A stretch of DNA of 53,610 nucleotides from assembly GCA_023301795.1 (NCBI GenBank), contig JALZVU010000058.1:1-53610 (forward strand). Direction: 5' to 3'. The first letter of the stretch is position 1, and each line of letters starts with the position of its first letter. Below the pieces are notes generated by a model. The model made no database searches, was not told the DNA's origin, and was given only the letters and a program-made list of their open reading frames with translations. The stretch is from Granulosicoccus sp. (lineage in GTDB: Bacteria > Pseudomonadota > Gammaproteobacteria > Granulosicoccales > Granulosicoccaceae). Below are positions 1 through 53,610 of this stretch, piece by piece. The position numbers and the translations under genes are program-made.

Positions 1-528
1 CTTAATCAATGAGGGGTCTGTGTACTCTGAGGAATGCATAACCTGACCACCACGCTCACAAAATTCTGACTGCCCAGGGTGAGTAATAATATTCTTGTCT
101 GAGAATTGCCCGGTGCACACTGACACGAAGTCAAAATCCTCGGTCCATTGTTTACCGGCAGCCTCTATGGTCAATGTCCAGCCAGTAACCCCATCAGCAC
201 GTTTTTGCATCGTTTTGATGCTGGTGTTCAATCGAAACAACCGAGCAAGTTTATGTTTGGCGGCGTAGGAGTGTAGATACTCATGCACCATTGGCCCCTT
301 GGGCCATTCGGGATAGTGATCCGGCATGGGATGATCGGTGTAGCAATAGAGATCTTTGGAAGACTGTGTCTGGACATCGGGATAAGAGCGAGAGAGCTCC
401 CACACACCTCCAAAATCGTGACTACGTTCGAACCCTGTAACTCTATGTCCTCGTTCGTCGAACGCTTTGGCAGCGGCTAATCCGCTCACACCACCTCCTA
501 TAATTGCTACGTTTTTTCTGTCTATCAT
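1..528 (-). CDS. Flavin-containing monooxygenase-like protein (3' part outside window)
   Basis: Only the first 176 codons are inside the window; the gene runs off the left edge in frame. The protein starts MIDRKNVAIIGGGVSGLAAA, an FAD-binding Rossmann fold (GxGxxG), followed by GGVWELS and, near residue 160, GGQVMHSSEY, which resembles the FMO/Baeyer-Villiger fingerprint (FxGxxxHxxxY). Such enzymes use NADPH, O2 and FAD to oxygenate N-, S- or carbonyl compounds in the cytosol. The ATG at 528 has GGGAG upstream. A cupin gene lies 36 bp upstream on the same strand, so the two may be co-transcribed. The substrate cannot be told, and the NADPH domain is only partly visible. Confidence 0.8.
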   Translation of the reverse strand, partial: MIDRKNVAIIGGGVSGLAAAKAFDERGHRVTGFERSHDFGGVWELSRSYPDVQTQSSKDLYCYTDHPMPDHYPEWPKGPMVHEYLHSYAAKHKLARLFRLNTSIKTMQKRADGVTGWTLTIEAAGKQWTEDFDFVSVCTGQFSDKNIITHPGQSEFCERGGQVMHSSEYTDPSLIK

Positions 529-564
529 CTGTGCACGCTCCCTGTTTGTTTTATTGGCGGGGTA

Positions 565-1005
565 TTAAGCGTCAGCCGGAGGAGGGAGGAAGTCCACTTC
601 ATGTAAGGCCGATAATCTGACCAGCTCCGCCGGATCTGTCACACCATCAAGTAGTGTGAAAAGGTCAAATAGCTTGCGGGCGGGCGCTACACCAAACACA
701 CATTTTGCGCTTTGTCCGGAGCGATTGAAAATGCCATGCGCCACACCTCTTGGCATGCGGACTGTATCCCCTGGGCCTGCCTGATGAACATCATCCAGAA
801 ATTCAATCTCAAGCTTGCCTTCCAGAATCACAATCCATTCATCCTGCGTGGGGTGGATGTGCGGCGGGACAAACGTATCAGCCGGGATGATAGCGTCCCA
901 TATAAAGGCGTCGGTGCTTAACAATTTTGGCACGTAGGTTTGTCCGACTACATTCCAAGACTTACCTTCGATTCCTTCGGAAGCTTTTGTAATGCCTTGT
1001 TCCAT
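565..1005 (-). CDS. Small cupin-domain protein
   Basis: A 146-residue single-domain cupin. The first motif is visible as PPHIHPTQDEWIVILEGKLE (HxH, then E) and the second as PRGVAHGIFN, giving the usual His/His/Glu/His metal site of the double-stranded beta-helix. No signal peptide is visible, so it should be cytosolic. It lies directly upstream of the flavin monooxygenase on the same strand and may act on, or sense, a compound of the same pathway. Cupins of this size may be dioxygenases, isomerases or binding proteins; the sequence does not decide between them. Confidence 0.8.
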   Translation of the reverse strand: MEQGITKASEGIEGKSWNVVGQTYVPKLLSTDAFIWDAIIPADTFVPPHIHPTQDEWIVILEGKLEIEFLDDVHQAGPGDTVRMPRGVAHGIFNRSGQSAKCVFGVAPARKLFDLFTLLDGVTDPAELVRLSALHEVDFLPPPADA

Positions 1006-1097
1006 CTTTATTCACCGTTGTTGTCTATGAATTGACAGTGACTATATACGCTCTGGACGTGGGTTAGTCAGGATTACTGGCGAGGCCGACTGTGGGC

Positions 1098-1313
1098 TTA
1101 TTTTGAATTGTGCAGAAGCGCGGTGACGGCGCCATAAGTTGAGACACAATAGGGGACCACGTAAGTGGCCAGACACTTGCCCAATTCGAATTTTGATACG
1201 TCCGCCATTGCATCGCCTTGATTGATCAAGTTTAGAATGGTGCCAACGATGGCGGCTATGATCAGTGATCGCTTTACAATGTCACGACGCACTGCCAGCT
1301 GTATAAAACTCAT
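1098..1313 (-). CDS. nrtS: NrtS-like nitrate/nitrite transporter
   Basis: A 71-residue membrane protein. It has the features I associate with the NrtS family: a basic N-terminus (RRDIVKRSL), a first hydrophobic helix ending in NLINQGDA, and a second helix with TYVVPYCVSTYGAV. NrtS proteins are very small two-helix carriers shown in a marine cyanobacterium to take up nitrate and nitrite. An open frame extends upstream to 1520, but the ATG at 1313 has a clear GGAGAG ribosome-binding site and gives the usual family length; the extra 69 residues look like noise. No nitrate reductase gene is visible nearby. Family call by motif only. Confidence 0.75.
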   Translation of the reverse strand: MSFIQLAVRRDIVKRSLIIAAIVGTILNLINQGDAMADVSKFELGKCLATYVVPYCVSTYGAVTALLHNSK

Positions 1314-2005
1314 TTGCTCTCCGACGTCATACCATCTCCTTTTAGTGACTCTTTTTAAAAAGTCTATCAGTTCGGGAGATTTATGTTCCCCAAGCATACA
1401 ACGAATGCGTGTCCCCAAGGTTCCCTGATCTGAATTTTCACTGCTTCTGACACTCTGGAACCTGGCGTTGGTTAGCACCGGGTATGGTGTACTGGTTTTA
1501 TTTAAGCGAAAACTCGCCAATTGTCATTCCCACGTCCAATTGTCATTCCCAAGTAGGTGGGAATCTATGTGTGTCGTGACATCGATTCCCGCCTGTGCGG
1601 GAATTACAGGCTTAAGTAAGTACCATTCGGGCATGGTGTATATTTCCGATTCAAGCGGCGATCTGGCACTTGGTGAGTCCCAAAGTAGTGATCACTTTTG
1701 AGCACTATCACGCTTTTGGGCAATGTAGTGGGCCAACGACACCGCGACGGGCAAAATTCAACACAGTCTAGAATCAGCCCATTCGTTCAATATTGACGCT
1801 GTTTGAGGAGGGGTTTCATCCGTCTAATAACATAAGCGCAGACGGTCAAGTTACCTCAAATAGACCCGTCGTGTTCAGCGTGGGTGGGATAAGGTACCGC
1901 AGGTGCACGGAACTGCCGATCTAATTTAGTTCAGTGGTTATCAATCGTTTCGTTACCATCGTGGGTTTTGGTGATGGATAAAAATCTTTGAAAACTGGAA
2001 ATATC
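1314..2005. other. Intergenic region with a REP-like element
   Basis: About 690 bp between the divergent nrtS-like and RCC1-like genes. Apart from the palindromes at 1522-1604, I see no convincing gene or RNA; the open frames here lack ribosome-binding sites and protein-like composition. Promoters of both flanking genes should lie here but cannot be placed with confidence. Confidence 0.5.
1522..1604. repeat. REP-like palindromic element (two hairpins plus a partial copy)
   Basis: TGTCATTCCC occurs at 1522-1531 and again at 1541-1550. The second copy opens a hairpin with arms ATTCCCA/TGGGAAT (1545-1564). About 20 bp on is a second hairpin with arms ATTCCCGC/GCGGGAAT and a 4-base loop (1585-1604). 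Paired TCATTCCC...GGGAAT palindromes are typical of intergenic REP/BIME elements mobilised by RAYT-type TnpA proteins in proteobacteria. No RAYT gene and no other copy was noticed in this window. Confidence 0.65.
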
Positions 2006-3592
2006 ATGATTCTATTCTTGAAGCGAATAGCTGCGAACGTATCGCGCTACGGGGTGCTGGTGATATTTGCCAGTACTGCACCGCAGGCAGTGGCTCAGTC
2101 GTTTGAACAGGTTGCAGTAGGTGCAGAGCACATATGTGCGCTTGACGAATCAGGGCAGGTTAGTTGCACAACCTCAGCGATCGCCGAGCGTTTTCTGCCG
2201 CCTGAGAATTTGCCCGCTATGCGTGCAATAGATGCAGGCCAGCAGCACTCTTGTGGTATCACTCTTGATGGTGCTGTTGTGTGTTGGGGTACTGATGCTT
2301 TTGATGTGCTGCAGGTACCAGCGTTCAACGCACCTGTCATTAGCATTGCATCAGGCTTTAATCATAACTGCGCGGTAGATGCCAATAACCAAGTGCAGTG
2401 TTGGGGGCTCAACACCAACGGGCAACTTAACGTTCCTGATATAGCTGGCGGTTTTGTCAAGGTGGATGCTGCTCGTGCCGCGTCCTGCGGGATCGATAGC
2501 AGCGGTGATATTCATTGCTGGTCAACGGATACATTTTTCAACCCAGGAACACCCATTGCTGGTCCATTTGTGGATCTGGCTATTGATGCCAACCAGGCCT
2601 GCGGGCTTACTGCCAACGGTGACATTGAGTGTTGGGCAGCACGAGAGCGAAACAACCTTGTGCCTCCTGCCAATGGACCCTATACCGATTTGACAGTAAC
2701 AAATTCGGCAATCTGCGGACTGCGCACAGACCAGTTTCTGGATTGTTCGTTCGCAGCGCCAACCAATTTTGAGCTGGACACTGGAGCTGATCAATATCCG
2801 CTGGATGTGCGCTTCTCTTCCATCGAGCGCGCTAGCTTACAATTTCGTGGCGTACCGATCTGCGGTATCCGTGCAGACAATGGCACGATCAGCTGTTTTG
2901 GTGGAACTGGAACGAGCGCTGCTCTGCCCGCACCGCCGGGCGCAAGCGATACAGCCACCGCTCTTACCGCAGACAACATTCTGTTAGGGTTGGTTGCTGA
3001 AGTATATGGTCGTAATCAGGTCGAATTGTTCTGGAACCAGGTACCGGTTGTTTTTCCTACCATCTCGGTAGAGGTTTACCGCGATGATGAATTACTAACC
3101 ACAACGGGAAATAGTTTCAGTTTTTACGACAATGACAACACCGTTACCAGTGATCAGAGTAGTTACCGCGTACGCACTGTCGATGCTGCAGGCAACGTTG
3201 GCGCATTTTCCAACCAAGTCGTTGTTAATCGAGCAACACGTGAAGTTGAAATTGTTGGCGATGTACCGGGTAATGAAAACCCTAGAAGCGAGCGTGTTCT
3301 GCGCATTCAAAACCTATCCATCACTGGTTTCGTTCAGCTGAACGACAACGATTCCTTTGTAATGGCATGGAATCTTACCAACCCGAACAACGTTCCAGTG
3401 GCCGGATATGAAATTCGGATTGACAACGAAGTGGTAGATTTTGTTGGCAGCACCGCGTACATCGGTGACGGCGTTACCTCATTCCAGTGTCGTACATACA
3501 GTGTTGCTGCTATTGGAGATGATGGAGCCATCCTGGACTTCGGTTCGGTGGCTTTTAGCGGTAACGTTTTTCAGTGTTCGGGGCAATTTTAG
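2006..3592 (+). CDS. Secreted RCC1-like beta-propeller protein with fibronectin-III-like domain
   Basis: 528 residues from ATG 2006 (an in-frame TTG at 1988 is possible but less likely). A signal peptide ends near AVAQS. Residues about 30-310 hold seven repeats of roughly 40 residues, each with the pattern C-(G/A)-(I/L/V)...G-x-(V/I)-x-C-(W/F/S), for example HSCGITLDGAVVCWG. Seven repeats fit a complete seven-bladed RCC1-type propeller, and each carries a cysteine pair suited to a disulfide outside the cytoplasm. A fibronectin-III-like segment follows (about 330-410), then a C-terminal segment with two more cysteines. It stands alone, so a role in surface binding is only a guess. No catalytic motif was seen. 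Confidence 0.7.
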   Translation: MILFLKRIAANVSRYGVLVIFASTAPQAVAQSFEQVAVGAEHICALDESGQVSCTTSAIAERFLPPENLPAMRAIDAGQQHSCGITLDGAVVCWGTDAFDVLQVPAFNAPVISIASGFNHNCAVDANNQVQCWGLNTNGQLNVPDIAGGFVKVDAARAASCGIDSSGDIHCWSTDTFFNPGTPIAGPFVDLAIDANQACGLTANGDIECWAARERNNLVPPANGPYTDLTVTNSAICGLRTDQFLDCSFAAPTNFELDTGADQYPLDVRFSSIERASLQFRGVPICGIRADNGTISCFGGTGTSAALPAPPGASDTATALTADNILLGLVAEVYGRNQVELFWNQVPVVFPTISVEVYRDDELLTTTGNSFSFYDNDNTVTSDQSSYRVRTVDAAGNVGAFSNQVVVNRATREVEIVGDVPGNENPRSERVLRIQNLSITGFVQLNDNDSFVMAWNLTNPNNVPVAGYEIRIDNEVVDFVGSTAYIGDGVTSFQCRTYSVAAIGDDGAILDFGSVAFSGNVFQCSGQF

Positions 3593-3708
3593 GCCTCAGA
3601 CATTAAGGTTTGTTAGTGGCGATTTTGTAACAAACAAGGGAATGTGCAAAAGGTTACTTTTTCCTCTATCCTTGCGCTGTGTTTTATCATCAACCAAGGA
3701 ATGTAACC

Positions 3709-4098
3709 ATGAAATTCATATACCGCCTGTCTGTTGTCGCCTTTCTATCGCTTACTCTGGCCGCTTGCGCTTCAGTTTCTTCATCTGCACCAACCGCTGA
3801 GTCGGCTCCAGCCTTTGAAGGGCAGGTGTTTGTGACGCAGTCCGAGTTGCCAGAGGGCGCTAGCTTTACTGTGCTAGGTACTGTCAAAGCCAATGCGCGC
3901 GCCGGCTACGGTCGGGTGGAAAGACTTTACCCACTACTGGCAAACGAGGCCCGAGCACTCGGCGCTAATGCGGTAGTTGGCGTGGAAGGTGGACGAAGGG
4001 TCAGCGCATGGTCCTTTGCGGCACCTATCGCCAACGGTACTGCCGTTCGTATCGAAGATGAGGCAGCCCTGGGTCAACTGCCAGGCAACCGTTACTGA
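3709..4098 (+). CDS. Small outer-membrane-type lipoprotein, function unknown
   Basis: 129 residues from ATG 3709, preceded by AAGGAA. The N-terminus is a lipoprotein signal (KFIYRLSVVAFLSLTLAACA) with lipobox LAAC. The mature part contains FTVLGTVKA and a segment with EARALGANAVVGVEGGR, a pattern resembling YbjQ-like and related small alpha/beta proteins, although the similarity is too weak for a family call. It is alone on its strand here; a perfect inverted repeat lies 28 bp after the stop. Confidence 0.7.
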   Translation: MKFIYRLSVVAFLSLTLAACASVSSSAPTAESAPAFEGQVFVTQSELPEGASFTVLGTVKANARAGYGRVERLYPLLANEARALGANAVVGVEGGRRVSAWSFAAPIANGTAVRIEDEAALGQLPGNRY

Positions 4099-4506
4099 GC
4101 ATACTAGGCTTAGCTTAACGCGTACCGAGCAGGCAACTCAGAGTTGCCTGCTCCACCTGAATCAGTATCCAAAGTCTGCTGCGCAGTCTTCCAAGACATT
4201 ATCTCGGAATAGCCTGATCGGGCGCATGTAAGGACACTGTGAAAACAGCTTCTGTCGTTGTTTGGTCACAGAAACGCTAGTGGTGAAGTCCACAGAAACT
4301 CCCAATGTGCTGCCACTGACCCGTGGGAGAAACGCCATTAGAATCATCGCATTTCGCCTGAGATAGCGCCGCTCGCGACAATCCCTATACCGAGAATGGC
4401 AGCCTTAGCGCAGGCGATTCGCACTCAGGTAGGTCAAACTAGGCGTGATTTTCGATCCGCTCGATTACCTGTAGAATCTGCAGTCCCAAGCGTCTAGAGC
4501 AATAGC
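4099..4506. other. Intergenic region, no convincing gene
   Basis: About 400 bp between the lipoprotein and the DUF1304 gene. It holds a strong inverted repeat (4127-4153). A 61-codon minus-strand frame at 4162-4347 lacks a ribosome-binding site and recognisable features. Nothing else is evident. Confidence 0.5.
4127..4153 (+). terminator. Perfect 13-bp inverted repeat, probable terminator hairpin
   Basis: Arms GAGCAGGCAACTC (4127-4139) and GAGTTGCCTGCTC (4141-4153) are exact reverse complements around one base, so the real loop would be three or more bases. It lies just after the lipoprotein stop codon. No U-tract follows, so either it is not a classical intrinsic terminator or it protects the mRNA 3' end. 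Confidence 0.5.
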
Positions 4507-4905
4507 ATGTCAACAGCCACCAAATTCTTTGCGGCCTTAGCAGGTGTCATACACGTTCTGTTTTTCCTCATGGAAAGCGTGTTCTGGACCAACCCTACTG
4601 TTTTTCAGATCTTCACCGTCGCCAATGCTGTTGATGCTGACACGATGGCGGTATTTATCAAGAATCAGGGGTTCTACAATTTGTTTCTGGCGCTCGGTAT
4701 GTTCGCAGGATTGGCGCTTCTCACGCGCTCTCCTGTCGTAGCGAGAACGCTTATAACGTACATCAGCCTGGTGATGATGGGTGCGTCCATCGTATTGCTG
4801 TTTACACTTCCAGCTATGCTCAATGGGGTATTCATTCAGGGATTGCCGCCTCTACTGGCATTGCTCATGTTGCAGTTTGGCCGAGCATCAAGACCCACTG
4901 CGTGA
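4507..4905 (+). CDS. DUF1304 family membrane protein
   Basis: 132 residues with four predicted transmembrane helices (about 5-25, 50-70, 75-95, 100-125). The layout GVIHVLFFLMESVFW, then NQGFYNLFLALG, is characteristic of DUF1304 proteins, small inner-membrane proteins of unknown function found in many bacteria. The next gene, a PLP enzyme, starts 53 bp downstream on the same strand, so co-transcription is possible. Confidence 0.8.
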   Translation: MSTATKFFAALAGVIHVLFFLMESVFWTNPTVFQIFTVANAVDADTMAVFIKNQGFYNLFLALGMFAGLALLTRSPVVARTLITYISLVMMGASIVLLFTLPAMLNGVFIQGLPPLLALLMLQFGRASRPTA

Positions 4906-4958
4906 TGCTGGTGCGTGGAAGAGCAAACGTTCAGTTCCGTCTAAAACAACAATAAACG

Positions 4959-6119
4959 ATGACCAAGGCAAGCAACCACAAGCAATCTATCGAAACGCGT
5001 CTCGCTCAGGCACTGCATTTCGTAGAGCCTGAGAGCGGAGCGGTGATTCCATCAATCCAGCCCACCGCTACCTATGCGCGAGATGAGAATTACGAACCGC
5101 GTAAACCCTACTGGTATCGGCGCGATGGCAGCGAAACAACAGCGCATGCCGAGGCTATTATTGCGGAGCTTGAAAATGCCAGGGAGTCTCTATTATTCTC
5201 GTCTGGAATGTCTGCCTGCAATGCTGTAATTGAACATTTGCCCAATGGCGCGCATGTGGTGGTGCCCAAGGTGATGTACCACGGCGTGTTGCAGCAAATT
5301 CAGAATTATGAGAACAAGAATCGACTAATAGTCAGTTCATACACTGCTGGAAATCTCGACGAGATGAAGGCGGCCATACGCAATCAAGATACCCAGCTGG
5401 TATGGGTAGAGACGCCAAACAACCCGAATTGGGAAGTTACCGATATTGCTGCATCGGCAGAGATTGCTCATGCAGCGGGTGCAAAACTGATGGTCGATTG
5501 TACGGGTACTCCTCCGTGTATGACACGAGCGCTTGATCTAGGCGCAGACTTTTCGTTTCATTCTGCAACCAAGTATTTGAATGGTCATTCTGACGTTACA
5601 GCGGGTGTTTTATCTGTTAATCACACCAGCCAGAGTTGGGAAGAGATCATTATGATTCGCAAGTTACAAGGAACTGTATTGAATTCGTTTGACGCCTGGC
5701 TACTAATCCGCGGCATGCGGACCCTGTTCTTGCGCGTGGAGAAATCATGTAAAAATGCGATGGCGATTGCCAGGCATTTTGAAAATCACGATCATATTGA
5801 AACGCTACTGTACCCTGGGCTGCCTTCAGATCCTGGGCATGAGATTGCCAAACGACAAACTGATGGACAGTTTGGAGGCATGATGTCGTTAATCGTAAAA
5901 GGCACAACACAAAATGCGATTGATGTTGCCCGATATTGTGAAGTGTTTTACCCGGCAACGTCGCTAGGCGGCGTGGAAAGCCTCATCGAGCATCGTAAAA
6001 CAGTCTCTGGTGAGGGTTTTCCAGTGCATCCTCGTTTGTTGCGCTTGTCGGTTGGTATTGAGGATGCCGACGATCTGATCTATGACCTTGAGCAGGCGCT
6101 TGTCCGCGCTTTTGGCTAG
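4959..6119 (+). CDS. Cys/Met-metabolism PLP-dependent enzyme (cystathionine gamma-synthase/lyase family)
   Basis: 386 residues, the usual length for this fold-type I family. Visible features are YRRDGSETTAHAEAIIAELE (the substrate-loop region), SSGMSACNAV for phosphate binding, ETPNNPNWEV, and the PLP-binding lysine K205 in SATKYLNGHSD. The C-terminal domain has SLGGVESLIEHR, as in cystathionine synthases and lyases. The segment that usually reads VDNTFATP is VDCTGTPP here, so the pocket over the PLP ring is altered. Gamma-synthase, gamma- or beta-lyase, and methionine gamma-lyase activities cannot be separated by eye. The enzyme is cytosolic; the ABC importer begins 137 bp downstream. Confidence 0.8.
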   Translation: MTKASNHKQSIETRLAQALHFVEPESGAVIPSIQPTATYARDENYEPRKPYWYRRDGSETTAHAEAIIAELENARESLLFSSGMSACNAVIEHLPNGAHVVVPKVMYHGVLQQIQNYENKNRLIVSSYTAGNLDEMKAAIRNQDTQLVWVETPNNPNWEVTDIAASAEIAHAAGAKLMVDCTGTPPCMTRALDLGADFSFHSATKYLNGHSDVTAGVLSVNHTSQSWEEIIMIRKLQGTVLNSFDAWLLIRGMRTLFLRVEKSCKNAMAIARHFENHDHIETLLYPGLPSDPGHEIAKRQTDGQFGGMMSLIVKGTTQNAIDVARYCEVFYPATSLGGVESLIEHRKTVSGEGFPVHPRLLRLSVGIEDADDLIYDLEQALVRAFG

Positions 6120-6130
6120 CAAAGCCGCTA

Positions 6131-6147
6131 AAGACTTGCAAAGTCTT
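6131..6147 (+). terminator. Short inverted repeat after the PLP-enzyme gene
   Basis: AAGACTT-GCA-AAGTCTT begins 11 bp after the stop codon. The 7-bp stem is AT-rich and no T-run follows, so it is at best a weak terminator or processing signal. Confidence 0.3.
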
Positions 6148-6201
6148 GTGATGAGCAGATAGTGGCAATATACAGCCACGCTTGATCATAATTTGATAGA
6201 G

Positions 6202-6239
6202 TTGCGGTGCTTTGGCAGGCCCTTTGAATCCTGCCGCAA
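6202..6239 (+). other. Stem-loop in the leader of the ABC importer operon
   Basis: GGCAGG (6214-6219) pairs with CCTGCC (6230-6235), and TTGC (6202-6205) can pair with GCAA (6236-6239) with the intervening bases bulged. The structure ends 17 bp before the start codon of the binding-protein gene. It may only be local structure; no known riboswitch fold was recognised. Confidence 0.3.
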
Positions 6240-6256
6240 TCACGGACTCTATTAAT

Positions 6257-7192
6257 ATGGCACGATCAAACCCTGTGGCAGCCAATTCTGGCTACCCTAT
6301 CGTACGTTTACGATCTTTATTTTCTACACAGTTCTTCAGCCGAGTGTCCGCCTACGCTCTATTGCTAAGCATCTTCGTGAGTTCCCCGAGTGCCCTGGCT
6401 GACGATGAATTTCGAATCAGCGCTATCCCTGATGAGGCTCCAACAGAGCTGATTCGCAAATTTGAACCGCTGGCTGATTATCTTTCCGAGGTACTGGGCA
6501 AAACCGTGTCATTTGTGCCGGTAACAGACTACGCCGCAGCTGTCGAGGCACTTGTCAGCGAGCAAATTGATATGGCATGGCTGGGTGGTTTTACCTATAT
6601 TCAGGCGGCACAAAGGTCTGGTGGCACTGTAGAGCCTATTATTCAGCGTGCTGAAGACGAGCGGTTTCAATCTGTGTTCATCACACAGAGTGATTCTGAT
6701 ATTAGAACATTGGCAGACCTAAAAGGCGTGGATCTGATTTTCGGATCACCCTCATCAACATCAGGGCATCTTATGCCAAGGCATTACCTGGCTCAGGAAG
6801 GTATTAGTGTTGATGACGATCTATCGATAGCATTTTCGGGTGCTCATGACGCCACAGCATTTGCAGTAGCCGGGGGACGTGTAGATGCCGGTGCGTTGAA
6901 CATCAAGGTCTGGGAGAAGCTGGTTGCCGAGCAGCGCGTCGATACCGATAAGCTGCGCGTGTTCTACACGACGCCTGAATACCACGATTACAACTGGACG
7001 ATTCGTTCGGGATTGTCGGCAGAATTGAGACAGCGCTTAGTGGATGCTTTCGTCACTCTTGATCCTTCAGATGCTGATCAGAAGGCCATTCTGGATTTGC
7101 AACGCGCCAGTCGCTACATTCCCGCTGAGGCAGGGTTTTACGAGGGGATAAAAGAAGCTGCAATAGCCGCGGAGTTATTAGCTGCGCCCTAA
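6257..7192 (+). CDS. PhnD-family ABC importer substrate-binding protein (selenate-subgroup-like)
   Basis: 311 residues from ATG 6257. A long signal region has its hydrophobic core at ALLLSIFVSSPSALA and is cleaved before DDEFRIS. The mature protein begins ISAIPDEAPTELIRKFEPLA and continues with VTDYAAAVEAL and DMAWLGGFTY, the pattern of the PhnD/phosphonate-type periplasmic binding family. To my recollection it is closest to the subgroup annotated as putative selenate ABC transporter binding protein (TIGR04553). The ATPase and permease follow immediately. Phosphonate, phosphite or another oxyanion remains possible. The upstream frame to 6212 is not needed, as the ATG at 6257 gives a complete signal peptide. 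Confidence 0.75.
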   Translation: MARSNPVAANSGYPIVRLRSLFSTQFFSRVSAYALLLSIFVSSPSALADDEFRISAIPDEAPTELIRKFEPLADYLSEVLGKTVSFVPVTDYAAAVEALVSEQIDMAWLGGFTYIQAAQRSGGTVEPIIQRAEDERFQSVFITQSDSDIRTLADLKGVDLIFGSPSSTSGHLMPRHYLAQEGISVDDDLSIAFSGAHDATAFAVAGGRVDAGALNIKVWEKLVAEQRVDTDKLRVFYTTPEYHDYNWTIRSGLSAELRQRLVDAFVTLDPSDADQKAILDLQRASRYIPAEAGFYEGIKEAAIAAELLAAP

Positions 7193-7220
7193 TATAAATG
7201 TAGCAACCTGCAACGTCAGC

Positions 7221-7958
7221 ATGGCGTATGACCGCACATCACCGGCATTGAGTCAGATAAGCATCAGTGTCGGGGCATCAGAACAGGTGGCACTGATTGG
7301 TCCAAGTGGGTCAGGTAAGAGCACATTGCTTAGCGTGCTTGGTATGGCAAAGAGGCCATCCACGGGTCAGTTGTTGCTTGATGATAAAGATCCTTGGCGA
7401 CAGGGGACGGCACAGTTGCAAAGGCTGCGCCGTCACATTCACCTGTGCCCACAATCGAGTGCGTTACCCGCAAGGCAACGTGTGGTCGTGAGCGTATTGT
7501 CAGGATTGTTGCCTAGACGCTCTTTGCTGTTTGCTTTACGCTCACTATTTTCGCCATCGCAAGACGACATCCAACTTGTTCATGGTTTGTTGGCGAAGCT
7601 GGAAATCGATGAGTATCTGTGGCGTCCGGTTGAAACGCTATCGGGTGGGCAGAGGCAACGCGTCGCTATCGCTCGGGCCATGGCAGCAGATGTGAGTATG
7701 CTGTTTGTTGATGAGCCACTGTCTGCATTGGATCCTGCAACTGCTGAGATTTGCCTGAGCGTCTTGATACAACATGCAGCACAACACAAACAGGGATTTG
7801 TATGTTCGTTGCATCAAGTCGATCTCGCTAGGCAGTATCTGAAACGGATTGTCGGATTACGAGATGGGCGGATTGTGTTTGATGTTCCTGCCGCATTGCT
7901 AAGTGACAACATGGTCAAGGATTTGTATCGAGGGCACGAAGCTGAAATACAAGCCTGA
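7221..7958 (+). CDS. PhnC-like ABC transporter ATP-binding protein
   Basis: 245 residues from ATG 7221, with Walker A GPSGSGKST, signature LSGGQRQRVAIARA, Walker B MLFVDEPLSALDP and the switch His in CSLHQVD. It should couple ATP hydrolysis to import through the fused permease encoded next. The ATG lacks a ribosome-binding site, and the protein then misses the first beta-strand of the ABC fold. The same frame extends upstream to CTG 7182, which has GGAG seven bases before it and adds residues (NINVATCNVS) that look like that strand. The true start may therefore be CTG 7182, overlapping the binding-protein gene by 11 bp. Confidence 0.8.
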   Translation: MAYDRTSPALSQISISVGASEQVALIGPSGSGKSTLLSVLGMAKRPSTGQLLLDDKDPWRQGTAQLQRLRRHIHLCPQSSALPARQRVVVSVLSGLLPRRSLLFALRSLFSPSQDDIQLVHGLLAKLEIDEYLWRPVETLSGGQRQRVAIARAMAADVSMLFVDEPLSALDPATAEICLSVLIQHAAQHKQGFVCSLHQVDLARQYLKRIVGLRDGRIVFDVPAALLSDNMVKDLYRGHEAEIQA

Positions 7959-9648
7959 TACATCAGACATTTTGCTAACACTCTTTGATCCTGATCGAGG
8001 TTCGCGGTTGTGGATCAGTATCGGTGCTCTGTTGTTGTTAATGGCTGCTTTGCTGGGTTCGCAATTTAATCCAGTGTTGCTATTCGAGCAGGAATCGTGG
8101 CGAATAGCTTCTGATTTTTTTACGACGTTCTGGCCGCCGCGCACTGATACTGAATTTCTTCAACGGTTACTGGATGCCACCGTTGTCACGGTATCGATTG
8201 CAACGGTTGCCACGGTGATGGCTATGCTGATAGCAACACCGATAGCTATCATGATAACCAGCAGACTATCGTTATCTTCGCGTGGTCGACCAATGAAGCG
8301 ACATGCGCGTCTGATACGCTCACTGTTGCGTGCAATAGCGATTTTCCTGCGTAGTGTGCCAGAGCTTATCTGGGCCCTTTTGTTTGTGGGGGTTACAGGT
8401 CTGGGTGCGACAGCGGGCATCATGGGTTTGTTACTTACTAATATTGGCATATTTGCTAAAAACTATGCAGAGATCATTGAATCTGGCGAGGCAACGGTCA
8501 GCGGGCATTTGCTTGATAATGGCAACGGACGTTTAAAGACGTTGTTGCACGGCACCCTGAGTCAGGGATTGCCTGAGCTTCTCTCATATTCAGTTTATCG
8601 ATGGGAGTGCACCCTCAGAACGTCGGTTGTTCTGGGGTTTGTTGGAGCTGGTGGTCTGGGGCAGGAGCTGGTGATATCCGTGCGCCAGTTAGCCTCACCT
8701 GAGGTGTTCAGTATTATCCTGGTGTTTGTGTTGTTGGTGTTTGCAGCTGACTCGCTAAGTGCATGGTTACGCCATCAGTTGAATAGTGTGTCGGGCCAGG
8801 CAATGAGCACATCTGCAACTATGCAATACCGATCATGCGGTGTTAAGCGGTTTTACGTTTCGTGGTTTCGCTGCTATGGCGTAGCGTTGTTTATAGCGGT
8901 AATGGTGCTTTTCAGTTTTGTGAGCGTGGATTGGCAGCTGCACCAATGGCTACGCGCTGACAGCTTGACCCGGTCGGTTGAATTTGTTCAGGGTTTCCTG
9001 ATGCCAGATATATCAGCGAACTTGTTGCATAGACTGGCGGGGCAAGCGGTGGAGACGTTGAGTATGGCTTTTGCGGGTACTGTTCTGGCTGGTGGTGTTG
9101 GCTTAGCGCTGAGCTATACGTCGTTTGTGCTTCATTTGCGTGGTGAGAGCATCACCTCCCGTGTGCTGACAAGCGGCATTCACATCGTTCAAGTCATACT
9201 GCGTTCGATACCAGAGCTTGTCTGGGCCATGTTGTTGATTGTTGCCGTAGGCATAGGGCCGTTCACAGGAACCTTAGCATTGTTTGCGGCTAGTGTTGGT
9301 GTGCTATCAAGACTCTTCAGCGAGTGCTTACACAATCAGGAGAATGCTGCATTGGATAATCTGCTCAGTAATGGCAGCTCTGTGAATCTTGCGCCATTGT
9401 GGAGCACCTTGGTACAGGCACGCAGCCAATTGATCAGTTATTCGCTCTACCGCTGGGAGCATAACTTGCGTGCTGCTACCTTGATGGGAATCGTGGGTGC
9501 TGGTGGAGTGGGGCAGGAGCTTTACCTTAGATTAAGTCTGTTTCAGTTTGACAAGGTAGCCACCTGTATCATGGTAATTGTTGTGATGGTGGTGCTGGCG
9601 GATGCCGTAAGCTATGGCCTGCGGCATCGGTTCGCACCGAGCCCATAG
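7903..9648 (+). CDS. Fused tandem PhnE-like ABC permease
   Basis: Up to 581 residues from GTG 7903, a start inside the ATPase gene; starts further down (CTG 7942, TTG 7972) are possible because GTG has no ribosome-binding site. The protein holds two PhnE-type permease halves. Each has an inner-membrane helix bundle and the matching motifs IFLRSVPELIWALLFVGVTG (first half) and ILRSIPELVWAMLLIVAVG (second half). Each half ends with VLGFVGAGGLGQEL or LMGIVGAGGVGQEL. Normal PhnE proteins are about 270 residues and act as dimers, so here one chain supplies the whole channel. It pairs with the two preceding genes as a complete importer. Confidence 0.85.
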   Translation: MTTWSRICIEGTKLKYKPDTSDILLTLFDPDRGSRLWISIGALLLLMAALLGSQFNPVLLFEQESWRIASDFFTTFWPPRTDTEFLQRLLDATVVTVSIATVATVMAMLIATPIAIMITSRLSLSSRGRPMKRHARLIRSLLRAIAIFLRSVPELIWALLFVGVTGLGATAGIMGLLLTNIGIFAKNYAEIIESGEATVSGHLLDNGNGRLKTLLHGTLSQGLPELLSYSVYRWECTLRTSVVLGFVGAGGLGQELVISVRQLASPEVFSIILVFVLLVFAADSLSAWLRHQLNSVSGQAMSTSATMQYRSCGVKRFYVSWFRCYGVALFIAVMVLFSFVSVDWQLHQWLRADSLTRSVEFVQGFLMPDISANLLHRLAGQAVETLSMAFAGTVLAGGVGLALSYTSFVLHLRGESITSRVLTSGIHIVQVILRSIPELVWAMLLIVAVGIGPFTGTLALFAASVGVLSRLFSECLHNQENAALDNLLSNGSSVNLAPLWSTLVQARSQLISYSLYRWEHNLRAATLMGIVGAGGVGQELYLRLSLFQFDKVATCIMVIVVMVVLADAVSYGLRHRFAPSP

Positions 9649-9739
9649 ATTTTCATACGCTTAGCGATCAGCCATCAAGGCTATGGACGCAAACTCGGAA
9701 CAAACACTATCGTGTCGTGTCCCGAGTGCCCATCGATCC

Positions 9740-11986
9740 TCAGACCATATCGGCTATTGTGAAAGGCAGTGAACGCAACCGCTGTCCAGTGGCATGGTAA
9801 ATACCGTTCGCGATAGCCGCAGCCGTGCCAACAATACCGAGCTCGCCAATGCCTTTGACACCGAGTGGATTGACGTAGTCATCGTGCTCATCCAGCATCT
9901 CAACCTTGATGTCACGAATATCGGCATTTACTGGAATAAGATACTCAGCGATGTTCGAGTTCAGAAATCGGGCTCGCTCAGTATCAACCAGCGTGTGCTC
10001 GTGCAGTGCAGATCCGATGCCCCATACCATTCCACCCATCAGCTGGCTGTGTGCAGTTTTGCGGTTGAGAATATTGCCTGCAGCAAAAGCGCCGTGCAAT
10101 CTTGGCACGCGAATCTCCTTTGTCCAGCGGTGTATATGGACTTCCGCAAACTCTGCTCCAAACGCAAACATTGCATGCTTGTCTGTGACAGGTCCTGCTA
10201 CGCCGTAGCCGCCTTTGTAAGTTGCCCGCAGAGCTTGAGAGCTGAGATCAGGATGGGCGTACCTTCCCTCAGCGGTTACCTCACCGCGTGGCGTTAACTT
10301 CAATGCTTCAAGCAAGGATATGGATTCATTGCCAGGGCCCTGAAGCACACCATCGACCAACGTCACTGTCGAATGATCAAGACCTGACAACGGGTTGCCG
10401 TCCATTTGTGTCAGCGTACGAGCGATGTCTGCACCTGCGTTCATACAGGCCAGATGCACCGCAGAACCTGAACTTGCCGAGGTTACTGACCCACCGGCCA
10501 GTGGCGCTACAGGCAAGTTTGAATTACCCATCGCAACGTCGACAGCACCAACGGGTAGACCAAGACGCTGTGCAGCAATTTGCCCCATGATGGTGTATGC
10601 GCCAGTGCCTACATCGTGTGCTGCAAGTTCTACCAGCGCATGACCACTGGACTGAACACGAACGCGCGCCTCTGATGGCGCTACAGCGGTTGGGTAGGTT
10701 GCAGTTGCGCAACCATAGCCCACCAGCCAATCACCATCGACCATTGAACCCACCTTCGATTCACGCTCTGACCAGCCAAAGCTTGCAGCGGCTGCGTCAT
10801 AGCATTCCATCAACGAACGAGAAGAGAACGGCACGTCAGCAACGGGATGGCGCTGCGTATCATTTTTACGTCTGAGCTCAACCGGGTCCATATCAAGTTT
10901 CCAGGCCAGCTCATCAACCGCTGACTCTAGCGCGAAGAAACTCTGCATCTCGTTTGGCGCACGCATGAAACCCGGTGTATTGGTATCAGAGCGAGCAAGC
11001 CTCTGCTCGGTGTAGATGTTCGGCGACGCATACATTGCTCGTGTCATGTGCGTACCCGGGTTGACTACTGGATCAAATTGAGAAGTTTGCCCGATCTCAA
11101 TGTGCTCGAATGCGGTGAACTGACCATCAGCTGTTGCAGCAAGGCGAATCTTTTGTACGCTTTCAGGACGAAAGCTTGCCACGGTAAACATCTGAGGTCG
11201 GGTAACAATTAACCGCACCGGTGCACCGAGAGATTTCGCAACAGCGATAGTCAGCATTGTGTAAGGCGGCAATCCTGCTTTTGAGCCAAATGCACCACCT
11301 ACAAACGGTGAAATGATCTCTACTGCTGTTTCGGCAATATCATAGGCCATGGCAACGCCACCACGTGCCGTGCGTACGGATTGAGAAGGCGTCCAGACAG
11401 TCAGACGTTCACCGTTCCATTCTGCAGTAGCGGCGAACATCTCCATGGGATTGTGGTGTTGGAATGGCGTTGTCCATGTCTCGTCAACAACAGCCGTTGC
11501 TTGTGCTATTCCAGCAGCAACGTCCCCTTTTGTTACATTCATGCCCTCACTTTCGAGCAGAAATGATGACTCAGGATCCATATGGATTGATGCGTCGCCA
11601 GTCTCATATTTCACCGAAACGAGTGCAGCACCGCGGCGCGCGGCGGCAGCGTTTTCAGCCACAACGTAGGCAACAGGTTGTCCAGCGTAGCGAATTGATG
11701 TGCTGGTCATAGGCCAGAAGCTGGCAGTGCCCGGGCCACCCTGGTAGAAACCTTTAGGCTGTTTGTAATCTGCAATATTTTCGTGGGTGAATACAGCAAT
11801 AACACCGGGCTCTGATTCAGCTGTTGAGGTGTCAATTGAGACAACTTCGCCTACTGCGATAGAGGAAGTCGCTAGCGCGCCGTGCAGCATGCCTGAAGGC
11901 ATGTAATCTGCCGCATATCGAGTCCCACCAGTGACCTTGCTGGGTGCTTCGTAACGAGTAACACGTGTGTCGAGTGTAGCAGCCAT
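9740..11986 (-). CDS. paoC: Aldehyde oxidoreductase molybdenum-binding subunit (PaoC/YagR-like)
   Basis: 748 residues, close to E. coli PaoC. It belongs to the xanthine dehydrogenase family large subunits that hold molybdenum-cytosine dinucleotide and oxidise aldehydes to acids. Visible motifs include SPFVGGAFGSKAG, TPGFMRAPNEMQ (molybdopterin contact region), DPVELRRKNDT and, near the C-terminus, GVKGIGELGIVG with the expected catalytic glutamate. There is no signal peptide of its own; it would be exported with the Tat-tagged small subunit. It is the last gene of a three-gene operon (12996-13634, 11990-12991, this gene), starting 3 bp after the middle gene. No PaoD-type chaperone gene is visible in the window. 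Confidence 0.9.
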   Translation of the reverse strand: MAATLDTRVTRYEAPSKVTGGTRYAADYMPSGMLHGALATSSIAVGEVVSIDTSTAESEPGVIAVFTHENIADYKQPKGFYQGGPGTASFWPMTSTSIRYAGQPVAYVVAENAAAARRGAALVSVKYETGDASIHMDPESSFLLESEGMNVTKGDVAAGIAQATAVVDETWTTPFQHHNPMEMFAATAEWNGERLTVWTPSQSVRTARGGVAMAYDIAETAVEIISPFVGGAFGSKAGLPPYTMLTIAVAKSLGAPVRLIVTRPQMFTVASFRPESVQKIRLAATADGQFTAFEHIEIGQTSQFDPVVNPGTHMTRAMYASPNIYTEQRLARSDTNTPGFMRAPNEMQSFFALESAVDELAWKLDMDPVELRRKNDTQRHPVADVPFSSRSLMECYDAAAASFGWSERESKVGSMVDGDWLVGYGCATATYPTAVAPSEARVRVQSSGHALVELAAHDVGTGAYTIMGQIAAQRLGLPVGAVDVAMGNSNLPVAPLAGGSVTSASSGSAVHLACMNAGADIARTLTQMDGNPLSGLDHSTVTLVDGVLQGPGNESISLLEALKLTPRGEVTAEGRYAHPDLSSQALRATYKGGYGVAGPVTDKHAMFAFGAEFAEVHIHRWTKEIRVPRLHGAFAAGNILNRKTAHSQLMGGMVWGIGSALHEHTLVDTERARFLNSNIAEYLIPVNADIRDIKVEMLDEHDDYVNPLGVKGIGELGIVGTAAAIANGIYHATGQRLRSLPFTIADMV

Positions 11987-11989
11987 TAT

Positions 11990-12991
11990 CTATCCCTCCT
12001 GTCGAGCGCGCTTTTGCGCTGTTAACAATGCACCGGCGACAACGCTTGCCCCAAGTTTGATTTTGTAGGCCGAACCCTCTAACGGATTAGCTTCAGAAAA
12101 TGCAATACGTCCTGTTTCGAACGCACTGGCCTCGTCGAGCCTGACACCTTCGAGATACTCCTCCGCTTCGCGTGCTCTCCATGGAATCGAAGCGACGCCG
12201 CCCAGAGCAATACGCGCTTCTGTTATTACACCACCATCCTCGAGAACACCAACAGCCGCAGACGCTGAGGCGAAGGCGTAACTTTCACGTTCTCGCGCTT
12301 TGAGATAGTGCGATCCTTTCATGGCAGCGCTTACCGGAACACTAATTTGAGTGACTATTTCGCCTTCTTTCAGCGTTGTTTCTATGTCTGGTGTGTCTCC
12401 AGGTGGAACGTGCAGATCGGCAAATTCAATAAGACGAGTTCCTTTTGAGGAGACAACCGTAACCACAGCATCAAATGCAATCAGTGCTTGTGCCCAATCA
12501 CCCGGGTACATGGCAACGCATTGCTCAGAGCCACCCAGAATAGCGTGAAGACCCGTATCTCCACCGTCAAGCGCCGCACAGCCTGAGCCCGGATTACGCT
12601 TATTGCAGGCGTAGTGTGTTTCCCTGAAATACGGGCAACGTGTTCGTTGAAGAATGTTTCCGCCCAACCGTGCCGCATGACGCAATTGGGAAGAAGCGGC
12701 TTTCCACAATGATTCAGTGAGTGCGGGGCAGATCTGCGCAAGCGTCTTATCGTCTCCCACATCTGACATACGTGCCAGTGCGCCAAACCGCAGGTTCTCA
12801 TCATCAAAGGTATAGCCTTCAAGCGAGGCAATACGCGAGATGTCGATGATACGCTCTGGAGCAATAGCGTCGAGCTTTAACAGGTCGACCATTGTAGTGC
12901 CACCAGCGAGGATATCAAACTGTTCGCTGGTATCGGTAGCACGTAGTGCATCGTCGAGTGTCGTGGGTTGTATGTACGAGAAATTTTTCAT
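11990..12991 (-). CDS. paoB: Aldehyde oxidoreductase FAD-binding subunit (PaoB/YagS-like)
   Basis: 333 residues from ATG 12991; a longer frame to 13060 exists, but this start lies 4 bp after the previous stop and is preceded by GAGGG. The N-terminal half is a PCMH-type FAD domain (ILAGGTTMVDLLKLD). The segment from RCPYFRETHYACNKRNPGSG supplies cysteines like those that bind the extra 4Fe-4S cluster of PaoB. The C-terminal part is a CO-dehydrogenase-flavoprotein-like domain (REAEEYLEG). It passes electrons from the 2Fe-2S subunit to FAD. Middle gene of the operon. Confidence 0.9.
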   Translation of the reverse strand: MKNFSYIQPTTLDDALRATDTSEQFDILAGGTTMVDLLKLDAIAPERIIDISRIASLEGYTFDDENLRFGALARMSDVGDDKTLAQICPALTESLWKAASSQLRHAARLGGNILQRTRCPYFRETHYACNKRNPGSGCAALDGGDTGLHAILGGSEQCVAMYPGDWAQALIAFDAVVTVVSSKGTRLIEFADLHVPPGDTPDIETTLKEGEIVTQISVPVSAAMKGSHYLKARERESYAFASASAAVGVLEDGGVITEARIALGGVASIPWRAREAEEYLEGVRLDEASAFETGRIAFSEANPLEGSAYKIKLGASVVAGALLTAQKRARQEG

Positions 12992-12995
12992 TACC

Positions 12996-13634
12996 TTAAC
13001 CCTCAACCTTTGCATCACGTACTGATTCGATGGCAGCCACAATATTCGGGTAAGCACCACATCTGCACAGGTTGCCGCTCATATACTCACGAATTTCATC
13101 ACTGGTACTCGCATGTCCCTCTTCAATACAGGAGATTGCTGAAAGGATTTGTCCAGGCGTGCAGTAACCGCACTGGAAAGCATCGTGCTCGGCGAACGCG
13201 CTTTGCATGGGGTGCAGATTGCCGACAGGATCAGACAGTCCTTCAACGGTTGTGACGTCTGAGCCATCGATTGACAGTGCGAGAACCAAGCAGGCATTAA
13301 CGCTTCGTCCGTCGAGTAAGACGGTACAAGCACCGCACTGGCCATGATTACAGCCTATCTTTGTACCGGTCAGGCCAAGCGTGTCGCGTAATGCCTCAAC
13401 CAGTGTAGTTCTTGGCTCAACAGCAAGGGTGCGCTTCTGGCCGTTGACAGTGAGCTGAACCTTTGGAAGCGTATCGTCGGCTATCAGGCCATCGTCATTG
13501 TTTTTGATGTCGTCTGCATAGACAACGCGTGTTTTCAGCCCAACAGCCGTGGCACCACCAGCGATAGCGGTGTTTGTAAGAAAGGAACGACGCGACAGAG
13601 CGGGTCTTGAGTCAAGATCAGAATCAGCGGGCAT
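12996..13634 (-). CDS. paoA: Aldehyde oxidoreductase 2Fe-2S subunit (PaoA/YagT-like), Tat-exported
   Basis: 212 residues. A twin-arginine signal, SRRSFLTNTAIAGGATAVG, lies at residues 14-32, so the folded complex should be exported to the periplasm. Both 2Fe-2S clusters are visible: the plant-ferredoxin-like motif CNHGQCGACTVLLDG and the alpha-helical motifs CGYCTPGQ and CRCGAYPNI. First gene of the paoABC-like operon. The ATG at 13634 has no Shine-Dalgarno sequence, and no alternative in-frame start is better. In E. coli the complex detoxifies aromatic aldehydes; the substrate here is unknown. Confidence 0.9.
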   Translation of the reverse strand: MPADSDLDSRPALSRRSFLTNTAIAGGATAVGLKTRVVYADDIKNNDDGLIADDTLPKVQLTVNGQKRTLAVEPRTTLVEALRDTLGLTGTKIGCNHGQCGACTVLLDGRSVNACLVLALSIDGSDVTTVEGLSDPVGNLHPMQSAFAEHDAFQCGYCTPGQILSAISCIEEGHASTSDEIREYMSGNLCRCGAYPNIVAAIESVRDAKVEG

Positions 13635-14115
13635 AGGGGTTCTAGCAATACGGAGGAGGCGGGAATATAAATCATGTTAGCTCCTTCAATTTTGCGATTG
13701 AAATAATGGGGCAAAAAACATCGACTGTATTTGACGGACGCGTTGTGAAAGGTTATCGGAGGTAGTGCCCAAATAAAAAACACATAAGTCCCTACATCAC
13801 GCTCAGCTTTGGTGGACGCCCGTGAGCTTGTGTAGCAGTCCGGATGGAATGCTGATCAATTTGCGAATAACGTTCCGGAGGTGACACGCACTTAACTTGA
13901 AGTGTTGGAGGCAGGGGAGTTAACAAAAGTGGTAACAACTTTGATGCAAAGCTGCATCGTCAGTCCCTTTATCCCATGGCTTTAATCGTAGGCCACGCTG
14001 GCGGCATGGATGTTTGCGCACGTGGGTTTAGAGCTGCCGCGATAATTTAGAAACTTGAGCGGTAGTTATGTCAAAAGTGTAGCCCGAGGTGCGTGGACAT
14101 AACGTCAGAGAGCGA
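13635..14115. other. Intergenic region, no gene seen
   Basis: About 480 bp upstream of the paoABC-like operon and downstream of the YceK-like lipoprotein gene. The frame at 13535-13783 is a shadow overlapping paoA. The paoA promoter should be here, but I cannot place it. No hairpin, repeat or RNA stood out. Confidence 0.4.
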
Positions 14116-14403
14116 TCAATATCGATAAAATAGTGCGACGGGCACCGTGTAGCTCAGTGAGACCACATCTAAAAAAGTGCTAAATGGGAGATCCAGCAGA
14201 GGGTAGTCAGGCGGATTCACGCCAAATCGCTCATTTACCGATGCCTCTTTGCGCAACGAAGCAAGGTTAAGACGGACACCGCTCATAACCAAAGGCTTTC
14301 TCTCGTATGCGGGCTGGCTTAACGTGGATGTTGTCGCACATCCGCTCGCTACAGCGACCAACGTTAGCAGTAGCATTAAAAAGAGGTTCTTTGAAATATT
14401 CAT
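14116..14403 (-). CDS. YceK/YidQ-like small lipoprotein
   Basis: 95 residues with a lipoprotein signal (LFLMLLLTLVAVASGCA), so C22 should be lipidated. The mature part has KPLVMSGVRLNLASL and the motif YPLLDLPFSTFLDVVSLSYT, the core of the YceK/YidQ (DUF1375) lipoprotein family. Function is unknown; the proteins are expected in the outer or inner membrane facing the periplasm. The gene stands alone between paoA and an unrelated plus-strand gene. Confidence 0.75.
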   Translation of the reverse strand: MNISKNLFLMLLLTLVAVASGCATTSTLSQPAYERKPLVMSGVRLNLASLRKEASVNERFGVNPPDYPLLDLPFSTFLDVVSLSYTVPVALFYRY

Positions 14404-14739
14404 GGGTCAATTTTGCTCACGAAAAGAAGTCAATTGCGCCTGTGTTTTTCGTCAATACTGATGCATTATACCGCCTCCTGATAAGCCCTGTCGAGTTCCG
14501 GTCAGGCTGCTGTGCTACGCGGCGGCAGCACTGAGCAGCTCATTATTGTGGTGTCAATCACAAGGCAGGAATAATCTATCAGCTCATTCTGGCAAATCAC
14601 TGTAAAGTGCCAGCGGCCAGCGTTCTGTCGATGGTTGGGAATATTGATGCATCTTGGTGAAAGTGCCAATGCCGCAGCTTAGCTGGCTACCAGGCCGGTA
14701 ATTGATCAGCGGCTGAACCTCAACGTATTAAACGGAATC
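14404..14739. other. Intergenic region, no gene seen
   Basis: About 335 bp between divergent genes. Short frames on both strands lack ribosome-binding sites and recognisable protein features. No clear promoter, repeat or structured RNA was identified. Confidence 0.4.
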
Positions 14740-15252
14740 ATGCAGACTTTAGGAATAAACACACTTTTAGCGAAGTTGCAGGGAGCAATGCGTAGCTACT
14801 TTGGCGTGAGCCGAGTAGCGATGTCTGTTGTTTTACTCGTGCTGTTGGGAGCTTCAGCTGCATCCGCCCTCGGCAGCGACCAGGATGCGCCCGATAATGA
14901 TCTCGAACAAGCGCAAGAAAACGAACTGACGGTAATTGAGGATGAGCTTCTGGATCGCATTAATGCGATGGGTACACAGAACATCGTGATGCATGCTCAA
15001 GAAGACGCCACCCGTTTGGCTCAACAAATTAGCTCGCTGATGAGCTCCCTTAGTATAGAAACCATTGAAGTACGCTACGTTAACCAGACTCCCGAACGCG
15101 CAGAGGTTCGCATATTTCACGATGCTGACAGCCAGGCTGGTAACGTGGTTGCTGATGTATTGGCGTTGGTTTTTGGTCGTGTTGACGCCCACGACTACGG
15201 GTTTTATAGACCGGCGCCAGCAGAGGGGCTAATTGAAATATGGCTGCCGTGA
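14740..15252 (+). CDS. Exported protein of unknown function
   Basis: 170 residues from ATG 14740; an ATG at 14788 would give a more typical signal peptide (VAMSVVLLVLLGASAASALG). The mature part is acidic at first (DQDAPDNDLEQAQENEL), then has a predicted helix (DATRLAQQISSLMSSL) and an alternating strand segment ending GLIEIWLP. I recognise no family. It stands upstream of the sugar transferase with 420 bp between, so no link is implied. Confidence 0.55.
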   Translation: MQTLGINTLLAKLQGAMRSYFGVSRVAMSVVLLVLLGASAASALGSDQDAPDNDLEQAQENELTVIEDELLDRINAMGTQNIVMHAQEDATRLAQQISSLMSSLSIETIEVRYVNQTPERAEVRIFHDADSQAGNVVADVLALVFGRVDAHDYGFYRPAPAEGLIEIWLP

Positions 15253-15674
15253 GTGATCTTTCCTCCAGGTTTGTCTACGGGCAGGGCTGCTAATTTTTCA
15301 GCAGATAGATATCGCTTAGACGAATTCAGCATCTTCAACAGTTGCTGATATGAACATTGTTCCTGAGGTTGGGATATATCAGCCCGCGCGGCAGGCATTG
15401 TCAGGCTCGCAGTCCCGGTGACTAACATGGGCAAGGTTTGCACTAAGGTTATCTGCAATTGAGCAATACCGCACACATCGCCTACCATCTGGATTTACTG
15501 CAGATTGTTTTCGCATTTGCAAGCTGTGAAGGTTTAGAACACAGCTAACTAGCCGAAACATACCTTAGCGTCGGTGGACCTTGCTGTTAAAGGCAGATTT
15601 CTACTTTGGTCTGTTTCACTGATTGTTCCTGATGTTAAAACGAATGCACGGGGTTTACCCGAAGGAGTCTCCAG
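15253..15674. other. Intergenic region, no convincing gene
   Basis: About 420 bp. A 94-codon minus-strand frame (15204-15488) overlaps the end of the previous gene and lacks a ribosome-binding site; it has a vaguely signal-like segment but no family resemblance. Only the Shine-Dalgarno sequence AAGGAG (15662-15667) of the next gene is clear. Confidence 0.4.
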
Positions 15675-16394
15675 ATGGGTTCGCGTGCTACAGCGCATTC
15701 TTCAGTAAAGGCGGGTAGTGTAGGGCCTGTTCAGGTAGCGGCTCTAGACGTGGCGACGGAGCCACAAGATTTGCCCAAAATTGACTTTGAATCAAGCTTT
15801 TACACCCGTTACGGTAAATCGGTATGTGATCGAATGGCCTCTTTTGCAGGACTGCTGATCCTCGCAATTCCAATGTTGTTCATAGCAGCTCTGGTTAGAT
15901 ATTCCCTGGGAAGTCCGGTGCTGTTTCGACAGCGTCGTATGGGCCTGAACGGTTGCGTTTTCGAGGTTCTCAAATTTCGTTCGATGAACGCGGATAGACG
16001 TTACAACAGTAAAGATGTTGATGAAGACCATCGTATTACTCACAAAAGCGATTCGGACCCTCGGCACACGTTAGTGGGGCGATTTCTTAGACGCTATAGC
16101 CTTGACGAACTGCCGCAGCTATTCAATGTTTTGCGTGGCGAAATGAGCCTAGTAGGGCCACGGCCGGAGCTGGAGTCTGTTGTAAAACGTTTTTACGCTG
16201 ATGCCATGCATCAACGTCACTTGGTAAAGCCTGGGCTTACCGGTCTGTGGCAGATTTCTGCTCGTGGCAGAGGGCCGATGCACGAGAACGGTACGTGGGA
16301 TATCGAATATGTACGTACGATATCTTTAGCAACCGATCTGCGCATACTGTTAAAAACGCCTATCGTTATGCTGGGCGACAGGACAGGGCAATAA
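15675..16394 (+). CDS. Undecaprenyl-phosphate sugar-1-phosphate transferase (bacterial sugar transferase family)
   Basis: 239 residues with a strong ribosome-binding site (AAGGAG, seven-base spacer). After about 50 residues comes RYGKSVCDRMAS, one membrane helix (GLLILAIPMLFIAALV), then the family core: KFRSMN, RFLRRYSLDELPQLFNVLRG, MSLVGPRP, KPGLTGLWQISARG. Such enzymes move a sugar-1-phosphate from a nucleotide sugar to undecaprenyl phosphate and start exopolysaccharide or O-antigen repeat synthesis at the inner membrane. The short form without the four-helix WcaJ N-terminus resembles ExoY. No other polysaccharide genes adjoin it, which is unusual for this family. Confidence 0.9.
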   Translation: MGSRATAHSSVKAGSVGPVQVAALDVATEPQDLPKIDFESSFYTRYGKSVCDRMASFAGLLILAIPMLFIAALVRYSLGSPVLFRQRRMGLNGCVFEVLKFRSMNADRRYNSKDVDEDHRITHKSDSDPRHTLVGRFLRRYSLDELPQLFNVLRGEMSLVGPRPELESVVKRFYADAMHQRHLVKPGLTGLWQISARGRGPMHENGTWDIEYVRTISLATDLRILLKTPIVMLGDRTGQ

Positions 16395-16514
16395 GTGTTT
16401 TTACATTGTTTTGCTAGATAGCAGGGCTTGTGATTGTCGAAAAGAACTGAAAAACCGATAGATTGTTGTGTACACAATCGTTATGGTTTGGCTACTTAGA
16501 TTATCCTTGTACCC

Positions 16515-17618
16515 ATGAACCAAGTAATCCTAGAGTATTTCTCATCGTTCACCGCAATGCACTACGTGATTATTGCGATGAATCTGTTGTTGCTGCTGCT
16601 TGCAAGGCCAATTATTCTCAAGACAGCGGGTAGCTTGTCCAGGCGGCAGATAGATTTTAGAGTCAGTGTGCTTCGTGTACTGAATCTAGCCATTCTTGCG
16701 GCGATTTGCTACAACGCTATTTACACGGGCGTTGAACAAAATAGCAACGATGACCAGGGCTTTGCGATTAAGCTCATCTCCATTCTGGTGGTGTTGTATC
16801 TAGCGTATTTAGCATCCAATATTGCAAGTTATGTCATGCGTATCAAATACGGCAAAACTAACAATAGTGGCGATAGTCTCCAGATATCGGACACCTACCG
16901 ATCGCGAATGCTTACTCTGGTGGCCAGTACGGTTATAACGATTATTGTATTTATTGCCGTCATACGAATTGCAGGATTCAGCAGTATGCTGGAGGCTGGT
17001 GGCGCTATTGGATTTGTCGGTGTGTTTCTGGCGTTGACACAACAAGCATGGGCCCCAGATGTTATTAGCGGTCTTGTACTTTTAAACAGTGAGATGCTCA
17101 GTGAAGGCGATCTGATCGAAATTGGTGACTCGGATCCCATCCTGGTTCGAGTGTTCAAAACCAAGATATTCCATACGGTGTTGATTGATATTGTGAATAA
17201 CCATCGCATCATGATGAGCAACTCCAAACTGCGTGATCAGACTATTCACAGTCTTTCAAAATTTGCCTCAGCAAAAGGTCTTAGAGAAAAACTATCCTTC
17301 AAAATTGGTTACGACACTAATTCCATTGATGTCAAAGCCATGCTACAGGAAGCTTTTGAGACTGTAGCTCAAGCTGATGAAAGCAGTATAGATAATGCGC
17401 ATCCTCTGGAGATACGGGTACTTGAGACCGGAGACCATGCAGTTGAGTGGGGCGTGTTTTATTACATAAAGGATGTCAGTGAAATTGTTGCAATCAGGCA
17501 GCGACTGTCTGAAGAGATCCTCGAGGCATCGCATAGACATGGAATATCTCTTTCAACGCCTAAGACACATGTGGTCACCATTGAGCCTGATACCCCGGCT
17601 AGCGTGCGCGTCGGTTAA
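16515..17618 (+). CDS. MscS-family mechanosensitive channel
   Basis: 367 residues. Membrane helices lie near 15-35, 50-70, 85-108 and 135-155. The pore helix follows (AGGAIGFVGVFLALTQQAWA, about 156-175), then the beta-domain start VISGLVLLNSEMLSEGDLIEIGD and the alpha/beta cytosolic vestibule. This is the MscS plan with one extra helix. Such channels open under membrane tension to release solutes on hypo-osmotic shock. Start ATG 16515. The gene seems monocistronic. Confidence 0.85.
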   Translation: MNQVILEYFSSFTAMHYVIIAMNLLLLLLARPIILKTAGSLSRRQIDFRVSVLRVLNLAILAAICYNAIYTGVEQNSNDDQGFAIKLISILVVLYLAYLASNIASYVMRIKYGKTNNSGDSLQISDTYRSRMLTLVASTVITIIVFIAVIRIAGFSSMLEAGGAIGFVGVFLALTQQAWAPDVISGLVLLNSEMLSEGDLIEIGDSDPILVRVFKTKIFHTVLIDIVNNHRIMMSNSKLRDQTIHSLSKFASAKGLREKLSFKIGYDTNSIDVKAMLQEAFETVAQADESSIDNAHPLEIRVLETGDHAVEWGVFYYIKDVSEIVAIRQRLSEEILEASHRHGISLSTPKTHVVTIEPDTPASVRVG

Positions 17619-17804
17619 TTTGTGGCTAGCGCTGTTATGTGTCTCGCCAGCAAAAAAATGCGAAACAGTGCACGGTATCGGTGGTGATTATTACCACAAA
17701 TACCACTATTACTGGCTCACAGTGATTTTTTGTTGAACCAATTACGCAATGTACGTCTCCGATAATAGCGACTTATTTGAACTGAGTACGACAGGAGCAT
17801 CATC

Positions 17805-18230
17805 GTGAAAATGTTATCTCAACAAAAAGTATCCGCAGTAACTGCGTTTCGCCGGCTTGCCGTAGCCGCCTCATTGGGTCTTGTTGTATTGACCTCTCAA
17901 GTCTCACATGCCGCTAGCACAGTAAAGAGCGGTAGTGAATTCAGAGGTGGCGCAGAAAGTGGGATAGATCTGGACATCATAGAAGATGCAGAGCTAACGG
18001 ATCTGTCTATACATCTCAAACTTAGCCCATACGTGTTCCGAGGCAAGAACAGTCGCCAGTTTCGAAAACGTTTTAACCACACGCCTAGAAAATCGTACAG
18101 CTCTCGATATCCATACAGCCGTAAGTACAGCCGTCAATACAATTCCTATGATAGGTACGGCAGGCCGATATATCGAGATAATCGGCGTAAATCAGGTTCT
18201 GGCTTAAGGCATAATTTTCGTAGACACTAG
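17805..18230 (+). CDS. Secreted basic Arg/Tyr/Ser-rich protein, unknown
   Basis: 141 residues from GTG 17805, chosen because AGGAG sits seven bases before it; an ATG two codons later is the alternative. A signal peptide (LAVAASLGLVVLTSQVSHA) ends near residue 37. A short acidic part follows (GIDLDIIEDAELTDLS), then a strongly basic tail rich in R, Y, S and K with repeats such as SRYPYSRKYSRQYNSYDRYG. The tail looks disordered and may bind nucleic acid, polysaccharide or metal at the cell surface. No family recognised. Confidence 0.65.
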   Translation: MKMLSQQKVSAVTAFRRLAVAASLGLVVLTSQVSHAASTVKSGSEFRGGAESGIDLDIIEDAELTDLSIHLKLSPYVFRGKNSRQFRKRFNHTPRKSYSSRYPYSRKYSRQYNSYDRYGRPIYRDNRRKSGSGLRHNFRRH

Positions 18231-18251
18231 TCTTGAAGTCTTGCCGAACAA

Positions 18252-19307
18252 TCAAATCCCCAATGTTTTTCTGAGCATTGCTTGATCATTGTTGCCACCT
18301 GCAAAATCGTCAAACGCCTTGTCGGTTACCCGAATGATGTGATCTTTAATAAACGGTGCGCCTTCACGGGCACCATCTTCGGGATGTTTCAAGCAGCATT
18401 CCCATTCGAGAACTGCCCATCTGTCATAATCGTATTGTGCAAGTTTGGAAAAAATGCCGCGGAAATCAACTTGACCATCGCCAAGTGAGCGAAATCGTGC
18501 CGCCCGTTCAGTCCAGTTTTGAAAGCCAGAATAAACGCCTTGGCGGCCAGTGGGATTAAACTCTGCATCCTTTGCATGAAAGGCGCTAATGCGCTCATGA
18601 TAGATGTCAATAAAAGCCAGATAATCCAGCTGCTGCAAAAGGAAGTGAGACGGATCGTAATTGATCCGGCATCGCTGATGGCCATGCAGTTTATCTAGAA
18701 ACATCTCGAAGGTGATGCCGTCGAACACATCTTCGTTTGGGTGGATTTCAAAACCAATATCCACCCCGTTATCCTCGTACACATCCAGGATAGGCTTCCA
18801 TCGCTTGGCAAGTTCTGTGAAAGCCTCGTCGATTAAACCCTCTGGGCGCTGTGGCCAAGGGTAAACGAATGGAAATGCCAGTGATCCTGTAAAGGATACT
18901 GAACCATCAAGATCCAGATTGCGCGATGCAAGAGCTGCCAATTTCATCTGTTCAACCGCCCATTGCTGGCGTGCTTTTGGGTTGCCATGCACCTCGCGGG
19001 GGGCAAATGCATCGAATTGGGTATCGTAGGCTGGGTTCACCGCAACCAGTTGGCCCTGTAGGTGAGTCGATAGCTCGGTGATTTGCACGCCTGCGTCTTT
19101 GCAGATGCCTTTAATTTCATCGCAGTAATCTTTTGATTCAGCCGCTTGTTGCAAGTTGAACAGTCGTGCATCGAAAGTGGGAATCTGAACGCCACCGTAT
19201 CCCAACTCGCTAGCCCATTTAGTGATGGCCTCAAGCGTATTGAACGGTGCCTCATCACTGGCAAATTGAGCCAGGAAAATCCCTGCGCCTTTAATGGTTT
19301 TAGCCAT
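18252..19307 (-). CDS. Sugar phosphate isomerase/epimerase-like TIM-barrel protein
   Basis: 351 residues of the xylose-isomerase-like (AP_endonuc_2) TIM-barrel family. Metal-site candidates are E and H in IGFEIHPNED, D and H in RINYDPSHF, H in ISAFHAKDAE, and E in WAVLEWECC. These enzymes usually isomerise or epimerise keto sugars or inositol derivatives with a divalent metal. There is no signal peptide. The start at 19307 is preceded by AAGGGC. No oxidoreductase or sugar transporter lies beside it, so the substrate is open. Confidence 0.85.
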   Translation of the reverse strand: MAKTIKGAGIFLAQFASDEAPFNTLEAITKWASELGYGGVQIPTFDARLFNLQQAAESKDYCDEIKGICKDAGVQITELSTHLQGQLVAVNPAYDTQFDAFAPREVHGNPKARQQWAVEQMKLAALASRNLDLDGSVSFTGSLAFPFVYPWPQRPEGLIDEAFTELAKRWKPILDVYEDNGVDIGFEIHPNEDVFDGITFEMFLDKLHGHQRCRINYDPSHFLLQQLDYLAFIDIYHERISAFHAKDAEFNPTGRQGVYSGFQNWTERAARFRSLGDGQVDFRGIFSKLAQYDYDRWAVLEWECCLKHPEDGAREGAPFIKDHIIRVTDKAFDDFAGGNNDQAMLRKTLGI

Positions 19308-19618
19308 GTGTAAGCCCTTTTGTTAGATGTTAAGCCGGTGTGTATCTGAAAATGTAGCACGTTGGCTGCATGACGTATTGCCATTCCTGTGGAGTTAATA
19401 CTATAACGACACTGCAAGTCGGCTCAATAGGTTGCCGATGCCGACAAGGTATCCAGTGCCACAAGTTCATCTTCATTGAATGTCACAATCTAAATGTCAC
19501 CAGACCGATTCTTTAACCGAACTAGCGTCGATGGCATACAGCGCAGAGAGTGCGCTGTGTGCCAATAGTAACAGCAGCCTCAAGGCGATTTGAAACTAAG
19601 TCTCAATTGAAGAGGGAT
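19308..19618. other. Intergenic region with one strong hairpin
   Basis: 310 bp between two minus-strand genes. It holds the hairpin at 19534-19562 and presumably the isomerase promoter. No gene is supported. Confidence 0.4.
19534..19562 (-). terminator. Twelve-base-pair hairpin downstream of the HupE/UreJ gene
   Basis: Arms GCATACAGCGCA and TGCGCTGTGTGC around GAGAG form a near-perfect stem (one T-G pair) about 57 bp after the stop of the HupE/UreJ-like gene. There is no T-tract on the minus strand, so the terminator role is tentative. Confidence 0.4.
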
Positions 19619-20752
19619 TTACTGTATCACCAGACGTTCTATCAACCAGAACGATCCAATGAGTCCAGTTAACAAGGAAGCACCGCGCGCCCAGTGCCAG
19701 GATGGAAACCGTTTGCCTAGCCACCAGATTAACGGGAGTAGTGCGCTGAGAATAATCAGCTGACCAGCCTCAACGCCAAGATTGAAAAAGAGTAGCGATA
19801 AGAAGGCCTGCTCTCCTAATCCGATTTCCTTGAGCACATAAGAAAATCCGAATCCATGAATTAGACCGAACACAAAGCTGCTGAGCAAACGTTCTCTGAT
19901 CTGGGACGTTGAAATCTGAACATAAGCTGATGTGCGCAAAATCGCGATTGTGCGTACCGATACATAAACAATACTAAGGGCAATAACAGTTTCTACGATT
20001 CGAGGAGGCAATGTCACAAAGTCCAGGACAGACAGTGATATTGTGATTGAATGTGCGATGGTGAATGAGGTGATCATAGTCAACAGCACAACGGGTCGCA
20101 TCGGCAGCAATATCAGGCAGAACAGAAAAATGACATGATCAAAACCGAACAGAATGTGCTGTAACCCAATGGGGAAAAAGTGTGTACCGAACGGTCGTTG
20201 AATATAGGGGGAGTCTCCAGTTTTCTTCAGCTTCTGCGAATGGTCAGCGTTTCGTGCTGCCGCTATCTGCATGACTAGAGCCTGGACATCAACTACGTGT
20301 TTGGGATTGTCCGCAGAGAGCGTGACGTCTTGAGATCTGCCCAGTAAGGAGATACGAACAATATTGGAATGAGCTGCTTGCTGATCGTATAACAGCTTGT
20401 AGTGAATATTTAAGCGAGTGATAGGGGCAGTGCAATCAAACTGGAAGTCAAATTGCGCTGAGGCAATGGTGTCCAAGCTTCTTTGTGCGATCGCAACTGC
20501 GCGACAGGGATTGCCGTCGTTTGCAATAACGAAGCCTTTGAGAATAGCTGCGCTTTGACTAGCATCATCGTTTGGTGTGCTACCCAGAGCAAGGCGAGCA
20601 ACTAGCTTCTGAGGTACTGTGTACGTTAGTTTGAGACTATCCTGGGATATCTCTATACCGGTATCCGTAATACCGGCTTCATGCGACAGCACCACTTGTG
20701 AACAAAGTGTGGTAAACAGAAACAGTAAAAATCCGACATTCGAATATCGCAT
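19619..20752 (-). CDS. HupE/UreJ-family membrane protein
   Basis: 377 residues from ATG 20752; a TTG at 20779 is possible. After a signal sequence comes a periplasmic domain of about 170 residues. A helix bundle follows with the HupE/UreJ_2 motifs FPIGLQHILFGFDHVIFLF, TIAHSITISLSVL and FGLIHGFGFSYVL. The histidines and aspartate in the membrane part are those thought to bind nickel or cobalt in HupE/UreJ proteins. It lies about 80 bp downstream of the YHYH-domain gene on the same strand, a pairing I have seen before for these families. Metal transport is inferred from family only. Confidence 0.8.
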   Translation of the reverse strand: MRYSNVGFLLFLFTTLCSQVVLSHEAGITDTGIEISQDSLKLTYTVPQKLVARLALGSTPNDDASQSAAILKGFVIANDGNPCRAVAIAQRSLDTIASAQFDFQFDCTAPITRLNIHYKLLYDQQAAHSNIVRISLLGRSQDVTLSADNPKHVVDVQALVMQIAAARNADHSQKLKKTGDSPYIQRPFGTHFFPIGLQHILFGFDHVIFLFCLILLPMRPVVLLTMITSFTIAHSITISLSVLDFVTLPPRIVETVIALSIVYVSVRTIAILRTSAYVQISTSQIRERLLSSFVFGLIHGFGFSYVLKEIGLGEQAFLSLLFFNLGVEAGQLIILSALLPLIWWLGKRFPSWHWARGASLLTGLIGSFWLIERLVIQ

Positions 20753-20832
20753 ACGAGCATTGTTAGAGTCGGGAGGCAATGTCTGACACTACCTCCCGCT
20801 TATTGACGTTCAAGCTCAAAAAATGAAATGCC

Positions 20833-21942
20833 TTATTCGCGCGGAGGTCCACCAGGGCCTGTGCCGCCGCCAGCGCCACCGAAGCTTTCGTCTGGTGTAC
20901 CAACAAAACACTTCAGAACCCAAGGGTAGGTGTCCGTAACGTAGTAGCCGTATTGGCCGTCCACAGTCATACCGTTACATTCATCCAGATCGCCAGCGTC
21001 ACCGGTGAACTCCCAATCGTCATTGTATTCTCCGGCGTAATCGCCTCCTGGGTTGGTATCGCTTCGCACTCCTCGCGTACCTTCTTTCAAGGTGTATCCA
21101 GAAACTGCCGCGCGCACCATGCCTGAGGCGGTGTCGTTGAAAAAGCTACCGTAAATCGGGAACCCGTCAGCCGCAAAACCAATAACGGGTGATACTCCAC
21201 TAGCCGCTGTATCGTCGAACATCGCATTCGGTCCGCCATGATAGTGATAGAGCCCACCAGGTTGCGTGTGTGCGTTGTTCAGGTCAGCGCCGAATTTGGA
21301 TTCGGTGCCGAGTGGATCAAGCAACCATGGAGCGTCATCCGCGCAACCAATGCCGACATTGCCGTCATCGCCAGCATCTGGGCTAGTCGGGTTATAGCAG
21401 CCAGCGGACAAAATATCGAGACGAACGCCATTCAGGAAGATGCCGTTCTTCACCTGCTGACTAAGCGGTGTTTGCGTAGCGGCCATGGTAGGGCTTCTAG
21501 TAACGGTGGACACGGTGTCTGTGGCCGCTATCGTTGCGCCATCTGCACCACCCGCGAACGCAGCTGTGTCGTCATTGAAATCGTGATTAGGTACGCTGTT
21601 GGACGTAATAGTGCAGTCAGTATCAGTTGCTGTGATAAGCACATCTGCATCGAAGGTAATGCTGTTCTGGATATCAACCGGACTTGCGTCGAATGTATTC
21701 ACATAGTCGGCGCAGTCGGCACTCCTTTCTGTGAATATGGCATTGTAGATATCGATAACTGCAGCGGTTCCGTCTATATCGCTATCGTCACCCGTATCAA
21801 CGATGGTGTCGCCATCACCCTCATCAACGATGGCATCGCCGCCATCAGAGTCGCTGCAACCACTGAGGATTAGCAGCCCAGTGATCGAGATAGTGCTTAA
21901 GACATATTTTATCGAATATGTTTTATCGGAGCGTCTTATCAT
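20833..21942 (-). CDS. YHYH-domain lipoprotein
   Basis: 369 residues. A lipoprotein signal (VLSTISITGLLILSGC) is followed by an acidic linker with repeated Asp/Gly (DGGDAIVDEGDGDTIVD). The C-terminal half carries the YHYH domain: PGGLYHYHGGPNAMFDD and IGFAADGFPIYGSF. The domain is of unknown activity; the histidine cluster suggests metal binding. The protein ends GGTGPGGPPRE. It is probably co-transcribed with the downstream HupE/UreJ-like gene, suggesting joint metal handling at the cell surface. Confidence 0.8.
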   Translation of the reverse strand: MIRRSDKTYSIKYVLSTISITGLLILSGCSDSDGGDAIVDEGDGDTIVDTGDDSDIDGTAAVIDIYNAIFTERSADCADYVNTFDASPVDIQNSITFDADVLITATDTDCTITSNSVPNHDFNDDTAAFAGGADGATIAATDTVSTVTRSPTMAATQTPLSQQVKNGIFLNGVRLDILSAGCYNPTSPDAGDDGNVGIGCADDAPWLLDPLGTESKFGADLNNAHTQPGGLYHYHGGPNAMFDDTAASGVSPVIGFAADGFPIYGSFFNDTASGMVRAAVSGYTLKEGTRGVRSDTNPGGDYAGEYNDDWEFTGDAGDLDECNGMTVDGQYGYYVTDTYPWVLKCFVGTPDESFGGAGGGTGPGGPPRE

Positions 21943-22038
21943 AGCTTATAACCATGTCATGGATCGGTCCGTCGGAGTGTACTGTCCAAATATGGAGAAA
22001 GTGAGGATGCTTTAAGCGGGTATGTAAGGCGACACCGC

Positions 22039-22521
22039 TCAAGACTTCCGCACTCGGTAATCTATCGATTCTATCTCCCAATATTTTTTTGACTCTGATG
22101 TGGTGACGATTACATCGTCACCAACGCGTTTTCCAATACAGACTTTTGCAATGGGTGAATTAACAGACGCATAGTCATTCTGGCCATAAATTTCATCAGC
22201 TCCAACAATTCTGAAGCACAAGGTGTTGTCCTCATCATCTACCAACGTTACCCAGGCACCGAAGAATGCTTTGCCTTCCTGCACTGAATTGTACTCAACG
22301 ACTCGCAGTGCCTCGAGCCTCTTTCTGAGAAATCTTACCCTGCGGTCAATTTCACGGAGCCTGCCTTTGTTGTACTTGTAGTCTGCATTTTCAGACCGAT
22401 CGCCTAGGCTGGCAGCCCATTGGACTATCTTGGTGACCTCAGGTCTATCCTTGCGCCAAAGCTGATCAAGCTCTTGCTGAAGTTTGGCATAGCCCTCTGG
22501 CGTAATAACGTCGGTATTCAT
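22039..22521 (-). CDS. greB: Transcription elongation factor GreB
   Basis: 160 residues, the standard length. The N-terminal coiled coil starts TPEGYAKLQQELDQLW. Its tip carries acidic residues in GDRSENADYKYNKGRLREID, the D and E that reach into the RNA polymerase active site and stimulate cleavage of backtracked RNA. The C-terminal FKBP-like domain follows (IVGADEIYGQNDYASVNSP). The KGRLREIDRRVRFL segment favours GreB over GreA. Single gene, divergent from the exonuclease gene. Confidence 0.92.
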   Translation of the reverse strand: MNTDVITPEGYAKLQQELDQLWRKDRPEVTKIVQWAASLGDRSENADYKYNKGRLREIDRRVRFLRKRLEALRVVEYNSVQEGKAFFGAWVTLVDDEDNTLCFRIVGADEIYGQNDYASVNSPIAKVCIGKRVGDDVIVTTSESKKYWEIESIDYRVRKS

Positions 22522-22680
22522 AGTTACTCTACAAAGGTTGCTAACTTTTTAAGCAGTGGAGCCATGTGGATGATATGGTCAGCGGTAGGGCGTTTGTAAG
22601 AGATTGTGTTAACCCCTGCGTTTGCCATTGCTGATTACTTAGATGATAAATAGCTCCTTTAGACAACGCATGACACGCAC

Positions 22681-23166
22681 ATGATAATCATAATAGATAT
22701 TGAAGCGTCAGGCCTGCATGCCGAAAGTTACCCCATTGAGGTAGGTGTCGTGCTTGCTAATAGCGAGCGCCACAGCATGCTCATTCGCCCGGAAGAGGGA
22801 TGGACCCACTGGGATAGTAGCGCTGAAGCTCTGCACGGAATAGCTCAAGAGACGTTATTGGAATACGGCAAGCCCGTGGCTGAAATCGCCGAGCATCTCA
22901 ATACACTACTGGATGGTCAGCAGGCCTACTCGGACGCGTGGGTGGTCGATAAGCCTTGGCTGGTCAAGCTCTTTGCAGCTGCAAGAATACCGATGAATTT
23001 CAAGCTCAGCGCTATTGAAGGTGTCATGCGTGAGGAGCAGATTCTGCAGTGGGACGACGTGAAAAAACAGGTGACTGCCGATTTAGACGTCAGACGTCAT
23101 CGAGCAAGTCATGATGCGTGGATTATCCAGCAGACATACGTCCGATTAAACCCGGATAGCGCCTGA
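22681..23166 (+). CDS. DnaQ-like 3'-5' exonuclease domain protein
   Basis: 161 residues forming one DEDDh exonuclease domain: Exo I as IIDIEASG (D and E), Exo II around YSDAWVVDKPWL, and Exo III as HRASHDAWII (H and D). Such stand-alone domains trim DNA or RNA ends; the substrate cannot be told. The ATG at 22681 is the first codon of the frame. The end overlaps the convergent amine-oxidase-like gene by 44 bp. Confidence 0.8.
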   Translation: MIIIIDIEASGLHAESYPIEVGVVLANSERHSMLIRPEEGWTHWDSSAEALHGIAQETLLEYGKPVAEIAEHLNTLLDGQQAYSDAWVVDKPWLVKLFAAARIPMNFKLSAIEGVMREEQILQWDDVKKQVTADLDVRRHRASHDAWIIQQTYVRLNPDSA

Positions 23167-24700
23167 ACACAACGTTGATTGAATAGCTCAATAACAGCAT
23201 CAATAGCCCTACCGAACTAAGGCCCCCGGAACTTGTGGATGTCTGCTCATCCGGGTTGCCTACAGTCCAGTTGAAGCTTCTTTGTACCTCGCTATGATCA
23301 TCACGCACACTAACTTGCACGGTGTATCGACCAGCAGTGGTCGTGTGCCCATGAACATGTCCATCAGGGCGTAGCTCAAGCCCAGGCGGCAAGCCTGTAC
23401 CTGAATAGCTCAACATGTCGTCATCGGTGTCAGTGGCCTTGATCATGTCCCCGTGTACAAGCTCCCCCACGGGCGTCTGCTTATCGGGTAATTCGGCAAA
23501 CTCTGGTGGAGTATTAGGAAGATTGCTCAAACCACTGGTGCCTTTGAGCAAATTCACCGGCCGAATAGAAAAGTCATCCCAATGTGTGTGCATGTGCCGT
23601 TGATCCTCACTACGCGGCGTGTGATGAAATGACACTCGGTTCCACAGCACCACATCTTCGCCCTCAATGGATTGTCCATCCACATACTGCAGTACGTGAT
23701 TCAGGCAATCAGGGTTAAAGCGTGCATTCTGACTGGCAAAGCGTTCACAGTCGTTGCCCACGGTGACAAAAAAATCAAACTCGGTATAGGGTTCGACCTC
23801 TTTTCTTTCAAATCGATGTCCGTTGCGCACAGGTTCAAACTGATAACCCGGAGCAGTTGCTGAGGCGTTGTCCATAATGCGCCATAGCAGGTGAGCTGCC
23901 GGATCAATTATGCGCGCCTGTTCGGTGGCAAATACCTCTGTATTCAAGTTTCGTCGCCCGGATTCGTCAATCTGGTAGCGAAGCTCGGAGACCACATCGT
24001 CGGTTGCGGATGTTCCAAGATCGAAATCCAGACGCCAGTAGTAGGTATGCGTGTGGGATAACCACAAGGTATCCGGATCCCCCTGTAATACGCGACCAAA
24101 TGGAAGCTCTGTATTGTCAGAGCTGCGTTGCAAAGCACCGGTGGCACCTACACCTGGCTCGAAGGTACCGTCGTCATAGAATTTCCAGTTGACGACGTAG
24201 GCATAAGCACCCACCTGCGAGACCGAGAACAGGTTCAGGCTGGCAGCTGTTGCGCCTCTGGATGGGGTCAGATGGCCATTGTCAGCACGCGTTTCCCACA
24301 AGCACAAAGCGGGGCGGGTCTGCACATCAAGCAACCTGCCAGTAGGGCAGTCGGTATTGTCGAGCGTTGTCAGGTAGCTACCGCCCAATCCAAACTGTGT
24401 GACATCGTTGTAGGTCACATCGCTATCGTCATACGCAACATGTAACTGGCTCAAGCGCGCTGAGGCCAACACCTTGAAAGGCTCACCGCCTGGCGGCGTA
24501 AAATGAATATCGCTTAACACCAGGTTTTCGCGGATGCGCGATTCCCAGCATAAGTCCCACTGCGAACCATTGTCAAAGTTGTGTGTGATACGAGATTCTG
24601 CTGCGCAATTGGGTTGCGCTGTGGCGGTAGCGCTGAACATTGCACTCCCTGAAAACGCGATTAGAACCAAAATCCAGCGGACTACAGTCAGGATACTCAT
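23123..24700 (-). CDS. Secreted copper amine oxidase-like catalytic-domain protein with Ig-like domain and C-terminal anchor
   Basis: 525 residues with a signal peptide ending near ATAQP. Residues about 45-395 match the catalytic beta-sandwich of copper amine oxidases (CAO). D99 in YNDVTQFGLG aligns with the catalytic base, Y166 in VGAYAYVVNW with the tyrosine that becomes topaquinone, H216 and H218 in HTHTYYWRLD with two copper ligands, and H359/H360 in FHHTPRSED with the third. The usual NYD/E around the cofactor tyrosine is AYA here. The N-terminal CAO domains are absent. Residues about 410-480 form a putative Ig domain (GLPPGLELRPDG), followed by a Ser/Gly stretch, a hydrophobic helix and RR, like a sorting or anchor tail. 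Third gene of a coupled operon (ATGA overlap). Activity is uncertain. Confidence 0.7.
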   Translation of the reverse strand: MSILTVVRWILVLIAFSGSAMFSATATAQPNCAAESRITHNFDNGSQWDLCWESRIRENLVLSDIHFTPPGGEPFKVLASARLSQLHVAYDDSDVTYNDVTQFGLGGSYLTTLDNTDCPTGRLLDVQTRPALCLWETRADNGHLTPSRGATAASLNLFSVSQVGAYAYVVNWKFYDDGTFEPGVGATGALQRSSDNTELPFGRVLQGDPDTLWLSHTHTYYWRLDFDLGTSATDDVVSELRYQIDESGRRNLNTEVFATEQARIIDPAAHLLWRIMDNASATAPGYQFEPVRNGHRFERKEVEPYTEFDFFVTVGNDCERFASQNARFNPDCLNHVLQYVDGQSIEGEDVVLWNRVSFHHTPRSEDQRHMHTHWDDFSIRPVNLLKGTSGLSNLPNTPPEFAELPDKQTPVGELVHGDMIKATDTDDDMLSYSGTGLPPGLELRPDGHVHGHTTTAGRYTVQVSVRDDHSEVQRSFNWTVGNPDEQTSTSSGGLSSVGLLMLLLSYSINVVFRRYPGLIGRMSAG

Positions 24701-25863
24701 CGAATCAACTCAAACGGAGAGGTAGGCGTCCAGTCAAAGGGCAGTAGCGTGAAAGACTGATGAACATGACTGATGACCGGCCAATGCTCGTTAGTAGGAT
24801 TGAGCGTGCGTGACTGGCTGAACCACAAGACAGGCTGAGCACCAGCTAGGGTCTCACCATTCACAAAATCGTCGAGCGAAGCGCCGCAACGTTCTTCATT
24901 TACAAAGCTTGCATTATTATGCAGAGCATACCGTTCGCAGGATTTAAACGCGGTGAGAGCAACGTCGAAACGCGCCCAATTATAAGCGCTCCCGATAAAG
25001 CTGAAGCCGCTGTTCGACGGGTCCAGATAATAGCCAGCGCCTACCGGATCAATGATTCGCCAGCCACGAAAACTTGTCCTTTTTACAACTGCCAGTGATT
25101 CCGTGCCAAGTTCAGTGACTTGCATGGGGCGTCGATTACCACGGGCCTCATCCAGCTCAAATTCGAACTGCTGAACACTGTCTGGTGCGCCGTCATCTAA
25201 ATTAAAGCTCATTCGCCAAGTAGACAGAATGGTAGCTCGAGGCAAATATTGACCACTGTTGGGTAGCGTTGCAGCAAAATCTGAGGGCTCATCGTTGAGT
25301 CGAGCGCGCCCTGATAGAGACAGTCCGGGCGTAATCTGGCCATCTTCTCGAAACGCGATGGAGATAGCCCAGACCAACCCCTCGCGTTGCAAGGCGCTGG
25401 AAAGCTGCCATCGCTGGCTCTGCAGGCCGGGGTCTTGAGCGTACTTGGCGGTTATCCGATTGTCTTCAACACGGCTACATAGGGTGGCGTCGGTACCCTT
25501 ATTGAGCAGTAGCGTTCCGCTGCAATTGTTAGCTGTCATGGTGAGAGTGCGCGGCATGCCTGCTGTATTGATCTGTGCGCGCGGCAACTCCTCATCATGG
25601 TAGTGCATCAATATCTGTCCGATATGTGCGATACCCAGAACAGATCGACTGATATCACCCGGTGCGCGGTAATACACTTGTGAGACTTCCAGGCCGTGTT
25701 GCTCATCGGTTCTGGCACACAAAGACCAGCTTGCACCTGAGGCGAACGACTGCGTGAGTGGCGTCCCCACGACGCAAGGGGCGGCAGCAGCAAATGCTGT
25801 GTTCCCCGAAGACACCATGACTAACACGAGCGCTAGCAACATCTGTTGTGCCGTTAGTCTCAT
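24697..25863 (-). CDS. Secreted copper amine oxidase-like paralogue lacking active-site residues
   Basis: 388 residues with a signal peptide ending near AFAAAAP. It lines up along its length with the catalytic core of the neighbouring 23123-24700 protein, for example SGASWSLC with NGSQWDLC, and FREDGQITPGLSLSG with FYDDGTFEPGVGATG. The copper HxH is replaced (ATILSTWRM), the cofactor tyrosine position is Leu (REGLVWAI), and the third histidine motif is gone (SQSRTLNPTNEHW). It is therefore probably a non-catalytic partner or scaffold. It overlaps both neighbours by 4 bp (ATGA), implying translational coupling and fixed stoichiometry. Confidence 0.65.
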   Translation of the reverse strand: MRLTAQQMLLALVLVMVSSGNTAFAAAAPCVVGTPLTQSFASGASWSLCARTDEQHGLEVSQVYYRAPGDISRSVLGIAHIGQILMHYHDEELPRAQINTAGMPRTLTMTANNCSGTLLLNKGTDATLCSRVEDNRITAKYAQDPGLQSQRWQLSSALQREGLVWAISIAFREDGQITPGLSLSGRARLNDEPSDFAATLPNSGQYLPRATILSTWRMSFNLDDGAPDSVQQFEFELDEARGNRRPMQVTELGTESLAVVKRTSFRGWRIIDPVGAGYYLDPSNSGFSFIGSAYNWARFDVALTAFKSCERYALHNNASFVNEERCGASLDDFVNGETLAGAQPVLWFSQSRTLNPTNEHWPVISHVHQSFTLLPFDWTPTSPFELIR

Positions 25864-26576
25864 GGGTTTTCCAGCAGCGTGACCTGCAAAGCCTGCAGAT
25901 TAACCACGGGCTCTATAGAGAACACTGTGCGGGTCGCATCGAAGAGCGAAAACAGAACACAACGTTGCAGATGGCAAGCATGCTGATTGTCCATAGGCTC
26001 GAAGATGCTGGCTTTGACGTCCAGTTCGGCAAGTTCGCCAAAGGGTGCACGTCCACGTTGCAGTTGCTCTTCTCGCAGCTTGTCCAAAATATCTGTGCGC
26101 TGCGACAGTAGATCCTGCCCGTAGGCGATTTCAGCGGTGTTCAGGGGCAGGTGAACCGATGCAATCAGCTTGACCTGAATAACTTCATTGCTGTCAGGAT
26201 CGATGCCCAGTCGTCGAGCTTGCTGCAGTCCATAGTGAAATTGATAGACCTGAACACGTTTTGATTCGGGCTGGGCCTTGTTTTCCTGTTTTTCTACGGA
26301 TAGGGTTTGTGCACCCAGAGGGTGGTTGTCGGGGTTTGTTGCAGGTGCAGGCTGTGTGCTTCTTGACGCCAGACCAACGGCTGTCGACGACTTGGCCGCC
26401 ACCCAGGCTGTGCCATCGGCCAACAGCATGGCCTGCTGACGCTGGGCGTCGTTCAGAGATGCGGCCAGCGCAGCAGACACCGGCACTAAAAATGCCAGAC
26501 AAAGAGCAACCGCACCTATCGCATGCGACAGGCCCGTGCACGTAAACCATGAATTAAAATCCCTCATACGTGCCAT
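25860..26576 (-). CDS. Secreted protein resembling a detached copper amine oxidase N-terminal domain
   Basis: 238 residues from ATG 26576 (a TTG at 26630 extends it). A signal region (AIGAVALCLAFLVPVSAALA) is followed by a low-complexity linker. The C-terminal half reads HLPLNTAEIAYGQDLL...LAELDVKASIFEP...RCVLFSLFDATRTVFSIEPV. This resembles the CAO N2 domain pattern: HPL-x-x-x-EI...LL, then I/L-x-EP, then a strand with D-x-x-T-x-T-x-E and V-x-L. The resemblance is by eye and moderate. The first gene of the three-gene operon, it ends in an ATGA overlap with the catalytic-dead paralogue. Confidence 0.5.
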   Translation of the reverse strand: MARMRDFNSWFTCTGLSHAIGAVALCLAFLVPVSAALAASLNDAQRQQAMLLADGTAWVAAKSSTAVGLASRSTQPAPATNPDNHPLGAQTLSVEKQENKAQPESKRVQVYQFHYGLQQARRLGIDPDSNEVIQVKLIASVHLPLNTAEIAYGQDLLSQRTDILDKLREEQLQRGRAPFGELAELDVKASIFEPMDNQHACHLQRCVLFSLFDATRTVFSIEPVVNLQALQVTLLENP

Positions 26577-26645
26577 GATACGGCGCTTTGACACAGTGTG
26601 TGCACGACGCACGTCACAATAAAGACTCAAGAGTAGAACTAGTTT

Positions 26646-27230
26646 ATGTCAGCCCAATGGATCAGCTATTTTGGATACGGCTCCTTGGTGAACAGAAACA
26701 CACGTCCTGAGGGGGAGGAGGCGATCAATGCCACCCTCAAAGGGTGGCAGCGGGTGTGGAATCACCGAGTGACTAAAACGGATGCTCGTCACGCCTGTAC
26801 CTCGCTGAGTATCGAGCCTGCAGACACATGTATTAGTGGCGTGCTGGTGCGCATTCCACAGGCAAAGCTGGCTGATCTTGACAAGCGTGAATTTGGTTAC
26901 GAGCGACTCACGCTGAGTATTGCGGATTTTGACGTGCCTGACGGTCTGGACGTGGATGAAATTCAGGTGTACCGCAGCCTTGAGCCTAACCGCCATCTGT
27001 CCGATAGCGCCCACCCCGTTGCCCAGAGTTACGTCGATGTGGTGATGGCAGGCTATCTGACGCGTTTTGGTGATGACGGTCTGCAGCAATTGCTGGCATC
27101 CACCCGCGGCTGGGACCGCCCTATGGTGGATGACCGAGCTGATCCAATCTATCCAAGGAGCGTTGAACTTCAGGCGGCGCAACATCACTATTTTGACAGT
27201 CTATTGACGCCTTTGCGTCTATTCAATTGA
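26646..27230 (+). CDS. Gamma-glutamylcyclotransferase-like protein
   Basis: 194 residues. It begins with the GGCT fold signature ISYFGYGSLVNRNTRPEGE (YGSL phosphate/substrate loop) and has the catalytic glutamate candidate in LDKREFGYERLTL. Proteins of this fold release 5-oxoproline from gamma-glutamyl compounds such as glutathione fragments. The family is broad, and the substrate is not predictable. Cytosolic. The DUF3581 gene follows 75 bp downstream on the same strand. Confidence 0.75.
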   Translation: MSAQWISYFGYGSLVNRNTRPEGEEAINATLKGWQRVWNHRVTKTDARHACTSLSIEPADTCISGVLVRIPQAKLADLDKREFGYERLTLSIADFDVPDGLDVDEIQVYRSLEPNRHLSDSAHPVAQSYVDVVMAGYLTRFGDDGLQQLLASTRGWDRPMVDDRADPIYPRSVELQAAQHHYFDSLLTPLRLFN

Positions 27231-27305
27231 TGTTGCCTATTGCGGTTGGACGTCCGGTTTGCGACCATACCGCACCACAATGGCTACGCTCTGATCAGGC
27301 AACTT

Positions 27306-28031
27306 ATGCAACTCGCCCAGTACTTTTCTTCCCGGCAAGACACGATCTCATTTACCGAAGAGCAGGGCAGTGAATTCGCCAAAGGTGTCGCAGGTGATTT
27401 CAACCCGATTCACAACCCTGGCACCAAGCGTTTTTGCGTGCCGGGGGATTTGTTATTTTGCGTCATGCTGCATCAGTACGGTGTTGCCGGTACCACCGCT
27501 GTGCACTTTTCGGGCATGGTTGACGGCAACAGCGCTCTGAAAATGCCAGAAAAGGTGGAAAAAGCGGCACATATTCTCGATGCCAGGGATAAAACCATCT
27601 TGAGTCTTTTTCTGGACGGCACCGTGTACACCGATGCTGACTTCGTCAATACCCTCAGTCGGGCTTACGTCAGTTTTTCAGGTCAGACATTCCCCGACAT
27701 TCTGGTGCCCTTGATGCGTGACGCGAAGGTCATGATCAACCCCGACAGGCCTCTCGTGATCTACAAGGATATGGCCATTGAACTGGACCAGATGCCCGAG
27801 ACGCTTACAGGCACAGACGTCACGCTACAGCTTATCGATTCGGACATTACCGTCAATGGCCGTAAAGGTGCAGTGAGGCTGCGCTTCGACATTCAGCTCG
27901 AGGGCCAGCGGGTCGGCAAAGGTGAGAAGAACATGGTGCTTAGCGGCCTTCGCGAGTTCGATGAGCAAGCCATGCAAGCGGTTGTAGATCAGTACTCACA
28001 ATGGCGAGGAGATTACGTAGGGCAGTCCTAG
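27306..28031 (+). CDS. DUF3581 family protein
   Basis: 241 residues from ATG 27306 (an upstream TTG frame is unlikely). The N-terminal part FTEEQGSEFAKGVAGDFNPI followed by HN is diagnostic of DUF3581, a family nearly confined to Gammaproteobacteria. The DFNPIH segment recalls the hydratase motif of MaoC-like hot-dog folds, so an acyl-CoA or acyl-thioester role is conceivable but unproven. No signal peptide or membrane helix. Confidence 0.85.
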   Translation: MQLAQYFSSRQDTISFTEEQGSEFAKGVAGDFNPIHNPGTKRFCVPGDLLFCVMLHQYGVAGTTAVHFSGMVDGNSALKMPEKVEKAAHILDARDKTILSLFLDGTVYTDADFVNTLSRAYVSFSGQTFPDILVPLMRDAKVMINPDRPLVIYKDMAIELDQMPETLTGTDVTLQLIDSDITVNGRKGAVRLRFDIQLEGQRVGKGEKNMVLSGLREFDEQAMQAVVDQYSQWRGDYVGQS

Positions 28032-28105
28032 CCCCAGAATAGACTCTTACCCACTTGAACACTTAAGTGCCCTTACCATCAAAATACCATTCGCACGGAG
28101 GCGAA

Positions 28106-29932
28106 ATGACACAAGCAGGCAATATGTCCCAACAAGCTCTGGATATTCTCCAGACCATCTATGGCTACGACCAGTTTCGCGGCCAGCAACACGAAATTGT
28201 CAATACCGTTATTCAGGGCGACGACGCCCTGGTATTGATGCCCACCGGTGGTGGTAAATCCTTGTGCTACCAAGTGCCCTCACTAGTGCGCTCTGGCACG
28301 GGTATCGTAGTGTCACCGCTCATTGCGCTTATGCAAGATCAGGTGGATGCACTCAATGCGCTGAACCTGCGAGCAGCGTTCATTAATTCATCAATGGATT
28401 TTGGTGAGGTGGCAAGTACTGAACAGGCCTTGCTATCAGGTGATCTGGACATGCTGTACGTCGCCCCTGAGCGACTGCTAATGCCCCGCATGCTGGCGTT
28501 ACTGGACGCTGCGGACATTGCGCTGTTCGCTATCGACGAAGCGCATTGTGTGTCTCAATGGGGTCATGATTTTCGCAAGGAATACATGGGCCTGTCGATT
28601 CTTTCCGAGCGCTTTCCCAATGTGCCGCGGATTGCATTAACGGCAACAGCTGATGAGCGAACACGCGTTGAGATCGCTAACAATCTGCAACTGACCAAAG
28701 CTGCGCATTTTGTGAGTAGTTTTGACCGGCCCAATATCCGCTATACCGTGGGTGAGCCGCAAAACGCCAAGGAGGCCATGCTGGCGTTCCTCGATGCCAA
28801 TCATGTGGATGAGGCAGGCATTGTGTATTGCCTGTCCCGCAAAAAAGTGGAGCAGACGGCGCAGTGGCTTAACGACAATGGCCGTAACGCTGTGGCTTAT
28901 CACGCAGGCTTACCCGCCAGCACGCGAGAGCTCAACCAGAAACGCTTTCTGCGTGAAGATGCGTTGATAGTCGTGGCTACCATCGCTTTTGGCATGGGGA
29001 TAGACAAGCCGGACGTCCGCTTTGTGGTGCATTTGAATTTACCCAAAAGTATCGAGGCCTATTATCAGGAAACCGGGCGCGCGGGGCGAGATGGCTTGCC
29101 TTCGAACGCTTGGATGGCCTACGGGCTGCAAGACGTGATCAACCTGCGATCAATGATGGCTCAGTCCGATGCTGATGAGCAACACAAGCGGGTAGAGAAC
29201 CAGAAACTGGAAACCATGCTGGGACTGGCTGAGCTGACCACCTGTCGTCGCCAGTCGTTGCTCAGCTACTTTGGGGATGTGCTGGATGAGCCGTGTGGCA
29301 ACTGCGATAACTGCCTTGATCCGCCGCAAACCTGGGATGCCACTGATGCGTCACGTAAAGCGCTATCGTGTGTTTATCGAACTGGACAACGTTTCGGCGT
29401 TACCTATCTTGTCGACGTTCTGTTGGGAAAATCCTCAGAGCGAATAGAGCGCTTTGGCCACGACAAACAATCCACTTTTGGTATCGGTACTGATCTAAGT
29501 GCTAACGACTGGCGCAATTTATTTCGTCAGCTTATTGCTCGTGGTCTACTGACTGTCGATGTTGATGGCCACGGCTCGGTGATGCTCACTGAAGAGTCGC
29601 GCCCCGTGTTGCGAGGGGAGCAAACGCTGCACTTTCGCAAGTCCAGCAAGGGGACGGGCAAGGGCAGCCACAAAAGCGCGCGTAAACGAGCTCCCATCAA
29701 TATCAACGACTCGGATCAGCCACTGTGGGAGGCGCTACGCGTGTTGCGAAAACAAATCAGTGATATGGCGGGTGTGCCAGCCTACATTGTGTTTAACGAT
29801 AATACATTGGCTGACATGATCGCCTTGAAGCCTCGCAATTCAGGTGAAATGGCCAATGTCAGCGGCGTAGGTAGCCATAAACTTGAGCAATACGGCGATG
29901 AGTTTCTAGAGGTTATTCGCGAACACAGCTAG
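28106..29932 (+). CDS. recQ: ATP-dependent DNA helicase RecQ
   Basis: 608 residues from ATG 28106, which has GGAGG six bases upstream; a GTG at 28067 is rejected. The helicase core has Walker A MPTGGGKS (45-52), DEAH (144-147) followed by [19 protein letters not shown], and motif [11 protein letters not shown]. The RQC zinc site is [20 protein letters not shown] plus CDNC. A winged helix follows, then a C-terminal HRDC domain ([18 protein letters not shown]). It unwinds DNA 3'-5' in RecF-pathway recombination and repair. It converges with, and overlaps by 4 bp, a small minus-strand gene. Confidence 0.95.
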
Positions 29933-30225
29933 TGCAGATATTCCATATCATCACGTTTGGAATAGCGCACCTCTCGGTCCAGTAGATCGCCATTCGACGA
30001 AAAGCGCTCCCAGCCCGATTGTTTTCTATAAGGCGGCTTAAGCGAGCTATTGGTCCAGGTGCGAAATCGCGCAATCAGTTGCTGTGCCCCGTCGTGCTCG
30101 TTGAGCCACTGAGTCTCGTACACGGTGCTGTCCCGTTCCACGCGATTGGAGCTGAGCAGCGTCAGGCAGTGATGTCCAGGGATATCGAACAGCTGCGCGT
30201 ATTGGGTTGTTTTATCATCTGCCAT
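29929..30225 (-). CDS. Hypothetical protein next to acyltransferase
   Basis: 98 residues, soluble, with no signal peptide. Composition is protein-like ([40 protein letters not shown]), but I recognise no family. It starts 1 bp after the stop codon of the acyltransferase-3 gene, so the two are co-translated, and it overlaps the convergent recQ by 4 bp. Confidence 0.55.
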
Positions 30226-30226
30226 A

Positions 30227-31243
30227 TCAGGCTTTGCCAGCTTGTGGCGCGCGGCTTAACGGGAACGACAGGCGCTCATGGCGCAGCAACCCGTTATCCA
30301 CCCATTTATGGATATATACGCTAATAACCGTACATACCACCAGAGATATCAGCACAAACAGATACGCAGCCGTTTGCCCTTCACCCAGATACGGTGCAAC
30401 AAATTTGCGCAGCACGCCTAGTGTGAATATATGACTCAGATAGAGCGCATAGGAGGCATCGCCTAGAAGCACTGCCCATGAATATTCTTTTACCTGGATA
30501 AACAGGCACGCGGTAACAATAAGCAACGACGGAACGCCGTATTCAAGAATTCGCGGTAGCGGCAGGTCAAGAAACAGCAGGCTAAAGCCCAGCAGCAGCA
30601 AATACCAGGAAGTCGAGGAGGGTAGACGAAATCCGCGTTTCCAGGCAACGGCCAGAAACATTCCTAAGATGAACTCAAACACCATGGATTCGCTGAAGAA
30701 CTGCGCTAGCGCCGATTGGCCGGTGTTTAGCAGGGTAGCTGCAATGAACACGGCTGTAATAACAACGCTGATAAACAGGATTCGGAAGCGCACCGCCAGC
30801 AACAAGGATGCTGCAAATACCAGATAGAAGTACATCTCATAAATCAACGACCAGCCCGGTGCAACTATGGGCCAGACAAATCCTTCGTAAGCGGTGCTCC
30901 AGTGAGGGATAAAGGCCAGACTTTGCAGCAGGGTGTCCCATCGAAACACGGTGGCCTTGAACACTGATGGCATCAGCAGCAGAATGGCTGCCATGAGAAA
31001 TGTAAAGAACCAGTAGAGGGGGACAACGCGTCTGATCCGGGCAACAAAAAACGCCACAGGTCGCGTGTCGGGTTTGGCGATATAAATCATGATAAAGCCA
31101 GAGATGACAAAGAATATGTCCACCCCAAAGCTGCCTGCTTGCGCCAGGAACTGTTGGTAGCCTTCTATCTGGATAACCGTGTGGCTATAGACCACTGCCA
31201 ATGCGGCGATCGCGCGCAGGTATTGCAGGGCGTGCAGTCTCAT
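30227..31243 (-). CDS. Acyltransferase-3 family membrane protein (OafA/YrhL-like)
   Basis: 338 residues with about ten membrane helices. Family features are LQYLRAIAALAVVYSHTVIQ at the start (R and the catalytic-type H), then GVDIFFVISGFIM and ARIRRVVPLYWFFT. Members transfer acetyl or succinyl groups to surface polysaccharides, peptidoglycan or lipids. There is no fused SGNH domain. The neighbouring upstream genes on the same strand are two secreted SASA-type acetylesterases, which could remove such groups. A small unknown gene follows 1 bp downstream. Confidence 0.85.
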   Translation of the reverse strand: MRLHALQYLRAIAALAVVYSHTVIQIEGYQQFLAQAGSFGVDIFFVISGFIMIYIAKPDTRPVAFFVARIRRVVPLYWFFTFLMAAILLLMPSVFKATVFRWDTLLQSLAFIPHWSTAYEGFVWPIVAPGWSLIYEMYFYLVFAASLLLAVRFRILFISVVITAVFIAATLLNTGQSALAQFFSESMVFEFILGMFLAVAWKRGFRLPSSTSWYLLLLGFSLLFLDLPLPRILEYGVPSLLIVTACLFIQVKEYSWAVLLGDASYALYLSHIFTLGVLRKFVAPYLGEGQTAAYLFVLISLVVCTVISVYIHKWVDNGLLRHERLSFPLSRAPQAGKA

Positions 31244-31355
31244 ATGACCAAGTATCGGCGGTTTGTAAGCATTCCTGAAGTTTATAGCAGCTTGGCCTTG
31301 TACCAGCCGCTATTTTTCAGTTACAGCGTCACAACACCCATATTAAAGTGAAGCC

Positions 31356-32762
31356 CTAGCGCCCAACAGCTCGGAGCATTGCCTCGTAATAACGGTTTCC
31401 CATCTCTCGCAATGCACCTGGCCCGAAATGGATACAGGTAGTGTTGCCACATGGAAATCCGTTAGTGGGTATCAGATCGTCGTGGATGGAGAGGCCACCC
31501 GCGTCAACCGTATTCACAAAGTTTCGATGAGCGTCGTCAACCATTTGCTTGGATTCTGAAAATACGGATAAATCTTCCCGTGCATCCACGCCTCGAGACA
31601 TGGTGCCAGCGACAAACGGGATCACCGAGTCCACTCGCCGGAGCGATGAATTGCCAACTCGATCAAGCTGAGCACGAAATTCCTCGACCAGAAGTTGCAG
31701 GTTTTCCGCATAAACTGGTGCACAACGAGGGTTTGAATCTGATTCGCCCTGATGCCACAAGATGCCACGCAAAACACCGCCAGTTTGCTCCAATGCAATA
31801 TTGGCGCGGACAACAGCTCGGTCAAACAGCAGCGTGTTGCCCAGATCACGATTGGTAGAACTCACTGGCATCCAGTTGCCGGTGGGTCCTTCGTCGTCAG
31901 TACAAAATGCGGTGCCCGACCACGCAGCGGGAACCAGGATGATCTCCGCAGAGGTATCGGGCAAAGCTCGCTTGGCAAAACTTAGTCCCAAACCTATGAA
32001 CTCATCAGATTTGCCAGATTCGTTGCTGACGTCTTGCGGGGTGTGCAGCGGGTCAAGGGCTGTCACGATATTGGGAGCAACCACATTCACAGAGGGTGAA
32101 GTGAAGTCAGCAGGGCGAACAAAGACGTCGGCACTGCTATTTTTGGAGGCGTTGAGTTGTTTGATGCGTGGATTAGGTTCGTCAGCTCCCCCGGGGCCCG
32201 CCTGACGCGTACCGTCTCCGCTAAAGCCTACCATGTTGCTTTGGCCTGCCAATAGGTACACATCCGGTGCCGAGGTTGGCTGGACAGTCACTTCTACACT
32301 CATGACATCGGTATCGAAGCCGTCGCTGGCTGTGATAACAAACTGGCGCTGTTGGGGCAATATCGGCGTAGCGCTGATGGACAGTACAAGAATGGCTTCG
32401 CTGTCATCGTCGCTAGGCGTTAGCGTAAGGCGTGAAAAACTACCGTTAACGAATGCGATATCCTCGTCGCTGCCGCCGCGTAGTTCAAGCGCTACGGGTC
32501 GTGTATGTCCGTTGGCGCGATCGAGACTAATAGGAATACGTAAACCGTTGGGGTCACCTTCAACGAGCACGCCGCTACTGACGGCCGAACGTATCTCAAA
32601 ATCACCGCTGGGCTCAACGTCGGGGATATTGTCGGGAATATTGTCCGGAATGGGTTCTTCGATTGTGTCGCTACTGCAGGCAGACAGTAGCAGGACGCCG
32701 AGTAGCGCCAGGGAATACAGCATTGAATGTTGTTTCGAGGGTCTGTGTTTTACTTGGTTCAT
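31356..32762 (-). CDS. SASA-type (sialate O-acetylesterase-like) carbohydrate esterase lipoprotein
   Basis: 468 residues from ATG 32762; the frame opens at 32849, but that start overlaps the upstream gene and lacks a signal. The lipobox is LLSACS. An N-terminal beta-rich segment (residues about 40-150) is followed by the SASA/CE6 hydrolase domain: DVYLLAGQSNMVGFSGD with the nucleophilic Ser, GILWHQGESD, and TCIHFGPGALREMG with the catalytic His. Such enzymes remove O-acetyl groups from glycans outside the cell. Tandem paralogue of 32833-34212, with 70 bp between them. Confidence 0.8.
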   Translation of the reverse strand: MNQVKHRPSKQHSMLYSLALLGVLLLSACSSDTIEEPIPDNIPDNIPDVEPSGDFEIRSAVSSGVLVEGDPNGLRIPISLDRANGHTRPVALELRGGSDEDIAFVNGSFSRLTLTPSDDDSEAILVLSISATPILPQQRQFVITASDGFDTDVMSVEVTVQPTSAPDVYLLAGQSNMVGFSGDGTRQAGPGGADEPNPRIKQLNASKNSSADVFVRPADFTSPSVNVVAPNIVTALDPLHTPQDVSNESGKSDEFIGLGLSFAKRALPDTSAEIILVPAAWSGTAFCTDDEGPTGNWMPVSSTNRDLGNTLLFDRAVVRANIALEQTGGVLRGILWHQGESDSNPRCAPVYAENLQLLVEEFRAQLDRVGNSSLRRVDSVIPFVAGTMSRGVDAREDLSVFSESKQMVDDAHRNFVNTVDAGGLSIHDDLIPTNGFPCGNTTCIHFGPGALREMGNRYYEAMLRAVGR

Positions 32763-32832
32763 AATGCCTATATGCAATCGGTGAGCCGATATCCTTGGCC
32801 ACTTACGTTCTGCGAAGTAATTTGTTAAGTAG

Positions 32833-34212
32833 TTAGAGTAGTACATCAATTAATCGTTCGTAGTAGCGCGCGCCCATTTCTCGCAAGGCATCTGCGCCGA
32901 AGTGTATACATGAACCTCCACCGCAGGCGAACGCAGGCGGCACAAGATCATCATTGTTAACAAAATCAGCAAAACTGACTGCAGTTGCCACATTTCTGTG
33001 AGCTGCGTCAACCAGCATCTTGTTGTCTGAAAATGGGGCCTGCTCTTCACCCATGGCCATTGTGCCGACGATAAACGGAATATCAACATCTGGTCCTCGT
33101 GCACCCGTGCCGCGACCGTCAGGGGCGATATTGGTACGCAGCGATTCGATCATTTCCGTCAAATTGGACGCGTAGCTCTGAGCACACGCAGAATCCTCAG
33201 AATCCGCCTCGCCTTGATGCCACAATATTCCGCGTAGGACTCCACCGGACTGCTCCAGCGCAATATCGGCTCTAGCAATTGCTCGATCGTGTAATAGAGT
33301 ACCGCTGAGGGCTCTATTAGTTTGTGGGGTCGCATTCCAACCGATCCCTTCAAAAGAGTTTGTCTCTCGTCGGCAGAATCCTGTGTCAGACCAGGCTGCC
33401 GGAACGAGAATGATTTGTGCCGTGGTGTCACCTATTGCGCGCTTGGCAAATGACAGTCCTAAACCAATACGTGTACCTGTCTTGGAGCCGTCGCTTTGCA
33501 GGCCGGAATGCAACGGGTCCAGAGCAACAGTCACCGGATTGCCTGTATTGAACAGCATGGCAGGATTAGTAAAATCGTCTGGCTCGCCAAAGTTGTTGTC
33601 ATCGTTGAACGTTACGTTCAATTGGAGGATGTCAGCCACTGTCTCATCAGCTTCGCCAGGCAGTGCTTGTCGTGCATCGTCTTCACTGATACCCACCATA
33701 TTGCTCTGGCCTATCAGCAGGTATACATCAGGAGCTGTTGTAGGTCGCACGGCCAGATTCAACGCAGTGCTGCTTGTGCGTCCGGCAGAATCTGTGGCGC
33801 TAACGATCAGAGTACGAGTCTGTGGCTGGATGGGGCGCGCAGCGATGGCCAGGTCCAGCTGTAGTTCGGTTGTGGCTTCGCTGGCGTCGAGCACCGAGTC
33901 TGCAAAGCGCCGTGTAAGCAGCAGCTCATCAGCATCACTCTGGCCCACCGCCGTGAGTGTAATGTCATCAGTGTGGCCTGGCGCACGTGTGATGGTGACT
34001 GGTACGCTAACCAAGCCTTCACCTTCGTCAAGAGCCACTACAGCACTCATTGCTTGCAGGGTGAATTGGTCGTTACTGTTATTGGCCGGTGGCTCTGTGC
34101 CGGTAGGCTCATCCACTGACGGCGCTCGGACATCGCCACTGCACGCTGAGAGTAACCATGGCATCGCCAGGCAACTCGTTAAGAGCACAGCGTATCGGAA
34201 ATTGCGTTTCAT
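32833..34212 (-). CDS. SASA-type carbohydrate esterase lipoprotein, tandem paralogue
   Basis: 459 residues with lipoprotein signal and lipobox LLSACS. Same plan as the next gene downstream: a Ser/Thr-rich N-terminal beta domain (APGHTDDITLTAVGQ aligns with ANGHTRPVALELRGG of the neighbour), then DVYLLIGQSNMVGISED, GILWHQGEADS and SCIHFGADALREMG. Ser in GQSNM and His in CIHFG are the likely catalytic pair. The two genes evidently arose by duplication, and the protein sequences have drifted well apart while the motifs are kept. Confidence 0.8.
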   Translation of the reverse strand: MKRNFRYAVLLTSCLAMPWLLSACSGDVRAPSVDEPTGTEPPANNSNDQFTLQAMSAVVALDEGEGLVSVPVTITRAPGHTDDITLTAVGQSDADELLLTRRFADSVLDASEATTELQLDLAIAARPIQPQTRTLIVSATDSAGRTSSTALNLAVRPTTAPDVYLLIGQSNMVGISEDDARQALPGEADETVADILQLNVTFNDDNNFGEPDDFTNPAMLFNTGNPVTVALDPLHSGLQSDGSKTGTRIGLGLSFAKRAIGDTTAQIILVPAAWSDTGFCRRETNSFEGIGWNATPQTNRALSGTLLHDRAIARADIALEQSGGVLRGILWHQGEADSEDSACAQSYASNLTEMIESLRTNIAPDGRGTGARGPDVDIPFIVGTMAMGEEQAPFSDNKMLVDAAHRNVATAVSFADFVNNDDLVPPAFACGGGSCIHFGADALREMGARYYERLIDVLL

Positions 34213-34450
34213 GAATGTGTAGCGGGAGCCTGAGCGGATCGTTACTTGAAGGGCGCGAGTCTAGCAGAGGGACGCACAATCAGCAGGGGCAAGTTACCGG
34301 TCTAACAACGTTGCAACGCTATAAGAATGCCGTAAAGCTACACAGTCGATACATTGCGGCTTATGATGATGAATAGTTTTTCCGTAGCGTCATGCTAGAG
34401 TTACGGTTTTCCCCTCTTCAGACCTTTTTGCTGAGTCCGCTACCCACCAC

Positions 34451-34951
34451 ATGACACAGACACTCAGATTAATTGTGACGATGGTTTGCCTATGGCTGCT
34501 GCTGTCGGGATTGTTCAAGACCCAACTACTGATACTGGGTGCTATTTCCGTTGCCATTGTGTGTGCACTTGCGCAACGCATGCGAGTGCTCGAACATCGT
34601 GGGCAGCCAATCTATTTCCGCTTTCTCAACATCATGGGTTATTGGGGATGGCTGATGGGGCAGATTGTGCTCAGCAACATAGACGTCACCAAGCGGGTCT
34701 GGTCAAAAAAACTGGATATCAAACCCACGCTGCGGCGAGTGAGTGCCACGCCTGATACTGAGATGGGCAGAGTGGTTTACGCTAATTCGATAACACTCAC
34801 CCCGGGCACCACCACCATCAACTTCACTCCTGAAGGGGACATACTTGTCCACGCCTTGCACGAAGACAGCCTGCGCGAACTCGAAGAGGGTGACATGTCT
34901 GAACGCATTCGGGACGTTGAACCGCACTTTCGCAAGCACTCTGGAAACTGA
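34451..34951 (+). CDS. mrpE: Mrp antiporter subunit E
   Basis: 166 residues: two or three N-terminal helices (LIVTMVCLWLLLSGLF, LLILGAISVAIVCALA), the MrpE core YWGWLMGQIVLSNIDVTKRV, and the C-terminal segment NSITLTPGTTTINF. It is part of the membrane complex that exchanges Na+ or other cations for H+. First gene of a ten-gene operon. The ATG at 34451 lacks an evident Shine-Dalgarno sequence. Confidence 0.9.
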   Translation: MTQTLRLIVTMVCLWLLLSGLFKTQLLILGAISVAIVCALAQRMRVLEHRGQPIYFRFLNIMGYWGWLMGQIVLSNIDVTKRVWSKKLDIKPTLRRVSATPDTEMGRVVYANSITLTPGTTTINFTPEGDILVHALHEDSLRELEEGDMSERIRDVEPHFRKHSGN

Positions 34952-34954
34952 CCT

Positions 34955-35236
34955 ATGTTCATCGCTGGAATCTTGGCATTGCTTGTCACCATGGCGCTAA
35001 CCTTATGGCGCACATTGCTTGGCCCTACCTTATTTGACCGCTTGTTAGCGGTTAACTCCTTCGGGACCAAAACAGTTTTGTTGATAGCTGTTTACGGATT
35101 TATGACGGGACGGCCGGATTTTCTTGATATTGCACTGGTATATGCGCTCATCAATTTTGTTGGGACTATCGCTGTGCTGAAATTTTTCGAATACGACGAT
35201 CTGGGCAGTGGTAAATACCAGGAGGATGACTTCTAG
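34955..35236 (+). CDS. mrpF: Mrp antiporter subunit F
   Basis: 93 residues and three helices, with the MrpF signature RTLLGPTLFDRLLAVNSFGT followed by GRPDFLDIALVYALINFVG. It sits 3 bp after mrpE and directly abuts mrpG. MrpF is a small core subunit of the antiporter membrane complex. Confidence 0.9.
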   Translation: MFIAGILALLVTMALTLWRTLLGPTLFDRLLAVNSFGTKTVLLIAVYGFMTGRPDFLDIALVYALINFVGTIAVLKFFEYDDLGSGKYQEDDF

Positions 35237-35695
35237 ATGTTTGACTTACTCATAATGGCAGTCAGCTGGATACTGATGATCGTTGGCTGTGTGTTTGTCG
35301 TGTCCGGTGCTGTAGGACTCGTCCGCATGCCGGATCTCTACACGCGTCTGCACGCTGCGAGCTTGACGGATACGGGCGGCACGATTGTTATCGGTCTTGC
35401 ATTGATTATTCAAGCGGTATTCATCTTTGACAACAACATGGCGGCCATAAAAATGGGCCTCATAGTGTTTTTTACGCTCTTTACAGGACCTACAGCCTCA
35501 CATGCACTGGCCAAAACTGCTTTGCTATGTGGACAGGTGCCGGTGGACGCTGATGGTAAGCCCATTTTAGATTCCCCTGAAGAGGCGACCCTTTTGGCGC
35601 GCTCCCGCCCGGCAGATTATCGTCATGGTGAGGATGCCAAACGCATAGAAGATGAAATGGATGCACTGAATAAAAAGCGTCGGGGTGAGGGCTGA
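35237..35695 (+). CDS. mrpG: Mrp antiporter subunit G
   Basis: 152 residues. Three helices carry the MrpG motif GAVGLVRMPDLYTRLHAASL and end with FTGPTASHALAKTA. A hydrophilic tail of about 50 residues (PEEATLLARSRPADYRHGED) is longer than usual. The stop overlaps the next start by one base (TGATG). Confidence 0.9.
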   Translation: MFDLLIMAVSWILMIVGCVFVVSGAVGLVRMPDLYTRLHAASLTDTGGTIVIGLALIIQAVFIFDNNMAAIKMGLIVFFTLFTGPTASHALAKTALLCGQVPVDADGKPILDSPEEATLLARSRPADYRHGEDAKRIEDEMDALNKKRRGEG

Positions 35696-36321
35696 TGGAG
35701 ACTCTTGTCGCTGATGTCCTTTTGACATTCCTGGTGGTTATTGCGGTTGGCATCATCGTACTGCGTGATTTGCTGGCCGCCGTAATTCTGCTGGGTGCCT
35801 ACAGTTTGACTGCAGCGGGTGCCTTCGTGGTGATGGATGCTGTTGATGTTGCGTTCACAGAAGCTGCTGTGGGCTCAGGAATTTCTACCATCTTGTTTCT
35901 GGGCGCATTGTCGTTTACCAAACATGAGCAAAAACCGCGTGGCAACGATAGCTGGGTTGCTGTGTTGTTCGTTGTTGTCACCGGTGCTTTGCTCATTTAT
36001 GGCACGTTGGACATGCCTTACTATGGAAGCGCTACATCAGCAGCTCAAACCAACCCCGACCTGGCTGTCAGATTTTTGCAGCAATCGGGTAGTGAAGTGG
36101 GTCCACCCAATATCGTTACCTCTGTGCTTGCCAGCTATCGCGGTTACGACACACTCGGGGAGACGATGGTGGTCTTCGCGGCCGGCATGGCTGTATTGAG
36201 CCTGCTAGGACTTAAACGCCGTCGTCCGGGACTTGAAGCACCGGAGGATGCTCCGGGAGACACGCCGGGTGAAACGCCTGCCGATGCGCTTGATGAGCCA
36301 CCTACGTCGAGGCACACATGA
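35695..36321 (+). CDS. MrpA C-terminal-like subunit (DUF4040/MbhD-MbhE type)
   Basis: 208 residues. The first part (LLAAVILLGAYSLTAAGAFV, DVAFTEAAVGSG) is the DUF4040 domain, which forms the C-terminal part of MrpA in Bacillus-type operons and is MbhD in archaeal hydrogenases. The second part (VTSVLASYRGYDTLGETMVV) is MbhE-like. A Pro/Glu-rich tail (APEDAPGDTPGETPADA) is additional. It overlaps mrpG by 1 bp and mrpB by 4 bp. Here, part of MrpA is a stand-alone protein. Confidence 0.85.
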   Translation: METLVADVLLTFLVVIAVGIIVLRDLLAAVILLGAYSLTAAGAFVVMDAVDVAFTEAAVGSGISTILFLGALSFTKHEQKPRGNDSWVAVLFVVVTGALLIYGTLDMPYYGSATSAAQTNPDLAVRFLQQSGSEVGPPNIVTSVLASYRGYDTLGETMVVFAAGMAVLSLLGLKRRRPGLEAPEDAPGDTPGETPADALDEPPTSRHT

Positions 36322-36752
36322 AACTCTACCCACGACAACGCCATCGTGTCTTACAGGTGGTCACCAAACTGATCATCCCGTTTGTCATGATGTTTGGTCT
36401 GTATGTTCAGTTCCACGGCGACTATGGTCCTGGCGGTGGCTTTCAGGCCGGAGTCATATTCTCCACCGCGTTTATCTTGCACGGTCTCATTTTTGGTTTG
36501 CAACGAACCCGTGCGGTGCTCTCACCCGCGATCTTGCGCATCATGATGTGTGCAGGTTTACTATTGTATTGCGGCACAGGCATTGTGACGATTCTGCTTG
36601 GCGGTAATCTACTGGATTACAACGTGCTTGCGCACGATCCCTTGCACGGCCAGCATTGGGGCATATTTACGGTGGAGCTGGGGGTTGGCATCACCGTTAC
36701 CGGTGTCATGATCAGCCTGTTTTACAACTTTGCCAGTAGGCGTTCAGATTGA
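36318..36752 (+). CDS. mrpB: Mrp antiporter subunit B
   Basis: 144 residues, four helices, with the MrpB signature QFHGDYGPGGGFQAGVIFST and VELGVGITVTGVM. It overlaps both neighbours by 4 bp. MrpB is a membrane core subunit of the cation/proton antiporter. Confidence 0.9.
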   Translation: MKLYPRQRHRVLQVVTKLIIPFVMMFGLYVQFHGDYGPGGGFQAGVIFSTAFILHGLIFGLQRTRAVLSPAILRIMMCAGLLLYCGTGIVTILLGGNLLDYNVLAHDPLHGQHWGIFTVELGVGITVTGVMISLFYNFASRRSD

Positions 36753-37123
36753 TGGAAAAAATAGCCGGGTTATACAGCTACTGGGTCGTCGTTGTTCTCA
36801 TGATGGCCGGACTATACATCATGATTGCGCGGTACAACCTAGTGAAAAAAATCATTGGGCTGGGCCTCTTCCAGACCTCGATTTTTTATCTCTATATCAC
36901 CATGGGTAAAGTCAGCGGTGGTACAGCGCCTATTCTGGTACACGGTGACGTGCAACCTGTGTTCTCCAACCCTGTACCGCATGTGCTTATCCTGACCGCC
37001 ATTGTGGTGGGTGTGGCCACTAGTGCTGTGGCTCTTGCACTCATTGTGCGGATTTACGAAGAATTCGGTTCTATTGAAGCCGATGAAATAGCGATCATCG
37101 AAGCGCAGGAGCCCGAAGCCTGA
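36749..37123 (+). CDS. mrpC: Mrp antiporter subunit C (NuoK-like)
   Basis: 124 residues, three helices, homologous to NuoK of complex I: GLYIMIARYNLVKKIIGLGL, DVQPVFSNPVPHVLILTAIV, and VATSAVALALIVRIYEEFG. The P-H-x-L-x-L-T segment is the MrpC hallmark. It overlaps mrpB by 4 bp and the next gene by 1 bp. Confidence 0.9.
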   Translation: MMEKIAGLYSYWVVVVLMMAGLYIMIARYNLVKKIIGLGLFQTSIFYLYITMGKVSGGTAPILVHGDVQPVFSNPVPHVLILTAIVVGVATSAVALALIVRIYEEFGSIEADEIAIIEAQEPEA

Positions 37124-38607
37124 TGTACGAACAACTCCCGGCGCTAATGATATTAGTGCCGTTTACCGCAGCACCTGTGTGCGTTGTGTTTCGCCACGCG
37201 CTGGCCAGTTGGGTTATTGCGCTTGCAGCGAGCCTGTTCAGTCTGTTTGCCGCATGGCAGGTTCTTGAGCATGTACGCACTGTTGGCATTATCCGTTACA
37301 AGGTAGGCGGCTGGGCTGCACCCTCGGGCATCGAGTATTACATCGATACGCTTAACGCCTCCGTGCTTCTACTGGTGTCAGGTATCAGCTGCATTGTGCT
37401 GGTATACGCCTACCGAAGCGTTATCAAACAAGTGCCACTAGCAAAGCACTATCTCTTCTATACAGCCTGGTTAATGTGTATGTCAGGTCTGTTGGGCATT
37501 GTCATCACAGGCGATGCGTTCAACGTTTTCGTTTTTCTGGAAGTGTCTTCGCTTGCCACTTACATGCTGATCTCTATGGGTAGCGACAGACGTGCACTAA
37601 CCGCCAGCTTCCGCTATCTGATCATGGGTAGTGTCGGGGCATCATTCATATTGATCGGTATCGGTTTCCTATACGCCGCCACCGGTACGCTGAATATGAT
37701 CGACATATCCGAGCGCATCCCCAACAGCGAATCGCAGCGTGCAGTATTGGTTGCCTTTAGTTTTATTTGTATCGGTGTGATGATCAAGGCGGCCATATTC
37801 CCGTTGCACGCATGGCTTGCCAATGCTTATACCTACGCGCCAGTTGCGGTTACTGCTTTTCTTGCAGGCACTGCGACGAAAGTCTCTTTGTACGTCCTGT
37901 TACGATTCTTCTTTAGCATCTTCGGGTATGAGTACAGTTTTGGCCAGCTATTGCTTAACGGTGTCTTGTTGCCAGCAGCCGTGGCGGGTTTTATTCTGAT
38001 GTCGTTGGTAGCGGTCTATCAGACGGACTTGCGCCGAATGCTGGCTTATTCCAGTGTCGCGCAACTAGGTTATATCGTGGCAGGTATTTCCTTGGCCAGC
38101 CAGGCGGGGCTTACCGCAGGTATCGTTCATATTCTGAATCATGCGCTGGTTAAATCAGCTTTGTTCATGGCGGTTGGTTGCATCATTTATCAGGTAGGTC
38201 ATGCGCATCGTCCCTCATTCGACGATCTGTTCAAGCGCATGCCATTTACCTGCATCGCATTCATTATTGCAGGGCTTGGCCTTATAGGTGTGCCGTTGAC
38301 CGTGGGATTTATCAGTAAGTTTGCGCTGATTGAAGCTTCCATGGACCGGGGTTGGTGGCTTATTGCGGCACTGATACTGGTCAGCTCATTAATGGCAGTT
38401 GTCTACATAGGCAGAGTGGTGGAAGTCATGCTGTTTCGACAATCACGTACGTCCACCCCGGAAGTTTCGGGTATGTCCGAAGCCCCTCTGAGTATGCTTG
38501 CACCTATGTACCTGTTGATTGTCATTGGTCTGTATTTCGGTATTAACGGTGATGCAACCCTGTCACTGGCAGGTGAAGCTGCCGAACAATTGCTGGGAGG
38601 CTTCTAG
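37123..38607 (+). CDS. MrpD-like antiporter subunit, first copy
   Basis: 494 residues, about 14 helices, of the proton-conducting NuoL/M/N-MrpA/D family. The key charged residues are present: E140 in FVFLEVSSLATYML and K222 in IKAAIFPLHAWL, with a further Lys in HALVKSALFM. It should form one proton or cation half-channel. It is one of three related large subunits in this operon (with 38608-40071 and 40463-42154). It abuts the second copy with no gap. Confidence 0.9.
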   Translation: MYEQLPALMILVPFTAAPVCVVFRHALASWVIALAASLFSLFAAWQVLEHVRTVGIIRYKVGGWAAPSGIEYYIDTLNASVLLLVSGISCIVLVYAYRSVIKQVPLAKHYLFYTAWLMCMSGLLGIVITGDAFNVFVFLEVSSLATYMLISMGSDRRALTASFRYLIMGSVGASFILIGIGFLYAATGTLNMIDISERIPNSESQRAVLVAFSFICIGVMIKAAIFPLHAWLANAYTYAPVAVTAFLAGTATKVSLYVLLRFFFSIFGYEYSFGQLLLNGVLLPAAVAGFILMSLVAVYQTDLRRMLAYSSVAQLGYIVAGISLASQAGLTAGIVHILNHALVKSALFMAVGCIIYQVGHAHRPSFDDLFKRMPFTCIAFIIAGLGLIGVPLTVGFISKFALIEASMDRGWWLIAALILVSSLMAVVYIGRVVEVMLFRQSRTSTPEVSGMSEAPLSMLAPMYLLIVIGLYFGINGDATLSLAGEAAEQLLGGF

Positions 38608-40071
38608 ATGAATCCTCTATGGACATTGGTGCCGCCACTGGCGGTCATACCGTTTATCCTGTTTTTTGGTGAAAAGCGTAAAAATCTACGCGAAGCATCA
38701 ATTATTGTTGCAGGACTTGCGCTGCTATTAATCAATAACCTGATTTACAATGACCTGGTAGCAGGTGGTACGCCGCAAAGCGGTGAGTTTGCCATTATGG
38801 CCAACTACTCGCTGAAACTCTCAGCGGAACCCATGGGCGTGATATTTGGTTTGCTGGCAAGTTTTTTGTGGGTGGTCACCACCGTTTACAGTATTGGCTA
38901 CATGCGTGGCCACCATGAGATAAATCAAACACGTTTCTACACATGCTTTGCATTAGCCCTGGCAGCTGTCATGGGTGCAGCCTATGCAGACAATCTCCTG
39001 ACGTTATTCGTAGCGTATGAGGTCATCACGATATCAACCTTTCCACTGGTCACTCATGCGGGTGGGGAAGCTGCCAGAAAAGCGGGCAAGGTATATATCG
39101 GTATTCTGATGTCGACGTCCATAGCGTTCTTGCTGCCCGCCATTATCTGGACAACCGTAGTCTCGGGCAGTATGGACTTCGTGCCTGGCGGTGTTCTGAC
39201 AGGTGCAGGTTTGTCGAATGGCTCACTGGCGTTTTTATTGGCCTTGTTTGTTTTTGGTATCGCAAAATCTGGCCTTATGCCGTTCCATCGCTGGTTACCG
39301 GCTGCGATGGTGGCGCCAACACCTGTCAGTGCGTTGCTGCATGCGGTAGCCGTGGTGAAAACCGGTGTATTCAGTTTGTTGAAGATCGTGACCTACACTT
39401 TCGGTATTGATCTTGTCACTATCAGTGGCGCGGCATACTTTTTGTTACCGGTGGCAGGCTTTACGATAATAGCCGCCTCCATTGTTGCCTTCACCAAAGA
39501 CAATCTGAAGGCTCGTTTGGCATATTCAACGATTGGCCAGCTGGCTTATATTGTTTTAGCGGCTCTGTTGGCGACTGTCATGTCGGTCAGCGGTGGCGTA
39601 TTGCATATCGTCATGCACGCTTTTGGCAAGATTACCTTGTTCTTTTGTGCCGGAGCCATTCTGGTTGCTTTGCACAAAAGCGAGATATCCAAACTCAACG
39701 GAATAGGGCGTCGCATGCCAATTACCATGGGGTGCTTCTTTATCGGAGCGGTCAGTATTATCGGGCTGCCGCCTGCGGGGGGTGCCTGGAGTAAGCTGCT
39801 GATAGCCGGCGGGTCGCTGGAAACTGGCACCATTGTATGGGCCATGATTCTGATGTTCAGTACATTGCTTAACATCGCCTATTTATTACCGATACCGCTC
39901 AGGGCATTTTTAAAGCCTGATCCCGATTTGAAGCCCGGTGAACGTGCCACTATGCAAGAAGCACCGTTTGCCTGCTTGTGGGCAATCATGCTCACTACCA
40001 TCACCTGCCTTGTGCTGTTTCTCTATCCAGCACCACTGACCGACCTGATCGGGATGATCCAATGGCGATAA
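38608..40071 (+). CDS. MrpD-like antiporter subunit, second copy
   Basis: 487 residues, about 14 helices, same family. E138 (FVAYEVITISTFP) and K220 (GIAKSGLMPFHRWLP) keep the conduction residues, and AFGKITLFFCAGA occupies the place of the third site. It differs enough from the first copy that recent duplication is unlikely. The last 10 bp overlap the start of the small unknown gene. Confidence 0.9.
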   Translation: MNPLWTLVPPLAVIPFILFFGEKRKNLREASIIVAGLALLLINNLIYNDLVAGGTPQSGEFAIMANYSLKLSAEPMGVIFGLLASFLWVVTTVYSIGYMRGHHEINQTRFYTCFALALAAVMGAAYADNLLTLFVAYEVITISTFPLVTHAGGEAARKAGKVYIGILMSTSIAFLLPAIIWTTVVSGSMDFVPGGVLTGAGLSNGSLAFLLALFVFGIAKSGLMPFHRWLPAAMVAPTPVSALLHAVAVVKTGVFSLLKIVTYTFGIDLVTISGAAYFLLPVAGFTIIAASIVAFTKDNLKARLAYSTIGQLAYIVLAALLATVMSVSGGVLHIVMHAFGKITLFFCAGAILVALHKSEISKLNGIGRRMPITMGCFFIGAVSIIGLPPAGGAWSKLLIAGGSLETGTIVWAMILMFSTLLNIAYLLPIPLRAFLKPDPDLKPGERATMQEAPFACLWAIMLTTITCLVLFLYPAPLTDLIGMIQWR

Positions 40072-40466
40072 AAAAATCCAACGATGATGTAGCGCCGCTG
40101 GCACGTCATTTTTTGTGGGTGGATACTGCCTCGGGCCTTAACCGCTTAATCATCGGGCTCATCGTCTTGTGTGTGTTCCTGTTTGCCATGGACTTTGTGT
40201 GGCACCGCCATGTGAAGGTGCCGGGTGAAGGCTTCTATGGCTTTCATGCTATTGCAGGCTTTGTCTCCTTCACAGTGATTGTGTTTGGTGCAAAAGCGCT
40301 TCGACTGCTAATTCGCCGGGACGAAACGTATTATGGCGAGAACAGTGTGGATGGCGAAGAGTATCCTGACATTGATTCGCAGCGCGTGGAACACGAGAAC
40401 TGGTCAGGTGACTCGGTGTCATCGTTGAAAGATCAACTGTTGGGCAAGACCGGTGATCCATCATGA
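40062..40466 (+). CDS. Small membrane protein embedded in the Mrp operon, unknown
   Basis: 134 residues from ATG 40062. Two hydrophobic segments (LNRLIIGLIVLCVFLFAMDF and GFYGFHAIAGFVSFTVIVFG) are joined by a basic/His-containing loop (WHRHVKVPGEG). A hydrophilic acidic tail (YYGENSVDGEEYPDIDSQRV) should face the cytoplasm. It overlaps the preceding MrpD-like gene by 10 bp and the following one by 4 bp, so it is almost certainly part of the complex. I recognise no classical Mrp subunit in it. Confidence 0.75.
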   Translation: MAIKKSNDDVAPLARHFLWVDTASGLNRLIIGLIVLCVFLFAMDFVWHRHVKVPGEGFYGFHAIAGFVSFTVIVFGAKALRLLIRRDETYYGENSVDGEEYPDIDSQRVEHENWSGDSVSSLKDQLLGKTGDPS

Positions 40467-42154
40467 GTACGTTGTTAGCGCCTCCATTTATCTATCTGTT
40501 TGCCGCGCTCCTGTGTGCGGTGCTTGCACCGCGCTGGCGTGCGTTGGTGCTGCTGGGCACGCCGATTCTTTCACTAGGCATGATTCTCACTTACGCCATG
40601 GGCAACCACGCAGTGGTGGAGGTTCTGGGTTTTGAGCTAACGTTCATGCGTGTGGACAAGTTATCGCTAATCTTCAGCATTATCTTCTCCATTGCAGCTT
40701 TTCTGTCGGGCCTCTATGCCTGGCACGTGCGCGATCCGGTGCAACAAATTGCGACACTTGCGTATGCAGGTTCAGCTATCGGTGGCGTATTTGCTGGTGA
40801 CTTGATTACGCTGTTTCTCTGGTGGGAAGGCACCGCATTGGCTTCGGTGTTTCTGATCTGGGCGCGCAGAACGCCTGCGGCGTATAGCACGGGTATGCGC
40901 TACCTTATTATTCAGGTGCTCTCGGGTGTACTACTGTTGGCGGGATTGCTGGTTCATTATCAGGACACCGGTTCCATTGAGTTTGGCCACTTAGGCTTGG
41001 TCAGTGTGGGCACTTGGCTTATCTTTTTGTCGTTCGGTATTAAATGTGCGTTTCCTTTAATGCACAACTGGCTACAGGATGCGTATCCGGCGGCCACCAT
41101 CACCGGTACGGTTGTGCTTTCCGCATTTACAACCAAGATGGCTGTCTATGCGCTTGCGCGTGGTTATGCGGGCACTGAGATTCTGATTTATATCGGCGCC
41201 GTCATGACGTTGTTTCCGATATTCTTTGCCGAAATAGAAAACGATCTGCGCCGCGTTCTTGCCTACAGTCTGAACAACCAGCTGGGCTTTATGGTGGTGG
41301 GTGTCGGCATCGGTACCGAGCTTGCACTTAATGGCACCGCTGCACATGCTTTTTGCCATATTCTTTATAAGTCCTTGCTGTTCATGAGCGTTGGAGCGGT
41401 GATGTACCGAACCGGCACATCCAAAGCATCAGAACTTGGCGGGCTGTACAAGACTATGCCCGTGACCATGGTGTGTTGTCTTGTCGGTGCGGCATCGATC
41501 TCGGCGTTTCCCCTATTCAGTGGTTTTGTATCCAAGTCGCTTATCCTCGATGCCTCTGCCAGTAATGGTTATTACCTGGTCTGGTTAGCGTTGTTGATTG
41601 CATCTGCGGGCGTGTTGAGCCATTCAGGCATCAAGATTCCGTACTTCACTTTCTTTGCTCACGACAGTGGGAAGCGACCTGCAGAAGCTCCTATTCATAT
41701 GCGTATTGCCATGATCATTACCGCCATCTTGTGTGTGGTTATCGGTGTGTTTCCAGGTCTTCTATATGCTCTGCTGCCTTACGAGATTGATTATCAGCCG
41801 TACACGGTTGATCACGTCCTGGTACAGATGCAGTTACTCATATTCGCATTGCTTGCCTTCCTGTTCCTGATGAAAACCGGGTTGCACCCTCACGAGGTTC
41901 GTGCAACTAACATCGACAGCGATGTTGTTTATCGAAAAGCCATACCTTCGGTGTTACCGTTGTTGGTTGCAAGTGTTGTCGCCGCCAATTCCAAATCTCG
42001 TCGAATAGCATTATCGTTGTTAGGTGGTGCTGGATCGATGCTGGAACGTATCGCAAAACCTGGTTCCGCACTGGCGCGTGGCTGGAGTGTTGCCAGCATG
42101 ATGTTTGTGGTGGTTCTATTAATGTGCGCAGTACTGGTTGTTAATTTGCTCTAA
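40463..42154 (+). CDS. MrpD/MrpA N-terminal-like antiporter subunit, third copy
   Basis: 563 residues, about 15-16 helices. E122 in LFLWWEGTALASVFL and K194 in GIKCAFPLMHNWLQDA are conserved, and HILYKSLLFMSVG holds the next lysine. Length and the extra C-terminal helices are closest to the NuoL-like N-terminal half of MrpA, or to a D subunit annotated as Na+/H+ antiporter subunit D. Last gene of the antiporter operon. With the DUF4040 protein it would reconstitute a split MrpA. Confidence 0.85.
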   Translation: MSTLLAPPFIYLFAALLCAVLAPRWRALVLLGTPILSLGMILTYAMGNHAVVEVLGFELTFMRVDKLSLIFSIIFSIAAFLSGLYAWHVRDPVQQIATLAYAGSAIGGVFAGDLITLFLWWEGTALASVFLIWARRTPAAYSTGMRYLIIQVLSGVLLLAGLLVHYQDTGSIEFGHLGLVSVGTWLIFLSFGIKCAFPLMHNWLQDAYPAATITGTVVLSAFTTKMAVYALARGYAGTEILIYIGAVMTLFPIFFAEIENDLRRVLAYSLNNQLGFMVVGVGIGTELALNGTAAHAFCHILYKSLLFMSVGAVMYRTGTSKASELGGLYKTMPVTMVCCLVGAASISAFPLFSGFVSKSLILDASASNGYYLVWLALLIASAGVLSHSGIKIPYFTFFAHDSGKRPAEAPIHMRIAMIITAILCVVIGVFPGLLYALLPYEIDYQPYTVDHVLVQMQLLIFALLAFLFLMKTGLHPHEVRATNIDSDVVYRKAIPSVLPLLVASVVAANSKSRRIALSLLGGAGSMLERIAKPGSALARGWSVASMMFVVVLLMCAVLVVNLL

Positions 42155-42196
42155 CAGAGTTTGCAACGTTGTATTTGCGAATCGATATTGTTTAGT

Positions 42197-44206
42197 ATGC
42201 GAATGAAACGGCGATCAGACCTGCCCGACGTATTTCCCGCCTGCGAGCCGTTGGAGAGCGACACCCATACGCCTTCGCTCTGGTGGTCGGTTCCCTCGTG
42301 GCTTGCAGTGGGCTCATTCTTGCTGCTCGTAGCAGCTTATGCACTCGACCGCACGGAGAAGCGCTACCTTGTAGAAGAGGCTGAACAGACTGCTCTGAAG
42401 TACGCAAATTTTATCGCTCTTACTGTCCCGGACCTTGATCGGCTCCTAACAGGCAACGGATTAAGTGCAGAGGCACACCTGCAGTTGCTGCGCAAAAGAA
42501 GGTTAGGGGACGTATTCCACTTTCAGCTGTTTGACGCTTATGGTAAAAAGATACTGGTATCAGACCAACTCCAGGCGCAGATGCCTTTGGCTGAAGACGA
42601 TACCGTTGAGCTTGGTACTTATCCGGCCACGTATCTGGATGACATTATTGTCAGTGGCGAAAACCTGATTCAACTAGAGGAAGGTCGCAATAGACAAGGT
42701 TTACCGGATTTCTATTCGGAAGCCTATGTCCCCTTGAAAGACAGTAGGGGGAATCCCATTGGAATTATAGAAGTCTACGTCGATCAAAGTGAGCGACAGC
42801 AACGCATTGCACTGGCGTTTAAACAAATAGCCGTCGTTGTTTTCGGATTGGCTTTTGTTGGTGTAATGGGGATCTGCTGGCAACTCTGGCAGCGCTCGTC
42901 AGATCGTCAGCGCAGTGATGAAAAAATTCGCTATCTGGCAAAGTACGATGTTTTATCAGGAGCTCTTAATCGTCCAAGTTTTGAGGATGTACTGAAGAAC
43001 GCTGCAAAAGGTGCCACTGCTGTGGACCGCAAGTTCGCTGTACATTGCATTGATCTTGATCGGTTCAAAGAAGTTAATGACACGCTAGGGCACTCAGCAG
43101 GGGATCGTGTGTTACGCGAGGTGGGCAGAAGACTTCGTATGCTGCGCAATTCGGGAGATGTGATTGCGCGGCTTGGCGGTGATGAGTTTGCGTATCTTCA
43201 GATGGCGCCTGATGGTCCAATGGCTGTTGAAGCCTGTGGGCGGCGTATTATTACCGCTCTGGCATTGCCTGTTGATCTTGACACTCACAATATACCGTGC
43301 GGTGCGAGTGTTGGGGCTGCCTGCTTTGGCATTGATGCAACCGATATCAGCGATCTGCTGCACAAGGCTGATCTTGCGATGTACCGTTCCAAGACTTCTG
43401 GACGCGGGCAATTTAATTTTTATGACATTACCCTCGATCGTGATATTGAAGAGCGACGATTGTTGGCGATCGAATTGAGAAGCGCGCTAGCCAATGATGA
43501 GCTCAGTCTGTATTACCAACCGTTGTTCGATGCAACAGAGAGTTCTATGGCCATAGGCTTTGAGGCCTTGATGCGTTGGAATCATCCCATACGGGGGCAA
43601 GTGCCTCCTGATGTGTTTATACCGCTGGCGGAGCAAAGCGGGCAAATTGAAGTACTGGGTACCTGGGCTATCAAGCAGGCCTGTGAGGACGCCGCGGCCT
43701 GGGATAATCAAACCCACATTGCTGTAAATTTATCAGCCGCGCAATTTAAAGTTGGGGCACAAGATGTCGTGGAGGTTGTTGTCGATGCTCTGGAGAAAAC
43801 GGGACTGTCGGCAAACCGACTCGAACTCGAAATTACAGAATCACTACTGATCAGTGATACTGCCAGGGTGCTGAAAAGTCTCAACAGGCTAGCTGATCTA
43901 GGCGTTCGTATAGCAATGGATGATTTTGGAACCGGGTATTCCAGCTTGTCCTATTTGTGGCGCTTTCCGTTTGACAAGGTAAAAATTGATCAGGCATTTG
44001 TGAAAGATCTGGACGATGAGGGCAAGGTGTCTGTTGTCATTGCCTCTATTGTGTCTCTGGCGCACTCTCTAGGTATGCGCGTCAACGCCGAGGGTGTTGA
44101 AACTGAGTCGCAACGTGATGCGTTGCGGTTGCTGGGCTGTGACGAGTTACAGGGGTATTTGCTGGGTCGTCCTGAACCCCAGGTGCTGGCAAAGATTACC
44201 TCTTAA
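42197..44206 (+). CDS. Membrane-bound GGDEF-EAL cyclic-di-GMP protein
   Basis: 669 residues from ATG 42197 (the frame opens with TTG 42161). A helix at about 30-50 and another at about 212-232 enclose a periplasmic sensor domain of some 160 residues. Then come GGDEF (LGGDEF at about 326-331, intact) and EAL (FEALMRW at about 455-461, intact), with DDFGTGYSS and NAEGVET, the metal and loop-6 motifs of active phosphodiesterases. There is no RxxD inhibitory site before GGDEF. It may make or degrade c-di-GMP, and the sequence favours a working EAL. Its start lies 42 bp after the antiporter operon. Confidence 0.88.
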   Translation: MRMKRRSDLPDVFPACEPLESDTHTPSLWWSVPSWLAVGSFLLLVAAYALDRTEKRYLVEEAEQTALKYANFIALTVPDLDRLLTGNGLSAEAHLQLLRKRRLGDVFHFQLFDAYGKKILVSDQLQAQMPLAEDDTVELGTYPATYLDDIIVSGENLIQLEEGRNRQGLPDFYSEAYVPLKDSRGNPIGIIEVYVDQSERQQRIALAFKQIAVVVFGLAFVGVMGICWQLWQRSSDRQRSDEKIRYLAKYDVLSGALNRPSFEDVLKNAAKGATAVDRKFAVHCIDLDRFKEVNDTLGHSAGDRVLREVGRRLRMLRNSGDVIARLGGDEFAYLQMAPDGPMAVEACGRRIITALALPVDLDTHNIPCGASVGAACFGIDATDISDLLHKADLAMYRSKTSGRGQFNFYDITLDRDIEERRLLAIELRSALANDELSLYYQPLFDATESSMAIGFEALMRWNHPIRGQVPPDVFIPLAEQSGQIEVLGTWAIKQACEDAAAWDNQTHIAVNLSAAQFKVGAQDVVEVVVDALEKTGLSANRLELEITESLLISDTARVLKSLNRLADLGVRIAMDDFGTGYSSLSYLWRFPFDKVKIDQAFVKDLDDEGKVSVVIASIVSLAHSLGMRVNAEGVETESQRDALRLLGCDELQGYLLGRPEPQVLAKITS

Positions 44207-44513
44207 CGCAAAGTCCCTTTAACAACGAGTTGCAAGCTCCATGCGCTACCATGTGCCACTGGACAGGGTGTTATTTCGGGGTACCGTAGTGATCTACTCC
44301 GCCCTGACCAGATGTACCAAGCATACCGACTCTGCCATGATATAAAAGCGTGAGTGGTTGAACTATTCGGTAGCTTCCGGAGCTAAAGCAACATGAGTTT
44401 ACGAAAAACAAGGATTCAGATATTTATCGGTGCTCGGCCAGGTGGTGTAAGCTCAAGACATCATTGCTGATGTTCTTTTGCAACGACTTTAACTGACTTT
44501 AGACGCTAAAAAA
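44207..44513. other. Intergenic region, no convincing gene
   Basis: 306 bp between the GGDEF-EAL and glycosyltransferase genes. A 25-codon frame at 44393-44470 has GGAG ten bases upstream, which is too far to be persuasive. The final 60 bases are AT-rich and probably hold the glycosyltransferase promoter or leader. Confidence 0.4.
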
Positions 44514-45467
44514 GTGACTAGCAAAAAAAAACAGCGTAATCGGCCCAAGCGCTCGGTAGCACAAGGCGTTCGCTGGTGGTGGCAGACCCGGGTCAAATCT
44601 TGGTGGACGGTGCGCTTACCAGCTCAACAGCAACGACGTCTCAACGAACAACACAAGATTGCGTTTAAAAAGACACCAGCGCAATTAGAAGACGTTTATC
44701 CAACGAATCCAGCCTCCGATCTGAACAACAGCCGAAGCTCTTCAATTACCGCCATTTTAACGTTATACAAAAGAGCAGAATATCTACCTGCCCAGATTGA
44801 AGCACTTCGAAGTCAGAGCGTACCACCTAAGGAAATCTGGCTTTGGTGCAACAGCAGCGATGACTTGATTCCAGACATGACTGACCTTGTTGATCGTGTC
44901 GTTGTTAACAACTCAAACTGGAAATTCTGGGGGCGATTTTCACTGGCATCACTAGCGCGTACAGATTACATCGCCCTGTTTGACGATGACATTTTGCCTC
45001 AAACCGATTGGTTGAAAAATTGTCTCGATACCTACGCTGAGGGCACTGACGGGATACTCGGTGGATCCGGCGTTGTGTTGCCCGAGGAAGGTGGGTACTC
45101 ATCCAAACACAAGGTTGGATGGAACGGTCATCACCGTGATCACCCTGTGGAGGTGGATCTGGTAGGGCATGCTTGGTTCTTTAAAAAGGCTTATTTAAAG
45201 TACATATGGTTTGAGGAACCCCTAAGCTGGGAAAACGGAGAAGATATTCATTTCAGCTATATGGCATTGAAGCATGCTGGATTAAGCACCTGGGTTCCAC
45301 CACACCCTGAGTCAAAGCCCGAACTATGGAGTTGCAGACCTGACTTCGGCAAAGCGGTTGGCCGAACCAATAGCGCAACCTTTAAATCCACAGGTCATCA
45401 CACCGTCAGAGACGACATCGTCAAACATTATCGTATGGATGGCTGGAGAGTGGCCTCGCAAAGATAA
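44514..45467 (+). CDS. Glycosyltransferase family 2-like protein
   Basis: 317 residues from GTG 44514. A very basic N-terminus with WWW stretches (VRWWWQTRVKSWW) may lie at the membrane. The GT-A fold follows: ITAILTLYKRAEYLPAQIEA, then the metal-binding motif YIALFDDDILPQTDWLK, and HAWFFKKAYLKYIWFEEP with the acidic base region WENGEDIHFS. It transfers a sugar from a nucleotide donor; donor and acceptor are unknown. It is isolated from other polysaccharide genes. Confidence 0.75.
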   Translation: MTSKKKQRNRPKRSVAQGVRWWWQTRVKSWWTVRLPAQQQRRLNEQHKIAFKKTPAQLEDVYPTNPASDLNNSRSSSITAILTLYKRAEYLPAQIEALRSQSVPPKEIWLWCNSSDDLIPDMTDLVDRVVVNNSNWKFWGRFSLASLARTDYIALFDDDILPQTDWLKNCLDTYAEGTDGILGGSGVVLPEEGGYSSKHKVGWNGHHRDHPVEVDLVGHAWFFKKAYLKYIWFEEPLSWENGEDIHFSYMALKHAGLSTWVPPHPESKPELWSCRPDFGKAVGRTNSATFKSTGHHTVRDDIVKHYRMDGWRVASQR

Positions 45468-45843
45468 GGAGTCATGGCTCGTAGTGTTCTGTGCCGGCGT
45501 TTTATCAAAAATTCTATCCCTGACTAAATTGAAGTCAACTGAATAGGACTGCTTTAAACACACAAAAGAGCCAGAGTGATAGATGCCTGTGAATGCCTGT
45601 TCATATGAACAGTGACAACATGCCACCTATGATGGCACACGTCTAAAAACAATCTTCTATCCTCGTAAATTTAATGGAGGATACACATGTATCCTGCGCC
45701 GAGCCCGCGTCTGGCGCATATTGGCATCAGGTTGATGATGTACAAAGGCTATTTACAGGCTCTAGGCAAGCTGTACAGTTAACAACGGCTGAGCAGCCTG
45801 CCAAGTATCGAGCGAGTATCGCTCGTCATCACGAAGTTGCAAA
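45468..45843. other. Intergenic region with one possible tiny gene
   Basis: 375 bp between the glycosyltransferase and convergent eda. It holds the small frame at 45687-45782 and a hairpin, arms CGAGCGA/TCGCTCG, near 45812-45828. The hairpin has no T-run on either strand but could limit read-through between the convergent genes. Confidence 0.4.
45687..45782 (+). CDS. Possible 31-residue small protein
   Basis: ATG 45687 is preceded by GGAGG (45676-45680) with a six-base spacer, a near-ideal ribosome-binding site. The frame runs 31 codons to TAA. The peptide begins MYPAPSPRLAHIGIRLMMYK and is basic with a mildly amphipathic C-terminal half. It is too short for family recognition and could be chance, but the translation signal is better than that of many long genes here. 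Confidence 0.35.
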   Translation: MYPAPSPRLAHIGIRLMMYKGYLQALGKLYS

Positions 45844-46467
45844 TTAACCCTTGCCCAACTCCTGACATTGCGCAGACAACTTAGTGATACCCGCCCAGTC
45901 GCCACTGTCTACCAGCTTCTTGGGCGCTACCCAGCTACCGCCGACACACAGCACGCTGGGCAGTGACAAGTACTCGTTAGCGTTTGCTGCATTGATGCCG
46001 CCGGTAGGGCAGAACACCACGTCTATAAAGGGACCAGCGAAGCCACTGAGCAATGAAGGACCACCCGCTTGCGAGGCTGGGAAAAACTTGAGTTCGTTAA
46101 AGCCTTCATCGCGTGCGCGCATGATGTCAGCGGGGGTCATGATGCCGGGCAGCAATGGCATGTTGATCTTATTGGCCGCTCTGCCTAACTCAGGTGTGAA
46201 TCCCGGGCTAACCGCAAAGGTGGCACCGTGATCCTGGGCGCGTTTCAGGTCATCGCCATCAAGAGCAGTGCCGACGCCCACGATGGCACCTTCAACAGAG
46301 CTCATGGCTTTCATGGCCTCAAGCGCTTGCGGTGTGCGTAATGTGACTTCAAGAACGCGCAGGCCGCCGGCAACCAGAGCTTCTGCCAAAGGTACGGCTT
46401 TACTGACGTCATCAATGACCAGTACAGGGATTACAGGGGCTACCTGCATAAGTTCTCTTACGTTCAT
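45844..46467 (-). CDS. eda: KDPG aldolase (2-keto-3-deoxy-6-phosphogluconate aldolase)
   Basis: 207 residues. The enzyme splits KDPG into pyruvate and glyceraldehyde-3-phosphate, the last Entner-Doudoroff step. Visible residues are E40 and R44 in [12 protein letters not shown], the Schiff-base lysine K127 in NELKFFPA, and the phosphate loop [15 protein letters not shown]. It is cytosolic and trimeric by family. It lies 53 bp downstream of edd on the same strand, so the two form an operon. Confidence 0.93.
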
Positions 46468-46520
46468 GGTCTGGCTCGTGGTTGTATTATTGAATGTTTG
46501 CTAATGTTGATACAGCTGAT

Positions 46521-48347
46521 TCAGTCATCAAAGACACTGACGGCACCCAGCTCGGCGCTGCTGACATGATGGCGAAATGCGGTAAACAGCTCTCGACCCA
46601 TGTTAATGGTTTTACGACTTAAATCTGGATGCTCCGGGTGTCGAGAATTCCATTCGTGCTCATCGACTAATGCGCTGAGTGTGCCCGCGTCTGAATCGAG
46701 GCGAATGATATCTCCGTCCTTGACCTTGCGTAACGGGCCATCTAGCAGACACTCGGGTGAGACGTGAATGGCAGCAGGCACTTTGCCTGAAGCGCCAGAC
46801 ATGCGGCCGTCGGTAACTAGAGCTACTTTGTATCCACGATCCAGAAGCACGCCTAGAATAGGCGTCAATTTGTGCAGCTCTGGCATGCCGTTGGCACGCG
46901 GACCTTGGTAGGCAATAACCGCTACAAAATCCTGATTGAGTTCGTCAGCCTCGAACGCCACACGCAGGGCGTCTTGTGAGTAGAAGACTTTGGCTGGTGC
47001 CTCTATGACGCGATGGGTGTCTTTCACGGCAGAGGTTTTAATCACTGCTCGACCCAGGTTTCCAGACAGCAGGCGCAGACCACCGTCGGCGTTGAAAGGA
47101 GCTTTGGCAGTGCTGATAACAGTATCGTCGATTGATTTTTTAGCACCGTCGCGCCACGTGAGTACGCCTTCGTTCAACCAAGGCTCTTGTGTGTACTGGT
47201 AAAGCCCCGTGGAGCCCGCTACGGTTGTTACATCTTCATGTAGCTTGCCTGCGTCCAGTAGCTCTCTGATGACCAGTGCCATGCCACCTGCGGCGTGGAA
47301 TTGATTAACGTCTGCCTGACCGCTGGGGTATACATGAGTGAGTAGCGGTATGGCGTGGCTTAGATCGTCAAAGTCGTTCCAATTAATGATGATGCCAGCT
47401 GTTCGGGCAATGGCAACCAGATGCAAGGTGTGATTGGTGGAGCCACCTGTGGCTAGCAAGCCGATGATGGCATTAACAATCGATTTTTCATCGACAAGGC
47501 GCCCGATAGGTGTGTACTCATTGCCACGCCGGGTAATGCCCAGTGCACGTTGTGCGGCGGCTGTTGTGAGTGCAGATCGTAAGTCTGTGCCCGGGTTGAT
47601 GAACGCGGCGCCTGGCAGGTGAAGGCCCATGACTTCCATCATCATCTGGTTGCTGTTGGCGGTGCCGTAGAAAGTACAGGTGCCTGGACCATGGTAGGAG
47701 GCACTTTCTGATTCAAGTAGGTCTTCGCGGGTAGCTTTGCCTTCAGCAAATAGCTGGCGGGTACGGGCTTTGTCTTTATTAGGAATGCCGGAGGTCATCG
47801 GGCCTGCCGGTATGAACACTGAAGGAATGTGGCCGAAAGAGAGTGCGCCCATAAGAAGACCTGGCACAATTTTATCGCACACGCCCAGAAAGACGCTGGC
47901 GTCAAACACGTTATGGGATAACGCTATGGCCGTTGACATGGCAATGACATCACGGCTGAATAACGAGAGTTCCATGCCCAACTCACCCTGGGTTATGCCA
48001 TCGCACATAGCGGGTGTGCCACCTGCAACCTGCGCAGTTGCACCAATGGCTCGGGCAGCTTCGCGTATTTTTTCAGGAGCATGCTCATAAGGCTGGTGAG
48101 CCGAGAGCATGTCGTTGTAGGAGGTGACGATAGCCAGATTCGGTGCACTCTCGGCATGTAACACCAGCTTGTCATTACTGGGTGCTGCAGCGAAGGCATG
48201 GGCCAGGTTGGTACAACCCATGGCTGCTCGGCCCGTGGGTCCTGCAGCCAGCGCTGTTATGCGGTCTAGGTAGGCTGAACGAGAGTCTCGGCTTCGCTCG
48301 ATGATGCGCGCAGTTACATCTGCGACGGTGTTATTGAGTTGTGGCAT
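46521..48347 (-). CDS. edd: 6-phosphogluconate dehydratase
   Basis: 608 residues, the standard Edd length in the IlvD/Edd family. It dehydrates 6-phosphogluconate to KDPG using a 4Fe-4S cluster. Motifs are [34 protein letters not shown] (first cluster Cys), GVCDKIVPG (second Cys), [20 protein letters not shown] (third Cys) and [17 protein letters not shown]. It is divergent from zwf; the 145-bp region between them holds a HexR-type operator. Confidence 0.95.
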
Positions 48348-48475
48348 GGCAAGAAATCTGTGTTTGTAGGCTTGTTACCTTATTATGTCATATCGAGGTG
48401 AGATTTCTATCGCAATTTTCATACGTTTTGATCAATTATTGTTTAGAATTAGGGGTAATGAAGCTCCTTAGGGTT

Positions 48476-48490
48476 TGTAATAAAACTACA
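48476..48490. promoter_or_regulatory. HexR operator-like palindrome before zwf
   Basis: TGTAATAAAACTACA matches the HexR site of gammaproteobacteria (TGTAATTAAATTACA type) at the outer TGTA...TACA halves and the central A/T core. It ends two bases before the zwf ATG (48493), in the position a ribosome-binding site would take, in the edd-zwf divergent region. hexR is the third gene of the zwf operon. HexR bound with KDPG releases such sites in studied species. No second clear copy was seen near edd. Confidence 0.7.
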
Positions 48491-48492
48491 CA

Positions 48493-49968
48493 ATGAATCT
48501 GATTTCAAACGAAAGCCTACAACCTTTTGATTTTATTCTGTTTGGAGGCACAGGGGATCTCTCGATCCGAAAGCTTATTCCTTCCTTGTATTTTCGGCAC
48601 TGCGAGCAGCAGTTGCCTGAGGATGGGCGCATCATCGGCGTGGGACGGACTGATTACGATTCCGATGGGTTTCGGAACATGCTTAATGAGAGTGTGCGCG
48701 AGCATATTGAAGAGGCCGATTTTGATGAAGGCAGCTGGCAAGCTTTTTTGCAGCGTGTGCACTACTGCGCGGTCGATGTATCGGACGTTGGTAGTTACAA
48801 GCCGTTAATTGAGATACTCGCCGGTCGTGAAGAGGAGGTGCGAGTTTTCTATTTGTCGGTTGCACCCAGTTTGTTCACGGCCATCACTAACGGTGTTCAC
48901 GAAGCTGGGCTTATCACTGAAAAAAGCCGCGTGACGCTTGAGAAGCCTCTTGGGCGTGACCAGGAATCTGCCGAAGCAATCAATAACAGTTTATCGGCGG
49001 TGTTCAAGGAAGAGCAGATTTATCGTATCGATCATTACCTGGGTAAGGAGACCGTACAGAATCTGTTGGCGCTGCGATTCGGTAATGCCTTGTTTGAGCC
49101 GTTGTGGCGTAGCGAGCGCATTAGCGATGTGCAGATCACCATCGCCGAGTCCTTAGGTGTCGAGGGGCGCGGTGGATTTTATGATCAAACTGGCGCACTG
49201 CGCGATATGGTGCAAAACCATCTGCTGCAGTTGTTGGTCATTATTGCCATGGAGCCGCCGGTTAGTATTGATCCAGATGCGGTTCGTGATGAAAAAATAA
49301 AGGTGTTGCGCGCACTGAAGCCGTTAAGAGGCATCGATGCGGTAGAGAACTCAGTACGTGGACAATACAAGGCTGGCGCTTATGGCGATGGGCCGGTTCC
49401 AGGCTACCTTGAAGGCGAGGATGTGCCTGATGACAGCAACACGGAAACGTTTGTGGCCTTGCGGGCTGAAATAGGTTCGTGGCGTTGGGAGGGCGTGCCT
49501 TTCTTCTTGCGCACTGGCAAACGCATGGAAAGCAAAACAACAGAAATTGTCATTAATTTTAGAAAGGTTCCACACTCAATTTTTGACACCGCTGACGGGA
49601 TGAGTACACCCAATCAGCTTATTATCAGGTTACAACCTGAAGAAAGCATACGCATGCGCATCTATGTGAAAGCATGGGGTGATGACATTCAATTGCAGCC
49701 GGTGTACCTGAATCTTGATTTTAATGATGTTTTCCAGAAGCGCAAGATGATTGCGTACGAGCGTTTACTGCTCGATGTTATAAGAGGCAATCCAACGTTG
49801 TTTATGCGCCGTGATGAGGTGGCTGCTGCGTGGGCATGGATAGATCCTATAAGACAAGCCTGGGAGCAGTTCCAATATCCTGCCAAAGGTTATACGGCCG
49901 GTACCTGGGGGCCTAGCGCTGCAAACGCATTGATCAGCCGTGATGGCTTACGTTGGAACGAGGATTAA
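48493..49968 (+). CDS. zwf: Glucose-6-phosphate 1-dehydrogenase
   Basis: 491 residues. It oxidises glucose-6-phosphate to 6-phosphogluconolactone with NAD(P)+. The Rossmann motif is FGGTGDLSIRKL (17-28), the substrate motif RIDHYLGKE (178-186), and the catalytic histidine probably that in RDMVQNHLLQ. There is no Shine-Dalgarno sequence; the HexR-type operator occupies that place, so translation may be from a short or leaderless transcript. First gene of zwf-pgl-hexR; pgl starts 3 bp after the stop. Confidence 0.95.
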   Translation: MNLISNESLQPFDFILFGGTGDLSIRKLIPSLYFRHCEQQLPEDGRIIGVGRTDYDSDGFRNMLNESVREHIEEADFDEGSWQAFLQRVHYCAVDVSDVGSYKPLIEILAGREEEVRVFYLSVAPSLFTAITNGVHEAGLITEKSRVTLEKPLGRDQESAEAINNSLSAVFKEEQIYRIDHYLGKETVQNLLALRFGNALFEPLWRSERISDVQITIAESLGVEGRGGFYDQTGALRDMVQNHLLQLLVIIAMEPPVSIDPDAVRDEKIKVLRALKPLRGIDAVENSVRGQYKAGAYGDGPVPGYLEGEDVPDDSNTETFVALRAEIGSWRWEGVPFFLRTGKRMESKTTEIVINFRKVPHSIFDTADGMSTPNQLIIRLQPEESIRMRIYVKAWGDDIQLQPVYLNLDFNDVFQKRKMIAYERLLLDVIRGNPTLFMRRDEVAAAWAWIDPIRQAWEQFQYPAKGYTAGTWGPSAANALISRDGLRWNED

Positions 49969-49971
49969 GCA

Positions 49972-50760
49972 ATGAGTGCACAAAACACTATTCAGAATAC
50001 CAAAACGCTGTGTGAAAGCCTGGGAATAGGCTGGCATGCTGCTGATGACGCGTTGCTGCTAGCGGACGATCTTGCACAGAGTATCGCGCAGCAGTTGCAG
50101 AGTGACATTGACAAAAACGGTACGGCATCGCTAGTGGTGTCTGGCGGCAGCACGCCAGCGCCTGTATTCGCTCATTTATCCGCAGCCTCCATCGATTGGG
50201 CCAATGTGCGTGTGACGTTGGCTGATGAGCGCTGGGTGCCTGTGTCTGACAAAGACAGTAATGAAGCATTGGTGCGGAAAACCTTGCTGGTTGACAACGC
50301 AGCGGCTGCCAGCTTTGTGCCCCTGTATCTTGATGGCATGGCGGCGGACGATGCGGTTGCCAAGGTAACAGCGGGTGTTGCCCAAATGCAGCAGCCCTTT
50401 TCTGTCACCATTTTGGGCATGGGTGGCGATGGGCATACCGCGTCGTTATTCCCGGATGCTGATGCTTCGCACTTGCGTGCTGCGATGTCCTTGGCAAGCG
50501 AAGAGAGTGTCGCAATTTTAAAACCACCCAGTGTGGGGCAGGTTCGCATATCTTTGACAAGGGCAGCTTTGTTACGCTCCAGGCAGCGAATCGTACACAT
50601 TACTGGTATCACGAAGCTGCAGGTCTTGTATGACGCTCTGCTAGAAAGTGGTGATCCAGCGGAAGGGTTAGCCACTGGCGAGTATACTGAGGGTAACAAG
50701 CCGATTGTTGGGCTTTTAACGACGCAGCCTCAGACGGCTACTGTCTTTTGGAGTCCCTAA
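49972..50760 (+). CDS. pgl: 6-phosphogluconolactonase
   Basis: 262 residues of the DevB/Pgl type in the NagB/RpiA fold: VSGGSTPAPVF, the substrate loop TLADERWVP, and the catalytic region ILGMGGDGHTASLFPDA with a His acting as base. It hydrolyses 6-phosphogluconolactone to 6-phosphogluconate. It sits between zwf and hexR (3-bp and 6-bp gaps), so it is certainly in the same operon. Confidence 0.93.
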   Translation: MSAQNTIQNTKTLCESLGIGWHAADDALLLADDLAQSIAQQLQSDIDKNGTASLVVSGGSTPAPVFAHLSAASIDWANVRVTLADERWVPVSDKDSNEALVRKTLLVDNAAAASFVPLYLDGMAADDAVAKVTAGVAQMQQPFSVTILGMGGDGHTASLFPDADASHLRAAMSLASEESVAILKPPSVGQVRISLTRAALLRSRQRIVHITGITKLQVLYDALLESGDPAEGLATGEYTEGNKPIVGLLTTQPQTATVFWSP

Positions 50761-50766
50761 TCGTTC

Positions 50767-51597
50767 ATGCTTGCAAAAATCAAGGCTGCCAAAGAGAGTT
50801 TAAGAAACTCTGAGAAAAAAGTGGCAGATGCTGTCATTGCAGACCCGGATAGTGCGGTTCAGTCCTCTATACACGCTATTGCCATTCGAGCTGGGGTCAG
50901 TGAGCCGACAGTCATACGATTTTGCCGCGCTCTTGATTGTGTGGGTTTTCAGCAGTTCAAGTTAAAGCTGGCACAGGACCTTGCAAGGCGCGGTACGTTT
51001 TTCTATCAGGATGTCACCGCTGAAGACACCAGCGGTGTGCTCGCCAACAAATTACTGGATGGCGCTATTGCATCGCTCGTACAGATCCGAAATCAGATAA
51101 ATGAGGAGGCCCTGGACAAGGCCATTGCTTTGTATGAAAGCTGCTCGCGAGTAGAGCTGTACGGTTCTGGTGGATCGGCTGTGGTAGCGGAAGATGCGCA
51201 ACTGAAGTTCTTTCGCCTGGGTAAGCCTGCCATTGCTTATTCAGATCCTCACATACAACACGCAGCAGCAGCGCTACTGGATCGGGATGCCTTGGTTATC
51301 GCGATATCGCACTCCGGACGCAGCAGTGATATCTTGAAAACGGTAGAGATTGCTCGAGCCTCTCGAGCCAAGGTGATTTCAGTGACGGCAACGCGATCGC
51401 CATTGGCGCAAAGTAGTGATGTCGCGTTGACGGTTGATGTCAATGAAGACAGCGATATCTTCTCACCGGTTAAATCACGGCTTGGACAGATGGTGGTGCT
51501 TGATGTGCTGGCTGTTGGGGTAGCGGTGCGTGGTGGTGATCATATGCTCGAACAGCTCGCCAAAGCACGCCGAGCGATTGATTTCAAGTTTGTATAA
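50767..51597 (+). CDS. hexR: HexR-type transcriptional regulator (RpiR family)
   Basis: 276 residues: an N-terminal RpiR helix-turn-helix (residues 1-77, IRAGVSEPTVIRFCRALDCV) and a C-terminal SIS sugar-phosphate domain (YGSGGSAVVAEDAQLKFFRL, AISHSGRSSDIL). HexR represses central-carbon genes and is released by KDPG. Its place in the zwf-pgl operon and the operator before zwf support autoregulation. It ends 7 bp from the convergent FecR-domain gene. Confidence 0.9.
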   Translation: MLAKIKAAKESLRNSEKKVADAVIADPDSAVQSSIHAIAIRAGVSEPTVIRFCRALDCVGFQQFKLKLAQDLARRGTFFYQDVTAEDTSGVLANKLLDGAIASLVQIRNQINEEALDKAIALYESCSRVELYGSGGSAVVAEDAQLKFFRLGKPAIAYSDPHIQHAAAALLDRDALVIAISHSGRSSDILKTVEIARASRAKVISVTATRSPLAQSSDVALTVDVNEDSDIFSPVKSRLGQMVVLDVLAVGVAVRGGDHMLEQLAKARRAIDFKFV

Positions 51598-51604
51598 AAA
51601 GGTG

Positions 51605-53041
51605 TTAATTACTGCTGGATTCACCAAAAGCTGACACTGTAAACGGGTCCAGAAGCACGCGGGCGCGAGTGAATACCTGATCTTGATCGATCCGGAAAAC
51701 CGCTGTGCCTCGTTCGTTAACGTCCACGCTCAATGGGTCGCTAAAATCCTCATCACTGGAGATCTGAATCTCATACCCACGCGCTTGCTCTAAAGGATTT
51801 TCCACGGATACCAGAAACTCGCTGCCCTCGCGAATTACACTAGTGGTAACCGGTGTAACGGAGGTATCGATGTCAGCCAGCGTCACGCGTGTGTTAGACG
51901 TAAAGCCCAGCAACCCGTTTCGATCGACCGCTCTGAGCGTTATAAAGTAGTCCCCTGAGCTTAAAGAACTGTCAGCAATTGCCTGCTGGACATCCAGGGC
52001 TGCAGTGCCTGAAGGTAGTTCGACACTGTTTAACGCAGCATTTGCTGCTTCGTCAGTGGATAGCACGGCAACATAGGATGCAGCATCCGCAAACGGCCAC
52101 CATTGAAGTGTGTCACCTGGCGCGATGCGTGCCGGAACCCGCCTGAATACAGGAGCTGGAATAAGCTCGATCGGCTCGCCAAGTGGTTGGCCTTCTTCAA
52201 CCACCAGGCCAAAACCTGTATCTAGCGTTACGGTACTATTCTGGCCGTTGACGTCCACCGCGCCCTCGGTAACACCCACTAATAAAACGGCTTCTTCGGC
52301 ACTTATGTCAAATACAGTGCCGCGTACTGCCGCTGAGGCGTACGGGGTAGATATCAGGAACTCCATGGGTTGTTGATCGCGAGTGTCCACATCGGACATA
52401 ACGCGTCCACGCTCGGTATGAATCTGAATAAGGCAGCTATCGTCAGAAGGCAGGCAGGCAAGTCGTGTAAGGCTTGCCACGGTGTCGGGTTGCAGATTAA
52501 TCACTGAGCCCGATGAGAATGCGATGCTAGCAAAGCCATCAAGAGATGTGGCGATCAAGTCACCGGAGTAGACCTGTGAGCCACGTGACAGCGTAAAAAG
52601 TTCCAGTTTCTGATCAGATGGGCCAACACCTGAGGTGTCACTCACTGAGCTTATAACTGGAGGTGGTTCTCCGCCGGCACGCAAGCCAGTGTTCAGCTGT
52701 CGTGCGGCGGTAACTTTACCTTTGACGAAAATAACTTCCGCAAACTCGCCGCGCGGAGGCACATGAATGGGAATGCGCACAATGTCGCCAACATTCAGTT
52801 GCGCTGTTATCGCCATGTTGTTGTATTCGGCCAGCAACGATGCCAGTCCCGATTTTCCTAGCTCGCGCCCGGCAATGGAGGGAAGCGTATCGCCCTGGGC
52901 CACGATCACATCACGTGAAATGATGGCATGATCAGGGCCCTGCAGGGTTTGCGATGAACTCACAGCCTCTTCCGACTGTGCGATAAAAGACATTGTGAGC
53001 AGCACTGACAGCGCGGCCGACTTGAGCATTTTATGTTCCAT
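51605..53041 (-). CDS. Exported LysM and FecR-domain protein
   Basis: 478 residues (or 474 from an ATG at 53029). The signal peptide ends near FIAQSEEA. A LysM-like domain (about 45-92: VIVAQGDTLPSIAGRELG, then LNVGDIVRIPI) should bind peptidoglycan. The FecR domain spans about 165-270 (SGSVINLQPDTVASLTRL, ISTPYASAAVRGTVFDIS). Two fibronectin-like modules follow. Combined LysM-FecR proteins of this size are often encoded beside CHASE2-sensor signalling enzymes; none is visible here. It is on the same strand as pyk, 84 bp downstream of it. Confidence 0.8.
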   Translation of the reverse strand: MEHKMLKSAALSVLLTMSFIAQSEEAVSSSQTLQGPDHAIISRDVIVAQGDTLPSIAGRELGKSGLASLLAEYNNMAITAQLNVGDIVRIPIHVPPRGEFAEVIFVKGKVTAARQLNTGLRAGGEPPPVISSVSDTSGVGPSDQKLELFTLSRGSQVYSGDLIATSLDGFASIAFSSGSVINLQPDTVASLTRLACLPSDDSCLIQIHTERGRVMSDVDTRDQQPMEFLISTPYASAAVRGTVFDISAEEAVLLVGVTEGAVDVNGQNSTVTLDTGFGLVVEEGQPLGEPIELIPAPVFRRVPARIAPGDTLQWWPFADAASYVAVLSTDEAANAALNSVELPSGTAALDVQQAIADSSLSSGDYFITLRAVDRNGLLGFTSNTRVTLADIDTSVTPVTTSVIREGSEFLVSVENPLEQARGYEIQISSDEDFSDPLSVDVNERGTAVFRIDQDQVFTRARVLLDPFTVSAFGESSSN

Positions 53042-53099
53042 GGTGACGGCGGGGTACGACCTACAACACTATTGCCTCATAGGATACAGGAATTGAGCT

Positions 53100-53117
53100 G
53101 TTGGGCAGGAACCCAAC
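53100..53117 (-). terminator. Weak hairpin after pyruvate kinase
   Basis: GTTGGG/CCCAAC with a six-base loop lies 9 bp beyond the pyk stop codon. The stem is short and no T-run follows, so this is only a possible terminator or processing site. Confidence 0.25.
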
Positions 53118-53125
53118 GTCTCAGA

Positions 53126-53610
53126 TTACTCAGGAAGCTCTTTCAGGCGGGTTAGTCTTAGCATGTTTGTGGTGCCTGTGCGGCCAAACGGCATGCCCGC
53201 AGTTATGGCAATCATCTCGCCGATCTCGCCAAAACCCTCTTCAAGGGCCGTTTTTATCGCGTGTGGCACCATCTCATCAATGCTGGTAATGACCACATCG
53301 GAGGTGACTGCGTGTACGCCCCAGACAACTGCCAGACGTCTAGCGGTTCTCTCGTTAGGGGTGCAGCCGATGACAGGAGCTTCAGGGCGCTCGCGTGCAG
53401 CACGGAAGCTTGAAAACCCGGATTCTGTGTAGGTAAATGTCGCCGCTAGGGGGATAACGGAGGACACATGGCGCAGCGAGGAACTAATAGCATCAGCAGC
53501 AGTGTCGCCGGGCGTGGGGATAGTGGCGTCTATAGACTTTCGATAATAGGGGTCGCGTTCAACTTCAATAATGATTCGGTTCATCGCCGTAGCTGCCTCG
53601 ATCGGGAAGC
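53126..53610 (-). CDS. pyk: Pyruvate kinase, C-terminal part (5' end outside window)
   Basis: The last 161 codons are visible; the gene runs off the right edge in frame. The segment FPIEAATAMNRIIIEVERD matches the conserved end of the barrel (YPxEAVxxMxxI), and the regulatory C-terminal domain follows (LAATFTYTESGFSSFRAARE, VIGCTPNERTARRLAVVWGV, ITAGMPFGRTGTTNMLRL). The enzyme converts phosphoenolpyruvate and ADP to pyruvate and ATP. The context beside Entner-Doudoroff genes fits. HexR control, known for pyk in some species, cannot be checked because the promoter is outside. Confidence 0.9.
   Translation of the reverse strand, partial: FPIEAATAMNRIIIEVERDPYYRKSIDATIPTPGDTAADAISSSLRHVSSVIPLAATFTYTESGFSSFRAARERPEAPVIGCTPNERTARRLAVVWGVHAVTSDVVITSIDEMVPHAIKTALEEGFGEIGEMIAITAGMPFGRTGTTNMLRLTRLKELPE

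Follow-up and report, generated by a model that had tools for sequence, protein, structure and literature searches.

A three-gene operon of Granulosicoccus encodes copper amine oxidase domains as separate proteins, including a catalytic-domain paralogue without active-site residues

The window analysed here is a stretch of 53,610 nucleotides from Granulosicoccus sp., and its minus strand carries a trio of genes in the 5' to 3' order A, B, C (Table 1). The open reading frames and the two ATGA overlaps that join them lie where a sequence-only reading had placed them. At related loci, a start codon occupies the corresponding -4 position at 26 of 38 A/B junctions and 26 of 39 B/C junctions. All three proteins have signal-peptide-like starts, as judged by eye. 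The upstream neighbor is a ChaC-like gene on the opposite strand, and the downstream neighbor is an exonuclease-like gene convergent with the operon. Downstream of greB, at 19619-21942 of the window, a HupE/UreJ-like membrane protein and a YHYH protein are encoded side by side; they do not recur in the neighbor table of related loci and are therefore not counted with the operon. No RNA families were found between positions 22000 and 28000, and scans for promoters and terminators gave only chance-level results. The genes are not pseudogenes, as the open reading frames are intact across many species and dN/dS is low.

Table 1. Features of the operon, in window coordinates
Feature	Position	Strand	Description
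Gene A	25860..26576	-	238 aa; signal-peptide-like start and two cystatin-like alpha/beta repeats, predicted CAO N2+N3
A, first repeat	26163..26462	-	Residues about 39-138; N2-like (hhalign 87-90% to CAO N2, and model)
A, second repeat	25872..26153	-	Residues about 142-235; N3 by position in structural alignment
A stop/B start overlap	25860..25863	-	ATGA, read from sequence
Gene B	24697..25863	-	388 aa; paralogue of CAO catalytic domain (D4), lacking the copper ligands, precursor Tyr and catalytic Asp
B stop/C start overlap	24697..24700	-	ATGA, read from sequence
Gene C	23123..24700	-	525 aa; CAO catalytic domain (47-385), Ig domain, sorting-like tail
C Tyr90	24431..24433	-	Second conserved Tyr position, Tyr305 of HPAO-1
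C Asp99	24404..24406	-	Catalytic-base position (alignment)
C Tyr166	24203..24205	-	Topaquinone-precursor position; Ala-Tyr-Ala in place of Asn-Tyr-Asp/Glu
C His216	24053..24055	-	Copper-ligand position 1 (alignment)
C His218	24047..24049	-	Copper-ligand position 2 (alignment)
C His360	23621..23623	-	Copper-ligand position 3 (alignment)
C He_PIG Ig-like domain	23261..23473	-	Residues 410-480; Pfam
C tail	23126..23227	-	Gly-Gly, hydrophobic stretch and Arg; GlyGly-CTERM-like by eye

The C protein matches the Pfam family PF01179 at 5.5e-30, above the cut-off, over its catalytic domain. Its predicted structure (pLDDT 80.7, pTM 0.72) aligns best with the copper amine oxidase (CAO) of A. globiformis (Z 33.1, the highest score; 2.9 Å over 327 residues with 23% identity), which upholds the earlier suggestion that the third protein resembles the CAO catalytic domain. 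The B protein of the window matches the same family at 3e-10, also above the cut-off, as do all 39 B rows scanned, and the second protein is thus a paralogue of the third, as had been proposed. The A protein is much less conspicuous. As a single sequence it has no relevant match in Pfam, NCBIfam or PDB sequences, and DUF6338 (E 0.16) and 7cy2 (E 0.86) were dropped as relatives because the matches are weak. Its likeness to CAOs instead rests on matches of its relatives to Pfam AGAO-like_N2, on profile-profile comparison and on predicted structure. AGAO-like_N2 is matched by three of the 34 A relatives scanned (best 3.6e-4) and is the only family matched by more than one of them. When the A profile was compared with six single-chain CAOs (hhalign), probabilities of 87-90% were obtained over N2; the second repeat gave a weak signal (14-16%), again to N2.

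The AlphaFold2 model of A (33 rows; pLDDT 89.6, pTM 0.82) consists of two helix-plus-sheet repeats. In a Foldseek search of the PDB with this model, all 50 matches listed are CAOs, 39 of them at E<=0.001. VIA-align gave the top rank to the CAO of E. coli (Z 9.3-10.6, rmsd 4.3-4.7 Å), with 171-173 residues aligned to a chain range of 86/87-281, which is N2 and N3 together. A non-CAO cystatin-like fold was considered and rejected: YpmB (Z 8.8, 61 residues) accounts for the first repeat only, and CAOs alone cover both. By its predicted structure, A is the CAO N2+N3 domain pair. The N2 likeness noticed in the sequence-only reading therefore stands but is extended, as A is predicted to comprise two such repeats, and the absence of any CAO-fold similarity in A, named there as grounds for abandoning the idea, was not what we found. 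PMC3382800 describes the N2 and N3 (D2 and D3) domains of CAOs as products of a duplication.

Of 57 relatives searched, 30 carry A; these comprise 26 of the 27 members of the genus and four of nine further members of the family, with none of 21 elsewhere, and eight genus genomes have two copies. At each of 38 loci A is succeeded by B, and C comes next unless the contig ends. A scan of genome contigs for two exact peptide patterns recovered 39 loci, all labeled Granulosicoccus or Granulosicoccaceae except for one Chromatiales MAG; the scan missed the second family described below, and so further divergent copies may exist. A is present at 36 of these 39 loci. The loci without it are L122, which begins at a contig end, L110, whose B is truncated close to a contig end, and L121 (the same locus as L064, G011:C227), a B-C pair with no recognizable A in roughly 250 bases before B. 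A sample of the class revealed the module in another bacterial family, through the genome G109. In this second family, strong B/C matches occur in 27 of 60 genomes, and A, which was sought only in those 27, is present in every one. At each of 18 A-bearing loci read, A precedes a B-like gene, with C next in 17 of them; the G410 genome has its C on a different contig from A-B. The arrangement is not invariably a simple trio: the order A-B-C-C is found in G403 and G409, lone C genes retaining all active-site residues occur at five second-family loci, and two B-C pairs surround one A (B-C-A-B-C) at L166 (G109:C52) and G417:C15. Beyond these lineages A is rare, being absent from 366 of 369 class genomes (found in G000, G014 and G109) and from 397 of 398 phylum genomes, in samples that overlap and hold one genome per species. 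The same three-gene order thus exists in other genomes. The genomes with A also have B and C, except where B or C runs off a contig end, so that the other ground for abandoning the idea named in the sequence-only reading, A homologues in genomes without the other two genes, did not arise either.

The alignments comprised 36 of 39 C rows (A1; L052, L054 and L084 run off contigs), 34 of 38 A rows (A2; L059, L073, L084 and L089 were removed for badly placed starts), 39 of 41 B rows (A3; L083 and L046 were left out as cut), and the window with 32 of 36 relatives (A4; L094, L106, L113 and L128 were left out). Active-site residues were aligned against six single-chain CAOs, using 64 C rows at covered positions only. 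Among covered Granulosicoccaceae C rows, the Tyr305 equivalent is retained in 39 of 39, the Asp in 39 of 39, the precursor Tyr in 38 of 38 and each His in 36 of 36; in the second family each of these residues is present in 25 of 25. What has changed is the motif around the precursor Tyr. The Asn position is occupied by Ala (25), Ser (12) or Thr (1) in 38 Granulosicoccaceae rows and by Ala (19), Ser (3), Glu (2) or Gln (1) in 25 second-family rows; in no C row is the Tyr preceded by Asn or followed by Asp or Glu. Because it lacks both the Asn-Tyr-Asp/Glu consensus motif and the single-chain layout, C is not a canonical CAO. The loss of the Asn is costly in known enzymes. In the A. globiformis CAO, Asn381Ala still forms topaquinone, at 1/180 of the rate, and has 1/160 of the kcat, according to PMC9491219, and PMC3382800 reports that 5-10% topaquinone remains after an Asn-to-Ala change in HPAO-1. 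The altered motif of C could mean that other residues compensate, that the enzyme is slow, that a cofactor is made by another route or that C is not an oxidase.

In B, the same positions have largely been emptied. The Asp is present in none of 39 Granulosicoccaceae and none of 19 second-family proteins, and His1 and His2 are each missing from all 40 and all 19; the precursor Tyr is found in none of 39 and in three of 19, and His3 in one of 39 and nine of 19, with the caveat that B positions in loops depend on the alignment. Nevertheless, B is under purifying selection: where dS was usable, in four of eight pairs, dN/dS is 0.09-0.14 for B and 0.06-0.12 for C. Judged by these residues, B is a catalytically dead paralogue of CAO D4. 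A tree of 88 rows was built from 19 B/C pairs of Granulosicoccaceae, the full set of 44 second-family rows and six CAOs, with chains trimmed. It unites the B proteins of both families in one clade (support 100/99) and leaves each of five groups undivided, but it does not fix how the two C groups are ordered. Since the B clade is common to both families, the divergence of B and C preceded that of the two families' copies, whether these separated by descent or through operon transfer.

Beyond its catalytic domain, C carries an Ig domain and a tail suggestive of sorting. The C protein of the window has no match to any GlyGly-CTERM model, and TIGR03501 (GlyGly-CTERM) matches one of 36 C rows, at E 0.023. 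The host genome encodes a rhombosortase, with 150.8 bits to TIGR03902 against a cut-off of 84; in control genomes, 14 of 14 match this model and none of 14 scores above the cut-off. The C proteins of L190 and L201 reach about 1,450-1,490 aa, with numerous Ig-like repeats, and in each case a second C (517 aa) comes next. Seven second-set operons (L055, L060, L062, L064, L067, L078 and L080) adjoin a secreted protein, in which SdrD_B domains were seen at L062, and five of the seven also adjoin a small lipoprotein.

Directly after the operon, 14 of 18 second-family loci (L164, L187, L188, L190-L192, L194, L195, L199, L201-L203, L205 and L206) encode a YtkA-like protein and a diheme enzyme of the MauG/MbnH family. 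Of the four loci without the pair, L197 and L198 end at C with the contig, and L166 and L193 are second copies. None of the 40 operon loci tested in Granulosicoccaceae carries the pair. A close MauG relative occurs in 12 of 274 class genomes, and no A, B or catalytic C was present at the 12 loci read that carry the pair or at L210 and L211 (14 loci). In the two YtkA-like copies read, a Met-Pro-x-His-x-His-Gly stretch was seen. At L210, L211 and L215 the pair has large PA14/galactose-oxidase-like proteins as neighbors, and in two of these proteins a CCP_MauG domain is present as well. A different CAO derivative is found at L213:4678-7190, a 604-aa protein that matches PF01179 over positions 13-62 only and has carbohydrate-binding domains; the protein encoded before it, of 234 aa, has no assigned family.

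The operon shares with bacterial CAOs of the A. globiformis AGAO and E. coli TynA type (PF01179) the D4 and N2+N3 folds and, in C, the three His, the precursor Tyr, the catalytic Asp and the second Tyr. It differs in being divided into three chains, with N2+N3 in A and D4 in both B and C, each with its own export-like start, whereas AGAO and TynA are one chain. It also has an additional dead D4 (B), lacks Asn-Tyr-Asp/Glu, and bears an Ig domain and a sorting-like tail on C. The same genome encodes a single-chain PF01179 relative (L001, G000:C4, 638 aa from the first Met), which, unlike the operon, has Gly-Asn-Tyr-Glu and N2-N3-D4 in one chain. Among solved structures, the best sequence matches of C are the pea seedling CAO (1ksi) and Pichia lysyl oxidase (1rky), both single chains, and C aligns with 1ksi over residues 75-391 only. 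The diheme enzyme after the second-family operon belongs with MauG and MbnH but scores below the curated cut-offs of both models, and no such gene lies near the operon in the family of the window. PMC3382800 describes CAOs as homodimers in which arms of one subunit extend into the active site of the other, and states that every structurally known CAO is a homodimer of one chain. We found no description of a split or heteromeric CAO in the open-access literature searched; subscription papers are mostly outside that coverage.

The anatomy of a CAO split over three genes in a fixed order, as originally proposed, is close to certain. We think it about an even chance (roughly 0.5) that the trio constitutes an exported heteromeric copper amine oxidase with a pseudoenzyme subunit. 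This model is built on the computed folds of A and C, the origin of B and C as paralogues, the loss in B of residues that C retains and the conserved gene order; from these we infer assembly and activity, with copper and quinone, an amine substrate and anchoring. The active site would reside in C alone. Tyr166 of C would be self-oxidized at a putative copper site to a topaquinone-type cofactor, and C would then oxidize a primary amine outside the cell to an aldehyde, ammonia and H2O2. B, with the D4 fold but no active site, would replace the second catalytic domain of the CAO dimer, A would supply the N2+N3 domains to the complex, and the Ig/tail region may hold C on the cell surface. Several observations count against a heteromeric oxidase: the cost of an Asn-to-Ala change in known CAOs, the varying B:C:A ratios, the lone C genes, the B-C pair without A at L121 and the lack of a GlyGly-CTERM match in the C of the window.

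Some of these observations would suit other explanations. C may no longer be an amine oxidase, the trio forming instead a surface complex that binds copper or amines without turnover, and the absence of Asn-Tyr-Asp/Glu from all C proteins, the adhesin-like Ig domains on C and the seven second-set operons next to a protein with SdrD_B adhesin-like domains in L062 are consistent with this. However, copper binding alone needs no invariant Asp, precursor Tyr and second Tyr, and Ala at the Asn position still permits topaquinone formation and slow turnover, and we regard such a complex as rather unlikely. We consider it unlikely, too, that C acts alone or as a homodimer, with A and B as assembly factors or regulators rather than lasting subunits. 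The five second-family loci with a fully equipped lone C, and the excess of C over B (two genes to one) in G403 and G409, point in that direction, but the fold of A corresponds to exactly those CAO domains that are missing from C, and purifying selection keeps B together with A and C.

The altered motif around the precursor Tyr, together with the YtkA-like and MauG/MbnH diheme genes after most second-family operons, also invites the idea that C uses another cofactor or another route, such as a radical on a Tyr or the modification of a Tyr/Trp by a diheme enzyme. That is very unlikely, as the YtkA-MauG pair is missing from every Granulosicoccaceae locus tested and is widespread elsewhere, including the 14 loci without the trio. 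A bolder reading is a heteromeric quinoprotein amine oxidase with live and dead catalytic subunits and a Tyr cofactor formed without Asn-Tyr-Asp/Glu, matured in the second family by the copper-binding YtkA-like protein and the MauG/MbnH-type diheme enzyme. The reading of the pair as a maturation module is weakened because the pair often occurs elsewhere in the absence of A, B and C, and we consider this bolder reading unlikely. If it were true, the pair might serve several copper oxidases with Tyr-derived cofactors, as it also adjoins galactose-oxidase-like proteins at three loci.

In some marine bacteria, the parts of an enzyme that is normally one self-pairing protein are thus encoded as three exported chains, one of which is a dead version of the catalytic part. 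A CAO divided by nature at the border of N3 and D4, with a dead D4 maintained by selection, would test the role of the second subunit and of the N2 and N3 domains. The trio would also test whether topaquinone formation really needs the Asn-Tyr-Asp/Glu motif.
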